Below, one piece after another: positions 1 to 44,052 of a stretch of DNA of 44,052 bases. Origin of the DNA: Bacteroidaceae bacterium. Lineage in GTDB: Bacteria; Bacteroidota; Bacteroidia; Bacteroidales; Bacteroidaceae. Location of the stretch: assembly GCA_017470525.1 (NCBI GenBank), contig JAFUYM010000002.1, positions 1 through 44,052 of the forward strand. Direction: 5' to 3'. Numbering within the stretch: position 1 is the first letter of the stretch; every line of letters begins with the position of its first letter. A model generated the notes under the pieces. That model made no database searches, was not told the origin of the DNA, and was given only the letters and a program-made list of their open reading frames with translations. The position numbers were made by a program, and so were the translations under genes.

Positions 1-571
1 CCCTTTAAACCCAAAAAATCCGGATAACGCCCGGACCTTCCGTATTACCGCGGCTGCTGGCACGGAATTAGCCGGTCCTTATTCACGGGATACCTGCAGG
101 GCGTTACGCGTAACGCCGTTTATCCTCCCGCAAAAGCAGTTTACAACCCGTAGGGCCGTCGTCCTGCACGCTACTTGGCTGGTTCAGGCTTCCGCCCATT
201 GACCAATATTCCTCACTGCTGCCTCCCGGAGGAGTCTGGCCCGTGTCTCAGTGCCAGTGTGGGGGACCTTCCTCTCAGAACCCCTGCGGATCGTCGCCAC
301 GGTGGGCCGTCGCCCCGCCGTCAAGCTAATCCGACGCGTCCCCATCCCGCGCCTCCTTCATGGGCACGCCATGCGGCATGCCCACATATCGGGTCTTAAT
401 CCTCATTTCCAAGGGCTATCCCCGGGCGCGGGGCAGGTTGGACACGCGTGACTCACCCATTCGCCGGTCGCCAGCAGGGAAAGCGAGCTTCCCCCCTGCT
501 GCCCCTCGACTTGCATGTGTTAGGCCTGTAGCTAGCGTTCATCCTGAGCCAGGATCAAACTCTTCACTGTA
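1..571 (-). rRNA. rrs: 16S ribosomal RNA, 5' part (partial)
   Basis: The minus strand reads as the first ~575 nt of small-subunit rRNA. The complement of the universal 5' primer site (AGAGTTTGATCCTGGCTCAG) is at 544-563. The complement of the 530-loop region, GTGCCAGCAGCCGCGGTAAT-like, is near 45-65. The gene runs off the left edge of the window, so the 3' two thirds, the spacer tRNAs and 23S are not visible. The mature 5' end is estimated from E. coli numbering and could be a few bases off. It is transcribed away from the protease gene at 905-2602, on the same strand. Confidence 0.97.
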
Positions 572-746
572 CATGAATCTTATCTGTCTGTCCCGCCCAG
601 GCCCTCCTGCTCATCCTGTCGTCTAAAGTTTATCTTTCTATGGAATCGACTTCTCGCTCACGCCGTGCCGATGCACCTGCCGCATGCAATGCGGCCGACG
701 CGCGACGGAACGGCGATGATTGTCTCTTTTTCACTTGTTCGCAGTC

Positions 747-757
747 TGTCAAAGAAC
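747..757 (-). promoter_or_regulatory. boxA-like antitermination site in the rRNA leader
   Basis: On the minus strand the leader contains GTTCTTTGACA, close to the bacterial boxA consensus (TGCTCTTTAACA). It lies about 175 nt upstream of the mature 16S end, where Nus-factor antitermination sites usually sit in rRNA operons. Confidence 0.6.
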
Positions 758-833
758 TCTTCGTTCACTTCGGGAGGGCGGGCACGGACGTGCACCCGGA
801 ACCTCAGCCCCGGCCGCTTCCCGAAAGCGAGTG

Positions 834-864
834 CAAAGGTACGGCGACTTTTCCAATTGACAAA
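834..864 (-). promoter_or_regulatory. rRNA promoter of Bacteroidetes type
   Basis: On the minus strand TTTG (861-864) is followed after 19 bp by TACCTTTG (834-841). This matches the Bacteroidetes primary sigma consensus TTTG-N19-21-TAnnTTTG. An A/T-rich tract precedes it (865-910), as expected for a strong rRNA promoter. Confidence 0.8.
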
Positions 865-904
865 ATTTTTCGGGAAGTTTTTTTCAAAAAAAATCAAAAA
901 CCTT

Positions 905-2602
905 TCAAAATAAGACTTTTTGAACCTTTTTTTCGCCATTTGAGAAGGTTTGGACATCCATCATGATACCTTTTTGAGGTTCCTTCACAGGTTTTCCTGT
1001 CAAATCAAAATATTGATGAGACATCACCTCCACATTACCCTCATCCGAATCGTCTATACATATATTATATATAGAGGAAGAAGAAGGGGCAAAGGTAGCC
1101 ACTCCGTCTGCTATGGTTGTATATACCCGATTATTTGTCGCTCCGCCAACAACGTTGGGGAACATCCATTCTTCCTCAGCCTTGCTACGGAAGATGGCAC
1201 AGACCACATACTCGCCATTGGGGGTGGTGACGGGAATGTCCATCATCACAGTGCTGGAGGCAATACCCGACATGGCAGGAATGGCCTTAGAGACTTCGTT
1301 GACCGCCATGTTGGCGATGAACATTCCGTCAAGGCTGTACAGCCCCACGCCCACCTGCCACGTCTGTGCACTTCGGGAGCGATTATACACGTTGGACACA
1401 GTGACGAGTTTATTCTTGCCCAACAGCAGCGTTCCCGTCAGCGAAAAGGGTGAAGCCATGTAAGGCACCACGGGTGCATGCACCACATCCTTCCCCGTAT
1501 AGTCTGGGACAATGCCAATAATCATGCCCTGTCCACTTGAGAAACTTTGTGAAGCGGTGGCATTCAACACGGTCACATCAAAGTAGCCATCAGACACACC
1601 GCCCCATCCCCAGTTGACATGCACAAAGCCATTCGAGTCATAGCCGTCCACCACGAACTCATGCCCGTCACCGCCTGTTGTCGCACCGCTATAAAGTACA
1701 GGTCTTCCCTCATCCAGTTCTGCCTTCCAGATGGCATCCCATTCCTCCTGTGTGGCATAGCAATCCCGATAGACAATCTTGATGGTAGACGCCTTGTAGC
1801 CAAAGTTCTCATACATTGACTGGATGGCATAGTCATCATACGTGCCACTGGACTCTGCCCCGTACTCCATACGTGATGAGACACCGCAGTCGTAACACAA
1901 CTTCGCTACAGCATCCGCTGCCGCCTTGTTCGCCTTCAGTTCTGCTGTGGTGTTGAGCATCGCATCCCAGTCATAGACGCTCTCTGAGAAATCCACATAC
2001 AGCATCCCTGCACTTGGAAGCCTCTGTGGTGTGTAATACACTTTGCCCCTTCCGTGCAGTGGCCATTCGTAATACTTCATGATTTGTGCCATCGCCAATG
2101 CCACGCATCCCACAGGGCACGTTTTAGTGCCATCTACAGGACACAGCGAATTGTAGGGAGCCTGTTGATTCCAAGCCGTCTTGCACAGCGGCTCCACTAC
2201 GGGCACGGCTTCCTCCATGCTCCGCAGAGGAATCAGTACCTCTTCACCCTGGCGCACCTCCTGCACCAATCGGGTGTATGCATTCAGAAACCCTTCCAAG
2301 GCAGGGGGCAAGTCCTCATTCCCCCAAGCAGCCTCCTTGGCATACGCCACAATGGCGGGCAACCGAGTCTCACCGCCAACAATCACAAAACCGCCCGTCG
2401 CCCGTCCAAAGACATAATAGCAGGGGGTGTCATCCCCACCATTTCTCCCTTTCGCCTCTGCCTCAAGTGGTCTTCCCATCTCCGACACCTCGCCTCCGAG
2501 CCACTGTTTTGCCAACGCTTCTGCTTGTTGCCGACCGACAGGTTGCGCATAGCATGCCGCACCTGCCAGCAGCAGGTTCAATAGAATCAATGCTTTTTTC
2601 AT
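905..2602 (-). CDS. secreted C10 family (streptopain-like) cysteine protease
   Basis: The product is 565 aa. A signal peptide ends near residue 19 (CYA/QPV). An N-terminal prodomain-like region (about 20-125) is followed by the C10 peptidase domain. The likely nucleophile is C166 in PVGCVALAMAQIM and the likely catalytic histidine is H314 in GHEFVVDGY, followed by NWGWGG (330-335), all hallmarks of streptopain and Prevotella interpain. The last ~40 residues (FDLTGKPVKEPQKGI to the end) resemble a Prevotella type IX secretion tail. I chose the ATG at 2602 because upstream codons encode no signal peptide and come from the repeat element. It is the fourth gene of a SusCD operon and pairs with the protease at 15024-16670. 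The probable role is cleavage of external protein into peptides. Confidence 0.9.
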   Translation of the reverse strand: MKKALILLNLLLAGAACYAQPVGRQQAEALAKQWLGGEVSEMGRPLEAEAKGRNGGDDTPCYYVFGRATGGFVIVGGETRLPAIVAYAKEAAWGNEDLPPALEGFLNAYTRLVQEVRQGEEVLIPLRSMEEAVPVVEPLCKTAWNQQAPYNSLCPVDGTKTCPVGCVALAMAQIMKYYEWPLHGRGKVYYTPQRLPSAGMLYVDFSESVYDWDAMLNTTAELKANKAAADAVAKLCYDCGVSSRMEYGAESSGTYDDYAIQSMYENFGYKASTIKIVYRDCYATQEEWDAIWKAELDEGRPVLYSGATTGGDGHEFVVDGYDSNGFVHVNWGWGGVSDGYFDVTVLNATASQSFSSGQGMIIGIVPDYTGKDVVHAPVVPYMASPFSLTGTLLLGKNKLVTVSNVYNRSRSAQTWQVGVGLYSLDGMFIANMAVNEVSKAIPAMSGIASSTVMMDIPVTTPNGEYVVCAIFRSKAEEEWMFPNVVGGATNNRVYTTIADGVATFAPSSSSIYNICIDDSDEGNVEVMSHQYFDLTGKPVKEPQKGIMMDVQTFSNGEKKVQKVLF

Positions 2603-2619
2603 GCGGAAAATAAAAAAAC

Positions 2620-2760
2620 GAGGGTGTGTCAAATTACATCGTCTCAACTCCTCTAAACCGACCTCGTCGATGTCGGTCAACCGATGTCGTCGACGTCGGT
2701 CAGTCGATGTCGACGATGTCGATTCAGAGGTTATAGAAGCATGTATTTTGACACACCCTC
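2620..2760. repeat. 141-bp inverted-repeat element, probable terminator
   Basis: Perfect 14-bp terminal inverted repeats (GAGGGTGTGTCAAA at 2620-2633, its complement at 2747-2760) continue inward as imperfect complementarity over about 40 bp. The middle holds three 23-bp direct repeats (2657-2725). Read on the minus strand, the closing arm is followed directly by a T-rich tract (2606-2619), so it should act as a terminator for the lipoprotein gene. It ends 17 bp from the protease start codon. Confidence 0.75.
2657..2725. repeat. tandem 23-bp repeat array, 3 units
   Basis: The units are 2657-2679, 2680-2702 and 2703-2725. The first two differ at only a few positions, sharing CGTCGA and the ending GTCGGTCA. 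The third is more diverged. Each unit contains a near-palindrome of the GAYGTCGWCGAYGTC type. It is one of five arrays with a 23-bp period in this window. Confidence 0.75.
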
Positions 2761-2788
2761 ATCATCGTTAAAACCAGTGTCGTGCTCT

Positions 2789-3607
2789 TTATTGAGCAGA
2801 AAGTGTGCCACCTGGTTCGTAAATCATCCAAGGCTCATCCTCATCACCCACTCCATACATGTTGCGGATGACGATGGTCTCGCCATAATTCTGAATATCG
2901 AGGTAGATGTCATCATAGTTTTCGCCAGCCTCGTCCATACCGAAGATAAAGACGTTATCGTAGCCGACCAATTGACCCTGCTCAATGGTGATGACCTTGT
3001 TTGTCCAGTCGATGACACCTTCAAAGATGTTGTAGCCCAGGTCTGCCACATAACCATACCCTGCGAAGTAGGGGTCGAGGTTAAGCACTTTCACCTTTGT
3101 GGAGTCTTCCTCGTCCACCTGCAAGGTCATGGCGAGGTCGTATGAGTTTTCGCCGTCTGAGACAGTTCCCACATACGTTCTGCCATCCAATTGAGCCACA
3201 GAGAACACGGGTGAACTGGTCTCCACCGTCTGCACAGTCGAGAGAACCGTCTGGTTGTCGTTCGTAATCACATACGCCTGTACGTAGTAGGTGGATAGCG
3301 GGGCTAACTTCTTTGCCACTACAGCAAATTCAGCCGCCACCTCTTCTGCACTCCAAGAGGCGGCATCAGCCATGTCTTCCGACTCGGAAACACGCACTCC
3401 CACTTCCACTACCTTTGAGGGATCGCTCACGACACCCGTCACCATTGCAGATGAACTTTCGCCCTTCACATTGGTGATGGCAATGGCAGGCATTTCGCCG
3501 ATAGCATACCGTGCATCAATGTCAGCCTTATCGTCCGAGACCGAGTTACAACTCGCCAGTGCTGCAACGATTGCTACACATGAGATAATCTTATCAAACT
3601 TTTTCAT
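2789..3607 (-). CDS. SusCD-associated lipoprotein
   Basis: The product is 272 aa. A lipoprotein signal (MKKFDKIIS...ALASC) puts the lipidated cysteine at residue 20. The N-terminal half (about 40-130) looks like a fibronectin III or Ig-like strand-rich domain (ITNVKGESSSAMVTGVV, LSTYYVQAYVITND). The rest has a repeated Gly/Asp/Tyr pattern and no catalytic motif. It starts 17 bp after the SusD stop codon, so it is the third gene of the operon. By position it corresponds to SusE/SusF-type surface lipoproteins that help capture ligand, but I see no specific family signature. Its counterpart in the mirrored operon is at 14053-14901; the two are positional analogues with little obvious sequence similarity. 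Confidence 0.8.
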   Translation of the reverse strand: MKKFDKIISCVAIVAALASCNSVSDDKADIDARYAIGEMPAIAITNVKGESSSAMVTGVVSDPSKVVEVGVRVSESEDMADAASWSAEEVAAEFAVVAKKLAPLSTYYVQAYVITNDNQTVLSTVQTVETSSPVFSVAQLDGRTYVGTVSDGENSYDLAMTLQVDEEDSTKVKVLNLDPYFAGYGYVADLGYNIFEGVIDWTNKVITIEQGQLVGYDNVFIFGMDEAGENYDDIYLDIQNYGETIVIRNMYGVGDEDEPWMIYEPGGTLSAQ

Positions 3608-3624
3608 ATTTGTCAGTCTTTATT

Positions 3625-5133
3625 TTAGTCGTTTTGGTCTGCTTCTGAAATATGAGAATTCTCCTGAATCTCTCCGAGAGGAATCTGGAAAGTCCAGCGC
3701 ACATCCTGAGCAGGAATGACCAGTTCGTAGCCAGCCAAGTGATTGGTGCCTTCGTAGTCACGGTCAATGCCCTTGTTGTTGCGCTTCAGGTCGTAGTAGG
3801 CAAAGCCTTCGCCCCACAGTTCTATGCGGCGCTGCAAGAGGACGTCATCTACCGTCACCACCTGCTTCTTCCACGATGGCTGACGATTCTTCATCAGTTC
3901 GCCCAGCACCGTGGCTGCCTCGCTGTTCTTGCCTTGTCGTGCCAATGCCTCAGCCTCAATCAGATACATCTCAGCAGCACGCATATACACGTAGTCTTCC
4001 GTAAACTGTCCGTCAGAGCCGAACTTCAAGTTAGCATAAGGGAGTTGTGCGCCAGGGGTTGGCTGACTGGCATCGCCATCAGGACCATTGAAGAGTGTCT
4101 TGCGCTCGTCGTCGTCAGGAATTTGGCTGTAGAGACGTGCGTCGATGAGACGTGCCGAGTAGCCCAAACCGGCATAGCCCGATTCCAGATTTGAGATGTG
4201 AGAGAAGAACGAAGCGTATGTGGTGGAGGTCTCCGTATTGTGCTCAAAGCCCCACATCCACTCAGCATTGGACGTGCTCATGAATCCGTCGTGCAGATCC
4301 GTCATGCTCATAGGGGCATAACCTTGACGGGCGGCATTGGCTGCGCTGGCAGCCTTGTCCCACTGCTGCGTGAAGAGATACAGACGAGCCAGCAGACCAT
4401 TCGCCACATGAGCGTCGATGTTGTTCTTCGAGTCACGCACATAGCCCGATTCCGTCAGGTTCTTCACAGCGTTTTCAAGGTCTGTCTGTGCCTGTTTCAG
4501 CACTGCACCCACCGTGTTTCTTCCTGTGAAAGCATCGATTTCATCGATGGAATAGCCGTCGGTAGCCGTATAGATGAGTGGCACACCAGGCAGGTCTTCG
4601 TGGATGGCGCCGTCAGCACCCACGGGGTTCTGATAGAGTTGGATGAGCAGTGTGTAGGCAAGACCCCTCACTGCCTGTGCCTGTCCCAGCACCATCTGCC
4701 CCGACTCGTTCTGGGCTCCTTCGGGGAAAAGGCTGATGATGACGTTCGCCTTGTCAATCATGGTGTAGAGCACCGTCCAGATGCATCGGGTGCGTCCCCA
4801 GTGCTGCAAGCGGTAGTCGAACTCATAGTCATATCCGAACCAGTGGGAAGCAGAGAGGGCAATGTCCTCGCTCATCATGTCAGAGTAGTGCATGAGCGCC
4901 ATGTAGCCAAACATGTCGTGAGGCGCATCATCGGCAGCATATCTGAGTGGATTACTTTCTACCATCCACGACCAGATGCCGTTAAGCAGCGGAGCAGGGT
5001 CTTCGGCAGCGATTTCCGCCACTTCCTCTTCGCCCAGGTAACGTGTGTATTCTGTGTCAAGGTAGTCGGTGCCACAACTTGACAGCGCAAGTACGGCAGC
5101 AACTCCTGCAACGATGTTTCTTATTGTTTTCAT
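3625..5133 (-). CDS. SusD/RagB family nutrient-binding outer membrane lipoprotein
   Basis: The product is 502 aa, within the usual SusD range. The lipobox LSSC places the lipidated Cys at residue 20. Family features include the N-terminal DYLDTEYTRYLGEEE segment, an alpha-helical TPR-like core (AQAVRGLAYTLLIQLYQNP around 150-170; LLARLYLFTQQWDKAASAANAA around 245-265), and the C-terminal LLQRRIELWGEGFAYYDLKR motif near 425-445. SusD proteins form the lid over the SusC transporter and bind the substrate. It follows its SusC after 28 bp. Because both operons here carry a secreted protease, I infer a peptide substrate as for RagB of Porphyromonas, but the sequence alone does not prove this. Confidence 0.95.
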   Translation of the reverse strand: MKTIRNIVAGVAAVLALSSCGTDYLDTEYTRYLGEEEVAEIAAEDPAPLLNGIWSWMVESNPLRYAADDAPHDMFGYMALMHYSDMMSEDIALSASHWFGYDYEFDYRLQHWGRTRCIWTVLYTMIDKANVIISLFPEGAQNESGQMVLGQAQAVRGLAYTLLIQLYQNPVGADGAIHEDLPGVPLIYTATDGYSIDEIDAFTGRNTVGAVLKQAQTDLENAVKNLTESGYVRDSKNNIDAHVANGLLARLYLFTQQWDKAASAANAARQGYAPMSMTDLHDGFMSTSNAEWMWGFEHNTETSTTYASFFSHISNLESGYAGLGYSARLIDARLYSQIPDDDERKTLFNGPDGDASQPTPGAQLPYANLKFGSDGQFTEDYVYMRAAEMYLIEAEALARQGKNSEAATVLGELMKNRQPSWKKQVVTVDDVLLQRRIELWGEGFAYYDLKRNNKGIDRDYEGTNHLAGYELVIPAQDVRWTFQIPLGEIQENSHISEADQND

Positions 5134-5161
5134 TTTTATGTCTTTTTTTGAGTGAACCTAT

Positions 5162-8100
5162 TTAGAATGAGAGGTTGATGCCGAAAGAGTAAGAACTCAA
5201 CATGGAGTAGTTGTAGCCCGTTGTACCGTCGAACGACTGGCGTGGGTCGAAGCCCTTACGCTTGGAGCGGAGCCAGATGTTGTCGCCCGAGAAATAGACA
5301 CGCAGTTTCTCGATGCCTGCAGCCGACAGCCATGTCTTGGGGAAGGTGTAGCCGAACGTGATGTTGCGCAAGTTAAAGTAGTTGGAGCGTGTCAGGAAGA
5401 ATGTGCTTGACCCGTCGATGGAATATTCGTTGCGATCCTGATACATCAAGGCAGGAATGTTCGTGTCTGTATTGGCAGGTGTCCAGCGGTTGAACCTGTC
5501 CTTGTGGAAGTTCCGACCCGGAGCACCAGCGTTCATCAAATCGGCATACTGTGAGTCCAGTGCCCATCCACCCAGACTGAATGCCGTCTGTATGGAGAGG
5601 TCGAAGCCCTTGTAGTTCAGCGATGTGGAGATACCGCCCACAAAGGTCGGCAGCGCGCTCTTGCCCGTTCTGCGTTGTTTGGTTTCTGATGCGGAGTTCA
5701 CATAGTAACGTGCTTCCTTGCCGTCGTAGTCAAGATAGTCTGCCTTCTCTTCGGCAGAGAGCGCATCCCATTCCTCCTGTGTATATTTATCATAAGCATT
5801 GTAGAGCGCCTTGCCCGTAGCCTGGTCCACACCTACATACTCATAGAGGTACCAGTCGTAGAGTGAGCCGCCGATGCTGCGCCAGTACGAACCTGCCTGA
5901 TAGCCGTCAGGATAGAGGTCGGCGGGCTTGGAGTCGGGCAACTTGGTCAACTTGTTCTTGTAGTGGGTACCGTTCAGCGAGATGTTCCAGTTGAAGTCGC
6001 GGAACTGGAGCACATCTGCACTCAGCGTGAACTCGACACCTGTGTTCTTCATGTTCATCTCGTTGCGGTAGATGCTGCTGGGCGAGCCCAGTGACGGAGA
6101 GAGTGGCGATGCGTAGAGCAGGTCGCGGGTCTCCTTGATGAAGAAGTCGAAGTCGAGCGAGAAGCGGTTGAGGAACTTAGACTCGAAGCCGATGTTGAAA
6201 TTGCGGCTCTTTTCCCAAGTGAGGTCCTTGTTACCACGGTTCACCTTCGTGAAGGATGCCTCGTCGTTCACAGGATCCACACGATAGAGGTCGGTGTAGT
6301 TGTGGAGGTAGCCCACATTGTCATTACCCTGCGTACCGTAACTTGCCTTGATTTTCAGGTCGTTGATTTCCTTGATGTTCTGCATCCAAGGCTCTTCCTT
6401 GATGCGCCATGCTGCACCCATTGCCCAGAATGTGCCCCAGCGGTTGCCGCTGGCAAAGCGGGAACTGCCGTCACGACGGATGCTGGCGGTGAAGTAGTAG
6501 CGGTCAAGGTAGTCATACTCGCCCTTGGCAAAGACACCTTCCAGCGCATATTCCCATGTGTAACTGCTCAAGCCCTGATAGACCGTGGCATTGGCAAGTT
6601 CGGGGTTGGTCTTGTCGGCAAAGTTGGTCTTATGCCCATACAAGTAGCGGTAGTTGTCCTTCTTGTTCTCATGACCCAACAGCACATGCACCTTGTGGTT
6701 GCCATAGGTCTGGTTCCAGTCAATCAATTGGTTGGCATTCAGCGCCTCACGACGAGTGGCATATTTGTATCCACGACCTCCGAAACTGGCGGCATCGCCA
6801 CCGATAGGGGTCATGAAGTCTGTTTCGTTGTCGTTGAAGAGGTCGTAGGCGATGTTGCCCGTCACCTTGAATCCGTAGGGCAGTTTCACCTCCAGGTAGC
6901 CACGGGAGGAGAAGTTGTCAACCAATTCCTGATAGATGCTGGATTCAGCCTGTCCGTAAGGGTTTGATTCGGCAGCGTAAGGACGCTGGTATTCTGTACC
7001 GAAGTCATAAATGCCGCCAGCATTGTTCAGGGCGCGGTTGCCTGCCGCATCGTAGAAGTAGATGGGATAGATGGGGGCGATGCTCTGCGAGAAGAAGAAC
7101 AGGTTGGAGTAGTTGCTTTCCTCGTCGCCAAATGATTTCTGGTCAGTGCGGGAGTAAGCGATATTGCCGCCCACCTTGATGTAGTCATTGATGATCTGAT
7201 CCACCTTCACACGGCCTGAATAACGTTCAAACCCCGAACCGACCACATAGCCCTTGTCGTTCAGGTAGCCCAGCGACACGTAAGCCTGTGTTTTCTCATT
7301 GCCGCCCGACACGCTCACATTGTATTCCTGACGCAATTTCGACTTGAAGGGGTCTTTTGACCAATTGTCGCCCCACTTATACTGGCTGGCAGCAGGGTTG
7401 AGTTTGCCGTCAGCACCCACGATGGCATTGTCGGCAATCCCTTTGAACTTATTGTAGCCCGCAATGTTGATGAGGTTCTCTGCAGCGTATGCATTGGCAA
7501 CGGCATAACCGTTGCGCCCCACCAACGTGTTGCGGTAGGACTCCCACATCATCTCATACCATTCGCCGGCATCGGTAATGATGTCGTAACTCTTCACACC
7601 ACGGGTGTTCCATCCCAGACGGGCATCGAAGTCGATGCGCGCTTTGCCGCGACCGCCGCTCTTTGTCGTGATCATGATGACACCGTTCGAACCACGGGCA
7701 CCATACATCGAGTTGGCGGCTGCATCCTTCAGCACCGTCAGGGTGGCGATGTCTTTCGGATTGATGGAGTTGAGCGAACCCTCATAGGGCACACCGTCCA
7801 TCACGATGAGTGGCTCCTGGCTCGACGAGATGGAGCCGATACCACGGATGATGAGGCTGGCAGACGAACCGGGAGTGTTGGAGGATGAGGTGAGTTGCAC
7901 ACCTGCCACCGCACCTTCGAGGGCGCGCTCCACGCTGGATGTCTGCACCTTCTGGATGTCTTCGCCTTTCACCGTCACGGCAGCACCCGTGAAGGATGCC
8001 TTCGACTGTGTACCATAAGCCACGACCAGTTGCTCACTCAGAACTTGCGCATCCGCCTTGAGATAAATCTTCAAGTTGGGTTTGATTGCCACCTCCGCAG

Positions 8101-8344
8101 TCACCATACCGATGTATGAAACCATGAGGTGCTTGGCAGAATTAGGCACGTCGTTGATGGTGAACCGACCATTAATGTCGGTGGCGGCGCCAATGCCGTT
8201 AGAACCCATCACAACCACAGAAGCCCCTACCACTGGTTCACCCGTCTCGCTTTCAATGACAACACCTGTCACTTTCTGCTGGGCGAACGCCATGCTGACT
8301 GTCATCAGACAGACGGCAAGGAACGACCATAATCTTTTTTCCAT
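5162..8344 (-). CDS. SusC/RagA family TonB-dependent outer membrane transporter
   Basis: The product is 1060 aa. A signal peptide ends near residue 21 (AFA/QQ). A carboxypeptidase-regulatory-like domain (about 24-95, VVIESETGEPVVGASV) is followed by a TonB-box-like segment (EQLVVAYGTQ), the plug (LIIRGIGS, LIVMDGVPYEGSL, DIATLTVLKDAAANSMYGAR, GVIMITTKSG) and a 22-strand type barrel ending in aromatic YSFGINLSF. It imports ligand presented by SusD using TonB energy. It is the first gene of the leftward operon. Its first 66 nt and 13 upstream nt are identical to those of the divergent susC at 9018, while the following sequence diverges. Confidence 0.96.
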   Translation of the reverse strand: MEKRLWSFLAVCLMTVSMAFAQQKVTGVVIESETGEPVVGASVVVMGSNGIGAATDINGRFTINDVPNSAKHLMVSYIGMVTAEVAIKPNLKIYLKADAQVLSEQLVVAYGTQSKASFTGAAVTVKGEDIQKVQTSSVERALEGAVAGVQLTSSSNTPGSSASLIIRGIGSISSSQEPLIVMDGVPYEGSLNSINPKDIATLTVLKDAAANSMYGARGSNGVIMITTKSGGRGKARIDFDARLGWNTRGVKSYDIITDAGEWYEMMWESYRNTLVGRNGYAVANAYAAENLINIAGYNKFKGIADNAIVGADGKLNPAASQYKWGDNWSKDPFKSKLRQEYNVSVSGGNEKTQAYVSLGYLNDKGYVVGSGFERYSGRVKVDQIINDYIKVGGNIAYSRTDQKSFGDEESNYSNLFFFSQSIAPIYPIYFYDAAGNRALNNAGGIYDFGTEYQRPYAAESNPYGQAESSIYQELVDNFSSRGYLEVKLPYGFKVTGNIAYDLFNDNETDFMTPIGGDAASFGGRGYKYATRREALNANQLIDWNQTYGNHKVHVLLGHENKKDNYRYLYGHKTNFADKTNPELANATVYQGLSSYTWEYALEGVFAKGEYDYLDRYYFTASIRRDGSSRFASGNRWGTFWAMGAAWRIKEEPWMQNIKEINDLKIKASYGTQGNDNVGYLHNYTDLYRVDPVNDEASFTKVNRGNKDLTWEKSRNFNIGFESKFLNRFSLDFDFFIKETRDLLYASPLSPSLGSPSSIYRNEMNMKNTGVEFTLSADVLQFRDFNWNISLNGTHYKNKLTKLPDSKPADLYPDGYQAGSYWRSIGGSLYDWYLYEYVGVDQATGKALYNAYDKYTQEEWDALSAEEKADYLDYDGKEARYYVNSASETKQRRTGKSALPTFVGGISTSLNYKGFDLSIQTAFSLGGWALDSQYADLMNAGAPGRNFHKDRFNRWTPANTDTNIPALMYQDRNEYSIDGSSTFFLTRSNYFNLRNITFGYTFPKTWLSAAGIEKLRVYFSGDNIWLRSKRKGFDPRQSFDGTTGYNYSMLSSYSFGINLSF

Positions 8345-8357
8345 TCTTTTTACTGAT
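8279..8357 (-). repeat. 79-bp perfect inverted repeat, left copy (start of leftward susC)
   Basis: It covers 13 bp upstream of the ATG and the first 66 coding nt (entire signal peptide plus one residue). It is identical in inverted orientation to 9005-9083. A further 14 bp (ATTATCAACTAATC) match upstream after a 3-bp indel. Downstream of the signal sequence identity stops abruptly. Confidence 0.95.
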
Positions 8358-8400
8358 TAGTTGATAATTATTATTACTTGTGATTTTCGTCAGACTGTTT

Positions 8401-8418
8401 TACATTATATATAATGTA
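8401..8418. promoter_or_regulatory. 18-bp perfect palindrome in leftward susC leader
   Basis: TACATTATATATAATGTA is self-complementary over all 18 bases. It lies about 57 bp upstream of the leftward susC start. There is no equivalent in the rightward leader. It could be a regulator operator or simply A/T-rich leader sequence. Confidence 0.4.
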
Positions 8419-8437
8419 ATGTATATATGAATTATTT

Positions 8438-8454
8438 AACATAATGCCTGTTCT
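8438..8454 (-). promoter_or_regulatory. conserved 17-bp susC upstream motif, left copy
   Basis: AGAACAGGCATTATGTT read on the minus strand, 93 bp before the leftward susC ATG. The same 17 bp lies in front of the rightward susC at 8929-8945 in inverted orientation, and flanking bases (ATGTA before, AAT after) are also partly conserved. The surrounding sequence is not conserved, so this looks like a functional site such as a promoter or activator site. Confidence 0.6.
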
Positions 8455-8667
8455 TTACATTTTTCAGATGTGTACAATTGGCACAACGGCTGCAAAGGTA
8501 ACACTTTTTTACACAATATCCTATAAAAAACCGTCTTTTTGCCATTTTTTTTATAAAAAAGTTGAAAGAAAGCAATCTTTTTGGGGGTAAGTATGACATT
8601 TTTGTCTTTTGCTGCTGTTGTTACATGAGTACATCAAAGTCTTTTTTATCGATGTGCCCATTGGAGA

Positions 8668-8805
8668 CTTCATGATATGCACACCGAAATGTCCACGACG
8701 TGTGGGGTGGCAAGTCCACGACGTGCAGTCCCTTGTATTCACGCCATGTAGTCTCTTGCATTCACGCTATGCACTCCCTCGCATTCACGATGTGCAGTCT
8801 ATTCT
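8668..8805. repeat. tandem 23-bp repeat array, 6 units
   Basis: Units start at 8668 (degenerate), 8691, 8714, 8737, 8760 and 8783, with no change in period. The core resembles TTCACGnYRTGCAGTCYCTT; the second and third units carry the palindrome CACGACGTG. There is no start codon or long frame conserved across the units. Confidence 0.8.
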
Positions 8806-8928
8806 GAGTGTGTAAGGATAAATATCGTAGGCACGTTTTTGTTTACAATCAACAGAAGATGACAATTTTGTTGATTGTTTTCTTCGCTCTCATGGTTTTC
8901 TTCAAAATTCCCCCTCTTCCTTCAATGT

Positions 8929-8945
8929 AGAACAGGCATTATGTT
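8929..8945 (+). promoter_or_regulatory. conserved 17-bp susC upstream motif, right copy
   Basis: AGAACAGGCATTATGTT, 72 bp before the rightward susC ATG; an exact match to the leftward copy at 8438-8454 in inverted orientation. I could not place a clear TAnnTTTG element next to it, so whether it is the promoter itself or a binding site is open. Confidence 0.6.
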
Positions 8946-9004
8946 GAATTTGGAAAAGGAGAAATAACACGATAAATCATCAAATAATTCATTATCAACT
9001 AATC

Positions 9005-9083
9005 ATCAGTAAAAAGAATGGAAAAAAGATTATGGTCGTTCCTTGCCGTCTGTCTGATGACAGTCAGCATGGCGTTCGCCCAG
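9005..9083 (+). repeat. 79-bp perfect inverted repeat, right copy (start of rightward susC)
   Basis: Identical to 8279-8357 in inverted orientation. It covers 13 bp of leader, the start codon and the signal-peptide codons of the rightward susC. The two copies are separated by 647 bp. Confidence 0.95.
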
Positions 9084-12000
9084 AAGACAGTGTCCGGTAC
9101 AGTGTACGACATTGAAACAGGCGAACCTGTAGTAGGTGCTTCCGTGATGGTTGTCGGCACTAGCACTGGTGCTGCGACAGACGTCAACGGTAAGTTTACC
9201 ATCACCAACGCTCCTGCCAATGCAAAGATGCTTAAGGTTTCTTATATTGGCATGGCAGACCAGGAAGTGGCTATCAAGTCCAATCTGAAGGTCTATATGG
9301 AGCCTATCAACAATGAGGTGGACGAAGTGTTCGTCGTTGCTTTCGGTACTTCTACCAAGAAGCAATTCACGGGTTCTGCCACCGTCATCGATGCAGGAGA
9401 CATTGCTAAGCACACCAGCACCAACGTGGTCAACACCCTGGCGGGTTCTGTGCCAGGTTTGCAGATTCGTGGAGCCTCTGGTGCTCCAGGTGCAGGAACA
9501 GGTGACATCAACATCCGTGGTATCGCCTCTATGTACGCATCTACCAGCCCACTCATCATCGTGGATGGTGCTCCTTATCCTGCCAGCATCACTAACATCA
9601 ACCCTGACGATGTGGAGAGTATCACCGTCATCAAGGATGCTGCCAGTGCAGCCCTCTACGGTGCTCGTGCAGCAGGCGGTGTGATTATTATCACCACCAA
9701 GAGCGGTAACAAGCACGGTGCACAAATTACGGTAGATGCCAAATGGGGTGCCAACCATCGCGCCATCCAGGACTACGAGACCATCAACGACCCTGGCAAG
9801 TACTATGAAACTGCTTACTCACAGTACTACAACTATGCATACTACAACAACGGCATGAGCCGTCAGGATGCCAACGCATGGGCAAACACCAACATGCTGA
9901 ACCATCTGGGCTACAACGTATATAGCCTGCCTGACGGTGAGCGACTGATTGGTCTGGACGGCAAACTCAACCCCAATGCGAAGATAGGTGCTACCCAGAC
10001 TGACCCAGAAACTGGTGAGAAGTACTACTACATTCCAGACGACTGGAGAAAGGCTGCCTACCACACAGCGTTCCGTCAGGAGTACAACATCAGCGCCAAC
10101 GGTGCCGCAGGAGACACTGACTACTTTGCCAGCCTCGGTTACCTCGATGAAGACGGTATCCTCGACAAGTCTGGTTTCAAGCGTCTCACTGCACGTCTGA
10201 AGGTACACTACAACATCCGCGACTGGATGAAGATTGGTATCAATGCAGGTTATGTGAACTCCACAACCGATGCCAACCCAAGCCTCAGCGGTTCTGAATT
10301 AGGTCAGACCAACGTGAATTACTTCACTTCGATGATTGCACCAATTTACCCACTCTACGTGCGTGCACTCGATGCCAATGGCAACCCTGTGATTCGTCGT
10401 GACGAACATGGCAACACACAGTACGACTACGGTGTATCAGGTTACAGTTATCCTAACCAGCGCGCCTTCCTTGCTCCTGGTAACCCACTCGGTGCCAACA
10501 ACTACAATAACACATGGAGCAAAGGACAGCAACTCAATGCTACGGGTACTGTAGATATTCAAATTGCTCCTTGGTTGCGCTTCAACTCCACCAACAACAT
10601 CAACTGGGGTCACAGCAACTACTCTAACTACTCAACCATGCTCTACTTGCCAAAGTCAAGTGTAAACGGTCAAATTGACAAGGACCAGACAGACAGTTTC
10701 CGTCAGACTTACAACCAGACCTTCAACTTCAATAAGGCATTTGGTCTGCACAATGTAACAGCCGTGGCAGGTCATGAGTGGTATAAAACTAAGACCACAT
10801 ACCTCGCTGCTTCTGGTCAAGGTCTCTTCTCTGAAGACATCCTCGAAATTGCCGCTGCTGCCAACAACCAATATTATTCTACCTCTTACACTACTGAATA
10901 CAATGTAGAAGGTTGGTTCGGCAACGTGCTCTACAATTACGATGAAACTTACTTCGGTTCTGTAGCCTATCGCCGCGATGGTACTTCTTACTTCTCAAAA
11001 GACCACCGTTGGGGTAACTTCTGGGCAGTCAGTGGTGGCTGGCTCATCAACAAGGAAAAGTGGTTCAAGGCTGACTGGGTGGATTTCTTGAAGATTAAGG
11101 CTTCTATTGGTCAGAAGGGTAACGACGGTATCGGTAGTTTCCGCTACGTGACTACTTACTCACTCGCTCCATCTTCTACTACTACCATGTCTCCTACATT
11201 CCGTCTGCTCGGTAACCCCGACATCACTTGGGAGACCACCACTTCACTCAACATCGGTACAGACTTCTCTTTCTTCAAGGGTCGTTTGAACGGTACCTTT
11301 GAGTTCTACAACAACAAGACCACCGACCTGCTCTTCTGGCTCTCAATTCCTGAAAGTTCTGGTACACGTGGTTACTATGGCAACCTTGGCGACAAGCGCA
11401 GCCGTGGTGTTGAACTCACCCTCGTGGGCACCCCTGTCCGCACCAAGAACCTCGAATGGACTATCAACTTCAACATCTCTCACAACGCTGAGAAGATTCT
11501 GAAACTCCCAGAGACCAAGACAAAGCAGAACTTTGACAAGTTTGGTGTCGGCGGTTTCTCAGAGACGAACAACAACATCCAGATGTGGTATCAGGAAGGC
11601 AAGTCCCTCTACAACGCATTCCTCTATGAGTATGCAGGTGTGAACGAGCAGGGTCAGGCACTCTACTGGTATGACGAAGACCTCTCTCCAGCAGGTGGAG
11701 TTGCTACCGCCAACCAAACTGGTGTAGCAGCCCAAAAGCACTCTGGCAAAACAACCAACATTGGTGAAGCAAGCCGCTATGCAAAGGGTTCATTGCTGCC
11801 TAAAGCATTTGGTGGTTTCGGCACCAGCCTGAAGGTTTATGACTTCGACCTTTCCCTCTCTTTCGACTACCAGTTGGGTGGCAAGGTCTATGACTCTCGC
11901 TACGCTTCACTGATGAGCAACTGGGTGGATGCAGGTGATGCAGGTCAGGCTATCCACAAGGATGTGCTCAAGTCTTGGAGTCCAAACAATGTCAACAGCG

Positions 12001-12293
12001 ACATTCCACGCTACCAGTACACAGACCGCTATACAGCAGCGTCTTCCGACCGTTGGTTGACCAATGCTTCTTACCTCAACTTCCAGTCGTTCACGATTGG
12101 TTACACGCTGCCAGCACGCCTCGTGCGTCCTCTCGGCATCAGCAAGATGCGTATTTATGCTTCAGGCGAGAACCTCTGCTTCTGGTCTGCCCGCAAGGGC
12201 CTTGACCCACGCTACAGTTTCGAGGGTAACGAAACACTGAGCACTTATTCTCCAGTTCGTACCATTATGGGCGGCGTTCAAGTTTCATTCTAA
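9018..12293 (+). CDS. SusC/RagA family TonB-dependent outer membrane transporter
   Basis: The product is 1091 aa. The signal peptide is identical at the DNA level to that of the leftward SusC. A carboxypeptidase-regulatory-like domain (about 24-95, ETGEPVVGASVMVVG) is followed by a TonB-box-like stretch (VFVVAFGTSTKK), the plug (INIRGIASMYASTSPLIIV, VESITVIKDAASAALYGAR, GVIIITTKSGN) and the barrel ending in MGGVQVSF. It heads an operon with SusD (12324), a lipoprotein (14053) and, after a terminator, a C10 protease (15024). Outside the first 66 nt it is clearly diverged from the SusC at 5162-8344, so the two transporters probably take different ligands. Confidence 0.96.
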   Translation: MEKRLWSFLAVCLMTVSMAFAQKTVSGTVYDIETGEPVVGASVMVVGTSTGAATDVNGKFTITNAPANAKMLKVSYIGMADQEVAIKSNLKVYMEPINNEVDEVFVVAFGTSTKKQFTGSATVIDAGDIAKHTSTNVVNTLAGSVPGLQIRGASGAPGAGTGDINIRGIASMYASTSPLIIVDGAPYPASITNINPDDVESITVIKDAASAALYGARAAGGVIIITTKSGNKHGAQITVDAKWGANHRAIQDYETINDPGKYYETAYSQYYNYAYYNNGMSRQDANAWANTNMLNHLGYNVYSLPDGERLIGLDGKLNPNAKIGATQTDPETGEKYYYIPDDWRKAAYHTAFRQEYNISANGAAGDTDYFASLGYLDEDGILDKSGFKRLTARLKVHYNIRDWMKIGINAGYVNSTTDANPSLSGSELGQTNVNYFTSMIAPIYPLYVRALDANGNPVIRRDEHGNTQYDYGVSGYSYPNQRAFLAPGNPLGANNYNNTWSKGQQLNATGTVDIQIAPWLRFNSTNNINWGHSNYSNYSTMLYLPKSSVNGQIDKDQTDSFRQTYNQTFNFNKAFGLHNVTAVAGHEWYKTKTTYLAASGQGLFSEDILEIAAAANNQYYSTSYTTEYNVEGWFGNVLYNYDETYFGSVAYRRDGTSYFSKDHRWGNFWAVSGGWLINKEKWFKADWVDFLKIKASIGQKGNDGIGSFRYVTTYSLAPSSTTTMSPTFRLLGNPDITWETTTSLNIGTDFSFFKGRLNGTFEFYNNKTTDLLFWLSIPESSGTRGYYGNLGDKRSRGVELTLVGTPVRTKNLEWTINFNISHNAEKILKLPETKTKQNFDKFGVGGFSETNNNIQMWYQEGKSLYNAFLYEYAGVNEQGQALYWYDEDLSPAGGVATANQTGVAAQKHSGKTTNIGEASRYAKGSLLPKAFGGFGTSLKVYDFDLSLSFDYQLGGKVYDSRYASLMSNWVDAGDAGQAIHKDVLKSWSPNNVNSDIPRYQYTDRYTAASSDRWLTNASYLNFQSFTIGYTLPARLVRPLGISKMRIYASGENLCFWSARKGLDPRYSFEGNETLSTYSPVRTIMGGVQVSF

Positions 12294-12323
12294 TCATTCA
12301 CATAGATTCAAAGGAAACACAAT

Positions 12324-13991
12324 ATGAAAAGATTTTTAATGAATGTGGCTGCAGGAGCGTTGGTTTTGACCGCCTTCAACAGCTGTATTGAAGAAATAGA
12401 CCCGCAAACCAGTTATGTGACTGCTGAACAGGCGGGCAAAGCACCGGGTGCATTCAACAATTTTGCCGATGCCATCACCAGTTCGCTGACAGGTGAATTC
12501 ACCTACGACCCCAGTGAGACATATCCTTGGGACTTCGGCTATCCTTCTTTCTTCCTCCAGAGAGACGTGATGGGCAATGACATTGCCTGTGAGGACTCTG
12601 GTTCTGAGTGGTACACCACTTGGTACTCTTGCGGTACGGGTCTTGGTCCCACATACGCAGTCTGCCAGTTGCCTTGGACTTATTACTACGGCTGGATTAA
12701 CAACTGCAACGTCGTGCTTGGCATGCTTAGCGGTGATCCAACAGAACAGCAGCAGACAGGTGCAGGTATTGCCTACGCAATGCGCGCCATGTTCTACATG
12801 GACCTTGCCCGCATGTTTGCTCCAGAGACATACGCTCACAACCAAGACGCTCCGACAGTGCCAATTGTTCGTGAGACAGACACGCCAACCAGTTTGACCA
12901 ACAACCCACGTGCCACCAACAAAGACATGTATGAGTTCATCCTCTCCGACCTCGACAAGGCAGAGGAACTGCTGGCAGACTACAAGCGTTCAGATGTTTA
13001 CACTCCCGACGTATCAGTTGTATATGGTCTGAAAGCACGTGCTTACCTCACAATGGAGGATTGGGCAAATGCTGAGAAGTATGCCAAGTTGGCTCAGAAG
13101 GGCTACACTCCGCTCACTCGTGCAGAGGCTCTTTCTCAGAAGAATGGCTTCAATACGCCTACCAATGCGTGGATGTTCGGTCTCACTTACAAATCTACCG
13201 ACTCTAACATCACAGCCAATGACGCTGACTCCAGTTGGGGCTCTCAGATGATTATTGAAGTGAGCGGTTCCGGTTGCGGTTACTCGGCTAACTACGTAGG
13301 TCCAAAGCGCATCGACGCTCATCTCTACTCTACCATTCCTGCAACCGACTTCCGTCGCATGTACTGGATTGACCCAGCCATCGACGACCTTGACAAGGAT
13401 GCAGCCATCGAAGCACTTGCTGCTTACTCTGACGACCCAGCAGGTCTGTACCAGACTGGTCATGTCGTATCTGCTCGAGACGCTGTCGGCTATATGCCAG
13501 TGAAGTTCCGTCCAAAGGATGGCGAGCACAACAACCAATACACAGCCTTCACGGTGGCAGTTCCTCTCATGCGTGTGGAGGAAATGATGCTCATCGAAGC
13601 AGAGGCAGCAGGTATGCAGGATGCCGCTCGCGGTCAGCAGTTGCTCACAGCGTTCGCTCAGACTCGCGACCCACAGTATGTATATGGCACACACAAGGAT
13701 GCTTACTACAATGGTGCTACCGGTGCTTTCCGCAACGAGGTTTGGTGGCAGCGCCGCGTAGAACTTTGGGGTGAAGGCTTCGCCACTTTCGACATCAAGC
13801 GTCTGGAGAAGGGTATCATCCGCAGTTATGCTGGCAGCAACCACCCAGAAAACTACCAGTGGAACCTGGAAACTGTACCACAGTGGATGCACCTCTGTAT
13901 CGTGCAGAGTGAGGGCAACTACAATGTAGGCATCGTAAACAACCCTACTCCAATTCCACCAACTGAACCATCAGCACCTTACGCATGGTAA
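12324..13991 (+). CDS. SusD/RagB family nutrient-binding outer membrane lipoprotein
   Basis: The product is 555 aa. A lipoprotein signal (ALVLTAFNSC) puts the lipidated Cys at residue 20. Family features are the helical TPR-like segments (AYAMRAMFYMDLARMFAPE around 150-168; VYGLKARAYLTMEDWANAEKYAKLA around 232-256), MRVEEMMLIEAEAAGMQ near 415, and WWQRRVELWGEGFATFDIKR near 475-495. It starts 30 bp after its SusC and should form the lid of that transporter. It is about 50 residues longer than the leftward SusD and has an extended Pro-rich C terminus (NNPTPIPPTEPSAP). Confidence 0.95.
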   Translation: MKRFLMNVAAGALVLTAFNSCIEEIDPQTSYVTAEQAGKAPGAFNNFADAITSSLTGEFTYDPSETYPWDFGYPSFFLQRDVMGNDIACEDSGSEWYTTWYSCGTGLGPTYAVCQLPWTYYYGWINNCNVVLGMLSGDPTEQQQTGAGIAYAMRAMFYMDLARMFAPETYAHNQDAPTVPIVRETDTPTSLTNNPRATNKDMYEFILSDLDKAEELLADYKRSDVYTPDVSVVYGLKARAYLTMEDWANAEKYAKLAQKGYTPLTRAEALSQKNGFNTPTNAWMFGLTYKSTDSNITANDADSSWGSQMIIEVSGSGCGYSANYVGPKRIDAHLYSTIPATDFRRMYWIDPAIDDLDKDAAIEALAAYSDDPAGLYQTGHVVSARDAVGYMPVKFRPKDGEHNNQYTAFTVAVPLMRVEEMMLIEAEAAGMQDAARGQQLLTAFAQTRDPQYVYGTHKDAYYNGATGAFRNEVWWQRRVELWGEGFATFDIKRLEKGIIRSYAGSNHPENYQWNLETVPQWMHLCIVQSEGNYNVGIVNNPTPIPPTEPSAPYAW

Positions 13992-14052
13992 TGCTTGGTT
14001 TGATATTTGCAAAAGTTAATCAAAACAACACTTCAAAAAAGACTTATTTAAT

Positions 14053-14901
14053 ATGAAGAAAAATATTTTTGCATTGGCTCTTGGTCTTGTGGCAACTGTC
14101 TTCGTGACATCTTGTAAGGAGGAAGACGGAACCAACCCTGGTAGTGACGGCAGACCTGCTGTGACCATCTACCAATATGCCCCCAGTTCAGATTACGACG
14201 CTGACAGTGACATCGCGCTTCGCTTTGCTTCTAACAGCGCCACTGAGGCTGTCTATTATCTGGCAGAAAAGACCGAGACTTACGAAGAGAACCTAAACAG
14301 CATGGGTGAGGAAGGCTACAAAAACCACGTGGTGAGCGATGGTACTAAGGTAGAGAACCTCAGCGGTGCCAATGATGCAGACCTCGTCCTGCAAGGTCTT
14401 AAAGGTGCTTACACCATCGCTGTCGTTGCAGTGAAGGGTGGCACAAAGACACTTTCCACCACAACCTTCGAAGGTATGGATTGGCAGACCAAGGCAGTAG
14501 GTACTTACCAGTTCGGCATCCTTGCCAAACTTGGTATGGAAGATGCAGAAGGCATCGAACTCCAGCAGTTGGCAACCAGCCCTAACACTTGGCGCTTCAA
14601 GAACCTGTATGGCAAAGGTCAGCACCTCAACATCACGACCCTGGACCTTCAGGGCGAAGATGAGGACGGCGTTTACACCTTCCTCCGTGTGCCTCAGCAG
14701 GGAACAGGCCTGACTTACGGCGACTACGGTGAAATCTTCGTGCGCGACGTTGGTTATTGGCAGGGTGACGATGCTTACGTAACCGATTATGGTTATGAAG
14801 GCGGTATGTATGAAGACTACTCTTGCTTCCTCATCGCACAGTTCTTCGTATCAGCAGGTAACCTGGGTTACAACGCTTACGACTACTTCATCCCAGAATA
14901 A
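14053..14901 (+). CDS. SusCD-associated lipoprotein
   Basis: The product is 282 aa. The lipobox FVTSC puts the lipidated Cys at residue 21. An N-terminal strand-rich, fibronectin-like region (VTIYQYAPSSDYDADSDIALRF ... LKGAYTIAVVAVKGGTK, split here for length) is followed by a Tyr/Gly/Asp-rich C-terminal half. It is the third gene of the rightward operon, 61 bp after SusD, and holds the same position as the lipoprotein at 2789-3607. No catalytic motif is visible. I infer a surface-exposed accessory ligand-binding role like SusE/SusF, without a family match I can name. Confidence 0.8.
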   Translation: MKKNIFALALGLVATVFVTSCKEEDGTNPGSDGRPAVTIYQYAPSSDYDADSDIALRFASNSATEAVYYLAEKTETYEENLNSMGEEGYKNHVVSDGTKVENLSGANDADLVLQGLKGAYTIAVVAVKGGTKTLSTTTFEGMDWQTKAVGTYQFGILAKLGMEDAEGIELQQLATSPNTWRFKNLYGKGQHLNITTLDLQGEDEDGVYTFLRVPQQGTGLTYGDYGEIFVRDVGYWQGDDAYVTDYGYEGGMYEDYSCFLIAQFFVSAGNLGYNAYDYFIPE

Positions 14902-14949
14902 ATTCATCAGGGATGGTCTTTCATCACGAAAGGCTCAATACAATTCATC

Positions 14950-14989
14950 AAGAAGTGCCCTTTCTACACAAGGGGCACTTCTTCTTTTC
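14950..14989 (+). terminator. rho-independent-type terminator after the lipoprotein gene
   Basis: An 11-bp perfect stem (AAGAAGTGCCC at 14950-14960, complement at 14973-14983) with a 12-nt loop is followed by a pyrimidine/T-rich tail (CTTTTCC). It separates the susCD-lipoprotein unit from the protease gene that starts at 15024, just as the 2620-2760 element does in the mirrored operon. Confidence 0.75.
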
Positions 14990-15023
14990 CAAAATCCATA
15001 CAACTTTATTCTATACAAAAAAC

Positions 15024-16670
15024 ATGAAACTATTCCACACCTTCATCTTGGCATTCGTCGCCATTGCTGCACAGGCAGAACCCATCGACACGGTGCATGC
15101 ACTGCGCATTGCCCAGCGAGTGTTCCGCCAGGTGCAACCACTCTCTCAAGCATCTGCGCAGATGTCTTCGACGGCTCCCACGTACTATATCTTCACACCA
15201 ACGACGGGAGCAGGTTTTGTCATTGTGAGCGGTGACGACAGCATGTCGCCCGTGCTTGCCTATTCTGAGCATGCGACGGCGCGTTCGGAAGCCGACATTC
15301 CGACCACCCTGCAATTGTATCTGGATGCCTACAAGACACACGTCAACGAGGTGCGCGCCAGCGGCATCCACTCCAAGCAGTATCATGCCAACGGTGTATC
15401 GAAGGGCACTCCTGTTGTCGAGCCGCTATTGACTTGCACCTGGAACCAAACCTCCCCCTACAATACATTGTGCCCACAAAACAGTGCCGTAGGCTGTGTG
15501 GCAACCGCCATGTCACAAATCATGTATTATTGGAAGTGGCCTTTGCAAGGCAAGCGCAGCATGTCGTACACAACGGGCAGTGGCATTGACTTGTATGTAG
15601 ATTTCTCAGAAAGCACTTACAACTGGGACGATGCCACCGATGTCCTCAACAGCAGTTCTCCTCAAGAAGCCAAAGATGTGATTGCCAAAATCTCTTACGA
15701 CTGTGGTGTAGCAACGAAGATGGAATATGGAACAGATGGCAGCGGCACCCACAGCGACCTTGCCAAGAAAGCGTTCTACACCTACTTCGGCTATAAGGCT
15801 TCTGGCGTTGACCTCCGCTACAGAGATTGTGTAAATACACCAGAAGAATGGTTCAGCATCATCAAAACGGAATTGGATGCAGGCCGTCCCGTGTTCTGTG
15901 CGGGTAACGATGGCAGCACGACAGGTCATGCCTTTGTGCTTGATGGGTACGACACCGAAGGATTCCTGCACGTGAATTGGGGGGCTGGAGGTGACTATGA
16001 CGGCTACTACAGCCCCGAGGTCCTGGACCCAGGTCCATACGTCTTCTCCTTCGACCAGCGCATCATATATGGCATGGAACCCGACCGGGACGGCAAGGAC
16101 ATCACTCCGAAGCAGACACGCATCTATGCAGAGTGTCCACCATACATCCGCAAGAGTTCCGTGAAGAAGACCGCACAATTTTCAATTAGCGTGGATTCCA
16201 TCTGGAACAAGACCAGCGAGATGAAGAACTTTGACATTGCCATCGTGCTCTGCGACTTGAATGGAGAGATTCTGGAAGTGGTCAGCCGTTCGACAGACCG
16301 TCTGAACCTGCCCCCTTGGACTGGTTATCCGGAATACGGCACATTGAACTGCAGACTCCGTGAAGCTCATGACGATGGCAACTATATGTTACGCCTCATG
16401 TTCAAGGAGTTGGGCTATAACGACTGGGTGCTTCCCGACATGGTAGGTGGAGACTCGCGCAACATCATCCCTGCCTACCTCGAAGGCGACAACCTTTACT
16501 TCAACCAATACAGCGCCGGCATTGAGGCTCCTGCTGAAACCGCGACGGTGATGGCACACGACTACTACGACCTGTCGGGCAGACAAGTGCAGAAGCCAAC
16601 CACAGGCATCGTCATCGACCATCAAACTCTCTCGAACGGGAAAAAAGTGGTGAAGAAAGTTCGCTTTTAA
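15024..16670 (+). CDS. secreted C10 family (streptopain-like) cysteine protease
   Basis: The product is 548 aa. A signal peptide ends near residue 19 (AQA/EPI). After the prodomain-like part, the catalytic domain shows C158 in AVGCVATAMSQIM, H302 in GHAFVLDGYD and NWGAGG (318-323). The C-terminal tail (YYDLSGRQVQKPTTGI to VKKVRF) resembles a T9SS sorting tail. I chose the ATG at 15024 because the upstream in-frame extension runs through the terminator and encodes no signal peptide. It is the paralogue of the protease at 905-2602, with the same order of features and closely similar motifs. No strong promoter is evident in the 40 bp between terminator and start, so read-through may contribute. 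Confidence 0.9.
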   Translation: MKLFHTFILAFVAIAAQAEPIDTVHALRIAQRVFRQVQPLSQASAQMSSTAPTYYIFTPTTGAGFVIVSGDDSMSPVLAYSEHATARSEADIPTTLQLYLDAYKTHVNEVRASGIHSKQYHANGVSKGTPVVEPLLTCTWNQTSPYNTLCPQNSAVGCVATAMSQIMYYWKWPLQGKRSMSYTTGSGIDLYVDFSESTYNWDDATDVLNSSSPQEAKDVIAKISYDCGVATKMEYGTDGSGTHSDLAKKAFYTYFGYKASGVDLRYRDCVNTPEEWFSIIKTELDAGRPVFCAGNDGSTTGHAFVLDGYDTEGFLHVNWGAGGDYDGYYSPEVLDPGPYVFSFDQRIIYGMEPDRDGKDITPKQTRIYAECPPYIRKSSVKKTAQFSISVDSIWNKTSEMKNFDIAIVLCDLNGEILEVVSRSTDRLNLPPWTGYPEYGTLNCRLREAHDDGNYMLRLMFKELGYNDWVLPDMVGGDSRNIIPAYLEGDNLYFNQYSAGIEAPAETATVMAHDYYDLSGRQVQKPTTGIVIDHQTLSNGKKVVKKVRF

Positions 16671-16682
16671 CTAAAAAGTGTG

Positions 16683-16690
16683 TACCTTTG
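16683..16690 (+). promoter_or_regulatory. -7 promoter element (TACCTTTG) for the AraC-type gene
   Basis: TACCTTTG matches the Bacteroidetes -7 consensus and is followed by TAGCCG. The start codon at 16699 begins only 9 nt after the element, so the transcript may have almost no leader. The -33 part would overlap the end of the protease gene and is not a good TTTG match. Confidence 0.5.
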
Positions 16691-16698
16691 TAGCCGAA

Positions 16699-17043
16699 AT
16701 GGAAAATTGGGACTGCTACAAAGAAAGTATCGACCATATCCTCATCAAGGAAAAACGATATCGAGACCCCAACTTCTCTGCCCAAAGGCTGGCAGAGATG
16801 CTTGGGGTGTCGGCATTTAAACTATCCCGAATCCTGAAGGCTGTCTATGGTCTGTCGTATGCCGAGATTGTGCATACCTACCGCATACAGGATGCCCAAC
16901 ACCACCTGAAAGACAGGCGACTTGCCCCCTACTCCATCAACGACATCTGCGCCATGGTGGGCTTCAAGAACCGCCAATCGTTCTTCGATGCCTTCAAAAA
17001 GGCAACGGGCACCACTCCTGACAGGTATCGGAACACCCCCTAA
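16699..17043 (+). CDS. stand-alone AraC-type DNA-binding protein
   Basis: The product is 114 aa and consists almost entirely of the double helix-turn-helix AraC/XylS domain. The first HTH is around FSAQRLAEMLGVSAFKLSRIL (residues about 26-46), written here across a known motif; the second is around INDICAMVGFKNRQSFFDAF, ending in the typical TGTTPDRYR. There is no ligand-binding or sensor domain. I use the ATG at 16699 rather than an upstream GTG, which overlaps the promoter. It lies 28 bp after the protease gene in the same direction and may regulate the neighbouring susCD-protease operons, which is inference from position only. Confidence 0.85.
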   Translation: MENWDCYKESIDHILIKEKRYRDPNFSAQRLAEMLGVSAFKLSRILKAVYGLSYAEIVHTYRIQDAQHHLKDRRLAPYSINDICAMVGFKNRQSFFDAFKKATGTTPDRYRNTP

Positions 17044-17079
17044 ATAAGACCTCATTCTATAACCTATTCAATACAACCA

Positions 17080-19101
17080 ATGAAGACAATTGCAAAAACA
17101 ATGATGATTTCAGCACTTTTGGCTGTGGGCAGCAGTTGCACGAACACCCAACAGCAAGGCATGCTTCCAGATGCATCGGAAGGAGACTTTGAGTACAACA
17201 ACGAGCGATTTGCAGATTTGCAGATGCTGCGCTATCGCGTAGATGGGTTTGAAGACCTCACGCTGAAGCAGAAGACGTTCATCTACTATCTGCAAGAGGC
17301 GGCATTGTATGGACGCGACATCCTGTTCGACCAGAATGGCAAGTACAACCTGAGAATCCGAAAGATGCTGGAGGATGTGTATGTCAACTACCAAGGCGAC
17401 CGCGAGGACAAGAACTTCGTCGCCATGGAGGAGTATCTGAAGCGTATGTGGTTCAGCAATGGCATTCACCACCATTATGGCTGTGAGAAGTTTGTGCCAG
17501 GATTCACGAAAGAATGGCTGCAAGGACAGACGGAATTATCTGATGAAATCTCAGAGGTTATCTTCAATCCCAACGTGATGCAGAAGCGTGTGAACCTGGC
17601 AGAAGGACAAGACTTGGTGAAGACCAGTGCCAGCAACTATTACGAGAATGTGACACAGGAGGAAGCCGAAGAGTTCTATGCCAAGCAGAAGGCAGCGGGT
17701 GACACATTGCACCCCGTGATGTATGGCATGAATTCACGTCTCGTAAAAACAAAAAATGGCGATTTCATCGAGAAAAAATGGACAAGTGACGGATTGTACG
17801 GGGCTGCCATCCAAAAGATTGTGGAGAACCTGAAACTGGCACGTCCATACGCAGAGGATGAGAAGCAGCAGGAAGTGATTGACCTGTTGGTGTCTTACTA
17901 TGAGACAGGCGACTTGAAGACTTTCGACAAATATTCGATTGCATGGGTGGAGAATACGAACCCATTGGTGGATTTTGTAAACGGTTTCATCGAGTGTTAT
18001 GGCGACCCACTGGGCTTGAAATGTTCGTGGGAGAGCATCGTGAATTTTAAAGATTTGGAGGCAACGAAGCGGACGGAATTGCTGAGTGCCAATGCCCAGT
18101 GGTTTGAAGACCATTCGCCTGTGGCTCCGGAATTTAAGAAGGAGAAGGTGAAGGGCATCACGGCAAAGGTCATCAAAGCCGCGATTTTGGGTGGCGACCT
18201 CTATCCCTCGACTGCCATCGGCATCAACTTGCCCAACAGCGATTGGGTTCGTGCCGCACATGGTTCAAAGTCGGTGACAATTGGCAACTTGACGGACGCT
18301 TACAACAAGGCAGCCAAGGGCAGCGGCATGTTGCAGGAGTTCGCCTATGGGAAAGAAGAGATTGAGTTGGTGGAGAAATATGGCGATTTGACCGACGATT
18401 TGCACACAGACCTGCATGAGTGTCTCGGACATGGCAGCGGCAAATTGTTGGAAGGCGTGGATGGTGACAGCCTCAAGGCATACGGCAGCACGATTGAAGA
18501 GGCTCGTGCCGACTTGTTCGCGCTGTACTATCTGGCTGACCCGAAACTGGTGGAATTGGGGCTTGTGCCCAATGCCGACGCTTACAAGGCAAGTTACATC
18601 GCACAGATGCAGAACGGACTTATCACTCAGTTGGTGCGCATCAATCTCGGCAATAACATTGAAGAGGCACACATGCGCAACCGCGCGTTGATTGCTCGCT
18701 GGGCGTATGAGCACGGAAAGAAAGACAATGTGATGGAACTGGTGAAGCGTGACGGCAAGACTTACGTGAAAATCAATGACTATGAGAAGTTGCGTGGATT
18801 GTTTGGCGAACTGTTGGCTGAGATTCAGCGGGTGAAGTCAACAGGCGACTTCAAGGGTGCTCAAGCGTTGGTGGAAACGTATGGTGTGAAGATTGACCCT
18901 GAGTTGCACAAGGAGGTGCTTGACCGTTATGCAAAACTCAACATCGCTCCTTACAAGGGTTTCATCAATCCTGTCTATACGGCAGTTCGTGACAAGGACG
19001 GCAACATCACTGACGTAACGATTTCTTATACAGAAGGCTATGCAGACCAGATGCTCCGCTACAGCCGAGACTATAGTGTGTTGCCTTTGGTGAATGAGTA
19101 G
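17080..19101 (+). CDS. M49 family (dipeptidyl peptidase III-like) zinc metallopeptidase, lipoprotein
   Basis: The product is 673 aa. The N terminus (ISALLAVGSSC) is a lipoprotein signal. The M49 zinc motif HECLGH is at 446-451 (H446 and H451 ligands, E447 catalytic), and the second motif EEARAD (473-478) supplies the third ligand E474. This is the HExxGH ... EExRA(D/E) signature of dipeptidyl peptidase III, which removes dipeptides from oligopeptides. The family is often cytosolic; here the lipobox points to envelope attachment, probably periplasmic. It follows the proteases and peptide-type SusCD pairs, which fits stepwise breakdown of imported peptides (inference). It ends 5 bp before the inverted repeat of the GxxExxY cassette. 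Confidence 0.92.
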   Translation: MKTIAKTMMISALLAVGSSCTNTQQQGMLPDASEGDFEYNNERFADLQMLRYRVDGFEDLTLKQKTFIYYLQEAALYGRDILFDQNGKYNLRIRKMLEDVYVNYQGDREDKNFVAMEEYLKRMWFSNGIHHHYGCEKFVPGFTKEWLQGQTELSDEISEVIFNPNVMQKRVNLAEGQDLVKTSASNYYENVTQEEAEEFYAKQKAAGDTLHPVMYGMNSRLVKTKNGDFIEKKWTSDGLYGAAIQKIVENLKLARPYAEDEKQQEVIDLLVSYYETGDLKTFDKYSIAWVENTNPLVDFVNGFIECYGDPLGLKCSWESIVNFKDLEATKRTELLSANAQWFEDHSPVAPEFKKEKVKGITAKVIKAAILGGDLYPSTAIGINLPNSDWVRAAHGSKSVTIGNLTDAYNKAAKGSGMLQEFAYGKEEIELVEKYGDLTDDLHTDLHECLGHGSGKLLEGVDGDSLKAYGSTIEEARADLFALYYLADPKLVELGLVPNADAYKASYIAQMQNGLITQLVRINLGNNIEEAHMRNRALIARWAYEHGKKDNVMELVKRDGKTYVKINDYEKLRGLFGELLAEIQRVKSTGDFKGAQALVETYGVKIDPELHKEVLDRYAKLNIAPYKGFINPVYTAVRDKDGNITDVTISYTEGYADQMLRYSRDYSVLPLVNE

Positions 19102-19106
19102 GATTT

Positions 19107-19174
19107 TCGCCTTCGGCGGACGAAGAAAAAACAGATAAAAACAAATAAAAATAGATAAAAATATTTTCTTCTTG
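19107..19174 (+). repeat. left 68-bp inverted repeat of the GxxExxY cassette
   Basis: The outer end contains a small hairpin (CGCC-TTC-GGCG at 19108-19118). Compared with the right arm it has three substitutions and no gaps. It lies directly after the M49 gene and directly before the cassette gene. Confidence 0.9.
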
Positions 19175-19182
19175 AGTGGGGT

Positions 19183-19614
19183 ATGGAAATAAGGGAATTT
19201 AGGGATAGAGAGTTGAAAGAGAAACTGAAAAAGTTTGTCTATGACATTGTGGGGTGTTGCCAGGCAGTGCATAAAGAAAAAGGACCTGAATTGACAGAAT
19301 ACGTGTATCAAGAGTGTTTAGAAATGGCATTCCAAGATGCAAATATAGAACACATCAGAGAATACTCTTTCCACCCCACCTTCAGAGGCAGAACACTCAA
19401 GAGCCGTCTCCAAGTGGATTTTTTCTGTAAGAAGAAAGTTTTTGTGGAGTGTAAGGCCATTGAGGAACTCAGCAACTACGAGCGCATACAACTGACAAAT
19501 TACATGCGTAATGCAGGTGTCCGTATCGGCATTCTCTATAATTTTGCCCCCATCATGGCTGAATGTGAAAAGTACTACTACAATCCCGAGGATAACACCA
19601 TCAGTTATTTCTAA
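19183..19614 (+). CDS. GxxExxY family protein, PD-(D/E)XK nuclease-like
   Basis: The product is 143 aa, close to the usual family size. The family helix appears as KGPELTEYVYQECLEMAF (33-50), followed by a strand with REYSFHPTFRG and then VDFFCKKKVFVECKAI (78-92). D79, E89 and K91 form a D-x9-E-x-K pattern like the PD-(D/E)XK nuclease core. In the name-giving motif, the usual Gly appears as Glu (ELTEYVY). No biochemical function is established that I can rely on; a nucleic-acid-related role is inferred from the fold pattern. The gene sits alone between 68-bp inverted repeats: the start is 8 bp after the left arm and the stop is 5 bp before the right arm. Confidence 0.85.
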   Translation: MEIREFRDRELKEKLKKFVYDIVGCCQAVHKEKGPELTEYVYQECLEMAFQDANIEHIREYSFHPTFRGRTLKSRLQVDFFCKKKVFVECKAIEELSNYERIQLTNYMRNAGVRIGILYNFAPIMAECEKYYYNPEDNTISYF

Positions 19615-19619
19615 TTTCC

Positions 19620-19687
19620 CAAGAAGAAAATATTTTTATCTATTTTTATTTATTTTTCTCTATTTTTTCTTCGTCCGCCGAAGGCGA
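19620..19687 (-). repeat. right 68-bp inverted repeat of the GxxExxY cassette
   Basis: Inverted copy of 19107-19174 with three substitutions. Its outer end lies 9 bp before the start codon of the DNA alkylation repair gene (19697), so the insertion may affect or supply the expression signals of that gene. Confidence 0.9.
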
Positions 19688-19696
19688 TAAACAACT

Positions 19697-20287
19697 ATGG
19701 TACAAGACATTATCAATGACATCAAGAAGGAGTTGAGAGCGAACATGAACGGGGTGGCTTCGGCACATGCGAGACAGACGGAAGACTACCGCGTGAATTG
19801 GGGCGTGGAACTGCCAAGATTGGCGAACATTGCCGATGAAATCGAAGAAAATGCAGCAGAAGCATCCTTACGAGAGTTGGCACAGGCTTTGTGGAAGGAC
19901 AGTACGAGGGAATGTAAGATTTTGGCTTGCATGCTGATGCCAGCGGAGGCGTTTTTGGAAGAGGTGTGCGACATCTGGGTGGAGAGCATCCGCACGGAGG
20001 AAATCGCGACGATGTTCTGCCTGTACCTGATGCCTCGACTCCCATACGCCAGCGTGAAAGCCTACGAATGGATGGCAAGCGAACAGCAGATGTTGCAGAA
20101 TTGCGGATTCCTGACCCTTTGCCACCTCATCAGGAAATTCCCGCTCAACGAGAGTGCCGAAGCAGAATTTCTGGATCAAGCCGCCGCCTCACTCGACAAT
20201 CGTTATGCCATCAAGGCACTACAGATTTATGCCTCCCTGAGTGAAGATAACGCTCGGAAAGTCAAAAAAGTGGCTGATTTCTTGTAA
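19697..20287 (+). CDS. DNA alkylation repair (AlkD-like) HEAT-repeat protein
   Basis: The product is 196 aa and all-helical. It resembles the short AlkD-like family: RVNWGVELPRLANIADEI (about 32-49) corresponds to the 'G-(V/I)-x-x-P-x-(L)-R' entry motif, followed by repeated amphipathic helices (ELAQALWKDSTRECKILACML; ATMFCLYLMPRLPYASVKAYEW; ALQIYASLSEDNARKVKKVADFL given in part). AlkD glycosylases remove N3/N7-alkylated bases. The catalytic aspartate and tryptophans of characterized AlkD enzymes cannot be assigned with certainty here, so activity is uncertain. It follows the GxxExxY cassette and is upstream of a Fur-family gene in the same direction. Confidence 0.75.
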   Translation: MVQDIINDIKKELRANMNGVASAHARQTEDYRVNWGVELPRLANIADEIEENAAEASLRELAQALWKDSTRECKILACMLMPAEAFLEEVCDIWVESIRTEEIATMFCLYLMPRLPYASVKAYEWMASEQQMLQNCGFLTLCHLIRKFPLNESAEAEFLDQAAASLDNRYAIKALQIYASLSEDNARKVKKVADFL

Positions 20288-20304
20288 CAGCGAGAGAAAA
20301 GCCG

Positions 20305-20312
20305 TAAATTTG
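20305..20312 (+). promoter_or_regulatory. -7 promoter element (TAAATTTG) for the Fur-family gene
   Basis: TAAATTTG followed by TAGCCG matches the Bacteroidetes -7 consensus and resembles the element at 16683-16690 including its downstream TAGCCG. A start codon at 20336 gives a leader of about 15-20 nt. Confidence 0.55.
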
Positions 20313-20335
20313 TAGCCGTATTGTGCAATGCAGAC

Positions 20336-20905
20336 ATGACGAGAGCAAAAACCGACACCCTGCCTATGGCGGAAACGCCACGTGACATCCTCACCCGCTA
20401 CATGAACGAGCAGCAGATGCGGAAAACACCTGAGCGATTCGCAATTCTGGATGTGGTGATGCACATGGAAGGGCATCACAGCACCGAGCAAATCCTCGCC
20501 ATGATGCCTGAAAGTTTTCACGTCAGCCGTGGCACCATGTACAGCACACTGGCTTTGCTGGTGGAATGTGGACTGCTGTACAACCACCAGATGGATGGCG
20601 CCACTTTGTATGAATGTGCTTATGGCAGACCTGCCCACCATCATTACATCTGTACAGGATGCAACAAGATTTGGGACTTGCACGACTCGTCCATCGAACT
20701 CGCGGCATCGAAGGTCAGAACGCCGAAGTTCAAGAAGATGCGTTGCAACACCTACATCTATGGCATCTGCAACATCTGTCAAGCCAAACTTGCCCGTCTG
20801 AAGAAGAAAATAGAGAAGGAGAAACAGGCAAGCATGACACGAGAAGAGAAACGGTTTGCCAAAATCGGAGATGAACTGGCAAAGGCAGCAGAGTGGTTCA
20901 AATGA
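20336..20905 (+). CDS. Fur family metal-responsive transcriptional regulator
   Basis: The product is 189 aa. The winged-helix domain is at about 20-85 (MRKTPERFAILDVV, HHSTEQILAMMP, VSRGTMYSTLALLVECGLL), the dimer/metal domain follows with the family hallmark AHHHYICTGCNKI, and a second Cys pair lies in YGICNICQ. The two CxxC pairs suggest a structural zinc site as in PerR/Zur/Fur. A charged, Lys/Glu-rich tail of about 35 residues follows the usual end. I use the ATG at 20336 because the promoter element lies at 20305-20312. Which metal or peroxide it senses cannot be told from sequence. purA follows after 77 bp. Confidence 0.9.
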   Translation: MTRAKTDTLPMAETPRDILTRYMNEQQMRKTPERFAILDVVMHMEGHHSTEQILAMMPESFHVSRGTMYSTLALLVECGLLYNHQMDGATLYECAYGRPAHHHYICTGCNKIWDLHDSSIELAASKVRTPKFKKMRCNTYIYGICNICQAKLARLKKKIEKEKQASMTREEKRFAKIGDELAKAAEWFK

Positions 20906-20982
20906 GCAAGGAAAGGAAGGCTATCCCTGCTAAAAACAGATAGAATAGAAAAACAAAAACTAAAAACATAATAAGAATAACA

Positions 20983-22251
20983 ATGAAAGTAGATGTACTG
21001 TTAGGTCTTCAATGGGGAGACGAAGGTAAAGGTAAAGTGGTGGACGTGTTGACTCCACGCTATGATGTAGTGGCCCGTTTCCAAGGAGGTCCTAACGCAG
21101 GACACACACTTGAGTTTGAGGGACAGAAGTATGTCCTTCGCTCGATTCCATCGGGTATTTTCCAGGGTGACAAAGTGAACATTATTGGCAACGGCGTAGT
21201 GCTGGCTCCAGACCTCTTCATGGAGGAGGCAAAAGACCTTGAGAAGTCGGGACACGAACTGAAAAAGCGTCTCCACATCTCGAAGAAGGCACACCTCATC
21301 ATGCCAACCCACCGTCTGCTCGATGCTGCCTACGAGGCTGCAAAAGGCAAGAACAAGGTGGGCACAACGGGTAAGGGCATTGGTCCCACTTACACCGACA
21401 AGACCAGCCGAAACGGCCTGCGTGTAGGCGACATCCTCGACAACTTTGAAGAGAAGTATGCCGCTCACAAGGCTCGCCATGAAGCCATCCTGAAGAGCCT
21501 CAACTACACCGACTACGACATCACCGAGGTGGAGAAGAAGTGGATGGAAGGCATCGAGTACATCAAGCAGTTCCCGCTCGTAGATTCAGAGCACGAAATC
21601 AACAACCTGCTGAAAGAAGGCAAGTCGGTGCTTTGCGAAGGGGCACAGGGCACCATGCTCGACATAGACTTCGGTTCTTATCCGTTCGTCACTTCGTCTA
21701 ACACCATCTGTGCAGGTGCATGTATCGGCTTGGGTGTAGGTCCTAACAAGATTGGCGATGTTTTCGGTATCATCAAGGCATACTGCACCCGTGTTGGTGC
21801 GGGTCCTTTCCCCACAGAGCTGTTTGACGAGACAGGTGCCAAGATTCGTGCCATCGGTCATGAGTACGGTGCTGTGACTGGTCGTGAACGTCGCTGTGGC
21901 TGGATTGACCTCGTGGCTCTGAAGTATGCCATCATGGTGAGCGGTGTGACCAAGCTGATTATGATGAAGAGCGACGTGCTCGACGACTTCGAGACCATCA
22001 AGGCTTGTACGGCTTACAAACTGAAGGATGGCAGTGTCATCGACTACTTCCCCTACGACATCAGCGACGGTCTCATCGAACCTGTTTACACCGAACTGCC
22101 TGGCTGGAAGACAGACCTCACGAAAATCACCAGCGAGGCAGAGTTCCCGAAGGCTTTCTCCGACTACATCGCTTTCTTGGAGAAGGAACTGGAGACACCT
22201 ATCACGATTGTCAGTGTAGGTCCTGACCGTGCACAGACGATTGAAAGATGA
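20983..22251 (+). CDS. purA: adenylosuccinate synthase
   Basis: The product is 422 aa, the standard length. It shows the N-terminal GTP-binding WGDEGKGKVVD (residues 11-21), GPNAGHTLEF with the catalytic-type His, KVGTTGKGIGPTYTDKTSR (about 125-143), CEGAQGTMLDIDFGSYPFVT with TSSNT, GPFPTELFDETG and VTGRERRCGWIDL. It joins IMP and aspartate with GTP to form adenylosuccinate, the first committed step to AMP. All expected motifs are present. It lies between a Fur-family gene and a TPR-HTH regulator on the same strand. Confidence 0.98.
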   Translation: MKVDVLLGLQWGDEGKGKVVDVLTPRYDVVARFQGGPNAGHTLEFEGQKYVLRSIPSGIFQGDKVNIIGNGVVLAPDLFMEEAKDLEKSGHELKKRLHISKKAHLIMPTHRLLDAAYEAAKGKNKVGTTGKGIGPTYTDKTSRNGLRVGDILDNFEEKYAAHKARHEAILKSLNYTDYDITEVEKKWMEGIEYIKQFPLVDSEHEINNLLKEGKSVLCEGAQGTMLDIDFGSYPFVTSSNTICAGACIGLGVGPNKIGDVFGIIKAYCTRVGAGPFPTELFDETGAKIRAIGHEYGAVTGRERRCGWIDLVALKYAIMVSGVTKLIMMKSDVLDDFETIKACTAYKLKDGSVIDYFPYDISDGLIEPVYTELPGWKTDLTKITSEAEFPKAFSDYIAFLEKELETPITIVSVGPDRAQTIER

Positions 22252-22269
22252 TATTTTCGTCTTTTCCTT

Positions 22270-23457
22270 ATGAAAAGAACTACCATCTCACTCATACTCA
22301 TCATCATACTGACCACTTGCTGCACAAGGAGAGGTCGGTATGATGCTGTTTTGGCAGAAATCGACAGTCTGACGGAAGTGGATGCCGACAGCGCGAATCG
22401 GCAACTTGGACGTTTAAGCCCAGCAATGAGCAAGGCAGACGAGGGGACAAGAGCATATTATGACCTGTTGAGGGTGAAGGCTGCCGACAAAGCGCATGTC
22501 AAGCACACTTCCGACTCGCTGATTATGAAGGTTACCGAATACTTTGAAAAGCATACCGAAAGCGGACATTTGCCCGAGGCTTATTATTATGTGGGACGTG
22601 TCAACTCCGACATGATGAACGGTGAGAGAGCAATCATCTATTTCCAAAAAGCCATCTTGGAAGACAGTGCCCATGTGACCCCTCGTCTACAAAGCCGTGT
22701 CTATGCACAATTAGGATACATCTACCTGCGCAACGGACTGCTCGACGATGCCATCGGCATGCAGCAACTTGCCTATTACTACTGCAAACAAATTGGTGAC
22801 ACGTTAGGTATGCGGTATAGTTCGGAAGACATTCAGACCATCACCGCCCTGAAGAATGACTCCACCTTCCAGCAGGAAACCAACAAGGCGATGATGATTG
22901 CCATCCAAAAACTGAACACGCAGGTCAAGAACCAGATGCTACACCATGAAAATGCCAAACTGAAAGAGGAAAATTCGCGAGAAAAAAAGTCTCTTTGGGC
23001 AGTTATTCTGTTGTCGGTTGGCATCATTGCACTGGTTGCAATCTTCATTGTGCTACAGGTTCGCAAGAAGAAAGAAAGGCTCGCCGAGGAAGCAGCAGAC
23101 ATCCTCTTGTCATCGCAAAGCAAGCGTCAGTTCTTCGACCAGGACATCAACCAACTGCTGACTACACATATATATAATAATAAGGTGCTGAAAGACCGTG
23201 ACTGGAAAACCATCGAAAAGAGTCTCTTGGAAGCATTCCCTTCTTTCAAAAGCCGACTCTACTCGCTCTACAATCTTTCCGAAACCGAATACCGCATCTG
23301 CATGCTCATCAAACTGGAAGTTTCGCCTTCCAATATTGCCAAATTGATGGCTTTGGGCAACAGTGCCGTGTCTCAGAACCGACTCCGAATGCAACAAAAA
23401 GTGTTCAACGGAGAAGGAACGGCAAAAGACTGGGACAAATTCATCCTGTCATTATAG
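22270..23457 (+). CDS. TPR - membrane segment - C-terminal HTH regulator
   Basis: The product is 395 aa. The N terminus looks like a lipoprotein or signal anchor (ILIIILTTCC). TPR-like helices follow (LPEAYYYVGRVNSDMMNGER, AIIYFQKAILEDSAHVTP, LQSRVYAQLGYIYLRNGLLD, in sequence order, about 95-165). A membrane segment (AVILLSVGIIALVAIFIVLQ, about 244-263) and a coiled KKKER stretch precede a C-terminal LuxR-like HTH (LSETEYRICMLIKLEVSPSN then IAKLMALGNSAVSQNRLRMQ, about 336-375). This layout is common in Bacteroidales: an outer-face TPR sensor coupled to an intracellular DNA-binding domain. The target is unknown. It starts 18 bp after purA. Confidence 0.8.
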   Translation: MKRTTISLILIIILTTCCTRRGRYDAVLAEIDSLTEVDADSANRQLGRLSPAMSKADEGTRAYYDLLRVKAADKAHVKHTSDSLIMKVTEYFEKHTESGHLPEAYYYVGRVNSDMMNGERAIIYFQKAILEDSAHVTPRLQSRVYAQLGYIYLRNGLLDDAIGMQQLAYYYCKQIGDTLGMRYSSEDIQTITALKNDSTFQQETNKAMMIAIQKLNTQVKNQMLHHENAKLKEENSREKKSLWAVILLSVGIIALVAIFIVLQVRKKKERLAEEAADILLSSQSKRQFFDQDINQLLTTHIYNNKVLKDRDWKTIEKSLLEAFPSFKSRLYSLYNLSETEYRICMLIKLEVSPSNIAKLMALGNSAVSQNRLRMQQKVFNGEGTAKDWDKFILSL

Positions 23458-23480
23458 AAATCTGATATGACTATCAAACC

Positions 23481-23572
23481 GTACCCCTCGGGTACAGTAA
23501 AGTGTACCCGAGGGGTACGGTTTGCCGTAGCAGAGGGGTACGGTTTGCCGTAGCCGAGGGGTACGCTTGCTT
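23481..23572. repeat. tandem 23-bp repeat array, 4 units
   Basis: Units 23481-23503, 23504-23526, 23527-23549 and 23550-23572, all exactly 23 bp. The core is GTACCCGAGGGGTACGGTTT; the first unit has an altered order that forms GTACCC-CTC-GGGTAC. A related array with nearly the same unit is at 43278-43346. Confidence 0.9.
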
Positions 23573-23639
23573 CTGAGACAGCAAGCGAAAAGAGTTTTTA
23601 CAGCAAATGGCAGATTATCAAATAGATAGTGATACCATT

Positions 23640-23698
23640 GTGAAATTTTTGTGAAGTGTAAAATTGTACCAAAACAAAATGTGAATTTTTTGTGAAGT
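23640..23698 (+). promoter_or_regulatory. direct repeat pair, possible operator
   Basis: GTGAAATTTTTGTGAAGT (23640-23657) and GTGAATTTTTTGTGAAGT (23681-23698) differ at one base and start 41 bp apart, about four helical turns. Each contains two GTGAA half-sites. They lie just upstream of the promoter at 23706-23737, where an activator or repressor would bind. Confidence 0.45.
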
Positions 23699-23705
23699 CC
23701 TTTTC

Positions 23706-23737
23706 TTGACATTTTTGAAAGAAAAAGCATACCTTTG
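23706..23737 (+). promoter_or_regulatory. Bacteroidetes-type promoter
   Basis: TTGAC (23706-23710) and TACCTTTG (23730-23737) are separated by 19 bp. The start codon at 23773 gives a short leader of about 30 nt. Likely drives the three secreted-protein genes that follow or at least the first two. Confidence 0.65.
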
Positions 23738-23772
23738 CAGCAACAAAATCAATGCACTAAAAAATTCACACA

Positions 23773-24624
23773 ATGAAAAAAACTTTTACCCATCTCTTGG
23801 CAACTGCTGCCATCATCGCCATGCCAACCCTTTGCATGGCACAAACCGAGAACCCACGTGGCGTGTATAAACTCACAGGTCTGCTTGACAAATATGGCAA
23901 CCTCATCAAAGAGCCGTATGACCAATATAAAATATGTACGGACAGCGTGACGATGATGTTGAGTTTGCAGGGCGACCAATTCTCCATAGGCAGGAACGAC
24001 TCGGAAATTTTCAACTACACAGGCGAAACACCCGATGCCAACAATGCCACCGCCACACGCATCTTCGACAGCAATGCCGAGCACTTCACCCTCAAGTGGT
24101 GGAGCACTACACCAGGACATATCTACTTTCCCCACAACGACTGGTGTACCGAATACTATGAATCGGGCAAATATTCAAAGAACGGCAAGTACATCCTCGA
24201 TGCCCTTATGTCGCCCAATGCATCCCACCCCAAGAAGCCGCTCATCGGCACATGGCGATTCATCGGTATGATGGACGAACTGCACAATGTCAAGAAGCAA
24301 CTGAGTGTACTCCGCAAGGATGCTGCCAAAGGAATGAACATCGGGCACCTCATCTTCACTCCCACCCGTGCCATCATGTACAGCAATGGCAACAGGGGCG
24401 GCTCCATTGCACTCCTTGCCTACGACGGCAAGAAGAAAGACCAGAAAATCATGATGGGTTCTGAGCAGCGATTCCACGAACATGCCATCACATGGCTCAG
24501 CAAAGACTGCATCGCTATGGAAATCCACGTTGATGGGTTCCGAACCGATTACCAAATTTGGGAACGTGTGACCGACCCAACCCCGCTCTTCGACAAAATA
24601 GCCAGCCAGTATCTTGAACACTAA
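23773..24624 (+). CDS. secreted protein with two lipocalin-like repeats
   Basis: The product is 283 aa. A signal peptide ends near residue 24 (CMA/QTE). Two related segments begin GVYKLTGLLDKYGNLIK (about 30-46) and GTWRFIGMMDELHNVKK (about 158-174). This suggests an internal duplication of a lipocalin-like strand-rich domain; each is followed by strands with Trp/Tyr-rich ends (LKWWSTTPGHIYFPH; ITWLSKDCIAMEIHVDG). No catalytic residues stand out. It resembles Bacteroidales DUF4488-type proteins, but I cannot confirm the family without a search. The next gene starts 28 bp later, so the two are probably co-transcribed. Confidence 0.6.
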   Translation: MKKTFTHLLATAAIIAMPTLCMAQTENPRGVYKLTGLLDKYGNLIKEPYDQYKICTDSVTMMLSLQGDQFSIGRNDSEIFNYTGETPDANNATATRIFDSNAEHFTLKWWSTTPGHIYFPHNDWCTEYYESGKYSKNGKYILDALMSPNASHPKKPLIGTWRFIGMMDELHNVKKQLSVLRKDAAKGMNIGHLIFTPTRAIMYSNGNRGGSIALLAYDGKKKDQKIMMGSEQRFHEHAITWLSKDCIAMEIHVDGFRTDYQIWERVTDPTPLFDKIASQYLEH

Positions 24625-24652
24625 AATACGAAGAACCTAAAAAACTATACAC

Positions 24653-26323
24653 ATGATGAAGAAGCGTATCATTTTCCTATTGCTCGTGCTGGTCGGAATG
24701 GCGGCACAGGCGCAGAAAAACAGTAAGATTGTCAAGCAGTCGAAGGGGAGCATCACCTTCGTGGTGGATGAGAATCTGGAACCTTTTGATTACAGTCTCT
24801 CTTTGGAACACTTTCTATATAATGGGTCAAGAGCACTTAAAGGCATCTTCCATGATGAGGGTATTCCTGGTGATACCCGCGAATGGGTTGCCAAGAGTTT
24901 TTCTGATGAAGAAAAGTTCTACACCTTCACGGGGAAGGACGTGTTCTTCCAAACCATTGTGAAGGCTTACGCCGAGCATCGTCCCCTTGTGCTCTCGCCC
25001 GACATGGTTTGGCTGCTCATCAGTCAGGGATTTGCCCGTTATGTGAACGCACATTCAGAAGAACTGCGTGACCAACTCGTGAGCCATACGGGAAAGATGG
25101 ACTTGGTCGTAGAGTCTGAAAAGGAACTGATACATGGAGACCCCGACTGGGTGAAACTCATCGATGGTTTCGCCGCGCAAATCGGTGAATACACAAAAGA
25201 GGACATCGCCAAGACCCTCACCGCCGACTTCACCACCACGGGCACCATTGAGCGCATTACCTCGCAGGTCACGCTGATGGAGACCGTGAAGTCCTACTTC
25301 GACTATGTGGTTCGTTATGTGGCTTGCGGCATCCCGTCCGTCACCCTCACGGGCACACCCAAGGATTGGCAGAAGGTGCTGGAAAAAACGAAGCAGTTGG
25401 AGAAGTACGGTATCGGTGAATGGACCAAGAGCCTCACGCCCATCCTGACCGAGTTTGTCAATGCCTCCAAGGGCAAGCCCAACCAGGCTTTCTGGCAGAA
25501 CATAGTCAAGAAGGGAAATGTAGAACAATTGATTGGTGGTAAATGCGACCCCCGCACTCCTACGGAACTGGACGGCTGGATGCTCAAGTTCTTCCCCGAC
25601 GAGAACGGGAAGACACTCGACCAAGTACCACACACCCACAAGATGCCGTCGGAGCGCGTGTATGTGGATTTCAAATACCAAATCATCGACCCAGCCAACG
25701 GCAATGTCCTCGTCGAGACTCCGATGCAACTCATCGCTGGCTTTATCGGTACGGAGGTAGATACCATAACCCATGCCCTCACGCCTAAGATGGGATGGGT
25801 GGTGCGACAATTAGAGAGTGACGAAACAATTGTGGAGAAACTCAAGAAAATGGATGGAGACGATTCCATGTTCGGCATCGAATTGCGGGTGAACAAAGTG
25901 CCGGAGCATCTCGCCCAACTGAAGCACATCAAGAGACTGAGCCTCTATTTCACCGATAAAATCGTCCTGCCCGAATGGATGGACAAGATGACCATCGACA
26001 ACTTCACCGTCGAAGGTGAATTCAACAGCAAAGAGGATGAAGAAGCCATCCGCCAAAGGTTCCCCAAAATCAATATCCGACATATAAAGCCGGTAACCCC
26101 AGACCCATTAGTGGTGGTGAACGGGAAGCCCTATCCTGTGGAACATTACTTTGACTATGAATATTTCGACGAGGAGGACATTGCAGAACTCTTGGGGGTA
26201 AATCCTGATGACATCAAAGACATCACCGTCCTCAAGGACGATGCTGCTACAGCCATCTGGGGCTCGAAAGGCAAGCATGGAGTCATCGAGATAAAGACCA
26301 AAAAGGTAAAACACCAAAACTGA
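24653..26323 (+). CDS. DUF4419 protein with a TonB-plug-like C-terminal tail
   Basis: The product is 556 aa. A signal peptide ends near residue 20 (AQA/QKN). Residues about 80-330 match DUF4419: LVLSPDMVWLLISQGFARYV, then AHSEELRDQLVSH, FAAQIGEYT, TTTGTIERITSQVTLMETVK and YVACGIPSVTLTGTPKDWQ. The last ~70 residues (from about 484, VVVNGKPYP ... DIKDITVLKDDAATAIWGSK, GKHGVIEIKTKK) look like the small plug-like module of SusC/TonB receptors, found also at the end of other Bacteroidetes envelope proteins. There is no barrel. DUF4419 has no known activity. The fusion suggests a docking or TonB-linked envelope role, which is inference. Confidence 0.8.
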   Translation: MMKKRIIFLLLVLVGMAAQAQKNSKIVKQSKGSITFVVDENLEPFDYSLSLEHFLYNGSRALKGIFHDEGIPGDTREWVAKSFSDEEKFYTFTGKDVFFQTIVKAYAEHRPLVLSPDMVWLLISQGFARYVNAHSEELRDQLVSHTGKMDLVVESEKELIHGDPDWVKLIDGFAAQIGEYTKEDIAKTLTADFTTTGTIERITSQVTLMETVKSYFDYVVRYVACGIPSVTLTGTPKDWQKVLEKTKQLEKYGIGEWTKSLTPILTEFVNASKGKPNQAFWQNIVKKGNVEQLIGGKCDPRTPTELDGWMLKFFPDENGKTLDQVPHTHKMPSERVYVDFKYQIIDPANGNVLVETPMQLIAGFIGTEVDTITHALTPKMGWVVRQLESDETIVEKLKKMDGDDSMFGIELRVNKVPEHLAQLKHIKRLSLYFTDKIVLPEWMDKMTIDNFTVEGEFNSKEDEEAIRQRFPKINIRHIKPVTPDPLVVVNGKPYPVEHYFDYEYFDEEDIAELLGVNPDDIKDITVLKDDAATAIWGSKGKHGVIEIKTKKVKHQN

Positions 26324-26344
26324 AAAAAGTTGCATTTGTTTGTT

Positions 26345-26352
26345 TAACTTTG
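26345..26352 (+). promoter_or_regulatory. -7 promoter element (TAACTTTG)
   Basis: TAACTTTG fits the Bacteroidetes -7 consensus and lies 63 bp before the start codon at 26416. A TTTG at proper distance is not evident, so this is a partial match. Confidence 0.45.
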
Positions 26353-26415
26353 CCATCGTTGTTCGTTATAAATTCGAAGGAACAAGAATAGCAAACCCCT
26401 AAAACCTGTACAAGA

Positions 26416-27258
26416 ATGAAAAAATTAGCAACTCTCATGCTGCTGGTACTCATCGTCACCAGCACCTTTGCCCAAACCCATGAAACCAAGAGAACAGACC
26501 GACTGCTTGCCGCATCAGGTTTGCCACGTTACAGGAATGGGAAGGATACTAACACCCCTTTTATCGAGTCCTTCCGATATGAAGAGAACAAAGAGGCAAA
26601 GCGGTGGTGGACAGGCTTTTACGAGCCTAAAAGACCACGTAACTATTGGAAATGGGAAAATACGAATAGAAAGAAAATAAGGTATAACAAGAAACTAGAT
26701 GCATACATAAAGAAGCGGGACAAGATGACCGCTCAACTTCCCCGACACGGTCACATCTTTCTTGCCAAGCCATCTTTTTCACCATCTTACGGCTTTTCCT
26801 ACAGTGACGAAGACACGGCACTGGTGTATTTGGAGCATCAATGGAATGGAAATAAGAAACATAAGAAGGTGACTTTCAACTCGCACAAGATGAAGGTGGA
26901 CGTGGCCATCTATGACTCCATCCAATGCTTGCACAAACTGGCGGTTTACACCTCAGCCTATTTCGACCCCCAAAGCATTGTACTGGATGGCACTTCCCTA
27001 CACTTCGTCTGGAGCAGTTTCAAAGGCGATAAATATGCCGTAAGCCCCGACAACGGCTTCTATGACTCCAAGCCGTTGGGAAAGACATTCGAAAGTATCT
27101 GCAAAGCGATAAAGACCGATGACCACGAACTCCTGCAATCGCTGATGCCCACGGTTCAAAAACTCCTCGCCCACTACCGCACACTCCTTCCGCCCGATGT
27201 GCCAATCGACGACTGGGACTTAGATGCAACTGCCAGACACCGACAGAACAAAAAATAA
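26416..27258 (+). CDS. secreted protein of unknown function
   Basis: The product is 280 aa. A signal peptide ends near residue 19 (TFA/QTH). The N-terminal third is basic and aromatic-rich (RWWTGFYEPKRPRNYWKWEN, KKIRYNKKLDAYIKKRDKM). Later parts carry mixed strands and a charged C terminus (DDWDLDATARHRQNKK). I recognise no family, catalytic motif or repeat. It is convergent with the ArgE-like gene; its stop codon lies inside the left arm of a perfect 39-bp inverted repeat. Confidence 0.65.
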   Translation: MKKLATLMLLVLIVTSTFAQTHETKRTDRLLAASGLPRYRNGKDTNTPFIESFRYEENKEAKRWWTGFYEPKRPRNYWKWENTNRKKIRYNKKLDAYIKKRDKMTAQLPRHGHIFLAKPSFSPSYGFSYSDEDTALVYLEHQWNGNKKHKKVTFNSHKMKVDVAIYDSIQCLHKLAVYTSAYFDPQSIVLDGTSLHFVWSSFKGDKYAVSPDNGFYDSKPLGKTFESICKAIKTDDHELLQSLMPTVQKLLAHYRTLLPPDVPIDDWDLDATARHRQNKK

Positions 27259-27351
27259 TTCATGAAAAATTCATGGCTAATTCATGGAAATTTATGTTAA
27301 AAATAAAACACGAATTTCCATGAATTAGCCATGAATTTTTCATGAATTATT
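27254..27351. terminator. perfect 39-bp inverted repeat, bidirectional terminator (copy 1)
   Basis: Arms 27254-27292 and 27313-27351 are exactly complementary with a 20-nt loop. Each arm consists of three ATTCATG-type steps of about 11 bp. The stop codons of both convergent genes (27256-27258 on plus, 27350-27352 on minus) lie in or at the end of the arms. The structure should stop transcription from both sides. A diverged copy is at 37033-37129. Confidence 0.8.
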
Positions 27352-28474
27352 ATTGCAGTGAAGAGAGCAACTTCACGTAGAGCGAGATGGCTTCGGCTAT
27401 CTCGCTTTTTTTGATGTATTCGTCAGCCGTGTGGGAACGTGACGACTCGCCGGGACCCAGTTTGAGGGAGGGGAAGCGCATCAAGGCTTGGTCACTCAAG
27501 GTGGGAGAGCCGAAGGGTTTGAGACCTTCGCGGATGCAGGCTTGGACGAAAGGATGCTGCACGTCTATCTTCGAGGAAGAGAGGCGGAAGGAACGGGCAT
27601 GGAGTTCGGAAATGAGATGCTGTTGAAAAAAGGCAAAGATTTCCTCGTTCGTGTAGCACTCGTTGGAGCGCACATCGATGGTGAACGTGCAGGTGTCAGG
27701 AATCACGTTGTGCTGCGTGCCCGCATTCACGACAGTGACCGTCTGCTTCACGGGGCCAAGGAGTTCTGTCTGCTTCGGGAACTGCCACTCCGAGAGCCAC
27801 TGGATGTCCTTCATGGCATGGTAGATGGCGTTGTCACCCTCGTTGCGAGCCGCATGACCCGCCTTGCCGTGTGCGATGGCATCAATCACCATCAGTCCCT
27901 TCTCCGCAATGGCAGGCTGCATCCCTGTGGGTTCGCCGACGATGGCAAAGTCTATTTTTCCCAACAGCGGCAGCACACACTCAATGCCATTCTTGCCACT
28001 CACCTCCTCCTCACAACTCGCCAAATAAATCAGATGATACGGTCTCGGTTTGTCCTTCAACAATATAAAAGCCTGCAAAAGAGCCATCAATCCACCCCCA
28101 CAGTCGTTGCTGCCCAATCCATACAGCCTATCCCCCTCCACCGTCGGCGTGAAAGGGTCATGCTGCCAGCCAGCCACAGGCTTCACCGTGTCGATATGCG
28201 CATTGAGCAAAAGCCCCCCAGCCCCCGAAGGGGGAGGGCTGACGCGATGCTCCTCGTCAGATTCCCACTGCGACGGCCCTCCCCCTTCGGGGGTCGGGGG
28301 GCTTACGCACCACACATTGTTGCCATGCCGCTGTGGAGCAAGCCCCTTCTCCCTCATGTACGCCTCCAGCACATCCGCCGCAGCTGCCTCGTCGCGACTC
28401 ACGCTCGGCGTGGCAATCAGCCTCTTCAGCAGTTCCACCGCCTCCATAGTCTGCTCATTATAAGTCCTTTCCAT
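27350..28474 (-). CDS. argE: M20 family deacetylase, ArgE-like (N-acyl-ornithine deacetylase)
   Basis: The product is 374 aa. M20 metal-site motifs are present: LLNAHIDTVKP (H93, D95), GSNDCGGGLMALLQ (D124), ASCEEEVSGKNG (E155/E156), AIVGEPTG (E181) and the late RSHTADEYI histidine. This fits acetylornithine deacetylase in arginine synthesis; in Bacteroides-type organisms the substrate may be N-succinyl-ornithine. Residues about 57-88 (Pro/Gly-rich, SPPTPEGGGP ... SPPPSGAGG) have no place in the family. They correspond to a palindromic repeat inserted in frame between the NNVWC strand and LLNAHID. The catalytic residues are intact, so the enzyme may still be active. It is transcribed convergently with 26416-27258. 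Confidence 0.85.
   Translation of the reverse strand: MERTYNEQTMEAVELLKRLIATPSVSRDEAAAADVLEAYMREKGLAPQRHGNNVWCVSPPTPEGGGPSQWESDEEHRVSPPPSGAGGLLLNAHIDTVKPVAGWQHDPFTPTVEGDRLYGLGSNDCGGGLMALLQAFILLKDKPRPYHLIYLASCEEEVSGKNGIECVLPLLGKIDFAIVGEPTGMQPAIAEKGLMVIDAIAHGKAGHAARNEGDNAIYHAMKDIQWLSEWQFPKQTELLGPVKQTVTVVNAGTQHNVIPDTCTFTIDVRSNECYTNEEIFAFFQQHLISELHARSFRLSSSKIDVQHPFVQACIREGLKPFGSPTLSDQALMRFPSLKLGPGESSRSHTADEYIKKSEIAEAISLYVKLLSSLQ
28211..28304. repeat. palindromic repeat inserted in frame in the ArgE-like gene
   Basis: A 29-bp arm (28211-28239) and its inverted copy (28276-28304) match at 27 of 29 positions, with a 36-bp spacer. The arms contain GCCCCCGAAGGGGGAGGG. The GC content is far above that of the surrounding gene. 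The insertion keeps the frame open and encodes about 32 residues. Confidence 0.85.
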
Positions 28475-28541
28475 CCTTTCTTATCTTTTTCGGGGACAAA
28501 GTTAGCCTTTTTCTTTCATTTGGCAAAAAAAATCGCACTTA

Positions 28542-28575
28542 GGGGTGTTTGATTAGCGTTTTCGTGTGTCATACG
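28542..28575 (+). promoter_or_regulatory. putative ECF sigma promoter before the GLPGLI operon
   Basis: GGGGTGTTTGATT followed by GTGTGTCATACG (34 bp in total) matches 35459-35492 upstream of the ECF sigma gene at 29 of 34 positions. Both are preceded by a GC-A7/8 run. It lies 43 bp before the first GLPGLI start codon. The shared motif differs from the TAnnTTTG housekeeping form and is a candidate ECF-dependent promoter. Confidence 0.65.
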
Positions 28576-28618
28576 GATAAAGAAAGCCACAAAAACAACC
28601 ATTTACACAACACCGCAA

Positions 28619-29509
28619 ATGAAGAAGAACCTGCTCATCATCGCCCTTGCAGTCATCAGTAGTGGGGCAACTGCACAGAAGAAGGAAGCCAGCATCTTGA
28701 TGATGAGCCGCAACCGATTAGGAAAAGCCACTGTCGTCGATACCAGCGACGTGCGCATCTATTACGCCCTCAATGCCGACACTCTCAGCAACCAAGACAC
28801 CTATGTTGACTTGCGAGTGCTGGAAGTGGGTCCGAAAGTGACCAAGTGCAGCAGCGAATTTGTGCGTGAAGGCGAAGCACATCAGAAAGAAATCCTAAAG
28901 ACATGGAGGGTGTCTCATCCTCATGCTGACGGTGTGCCTCGTTCCTGTCCGATTCACGGCAAGCGGCGTGACTATTGGAACGAAATCCAGTACACCGACA
29001 TCTACATCGAGGGGCAAACCGCCACAGAGTACCACACCATGCCACATGGCTTCCAAGGCGAGAACGGCTACCTAATCAGTCAGTATCCCTCACAGAACTG
29101 GTCACTCACCGACGAGACCATAACCATCCTGGGTCACAAGTGCCAAAAGGCGACCTGCCATTGGCGCGGTCGCAACTTTGTGGCCTGGTTCGCTCCCGAC
29201 ATCCCCATCCGTCGCGGTCCGTGGCTCTTCGGCGGATTGCCGGGACTCATCCTCAAAGTCCATGACAAAGACCATCACTACACCTTCGAAGCCGTGAGCA
29301 TCCAACGCGGCAACCAACCCATCATCCGTTACGCCTACGATGCCTACCGCAAGGCCAGCCGAGACCGCTATCTCCGCCTCAACCGCGAACTGAACGCAGA
29401 ATACAATAACACCATCGGACGCATGGGCGGCATGATGAAGAATGCCGCAGGCGAATGGGTGCCAGCATCTGGCTCCAAGATACCGTATGAACCTTTAGAA
29501 TTAGAATAA
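28619..29509 (+). CDS. GLPGLI family secreted protein 1
   Basis: The product is 296 aa. A signal peptide ends near residue 19 (TA/QKK). The family block is CQKATCHWRGRNFVAWF followed by PDIPIRRGPWLFGGLPGLIL (about 175-213). The protein ends in PLELE, like its paralogues here. GLPGLI proteins are common in Bacteroidetes, exported, of unknown function. This is the first gene of a six-gene run (28619-35378) with a plug-barrel protein starting 20 bp later. The two conserved cysteines in CQxATC could form a disulfide or bind a ligand (inference). Confidence 0.88.
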   Translation: MKKNLLIIALAVISSGATAQKKEASILMMSRNRLGKATVVDTSDVRIYYALNADTLSNQDTYVDLRVLEVGPKVTKCSSEFVREGEAHQKEILKTWRVSHPHADGVPRSCPIHGKRRDYWNEIQYTDIYIEGQTATEYHTMPHGFQGENGYLISQYPSQNWSLTDETITILGHKCQKATCHWRGRNFVAWFAPDIPIRRGPWLFGGLPGLILKVHDKDHHYTFEAVSIQRGNQPIIRYAYDAYRKASRDRYLRLNRELNAEYNNTIGRMGGMMKNAAGEWVPASGSKIPYEPLELE

Positions 29510-29529
29510 TTGAATGGCAACTGTGACAA

Positions 29530-32259
29530 ATGAATACGAAATGCATCACTCTTATTCTCGCTTTCTCAGCTCTGTGTTGCAAGGCGAAAGCGCAGACCAT
29601 CATAGATGGTACAGTTACTGACTCTCTCGGTATGGCAGTGGACGCCTACGTCACTGTGGCGCCAAAGGGTATGGGCAACATCATCGGTTTTGCAGACACC
29701 GATGCCAAGGGGCACTATCAGTTGCAGTTCAGGAGTGAGGCTGACTCCGTGGTGGTGACTGCCGCAGGACTTGCCATCGGCAATGTGTCGCGCATCGTGG
29801 TCAACAAGACTCAGCGGTTGGACATCCGTGCCCGTCAGAAAGCCATCGAACTGAAAGAGGTGTCCGTCAAAGCTGACAAGATACGGCAACACGGCGACAC
29901 GCTCAACTACACCGTAGCGTCCTATCAGCAGCAGGGCGACCGCGTCATCGGCGACGTGTTGAAGCGTATGCCGGGCATCGAAGTGTCAGAGAGCGGAGCC
30001 ATCAAGTTCAACGGCAAGGCCATCAAGAAATTCTACGTAGAGGACATGGACCTGCTACAGGGTCGCTATGGCTTGGCAACCAACAATATCAACGCCTCAG
30101 ACGTAGCCACGGTGCAGGTGCTGGAACACCACCAGCCCATCAAGGCACTGCAGGACAAGTCCCTCACCGACGACGTGGCCATCAACCTGAAACTGAAGAA
30201 CTCAGCCAAGGGAACCGTAGCCACCAACACCATGTTGGGTGGTGGCATCCAGCAGGCAGGCGGCTGGGGTTTCGGCACCCGTCCCCTTTCTGATGGGCAA
30301 ACAGTCATCGGCTCGAACCCGTTATGGACTGTAGAGGCCGTGGGTATGTACTTCGCCAAGAAGCGGCAAAACATGACTTTATATAAAGGTAATAACACGG
30401 GCGACGACGTGTCGAAGGAACTGACTTCGCATTACTCCAACATCAACAGCGTCAGCCTCTATCCCTTCTGCCCGACGAACGCCGTGCTACCGTCAGGGGC
30501 AGGGTTGCCGCAAAAACGCACCTTCGACAACCACAGCCACATTGCTACGGTGAACCATCTGGAGAAAGTGGGAAAAGATTCGGAAGTAACGATGAACATA
30601 GCCTACTACAATGATGATATCCGCCGTGAGGGAACATCGGAGAGCGACCGCTTCATCAGCGACGACAGCCGACTGCTGACCACCGAAACGCTCACTTCAC
30701 GCACCCATCTGAACGACCTCAGCGGCAACCTCCGCTATATGTGGAATGCCAAAGACGGTTTCCTCGCCAACGTCATCAAGTTCGACGGCAGTTGGAATGA
30801 TGACAAGGTGGAGGGCTTATTGGCATCGCAGTTGAATGGTCCGAGTCCTCTCAACTACGGGAGTGAACGCACCCACCAGCACTTCGACCGCCCATCGCTT
30901 GCCGTGAGCAACACCACCAACCTCATCAAGAATGTGGGTAAGCACACACTCGACCTACATTTCTCGGCAGGCTACGCACAGCGTCCAAACACACTCACGG
31001 TAGGGGTGGATTCGCTCAATGCCCAGCAAGAACTATTCAACAGTCATGCCTATCAGCAAGACATCAAATCGCGCCACATCAATGCCAACTTCCACACCAA
31101 CTACAACTTCCGCTTCGGCAACTTCACCTTGTCCTACGGCGTGATAGCCAATGCCAGCCTTCACGGCATCACCACCGACTTGGATGGCTTTGACACAGGC
31201 AACTACTCCGCAAGCAATGACCTGTGGTACAACACCTACGAACTGACCCTCGGACAGCATTACAAATGGGAACGTGGCGGTTGGCGTGTGAGTCTCGGCT
31301 GTCCACTGAACCTCTACACCCAGACCCTCGACGACCGCATCCGCGACGATAAACACAGTTACACTCACTTGCTCGTATCGCCCAACTTCTCCACCAGCTA
31401 CGAGTGGCGCGACTGGAGCGGCAACATCAGTACCTCCTATTATAAAAATGTAGGCGATCCAGGCGGCATCTACAGCGGCTACATCATGAACAACTACCGT
31501 ACCTTCCAACGCTCCTACGTTGAACAACTGTCCGAAACCGACCGCATAGGAGCCAGCACCAGCATCGGCTACCGCAGTGCCTTGAATGCCACATTCTTCC
31601 GCATCAACGCCAGTTACAGCCACACCCGCGACAACCAAATCTACGGCTATTCCTACACGGGAGCTACCAGCGTGGTGCAAGCCGTTGACCAAGCCACCAC
31701 GTCCAACTCCTACAACTTCAGCTTCGACTTCAGCAAAGGCTTCGACTGGCTACAAACCACGTTCCGTGCCTTCGGCGGCTACGGTCATTCCCACAGCGAG
31801 CAGTTGATAGCGGGGCAACTCTATCCCTTCAACAGCCGCACCATCAGCCTCGGAGCCGGTGGCACCATCACTCCCCTGCCTTGGCTCAACTTCGTGCTGA
31901 GCAGTGGCTACAGCTGGAACAGCAGTTGGACCGATAGCGGCAGCAGTGACCTCGCCCGCACCATCCGCACCGCTACCCAACGCCTGTCCATGAACGTCTA
32001 TGTTACCAAACAAATGACCCTCTCCGCATCCGTGGAGGACAACTACACCAACCTCACCGCCACCGACCGACACGCCTGGTTCAGCGACATCAAGGCAAAG
32101 TACAAACTCGGTCGCTGCGACCTCGAACTGCAACTCAACAACCTCTTCGACCAGCGTCACTACACCCGTGTCACCTATTCCGGCCTCGACATATACACCA
32201 ACACCTCGCAGCTCCGTCCCCGCAATATCCTCGCCACCGTAAGATTCAAACTACTATAA
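29530..32259 (+). CDS. TonB-receptor-like plug and barrel outer membrane protein 1
   Basis: The product is 909 aa. After the signal peptide (KAKA/QTI) comes a carboxypeptidase-regulatory-like domain (about 22-105, IDGTVTDSLGMAVDAYVTV), then a plug-like domain (about 112-230: GDVLKRMPGIEVSESGAIKF, YVEDMDLLQGRYGLATNNIN, VATVQVLEHHQPIKALQ) and a long Tyr/Asn/Ser-rich barrel ending in ATVRFKLL. It differs from SusC in having no SusD partner; instead GLPGLI genes flank it on both sides. Bacteroidetes genomes often pair such barrels with GLPGLI proteins, suggesting a transport or assembly unit (inference). A second member is at 38217-40841. Confidence 0.88.
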   Translation: MNTKCITLILAFSALCCKAKAQTIIDGTVTDSLGMAVDAYVTVAPKGMGNIIGFADTDAKGHYQLQFRSEADSVVVTAAGLAIGNVSRIVVNKTQRLDIRARQKAIELKEVSVKADKIRQHGDTLNYTVASYQQQGDRVIGDVLKRMPGIEVSESGAIKFNGKAIKKFYVEDMDLLQGRYGLATNNINASDVATVQVLEHHQPIKALQDKSLTDDVAINLKLKNSAKGTVATNTMLGGGIQQAGGWGFGTRPLSDGQTVIGSNPLWTVEAVGMYFAKKRQNMTLYKGNNTGDDVSKELTSHYSNINSVSLYPFCPTNAVLPSGAGLPQKRTFDNHSHIATVNHLEKVGKDSEVTMNIAYYNDDIRREGTSESDRFISDDSRLLTTETLTSRTHLNDLSGNLRYMWNAKDGFLANVIKFDGSWNDDKVEGLLASQLNGPSPLNYGSERTHQHFDRPSLAVSNTTNLIKNVGKHTLDLHFSAGYAQRPNTLTVGVDSLNAQQELFNSHAYQQDIKSRHINANFHTNYNFRFGNFTLSYGVIANASLHGITTDLDGFDTGNYSASNDLWYNTYELTLGQHYKWERGGWRVSLGCPLNLYTQTLDDRIRDDKHSYTHLLVSPNFSTSYEWRDWSGNISTSYYKNVGDPGGIYSGYIMNNYRTFQRSYVEQLSETDRIGASTSIGYRSALNATFFRINASYSHTRDNQIYGYSYTGATSVVQAVDQATTSNSYNFSFDFSKGFDWLQTTFRAFGGYGHSHSEQLIAGQLYPFNSRTISLGAGGTITPLPWLNFVLSSGYSWNSSWTDSGSSDLARTIRTATQRLSMNVYVTKQMTLSASVEDNYTNLTATDRHAWFSDIKAKYKLGRCDLELQLNNLFDQRHYTRVTYSGLDIYTNTSQLRPRNILATVRFKLL

Positions 32260-32271
32260 TTCAATATTAAT

Positions 32272-33150
32272 ATGAACAAGAGATTCTTTATTATTTTCAT
32301 CGCTATTACCGCCCTATGCGGTGAAGCGAGCGCCCAGTGGAAACAGAGTGGAGCCAGAGCTAATGGAAGTCACATCACAGTTCTGGGGCGTAAGGTCATC
32401 GACACGGCCAACCTGCGCATCAAGTATGCGTGGGGAGCCACAGACATCACGCAGGACAGCACCTATCTGGATTGCGGACAACTGCTCATCGGCCAGCACA
32501 TGACGAAGTACAGCAGCTGGTTCGTGGAGGTGGCCGACAGCCAGCGCGTAGAGTGGGCAAAGAAGAACCCGAACCCACAGGGCGTACCCAACGGCACGTG
32601 GTGGATGCGGGGCAAGGTGCCCGGCATCTGGAGTGAATACCAGTACTCCAATATCTTCATCCACGGCGACACGCTCAACGAGTGGGCCATGATGCCGATG
32701 GGGCAGGAATGGCCACAACGGTATGAGGAGAAATGGGAGGGACAGGAGTGGACGTTGCAAGCAGACACTGCCACGTTCCTCGGCTATCCCTGCCAGAAAG
32801 CCACCTGCCGCTGGCGTGGGCGTGATTACATAGCGTGGTTTGCGCCCGACATTCCCATCCGTCGCGGGCCGTGGAAGTTCGGTGGTCTGCCGGGACTCAT
32901 CATGAAGATTCACGATGTGGATAGCCTATACGTCTTCGAGGCGGTGGCCATCGAGAAGGGCAACTTCCCCATCTACCAGTACCCCAAGGAGGAGTTCATG
33001 AAATCCACACGTACCCACACATGGAAACTGCAAGTGGCATACAACCGCAATTATCTGAAGACCGCCGGCATCCGAAGCTTCAACGAGGACGGCACCATCG
33101 GCGACCTGAAATCTAACCCGCACGAGTATGACCCGATGGAGCTGGAATAA
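32272..33150 (+). CDS. GLPGLI family secreted protein 2
   Basis: The product is 292 aa. A signal peptide ends near residue 21 (ASA/QWK). The family block CQKATCRWRGRDYIAWF and PDIPIRRGPWKFGGLPGLIM is at about 173-211; the C terminus is DPMELE. It is most similar by eye to GLPGLI protein 3 (shared ASAQWK / ANAQWK start and EWTL...Y.CQKATCRWRGRDY block), consistent with tandem duplication. It starts 12 bp after the barrel gene. Confidence 0.88.
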   Translation: MNKRFFIIFIAITALCGEASAQWKQSGARANGSHITVLGRKVIDTANLRIKYAWGATDITQDSTYLDCGQLLIGQHMTKYSSWFVEVADSQRVEWAKKNPNPQGVPNGTWWMRGKVPGIWSEYQYSNIFIHGDTLNEWAMMPMGQEWPQRYEEKWEGQEWTLQADTATFLGYPCQKATCRWRGRDYIAWFAPDIPIRRGPWKFGGLPGLIMKIHDVDSLYVFEAVAIEKGNFPIYQYPKEEFMKSTRTHTWKLQVAYNRNYLKTAGIRSFNEDGTIGDLKSNPHEYDPMELE

Positions 33151-33198
33151 ACACAAAGCAACAAAAAATATTCATTCACAACTCAAACAAAAACAACA

Positions 33199-33609
33199 AT
33201 GAAGAAGAACATGATGATCGCCTTTGCAGCCATGATGCTGCAGACAGCCGCCATCACAGCGCAGACCCAGAAACAGACAGCTCCCATCTACACACCCGAA
33301 CAGGTGGAGCAACGTGCCATGTTCCCCGGAGGACAGGAAGGCATGATGAGCTACATGATGCAACACATGAAGTACCCCAAAGAGGCAGAGAAAGATCAGG
33401 CTCGGGGAACCGTCGTTGTTCACTTCGTCGTGGAAGCCGACGGCAGCATTTCCGAAGCCCATGTTCCCGACAGTCTCAAAGTCCATCCAGCCCTTGATGC
33501 TGCCGCCATGCAGTTCGTCCAAGCAATGCCGAAATGGGAACCAGCCAAGCTGAAGGGCAAGACCGTCCGCCAACACGCCACACATGCCATCACCTATCGA
33601 TACAAATAA
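33199..33609 (+). CDS. secreted TonB C-terminal domain protein
   Basis: The product is 136 aa. A cleavable-looking signal peptide (to about residue 22, ITA/QTQ) is followed by a short linker and a TonB C-terminal domain (about 57-136: MKYPKEAEKDQARGTVVVHF, VVEADGSISEAHV, LDAAAMQFVQAMPKWEPAKL). Canonical TonB has an uncleaved N-terminal membrane anchor and a long Pro-rich periplasm-spanning linker; neither is present here. It sits between GLPGLI genes 2 and 3, downstream of a plug-barrel gene. It might compete with or deliver to TonB-box sites, or be a small periplasmic adaptor (inference). Confidence 0.85.
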   Translation: MKKNMMIAFAAMMLQTAAITAQTQKQTAPIYTPEQVEQRAMFPGGQEGMMSYMMQHMKYPKEAEKDQARGTVVVHFVVEADGSISEAHVPDSLKVHPALDAAAMQFVQAMPKWEPAKLKGKTVRQHATHAITYRYK

Positions 33610-33623
33610 TTTCCAACTCTGCC

Positions 33624-34466
33624 ATGAAACGAATAATGATAGTCTTCGCCCTCGCTGCCCTGTGCGGTGGGGCGAATGCCCAGTGGAAACAGGGCGAAGT
33701 GGCACCATCCTCCAAAAGGGGAAGCATCCCGCCAACAGAGATTGACAAGGCGGAAGTGACCGTGTACTATGCGTTCAACGCCGACAACATCAAGGACGAG
33801 AACACCTACATCGACCTTGGATGGCTGCAAGTGGGCAAGCAGTACACGAAGTATGCCAGCTACTTCATGGCACACAGCGACTCGACCTACAAGGCAAAGT
33901 TGATAAAGCATGGTGCAGCCGAGGGTATGCCCATGCAGAAGAACGGCGGTAAGTTCCCGTCGCTGTGGTCGGAATACCAGTACGACGAAATCTTCATCAA
34001 GGACGGACAGCTGACAGAGTATGCCATCATGCCGATGAATCTCGAAAGGGAATGCTGCCAGTACACAGAGGCTTACCCGATGCAGGAGTGGACGCTGAAG
34101 GAAGAGCAGCAGACCATCCACGGCTACCGCTGCCAGAAAGCTACCTGCCGCTGGCGAGGCCGCGACTACGAGGCGTGGTTCACCACGGAGATACCTATCC
34201 AGCGCGGCCCATGGAAGTTCGGCGGTCTGCCAGGACTCATCGTGAAGATTTCCGATGCCAAGAAAGAGTACAACTTCGAGTTGGTGAAACTGGAGCGGAC
34301 ACCGCGCCCCATCATGTCATGGAACTTCTCTCGCTTCCGCAAAGTAAAGCGCCAAGACATGCTGAAACTACAGAAGAAAATCAACGTGAACTGGGTAAGG
34401 GTGTTGTCGCCAGAAGCTGGCAACCAGTTTCCAGACCATCCTTACAGCCCGATGGAGTTAGAATAA
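33624..34466 (+). CDS. GLPGLI family secreted protein 3
   Basis: The product is 280 aa. I use the ATG at 33624, which begins a signal peptide (MKRIMIVFALAALCGGANA/Q); an upstream in-frame start overlaps the TonB-domain gene and encodes no signal. The family block reads CQKATCRWRGRDYEAWFTTE then IPIQRGPWKFGGLPGLIVK (about 172-208), and the end is SPMELE. The usual APDIP is TTEIP here, a small deviation. It lies 14 bp after the TonB-domain gene. Confidence 0.87.
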   Translation: MKRIMIVFALAALCGGANAQWKQGEVAPSSKRGSIPPTEIDKAEVTVYYAFNADNIKDENTYIDLGWLQVGKQYTKYASYFMAHSDSTYKAKLIKHGAAEGMPMQKNGGKFPSLWSEYQYDEIFIKDGQLTEYAIMPMNLERECCQYTEAYPMQEWTLKEEQQTIHGYRCQKATCRWRGRDYEAWFTTEIPIQRGPWKFGGLPGLIVKISDAKKEYNFELVKLERTPRPIMSWNFSRFRKVKRQDMLKLQKKINVNWVRVLSPEAGNQFPDHPYSPMELE

Positions 34467-34478
34467 ACATATAAAATC

Positions 34479-35378
34479 ATGAACAGAAGAAACATCATCA
34501 CCATCATTCTCGCACTTGCCGCACAATGCGGTGGGGCGAGTGCGCAACCCAAGGAAGGTGGGCGATGCCCTGCACCCATCTACGCCAGAGACTTCTCGAA
34601 GATGGAAGTCTTGGACACGACGCGGCTGAGAGTGCGCTATGCCTTTTGTGCCGAAAAGATGAACGACCCGAAAACGTATATCGACCTGCAGAGGCTCGAT
34701 GTGGGGAAACGGGTCGTGAAGTACTACAGCCAGTTCGTCTACCTCAGCGACTCGCTGATTATGCATTGGAAGAAAGCCAACCCGAACTCGCAGGCAGGGC
34801 AAAGTTGGCTGGGCGAAGGCGGTCGCGGGAAAGGCCAATGGAGCGAATATGAGTGGAGCGACTATTTCTTCGAAAACGGGCAGCTGACGGAGTATAGCCA
34901 GATGCCACAGTGGCTGCACAAGTACAACTCATGGTACACCGAGCCAGCCCCCAAGCAACAATGGACGCTGCACAACGAGACACAGACCATCATCGGTTAC
35001 AAGTGCCAGCGAGCCACCTGCCGTTTCCGTGGTCGTGACTTCGTGGCTTGGTTTGCGCCCGACATCCCCGTGAAGCGAGGTCCGTGGAAGTTCCAGGGGC
35101 TGCCTGGTCTCATCCTGAAGGTCTATGACAAGGACAAGCTCTACACCTTTGAAGCCATCGGGCTGGAGACGCGCAAGTATCCCATCACCCGCTTCAGGCA
35201 GTACAAGGAGTACACCCGCTCCACCCGCGAAAAGGTGTGGAAGATGCAACGCAGATGGCATGAGAACTGGTTTAAGGCGGTCGATTTCCACAAAGCCACG
35301 GTGGATGCCTCTGGCCAAATGATTGCAGGCGAGGCGGTGTCTATCTATACGCCTTATCATCCATTGGAGTTGGAATAA
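34479..35378 (+). CDS. GLPGLI family secreted protein 4
   Basis: The product is 299 aa. A signal peptide ends near residue 22 (ASA/QPK). The family block is CQRATCRFRGRDFVAWFAPD and IPVKRGPWKFQGLPGLILK (about 176-213); the C terminus is HPLELE. It is the last gene of the run that begins at 28619. Downstream, 147 bp hold the ECF-type motif and the start of the sigma factor gene. Confidence 0.87.
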   Translation: MNRRNIITIILALAAQCGGASAQPKEGGRCPAPIYARDFSKMEVLDTTRLRVRYAFCAEKMNDPKTYIDLQRLDVGKRVVKYYSQFVYLSDSLIMHWKKANPNSQAGQSWLGEGGRGKGQWSEYEWSDYFFENGQLTEYSQMPQWLHKYNSWYTEPAPKQQWTLHNETQTIIGYKCQRATCRFRGRDFVAWFAPDIPVKRGPWKFQGLPGLILKVYDKDKLYTFEAIGLETRKYPITRFRQYKEYTRSTREKVWKMQRRWHENWFKAVDFHKATVDASGQMIAGEAVSIYTPYHPLELE

Positions 35379-35458
35379 GGCTCTTCCGTGCTTTTTCTCG
35401 TGCAGGGAGGGGAGAGTTTCTGTTCTTTTCCTTATTTTTGCAAAAAAATGGGCATCAG

Positions 35459-35492
35459 GGGGTGTTTGATTTGCCTTCTTGTGTGTCTTACG
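35459..35492 (+). promoter_or_regulatory. putative autoregulated ECF sigma promoter
   Basis: GGGGTGTTTGATT and GTGTGTCTTACG lie in the same arrangement as at 28542-28575, with 29 of 34 identical positions. It is 33 bp before the sigma factor ATG at 35526. A shared motif before a sigma gene and before its neighbouring operon is the usual sign of ECF autoregulation. Confidence 0.65.
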
Positions 35493-35525
35493 TGTAGAGT
35501 AAGGCAATAAAGCCTGCATTCAAGT

Positions 35526-36020
35526 ATGATTTACGATAAAACTTCTTTCGAGCGTCTCTACAAGAGCAATTATCGGCAGATGTACCGATTGGCCTTCTCG
35601 CTGCTGGAGGAGGCGGAGGATGCCCGTGATGCGGTGAGCCAAGTCTTCACCCAGATGTGGCACGCACAACCTGAACTGCGAGAGGACTGCGTCACGGGCT
35701 ACCTCATGGCAGCGGTGAGGAACCTCTGCCTCAACATGCTGCGGACTCGTCGCCAGAATGCTGCCATCGAGGCTGAACTGAAAGCCGAGCAGTTGGTGCA
35801 TCAGGCTCAGGAACGCCGAGAACTCATGGACGAACTGGCACGGGTCATCGACGAAAACCTCACGGAGCAGGACAAGCGCATCCTCGCTCTCCACTACGAC
35901 GAAGAAATGACTTACGCGGAGACGGCTCAAGCTCTGGGCATCAGCCCCTCTGCCGTCAATAAGCACATTTCACGTTCTCTCTCCAAAATTCGTTCCATCT
36001 TCAAAACCACGAAACAATGA
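35526..36020 (+). CDS. ECF family RNA polymerase sigma-70 factor
   Basis: The product is 164 aa. Region 2 (about 8-75) contains FERLYKSNYRQMYRLAFSLL, EDARDAVSQVFTQMW and AAVRNLCLNMLRTRRQN. Region 4 (about 112-158) contains LTEQDKRILALHYDEEMTYA, ETAQALGISPSAVNKHISRS and LSKIRSIF. This is the Bacteroidetes family-1 ECF form. Its stop codon overlaps the start of the next gene by 4 bp (ATGA), so the two are translationally coupled. The motif at 35459-35492 suggests that it drives its own gene and the GLPGLI operon. Confidence 0.93.
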   Translation: MIYDKTSFERLYKSNYRQMYRLAFSLLEEAEDARDAVSQVFTQMWHAQPELREDCVTGYLMAAVRNLCLNMLRTRRQNAAIEAELKAEQLVHQAQERRELMDELARVIDENLTEQDKRILALHYDEEMTYAETAQALGISPSAVNKHISRSLSKIRSIFKTTKQ

Positions 36021-37027
36021 ACACGCAAGAAATTGACAAGAGAATAGGTATGCCCGACATCGACGAAGAATGGGCAAGGTTTGAGAAGGATGTGATTGGC
36101 AAGCAGAAGCCAACCACGTGGAGCCTCATCCCGAAGAAGTGGATGGGGCGTGCCGCCGCCATCGCAGGCCTTATCTTCTGCATCAGCCTAGCTGGCATCG
36201 CTGCCGCCGTTGTCGCCATCCAGAACAACAGCCAGCCACAGAAAGAGAAATTTGAGTACAAGCCGCTGGTGGAGGTCTTCCAACGAAAGGTCAAAGGGAA
36301 GGAAACTGCCTACTACATCGTCCACTACTGCGAAGGGGTGTGGATTCAGCACGAGGGTGAGAAGGGCTACATCGACGAACAGTTTTATCAGATGTCCTTC
36401 CCCGTCAGCCAAACCCTCATGCAAATGGACGGCAAGCCTTTCGACCAGAATAACCTGCCACGGATGCGCAACAGCCACCTGAAGAAGATTGAGATGAAGC
36501 GGCAGGGCGACAAACTGGTGGCGAACCTCATCACCCACGTCTCGGGAGGCATCCCCTCGGGCGTAACGGGCAATGCGCCACGCGAGCAGACGCTCTTCCT
36601 CTTCCCCAACGGTATGTTGGGCATCATCGACAAGAAGGCAAAGGCGGGCGACTGGATTCACTACAGCATCACCGATTGGGATGAGACCATCTGGGGATGG
36701 AGTGTCCGCAAGGAGATGGAGCGCGGCTGCCACCGCCTCGGCTACAAAGCCTACATCTATGCCAGCACCGAGACCCCACAGAAGTACATCGACCGCGCCA
36801 TCCGCATGATGGACGAAATGAACATCAAAGACTACGAACTGGTCAAGAACATCCCCATTCGCCACAAGACCGACAGCGAATGGCGTGAGTGGGCAAGAGA
36901 ACAAAAACAGGCTCATCCGCAGTACGACTGGAATCAACTCTTCAACACCCTTGCCGACGAAGGCGTGGACGGCACCGACCTGCACGGCAAGTGGCACATC
37001 GTGAAAGAGGTCTATGGCGTGAAATAA
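36017..37027 (+). CDS. membrane protein coupled to the ECF sigma, possible non-FecR anti-sigma
   Basis: The product is 336 aa. A cytosolic N terminus of about 45 residues contains PDIDEEWARFEKDV, resembling the sigma-binding leader seen in Bacteroidetes anti-sigma proteins. One membrane segment (AAAIAGLIFCISLAGIAAAV, about 48-68) follows, then a periplasmic domain of about 265 residues. That domain has no FecR signature, no secretin/TonB short domain and no M56 motif. A conserved-looking core (VSGGIPSGVTGNAPREQTLF, WDETIWGWSVRKEMERGCHR) is unknown to me. The 4-bp overlap with the sigma gene supports a regulatory partnership. Confidence 0.65.
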   Translation: MNTQEIDKRIGMPDIDEEWARFEKDVIGKQKPTTWSLIPKKWMGRAAAIAGLIFCISLAGIAAAVVAIQNNSQPQKEKFEYKPLVEVFQRKVKGKETAYYIVHYCEGVWIQHEGEKGYIDEQFYQMSFPVSQTLMQMDGKPFDQNNLPRMRNSHLKKIEMKRQGDKLVANLITHVSGGIPSGVTGNAPREQTLFLFPNGMLGIIDKKAKAGDWIHYSITDWDETIWGWSVRKEMERGCHRLGYKAYIYASTETPQKYIDRAIRMMDEMNIKDYELVKNIPIRHKTDSEWREWAREQKQAHPQYDWNQLFNTLADEGVDGTDLHGKWHIVKEVYGVK

Positions 37028-37032
37028 ACAAA

Positions 37033-37129
37033 AATAATTCATGAAAAATTCATGGTTAATTGATGATAATTATATGTTAAAAGAAACACGAATTTCCATG
37101 AATTAGCCACGAATTTTTCATGAATTTTT
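37033..37129. repeat. diverged copy of the 98-bp palindromic element (copy 2)
   Basis: Left arm 37033-37071 and right arm 37091-37129 resemble 27254-27351 closely; the right arm differs from copy 1 at few positions, while the left arm has several changes (GGTTAATTGATGATAATT). It begins 5 bp after the stop codon at 37027 and ends 20 bp before the next start. It may act as a terminator for the sigma operon. Confidence 0.75.
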
Positions 37130-37149
37130 ATCTTTAACCATTCAACAAC

Positions 37150-38004
37150 ATGAGAAGACTTTTTCTGTCCCTGCTTGCAGGGATGGCAGCCCTCTGTGGC
37201 TCTGCCGAAACCAAAGACAGCGTGGACGTTTCGCAGTTCACCGTAATATATGATTATGCCTGCAAGACCCGCATGGGCAAGACAGGCGAGGACATCACCG
37301 ACACCGTCCGTCTTGCCGTGCAGGTGGGCACGAAGGTGAACCGCATGATGGAATATTATTGGTACGATTACTTTGTGCATCGCCATCGCAACGAGGACGT
37401 GCTGCACGGCATGTGGGGGCATTGCGTCAACATGATGCCCGAATGCATCTACACCAACTATCCCGAAGGTCAACTGACCACCCGTGAGGGTGTGGTGCCC
37501 AAGCCCTACGAGATTGCCGAACCCATGAACACCATCCGTTGGAAACTCTCGGAAGATACTGCCACCATTGCCACCTATCCCTGCAAGAAAGCCGTGGGCG
37601 AACTGGGCGGCAGGACGTGGACGGTCTTCTATACCGACGAAGTGCCCTCCAACGCCGGACCTTGGAAACTGCATGGCTGCCCCGGGCTTATTGTGATGGC
37701 AGACGATGCCGACGGCATCCACCACTTCGAACTCCGTGCCCTGACGGCAGAGCACCTTCCTATCACCTACACACCCAAGCCCGACTATGTGAAAATGCCA
37801 CGCGACAAGTTCATCAAGTTCCGCAACGGGCTCTTTTGCAGCCCTCGCTATGTGGAGAACCCTGTCTATTGGCTCTCGGCTGGCGACAACATCCAGATTC
37901 AATCCTACATGTGGAGCGAGACCGACTGGGTGGAGTACTACAACGGCATCTACGCACCCCACAAAGACAATGTTCGCTACTATCAACCTCTCGAACTGAA
38001 GTAG
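37150..38004 (+). CDS. GLPGLI-like secreted protein 5, divergent
   Basis: The product is 284 aa. A signal peptide ends near residue 20 (GSA/ETK). The family block is degenerate: CKKAVGELGGRTWTVFYTDE then VPSNAGPWKLHGCPGLIVMA (about 145-184), so the name-giving Gly-Leu-Pro-Gly-Leu-Ile is GCPGLI and the second Cys of CQxATC is lost while a new Cys appears in the loop. The end is QPLELK. It precedes the second plug-barrel protein after 212 bp, repeating the GLPGLI-barrel pairing in this region. Confidence 0.8.
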   Translation: MRRLFLSLLAGMAALCGSAETKDSVDVSQFTVIYDYACKTRMGKTGEDITDTVRLAVQVGTKVNRMMEYYWYDYFVHRHRNEDVLHGMWGHCVNMMPECIYTNYPEGQLTTREGVVPKPYEIAEPMNTIRWKLSEDTATIATYPCKKAVGELGGRTWTVFYTDEVPSNAGPWKLHGCPGLIVMADDADGIHHFELRALTAEHLPITYTPKPDYVKMPRDKFIKFRNGLFCSPRYVENPVYWLSAGDNIQIQSYMWSETDWVEYYNGIYAPHKDNVRYYQPLELK

Positions 38005-38034
38005 CCCTCCATTCCTTCGCTCAGCACCTCAAAA

Positions 38035-38103
38035 GGGGAGAGACTCTTACCCTTCAAAGGGTATGACTCTCTCCCCCAATAGGGTAAGACTCTCTCCCCT
38101 ATT
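38035..38103. repeat. tandem 23-bp repeat array, 3 units
   Basis: Units 38035-38057, 38058-38080 and 38081-38103. The core is AGGGTAAGACTCTCTCCCC; the first unit is the most diverged. AGAGACTCT-like inverted halves occur inside the units. The array begins 30 bp after a stop codon. Confidence 0.85.
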
Positions 38104-38216
38104 GAGGTCATTTTAGCAGGCAAATGTTTGTAATGAAAGATTAGTAAACGTGGTTAACCAAGGAGTCAACCACTTGCGAAAGCCGTTGACTTTTTTCCTC
38201 ATATCCATATCAACTC

Positions 38217-40841
38217 ATGAAGACATTTCTCATCCTGATGACAAGCCTCATGGCAACAATTGCCATGTTCGGACAGACACAAGAAGTGACTGGCACTGTG
38301 AAAGACCTGCAAGGTCACCCTATCCCCGATGTCATTGTCAGAGCAGAAGCGGGCAAACGTTCGCTTGCCTACACCACGACCAACAGCAAAGGGCAGTACA
38401 CCCTCCGCTTTGAAAGGAAAGAGGAAGTGGTGCTGGTGTTCTCGCATGTGGCATACGAGCGAGAGGATGTGCCGCTGAAAACGTCTCATGGAAACACGGT
38501 ACAAGACATGGTGCTCGTGCCACGTACCATCGCCCTGCGAGAGGTGAAGGTAAAAGCACCGCCGCTGAACTGGATGGGCGATACGCTGTCCTACAACCTC
38601 GCCTCCTTCTTGGGCAAGGGGGACGTCACCTTGGAGGATGGATTGAAGCGGTTGCCGGGAATCGAGGTGTCGGGCACAGGAGCCATCCGCTACATGGGAC
38701 GCCCCATCAGCAAGTTCTACATCGAGGGCTTGGACATGCTGGGTGGCAAGTACAACCTTGCCACGAAGAACATCCCTGCCGAATATACCAGCCAAGTACA
38801 GGTGCTGCGTCATCACAAGGCAAAGAAGATTGATGCGGATGAAGAGAGTGCCGACGTGGCGCTGAACGTGAAGTTGACGAAGAAAGCGAAGTTCAAACCG
38901 TTCGGCGAACCGACCTTGGGCATCGGGTGGAGAGAGGGAGAACCTCTTTACGCAGGTGGGGTGACAGGAATGATGTTCACCGACAACTTCCAAACCATTG
39001 CCTCTGCCAAATACAGCAACAACGGCAACTTTGGCTCCTACGATATGATTGACCACTTCGGCAACAACACCGTCTCTGCCCTCGCCATGAACAAACTGGG
39101 TAAATGGGGCGGCGGACAGCCTCCCGTGGGCGAATATCAGGAACAAACAAACGGGTATGGGAGTCTCAACGGCATCCTCCGACTGGACAGCACCCACCAA
39201 GTGCGCGCCAACATCGACTACATGTACGAAGAGAACACCAACACCTTCGCCACCCAAACCACCTACTTCACCCAAGACCTCAACACCTCCATCCGCGAAG
39301 AGAGCACCCCTTGGACACGCCTCCACCGCCCCATCATCGCCCTCAAATACGAAGACAACGCCTCCAACCACTATCTCTGCGACAATCTCCGCCTGAAAGC
39401 CCAATTCGAACAGAACACCAGCCCCGTCCTCACCCTTGCCGATGGCGGCACCCCATCCCTCACGAATGCCGACTCCCCCTCCCTTGCGGATGGCGGTTTC
39501 CCCGCCATCACCTCCCCCACTCCTACCCTCAACACCCAACACCGTTCCGCCACCGCCCTCAACCTCACCAACAACCTGCAAGCCAAAATCCGCATCGGCA
39601 AGCACAAATGGAGCCTCACCTCCGACGTGCAGTTGCAACGTTCCCCCACAGTCACCCTCCACATGAACGACATCACCGAACAAGCCCAAAGCACCTCCCT
39701 GCTGACCAACCACTCCACCTCCTACACCTGGAAACTCGACGACCAATGGCGCATCCACATCCCCCTCAACCTTCTTGCCAACTACCAGATGATTGAAGCC
39801 CGCCAACGGGTGCAAGGATGGAAACTCGCCCCCTCCCTCTATCCCAGCACCGAATGGCGTTCGCCCAACCGCAAGGTCTATCTCGGCATGGGTGCCACCC
39901 TCCAGTGGCTCCACCTGCACTACACCCAATGCACCTACTCCCTCCTCCGCGCCAATCCTACCCTCGCCTTCCGCTACACCTTCAGCGGCGAGTCGGAACT
40001 GCGCCTCAACAGCAGGTACACCACCGCTGTGGGTGACATTCTCGACTTGCTCACTACTCCCGTCCACACCACCTACCGCACCCAATCTGCCGCATCGGGC
40101 ATCATCGGCAAGCAGCAGACGTGGGCGACCGACCTCAACTATAAGTTCCAAATCCCCTACAGTTACTTCACCATCGTTGCCAATGCCGCATGGAACCAAG
40201 GCAAACGCAACACCCTCACGGCTCAAACCGTCAGCGGCACCAATGTGGCAAACGCTGCCTTGCAGAGCGACAGCCACTTCCGCTCCGCCAGTGCCGACCT
40301 CAGCGTCTCGAAGTCCTACATTCCCGTCCACACCAAACTCATCTTCAAGACCTCTGGCTATTGGGGCAGCAACGAATCCATGTCGCAATCGCTCCTCGTC
40401 ACCTCCCACAACTACGGCTACACCCTCAGCAGCGAAGCCACCTACAACCCCTTCTCGTGGATGCAACTGACTGCCGAAGGACGTTTCTCCAAAAACTACT
40501 CGCACTATCTCGACACCACCCAAAGCCTCGATGCCCTCACCGCCATCGGCTACTTCGCCCTCTATCCCATCGACAACCTCGAACTGAAGGTTAACACCCA
40601 CATCGTCCGCCAACAACTCACCGCCGACCAATACAAGAGCGCCTCCATCCTCGGTGCATCCGCCCAATACAAGACCAAACGTGCCGTATGGAAACTCACC
40701 CTCCAGAACCTGCTCAACACCCGCCACTACTCCTACACCATCTTCTCTGCCACCGACCGCTACACCTACGACTGCCATCTGCTGGGTCGCACCATCATGC
40801 TCAGTTGCAAGTTGCATCTGATAAAAAAGGCTAAAGACTAA
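38217..40841 (+). CDS. TonB-receptor-like plug and barrel outer membrane protein 2
   Basis: The product is 874 aa. A signal peptide ends near residue 20 (MFG/QTQ). A carboxypeptidase-regulatory-like domain (about 24-100, VTGTVKDLQGHPIPDVIVRA) is followed by a plug-like part (about 120-220: GLKRLPGIEVSGTGAIRYMG, FYIEGLDMLGGKYNLATKNI, SQVQVLRHHKAKKI) and a barrel ending in LSCKLHLIKK. It shares the architecture of 29530-32259 (for example LPGIEVS.GAI, FY(V/I)E(D/G)(M/L)D(L/M)L.G.Y(G/N)LAT). A loop at residues 407-430 holds three 8-residue repeats. The long open frame on the opposite strand is a compositional shadow. Confidence 0.88.
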   Translation: MKTFLILMTSLMATIAMFGQTQEVTGTVKDLQGHPIPDVIVRAEAGKRSLAYTTTNSKGQYTLRFERKEEVVLVFSHVAYEREDVPLKTSHGNTVQDMVLVPRTIALREVKVKAPPLNWMGDTLSYNLASFLGKGDVTLEDGLKRLPGIEVSGTGAIRYMGRPISKFYIEGLDMLGGKYNLATKNIPAEYTSQVQVLRHHKAKKIDADEESADVALNVKLTKKAKFKPFGEPTLGIGWREGEPLYAGGVTGMMFTDNFQTIASAKYSNNGNFGSYDMIDHFGNNTVSALAMNKLGKWGGGQPPVGEYQEQTNGYGSLNGILRLDSTHQVRANIDYMYEENTNTFATQTTYFTQDLNTSIREESTPWTRLHRPIIALKYEDNASNHYLCDNLRLKAQFEQNTSPVLTLADGGTPSLTNADSPSLADGGFPAITSPTPTLNTQHRSATALNLTNNLQAKIRIGKHKWSLTSDVQLQRSPTVTLHMNDITEQAQSTSLLTNHSTSYTWKLDDQWRIHIPLNLLANYQMIEARQRVQGWKLAPSLYPSTEWRSPNRKVYLGMGATLQWLHLHYTQCTYSLLRANPTLAFRYTFSGESELRLNSRYTTAVGDILDLLTTPVHTTYRTQSAASGIIGKQQTWATDLNYKFQIPYSYFTIVANAAWNQGKRNTLTAQTVSGTNVANAALQSDSHFRSASADLSVSKSYIPVHTKLIFKTSGYWGSNESMSQSLLVTSHNYGYTLSSEATYNPFSWMQLTAEGRFSKNYSHYLDTTQSLDALTAIGYFALYPIDNLELKVNTHIVRQQLTADQYKSASILGASAQYKTKRAVWKLTLQNLLNTRHYSYTIFSATDRYTYDCHLLGRTIMLSCKLHLIKKAKD
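39435..39506 (+). repeat. three 24-bp in-frame tandem repeats in the barrel gene
   Basis: Units 39435-39458, 39459-39482 and 39483-39506 encode LADGGTPS, LTNADSPS and LADGGFPA. The period is a multiple of three, unlike the 23-bp intergenic arrays. The segment and the following Pro/Thr stretch look like an inserted loop in the barrel. Confidence 0.7.
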
Positions 40842-40931
40842 TCTTTTTTCGACGAAAGGCTTCACTTTTCATTGAAAATCCGTACCGTTGGCTCCGCCGA
40901 AGGTGCTCTCGCTCGGAAAAACTCAAATAAA

Positions 40932-40963
40932 TTTGTTTTTTCGCTCGCTTAGTCGTACCTTTG
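40932..40963 (+). promoter_or_regulatory. Bacteroidetes-type promoter of the glycyl-tRNA synthetase gene
   Basis: TTTG (40932-40935) and TACCTTTG (40956-40963) are separated by 20 bp, a full consensus match. The start codon at 41004 gives a leader of about 35 nt. Confidence 0.85.
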
Positions 40964-41003
40964 CAAAGTTTTTGTCGATTGAATTAAAAAAACTTACAAC
41001 AAT

Positions 41004-42557
41004 ATGGCACAGCAAGAAGACATTTTCAAGAAAGTGGTGAGCCACTGCAAGGAGTACGGGTTCGTGTTCCCCTCTTCGGAGATTTACGACGGACTGGGCG
41101 CCGTGTATGACTATGGTCAGAACGGTGTGGAGTTGAAGAACAACATCAAGCAGTACTGGTGGCAGTACATGGTGCTGCTGCATGAGAACATCGTGGGCAT
41201 CGACTCCGCGATTTTCATGCACCCGACCATCTGGAAGGCATCGGGTCATGTGGATGCGTTCAACGACCCACTCATCGACAACCGCGACTCGAAGAAGCGT
41301 TACCGTGCTGACGTGCTCATCGAAGACCAGATTGCCAAGTATGACGAGAAGATTGAGAAGGAAGTGGCGAAGGCAAGGAAGCGTTTTGGCGAGGCGTTTG
41401 ACGAAGCACAGTACCGTGCCACTTCTGCCCGTGTGCTCGAAGAACAGGCAAAGCGTGACGCCCTGCACCAGCGTTATCAGGAGGTGATGAATGCCGAGGG
41501 TGGCATCGACCTCGAAGGACTGAAGCAGATTATCCTCGACGAAGGGATTGTCTGCCCCATCAGCGGAACACGCAACTGGACAGACGTGCGCCAGTTCAAC
41601 CTCATGTTCAAGACCGAGATGGGTGCCGCCGCTGAAGGTGCATCGACCATCTACCTGCGTCCAGAGACCGCTCAGGGCATCTTCGTGAACTACCTGAACG
41701 TGCAGAAGACAGGCCGCATGAAGATTCCTTTCGGCATCGCACAGATTGGCAAGGCATTCCGCAACGAGATTGTGGCTCGTCAGTTCATCTTCCGCATGCG
41801 TGAGTTTGAGCAGATGGAGATGCAGTTCTTCGTGAAGCCCGGCACCGAACTCCAGTGGTTTGAGGAGTGGAAGAAGCGTCGCATGGCTTGGCATCAGGCA
41901 CTGGGCTTCGGCGAGGAGAACTACCGTTTCCACGACCACGACAAGTTGGCTCACTATGCCAACGCTGCCACCGACGTGGAGTTCAAGATGCCATTCGGAT
42001 TCAAGGAGGTGGAGGGCATCCACAGCCGCACCAACTTCGACCTCTCTCAGCATGCCAAGTACAGCGGCAAGAAGATTGAATACTTCGACCCAGAGGACAA
42101 CACTTCTTACACGCCATACGTCATCGAGACCTCGATTGGTGTGGACCGCATGTTCCTCTCTGTCATGTGTCACAGTTACTGCGAGGAGCAGTTGGAAGGT
42201 GGCGACACCCGCGTGGTGCTCCGTCTGCCAGCAGCCTTGGCTCCTGTCAAACTCGCCGTGTTCCCGCTCACGAAGAAGGACGGTCTGCCCGAGAAGGCTC
42301 GTGAAATCATCGACAGCCTCAAGTTCCACTTCAACTGCAAGTATGAGGAAAAAGACCAGATTGGCAAGCGCTACCGCCGTCAGGACGCCATCGGCACCCC
42401 ATTCTGCGTGACCGTTGACAACCAGACCCTGGAGGACAACACCGTCACCCTGCGTTACCGCGACACGATGAAGCAGGAGCGTGTGAACATCAGCGAACTG
42501 CGCGGCATCATCGAAGACCAAGTGACCATCACAAGCCTCCTGAAGAATCTGAAATAA
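41004..42557 (+). CDS. glyS: glycyl-tRNA synthetase (single-chain, alpha2 type)
   Basis: The product is 517 aa, the dimeric alpha2 class also found in eukaryotes rather than the separate alpha/beta subunits. It begins MAQQEDIFKKVVSHCKEYGF with FPSSEIYDGLGAVYDYG (motif 1 region). Motif 2 is near 219-260 (RPETAQGIFVNY, FGIAQIGKAFRNEI, FRMREFEQMEMQFF) and motif 3 near 375-385 (IETSIGVDRMFL). The C-terminal anticodon-binding domain (LAPVKLAVFPLTKKDGLP, RYRRQDAIGTPFCVTVD) follows. It charges tRNA-Gly. All expected motifs are intact. A strong promoter precedes it and a hairpin follows the stop codon. Confidence 0.97.
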   Translation: MAQQEDIFKKVVSHCKEYGFVFPSSEIYDGLGAVYDYGQNGVELKNNIKQYWWQYMVLLHENIVGIDSAIFMHPTIWKASGHVDAFNDPLIDNRDSKKRYRADVLIEDQIAKYDEKIEKEVAKARKRFGEAFDEAQYRATSARVLEEQAKRDALHQRYQEVMNAEGGIDLEGLKQIILDEGIVCPISGTRNWTDVRQFNLMFKTEMGAAAEGASTIYLRPETAQGIFVNYLNVQKTGRMKIPFGIAQIGKAFRNEIVARQFIFRMREFEQMEMQFFVKPGTELQWFEEWKKRRMAWHQALGFGEENYRFHDHDKLAHYANAATDVEFKMPFGFKEVEGIHSRTNFDLSQHAKYSGKKIEYFDPEDNTSYTPYVIETSIGVDRMFLSVMCHSYCEEQLEGGDTRVVLRLPAALAPVKLAVFPLTKKDGLPEKAREIIDSLKFHFNCKYEEKDQIGKRYRRQDAIGTPFCVTVDNQTLEDNTVTLRYRDTMKQERVNISELRGIIEDQVTITSLLKNLK

Positions 42558-42582
42558 CCAGCCCACGCGCTGGGCGGTTTTT
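42558..42582 (+). terminator. rho-independent-type terminator after glyS
   Basis: CCAGC (42558-42562) pairs with GCTGG (42569-42573) around a 6-nt loop, followed by GCGG and TTTTT. It begins at the base after the stop codon. A related hairpin lies after the next gene. Confidence 0.65.
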
Positions 42583-42604
42583 GTCATTCGGCAGAAAAAG
42601 ACAC

Positions 42605-43222
42605 ATGAAAAAAGTTTTTTATATTCTACCTATCCTTGCCACCCTTTTCGTTCTCTCTTCTTGCCAAGAGAACGATGAGGTTGGTGAGTATGATAACTGG
42701 CAATCGAGGAATCAGCACTACGTTGATTCCATCGCTGCCCTTGCCAATGCTGGCACTAACGGATGGAGCAAAATCGTGGCGTTCAATCTGGTGGATTCCG
42801 TTGCGAGCAGAAGTCACAACAACAACTACTACATCTACGTCCAGAAGTTGGAAAATGGTACAGGCACCCGCAATCCTGAGTACAACGATTCCATCCGCGT
42901 ACACTACCTCGGTCGCCTGATCCCTTCAACCACCTACCCCCAGGGCTATGTCTTTGGCAAGACATACAGCACTTACACCTTCAACGAAGCAACAGACGTG
43001 CCCACCGTCATGGGGGTCAATGGCAACGCGACAGGTTTCGCCACCGCTGTCATGCACATGGTGGAAGGTGACAACTGGAGAGTCGTGGTTCCCTACTACC
43101 TCGGCTACGGCACAGAAGACTACACAGCCGCCGCCATCCCAGCCTACTCCACCCTCATCTTCGACGTGAAACTCGCCCGCATCTATAAGTACAAGATAGA
43201 CACGGACACAACGTGGCATTAA
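42605..43222 (+). CDS. FKBP-type peptidyl-prolyl isomerase lipoprotein
   Basis: The product is 205 aa. The lipobox VLSSC puts the lipidated Cys at residue 20. The C-terminal ~110 residues are FKBP-like: SIRVHYLGRLIPSTTYPQGY (about 107-126), FATAVMHMVEGDNWRVVVPY and YGTEDYTAAAIPAYSTLIF with DVKLARI. FKBPs catalyse proline cis-trans isomerization and act as folding helpers; the lipobox places this one at the envelope. The typical active-site aromatics are partly changed. I use the ATG at 42605, which starts the signal peptide, not the upstream frame extension. Confidence 0.87.
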   Translation: MKKVFYILPILATLFVLSSCQENDEVGEYDNWQSRNQHYVDSIAALANAGTNGWSKIVAFNLVDSVASRSHNNNYYIYVQKLENGTGTRNPEYNDSIRVHYLGRLIPSTTYPQGYVFGKTYSTYTFNEATDVPTVMGVNGNATGFATAVMHMVEGDNWRVVVPYYLGYGTEDYTAAAIPAYSTLIFDVKLARIYKYKIDTDTTWH

Positions 43223-43246
43223 CCAGCCGACACGCTGAGCGATTTT
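43223..43246 (+). terminator. weak hairpin terminator after the FKBP gene
   Basis: CAGC (43224-43227) and GCTG (43234-43237) around a 6-nt loop, followed by AGCGATTTT. The sequence resembles the terminator after glyS (AACCAGCC, CGCTG, GCG, TTTT in the same order), so one may be a copy of the other. Confidence 0.5.
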
Positions 43247-43277
43247 CGCTATCCAGACACATCATTGCATAAAAAAC

Positions 43278-43346
43278 GTACCCCTCGGGTACGATGTGGT
43301 GTACCCGAGGGGTATGGCATGTCGTACCCGAGGGGTACGGTTTCTA
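43278..43346. repeat. tandem 23-bp repeat array, 3 units
   Basis: Units 43278-43300, 43301-43323 and 43324-43346. The unit (GTACCCGAGGGGTACGGTTT core) is nearly the same as at 23481-23572, and the first unit again has the rearranged GTACCC-CTC-GGGTAC form. It lies between convergent FKBP and asd genes. Confidence 0.9.
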
Positions 43347-43431
43347 TTTGATGATGCTTCGAACTTGTTATTTCACATTACCGACCTTAATCAAGTATTA
43401 CGTTCCGTGATTCTTGTCACGACTCGGAAGT

Positions 43432-44052
43432 TCAGGAACGAGTTCCGAACTCCCCTCGCTGCTCCAAGAATTCTGCAATCTGAACGGCGTTCAGGGCAGC
43501 GCCTTTCTTGATTTGGTCGCCCGAGAGCCAGAAGGTGAGGCCGTTCTCGTTGGCGAGGTCTTTGCGGACACGACCCACATAGACATCGTCCTTGCCTGCC
43601 GTGAAGAGCGGCATGGGGTATTTCTGGTTCTTGGGGTCGTCGATGAGGGTGACGCCTTCGGCTGCTGCGATGGCTGCCTGTGCATCTTCCACTGAGATGG
43701 GCTTCTCAGTCTCCACCCAAACAGCCTCAGAGTGGGCACGGAGGGAAGAGATGCGCACGCACATGGCAGAGCACTTGGCATCGGTGTGCATGATTTTGCG
43801 GGTCTCATTGAACATCTTCATCTCCTCCTTGGTGTAGCCGTTGTCCTGGAACACGTCAATCTGAGGAATCACGTTGTATGCCAACTGATAGGCAAACTTG
43901 TTCACGGTTGGTTCCTTGCCTTCCACCAGTTCCTTGTACTGCTGCTGCAACTCTGCCATGGCTGCTGCACCTGCACCCGATGCGCTCTGGTAACTGGCTA
44001 CATGGATGCGCTGGATGTGGCTGAGTTTCTCAATGGGCTGGAGCACCACGAC
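43432..44052 (-). CDS. asd: aspartate-semialdehyde dehydrogenase, C-terminal part (cut by window edge)
   Basis: Only the last 206 residues are visible; the 5' end, with the NADP-binding fold and the catalytic Cys, lies beyond the window. Family signatures are [39 protein letters not shown] with [10 protein letters not shown], and [20 protein letters not shown]. The protein ends [20 protein letters not shown]. It makes aspartate semialdehyde for lysine, threonine and methionine synthesis. The end of the gene overlaps an imperfect inverted repeat of GTTC/GGAAC type (about 43429-43456). It is convergent with the FKBP gene. Confidence 0.95.

Follow-up and report, generated by a model that had tools for sequence, protein, structure and literature searches.

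A class of one-gene hairpin elements very probably exists in the phylum Bacteroidota, each element consisting of a single small open reading frame (ORF) between long inverted arms made of short tandem units. The example described here lies in a 44,052-nt stretch of DNA from a Bacteroidaceae bacterium (the window), where it carries a GxxExxY gene, and it is well supported that the enclosing-arm layout is general to the GxxExxY family in this phylum. As a whole, the observations are best explained by selfish hairpin elements that are serviced by their own nuclease, an explanation which we place just short of an even chance.

Anatomy of the cassette and its product

The cassette has inverted arms of 71 nt that are 94% complementary and 445 nt apart, and one ORF nearly fills the interval between them (Table 1). 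A preliminary description had reported inverted repeats matching at 65 of 68 positions with margins of 8 and 5 bp to the gene; these repeats are contained in the 71-nt arms, and the coordinates and both margins are correct. The arm alignment scored 61, compared with a best score of 12 in 100 dinucleotide shuffles, and the outer 19-mer, at up to three mismatches, has two occurrences in the window and none in 100 shuffles. Each arm carries the outer mini-hairpin CGCC-TTC-GGCG followed by A-rich units every 10 bp, and the RNA fold of the cassette is far better than that of shuffles (z −10.1). As had been proposed, the genes on either side match peptidase M49 and the AlkD-like family, and both lie on the same strand as the GxxExxY gene. 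The possibility that the repeats are merely terminators was rejected, with 0 terminator-like sites found in positions 18900–19900.

Table 1. Coordinates of the cassette and of the genes beside it, in window positions
Feature	Coordinates	Strand	Basis
Peptidase M49 gene, upstream neighbor	17080..19101	+	PF03571, ORF
Left arm, inverted repeat	19104..19174	+	94% complementary to 19620-19690
Outer mini-hairpin CGCC-TTC-GGCG, left arm	19108..19118	+	Sequence; in other copies the stem is kept and the letters differ
A-rich 10-bp tandem units, left arm	19127..19161	+	Direct repeats, spacing 10
GxxExxY protein gene, 143 aa, putative PD-(D/E)XK nuclease superfamily	19183..19614	+	ORF, TIGR04256, PF13366
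Right arm, inverted repeat	19620..19690	-	Inverted-repeat search
T-rich 10-bp tandem units, right arm	19631..19667	-	Direct repeats, spacing 10
Outer mini-hairpin, right arm	19676..19686	-	Sequence
DNA alkylation repair (AlkD-like) gene, downstream neighbor	19697..20287	+	PF08713, ORF

The window protein matched the TIGR04256 profile with 96.2 bits (cut-off 35) and the PF13366 PDDEXK_3 profile with 94.7 bits (cut-off 22), which upholds the original description of the gene as PD-(D/E)XK-like. In alignments of 13 and of 42 GxxExxY proteins, the residues E, D, ExK, Q and Y are invariant in the order E...D...ExK...QxxxY, a pattern which we take to be the RecB/Cas4-like set. Judged from sequence, the product is a putative PD-(D/E)XK-superfamily nuclease; we know of no function for GxxExxY proteins. 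They are common: of 296 sampled genomes of the phylum, 149 have a match over the cut-off. With the GxxExxY protein of one locus (L097) as query there were no matches in phages, and a query from a genus relative matched only eight plasmid records. The sole match among solved structures, at E 0.23, is not relevant.

Purifying selection acts on the GxxExxY gene in nine of the 12 gene pairs compared: dN/dS was 0.04–0.10 in eight pairs and 0.27 in one very close pair. The other three pairs are saturated, including the window gene versus that of genome G018 (pN 0.12, pS 1.0).

Arms around GxxExxY and S23p genes

We searched for enclosing inverted repeats around GxxExxY genes in a genus sample (the best match from each of 29 other genomes plus those of the source genome) and in a phylum sample (30 of 152 genomes with a match). 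The genus is placed in the Bacteroidaceae (Bacteroidota) by a record whose GxxExxY protein is 100% identical to the one in genome G014. Shuffles and shifted windows served as nulls because a cross-pairing null was inflated by shared arm families. When each neighborhood was counted once, 15 of 18 genus neighborhoods beat 200 shuffles (shifted windows, 2 of 36), as did 17 of 25 phylum neighborhoods (shifted windows, 0 of 50). Per locus, all 100 shuffles were beaten at 30 of 33 genus loci and at none of 29 AlkD control loci, and shuffles were beaten at 22 of 30 phylum loci (shifted windows, 0 of 60). Among named records, nearly all of them Prevotella or Bacteroidaceae, 75 of the best 80 of 472 loci beat shuffles (shifted windows, 2 of 149). 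Three GxxExxY loci were dropped: L004 and L006, whose scores equal those of L003 and L005 and which lie on a second contig, and L096, which was short. Inverted repeats thus enclose most GxxExxY genes tested, bearing out the earlier suggestion that gene and repeats form one package.

The source genome has seven GxxExxY matches. All five that were tested lie in inverted repeats, whose sequence differs between loci, and the other two repeat the scores on a second contig. A pair of GxxExxY loci 2.5 kb apart is present on each of contigs C45 and C54 of genome G000 with equal scores, which may reflect redundancy in the assembly. On plasmids, arms were significant at two of four loci from Bacteroidota and at none of four from other phyla. 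By eye, the repeat motifs flanking GxxExxY on a Fusobacteria plasmid (L259) and on a P. nigrescens plasmid (L260) look direct, not inverted.

The genes of a second small protein share this layout: those of S23p (PF05635), which is encoded in 23S rRNA intervening sequences (IVSs). Enclosing repeats were found in 14 of 16 S23p neighborhoods of the genus (shifted windows, 1 of 32), corresponding per locus to 24 of 26, and at 19 of 30 loci of the phylum (shifted windows, 1 of 60). Short loci (L113, L117, L129 and L131) were dropped, and L126 was also dropped from the neighborhood count. The source genome itself has no match to S23p. At the gathering score, Rfam gave no matches in 12 GxxExxY loci, the window's included, and eight S23p loci, so that these 20 loci are not in rRNA.

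Arms vary in sequence between loci and consist mostly of short tandem units, and the length of the unit tracks the protein, being mostly 9–10 bp for GxxExxY and 7 or 14 bp for S23p. Of 96 GxxExxY arms, most of them from one orthologous site, 70 had a best period of 9 bp and 13 one of 10 bp; the best period of 22 S23p arms was 7 bp in eight, 14 bp in five, 10 bp in five, 9 bp in three and 5 bp in one. Across the phylum, 20 GxxExxY arms had a best period of 10 bp (10 arms) or 9 bp (two arms), with the remaining eight scattered, and 16 S23p arms had one of 14 bp (nine), 8 bp (four) or 7 bp (three).

Both arms of an element change together. Among the best 80 of 472 loci, 55 could be typed in both arms, and in 51 of them the left and right unit types were concordant, whereas shuffling gave a mean of 19.4 and a maximum of 32; these loci are not independent, because most share one site. 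On a protein tree built for this orthologous site (66 loci), a tree with few alignment columns, the 46 concordant rows need at least seven changes of type; four of the remaining rows are discordant and 16 are untyped on at least one side. Mismatches between arms showed no clear excess of G-U over A-C (50 versus 38, 26 versus 31 and 53 versus 77), which speaks more for upkeep of the arms at the level of DNA than for a stem in the sense RNA. Selection for sense-RNA pairing was accordingly rejected.

The elements have a marked orientation, their gene pointing the same way as the operons that hold them. With one locus taken per neighborhood and neighbors required to have 100 aa or more, both neighbors were in the sense of the gene in 13 of 18 GxxExxY loci of the genus, 17 of 25 of the phylum and all 16 S23p loci of the genus, and sense outnumbered antisense 46 to 0 overall. 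A looser ORF limit gave 48 sense and one antisense, and the 30 S23p loci of the phylum, not thinned by neighborhood, included 24 sense and one antisense. A control set of 29 DDE transposases had six sense and one antisense, too few to compare (Fisher p 0.13). Its upstream neighbors were also mostly in sense (17 of 23; elements, 52 of 56), and the bias may therefore be partly a general one; what remains would be explained by read-through expression or by RNA-coupled insertion.

The orientation and the S23p parallel raise an alternative in which the element works at the level of RNA, as in 23S rRNA IVSs: the arms would form a double-stranded stem in the operon transcript that is cut by RNase III, and both spread and orientation would depend on transcription. 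It is favored by the 46-to-0 sense bias, by the RNA fold of the cassette, and by S23p, the IVS protein, having the same layout with 7- or 14-bp units; the Coxiella IVS, in the part of its description available to us, likewise has a 28-bp stem and heptamer repeats before the S23p ORF (PMC4990558). According to the same source, what rRNA intervening sequences and S23p do, and where they came from, is still unclear after 25 years. Yet the arms have no clear G-U excess, the 20 loci scanned against Rfam are not in rRNA, and sense orientation can also follow from a need for read-through expression. We regard an RNA-level element as unlikely.

Gene-less copies, insertion sites and flanks

A search of the source genome (3.24 Mb, 83% complete) for the outer end, proposed in the preliminary description, recovered 35 copies of the outer 20-mer at up to three mismatches and none of its reversed form. 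A second end type occurs 14 times. Eight paired copies, 93 to 414 bp long, are hairpins without a gene and account for 15 of the 35 ends; of the others, several form mini-hairpins or are paired with an end of the second type. The stem of the end hairpin is kept while its letters vary (CGCC/GGCG, ACGC/GCGT, CACC/GGTG and others), and in genome G018 one element has two unlike ends, each of which still folds. One element, in genome G003, has both arms intact and its gene reduced to residues 1–20 and 118–143, which are adjacent in the DNA; it is a deletion form intermediate between gene-bearing and gene-less copies. In genome G015, two ends 1.5 kb apart were considered as an element of insertion sequence (IS) size and proved to be two separate gene-less hairpins flanking an argininosuccinate synthase gene. 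At locus L300 of genome G035 (295–576), a hairpin with ACGAAT-type arms is nested at the apex of a hairpin with A-rich arms.

Some gene-less copies lie within further repeats. Genome G007, an 83% complete assembly with only distant GxxExxY matches, holds 32 end copies, including eight pairs about 130 bp apart. By eye, its gene-less copies L275–L286 are nested in ACGTGAGTTCGRTRTAAGA terminal repeats, and L275 and L281 have identical 10-bp flanks; this family is probably a conventional MITE with the hairpin inside. The gene-less hairpins of the source genome sit in at least three different outer repeats (by eye). There, L031, L033, L036, L039, L041, L042 and L044 show the same inner hairpin within differing outer inverted repeats, which include AAGTTTCGG..., GGATAATTTTGTCCTATT... 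and AAGCCAAATGCCTTTA. The nesting in G007 and the different outer repeats in the source genome indicate that helpers probably account for some of the spread of gene-less copies.

These copies are the evidence for a further alternative, namely that ordinary transposases mobilize the hairpins as miniature transposons, acting on the outer terminal repeats, and that GxxExxY was caught inside. Against it, no outer terminal repeats were seen by eye around 21 genus cassettes, GxxExxY genes across the phylum are enclosed by differing arms, and the unit length follows the protein. No known transposase lies in the cassette, whose interior-filling ORF is GxxExxY. Two transposase families were covered in the source genome: PF01609 had no matches, and the one Y1_Tnp gene found had no ends within 1.5 kb at up to five mismatches, so that the RAYT/REP reading was rejected. 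A passenger role for GxxExxY is quite improbable.

The peptidase M49–AlkD site was compared in 37 of 40 genomes with an AlkD match (G005, G033 and G039 were left out). A GxxExxY cassette is present in three (G000, G018 and G025) and gene-less repeat hairpins of different kinds, identified by eye, in another three (G003, G020 and G037); G012 has just a 23-bp hairpin, each half of which matches one of the two ends. The remaining 30 have no cassette, gene-less hairpin or end hairpin, and in 21 of them the two genes overlap; one of the 30, G016, has another small hairpin. With 34 of 37 genomes having no gene at this site, the condition that the preliminary description named as refuting it, a gene here in all relatives, does not apply. 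The pattern is compatible both with shared descent and with repeated insertion.

The flanks bear on whether the cassette is, as first suggested, a minimal mobile element. Across 92 loci the longest word shared by the two flanks averaged 5.52, versus 5.14 when permuted (sd 0.10), with no consistent length. In 33 genus and phylum loci it was 4.85 versus 4.51 (5 of 200 permutations as high) and in 59 named loci 5.90 versus 5.50 (1 of 200 as high), and shared base composition could be the cause. The suggestion stands as to a packaged unit, which may move with a helper or by its own nuclease, and the small excess of shared words may or may not reflect a target duplication. No sister pair showing a site before and after a move was caught among the compared genomes.

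GxxExxY elements occur in many different neighborhoods. One site nevertheless predominates among the named records: in 66 of the best 80 of 472 (L138–L217), the gene that directly follows the element encodes a 2-oxoacid oxidoreductase beta subunit, a pattern more like residence than movement. At L188, the locus whose upstream side was checked, the element is preceded by the alpha-subunit gene and so lies between korA- and korB-type genes. The site is occupied in many Prevotella and Bacteroidaceae genomes, with the arm unit type changing. Vertical descent was considered for 64 loci of this site; the distance correlation (r 0.21, versus 0.145 for the largest of 500 permutations) is weak, and the strong conservation of the beta subunit prevents a decision. 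That GxxExxY is a resident operon gene serving the host, for example in repair or defense, with the arms as regulatory or processing signals, is very doubtful, for although it suits this predominant site, the low dN/dS and the scarcity of phage and plasmid matches, it sits badly with the patchy M49–AlkD site, the many neighborhoods and the gene-less and gene-deleted copies.

A proposed mechanism and its relation to known systems

We return to selfish elements serviced by their own nuclease. That the nuclease would recognize and process its own arms is the simplest reading of three features: a unit length specific to the protein, arms that change in concert, and the conserved residues. The gene would be expressed by read-through of the host operon, and its product would recognize the repeat units of its own arms and cut or process the hairpin or cruciform that they form. 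Such processing may copy the element to new intergenic sites in operons, one arm may serve to correct the other while the element is folded, and the gene-less hairpins would be non-autonomous derivatives. Several results weigh against this explanation: the words shared by the flanks have no consistent length, no sister pair straddling a move was seen, G007 has many ends but only distant GxxExxY matches, one site predominates among the named records, and arms were significant at none of the four plasmid loci from other phyla. We are somewhat more hesitant about the step in which the GxxExxY nuclease is the element's own mobilizing enzyme, and suggest it as a real possibility. More tentatively again, we speculate that GxxExxY and S23p elements form a new single-gene class of mobile element, whose ends would be short-repeat arrays with a protein-specific period, which would insert in sense into operons and keep its arms identical through the folded hairpin; 23S rRNA IVSs would then be its rRNA-borne branch and GxxExxY its PD-(D/E)XK mobilizing nuclease.

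The cassette resembles 23S rRNA IVSs in that a long inverted-repeat stem carries a single small ORF in its loop, and the S23p relatives of the genus and the phylum share its layout. Short tandem units also stand beside the ORF in Coxiella, as far as the available part of that account goes (PMC4990558). In contrast, the IVS ORF encodes S23p, a four-helix bundle, whereas the cassette encodes GxxExxY of a putative nuclease superfamily, with units mostly of 9–10 bp and with the scanned loci outside rRNA. MITEs are dispersed short inverted-repeat elements, and the cassette likewise has terminal inverted repeats; a Porphyromonas gingivalis MITE even contains a tandem repeat (minisatellite), according to the portion of the report available (PMC4596501). 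Unlike MITEs, the cassette has its interior filled by a conserved gene, and its arms differ between copies. The end mini-hairpins, beside a CGTC/GACG tetranucleotide and often in inverted pairs, recall REP/RAYT systems and CGTC-tagged REPs, but the REP stem is 8–9 bp, in the part of the description at hand (PMC3733652), versus 4 bp in the cassette mini-hairpin, and the one Y1 transposase gene found is without these ends. The window protein is a member of TIGR04256 and PF13366 above both cut-offs, families that are defined by the protein alone, without enclosing repeats. Nor are enclosing repeats described in the accessible portions of the open-access papers naming GxxExxY (PMC8934634, PMC12085832).

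Because GxxExxY and S23p elements share an architecture and a protein-specific period, the questions that surround the two proteins can be tested by one experiment. If the protein binds and processes its own repeats, the cassette would be a very small autonomous element and would embody a new way of holding two DNA arms identical. That most GxxExxY genes of related bacteria lie in long inverted repeats points to a common, little-noticed minimal genetic element.
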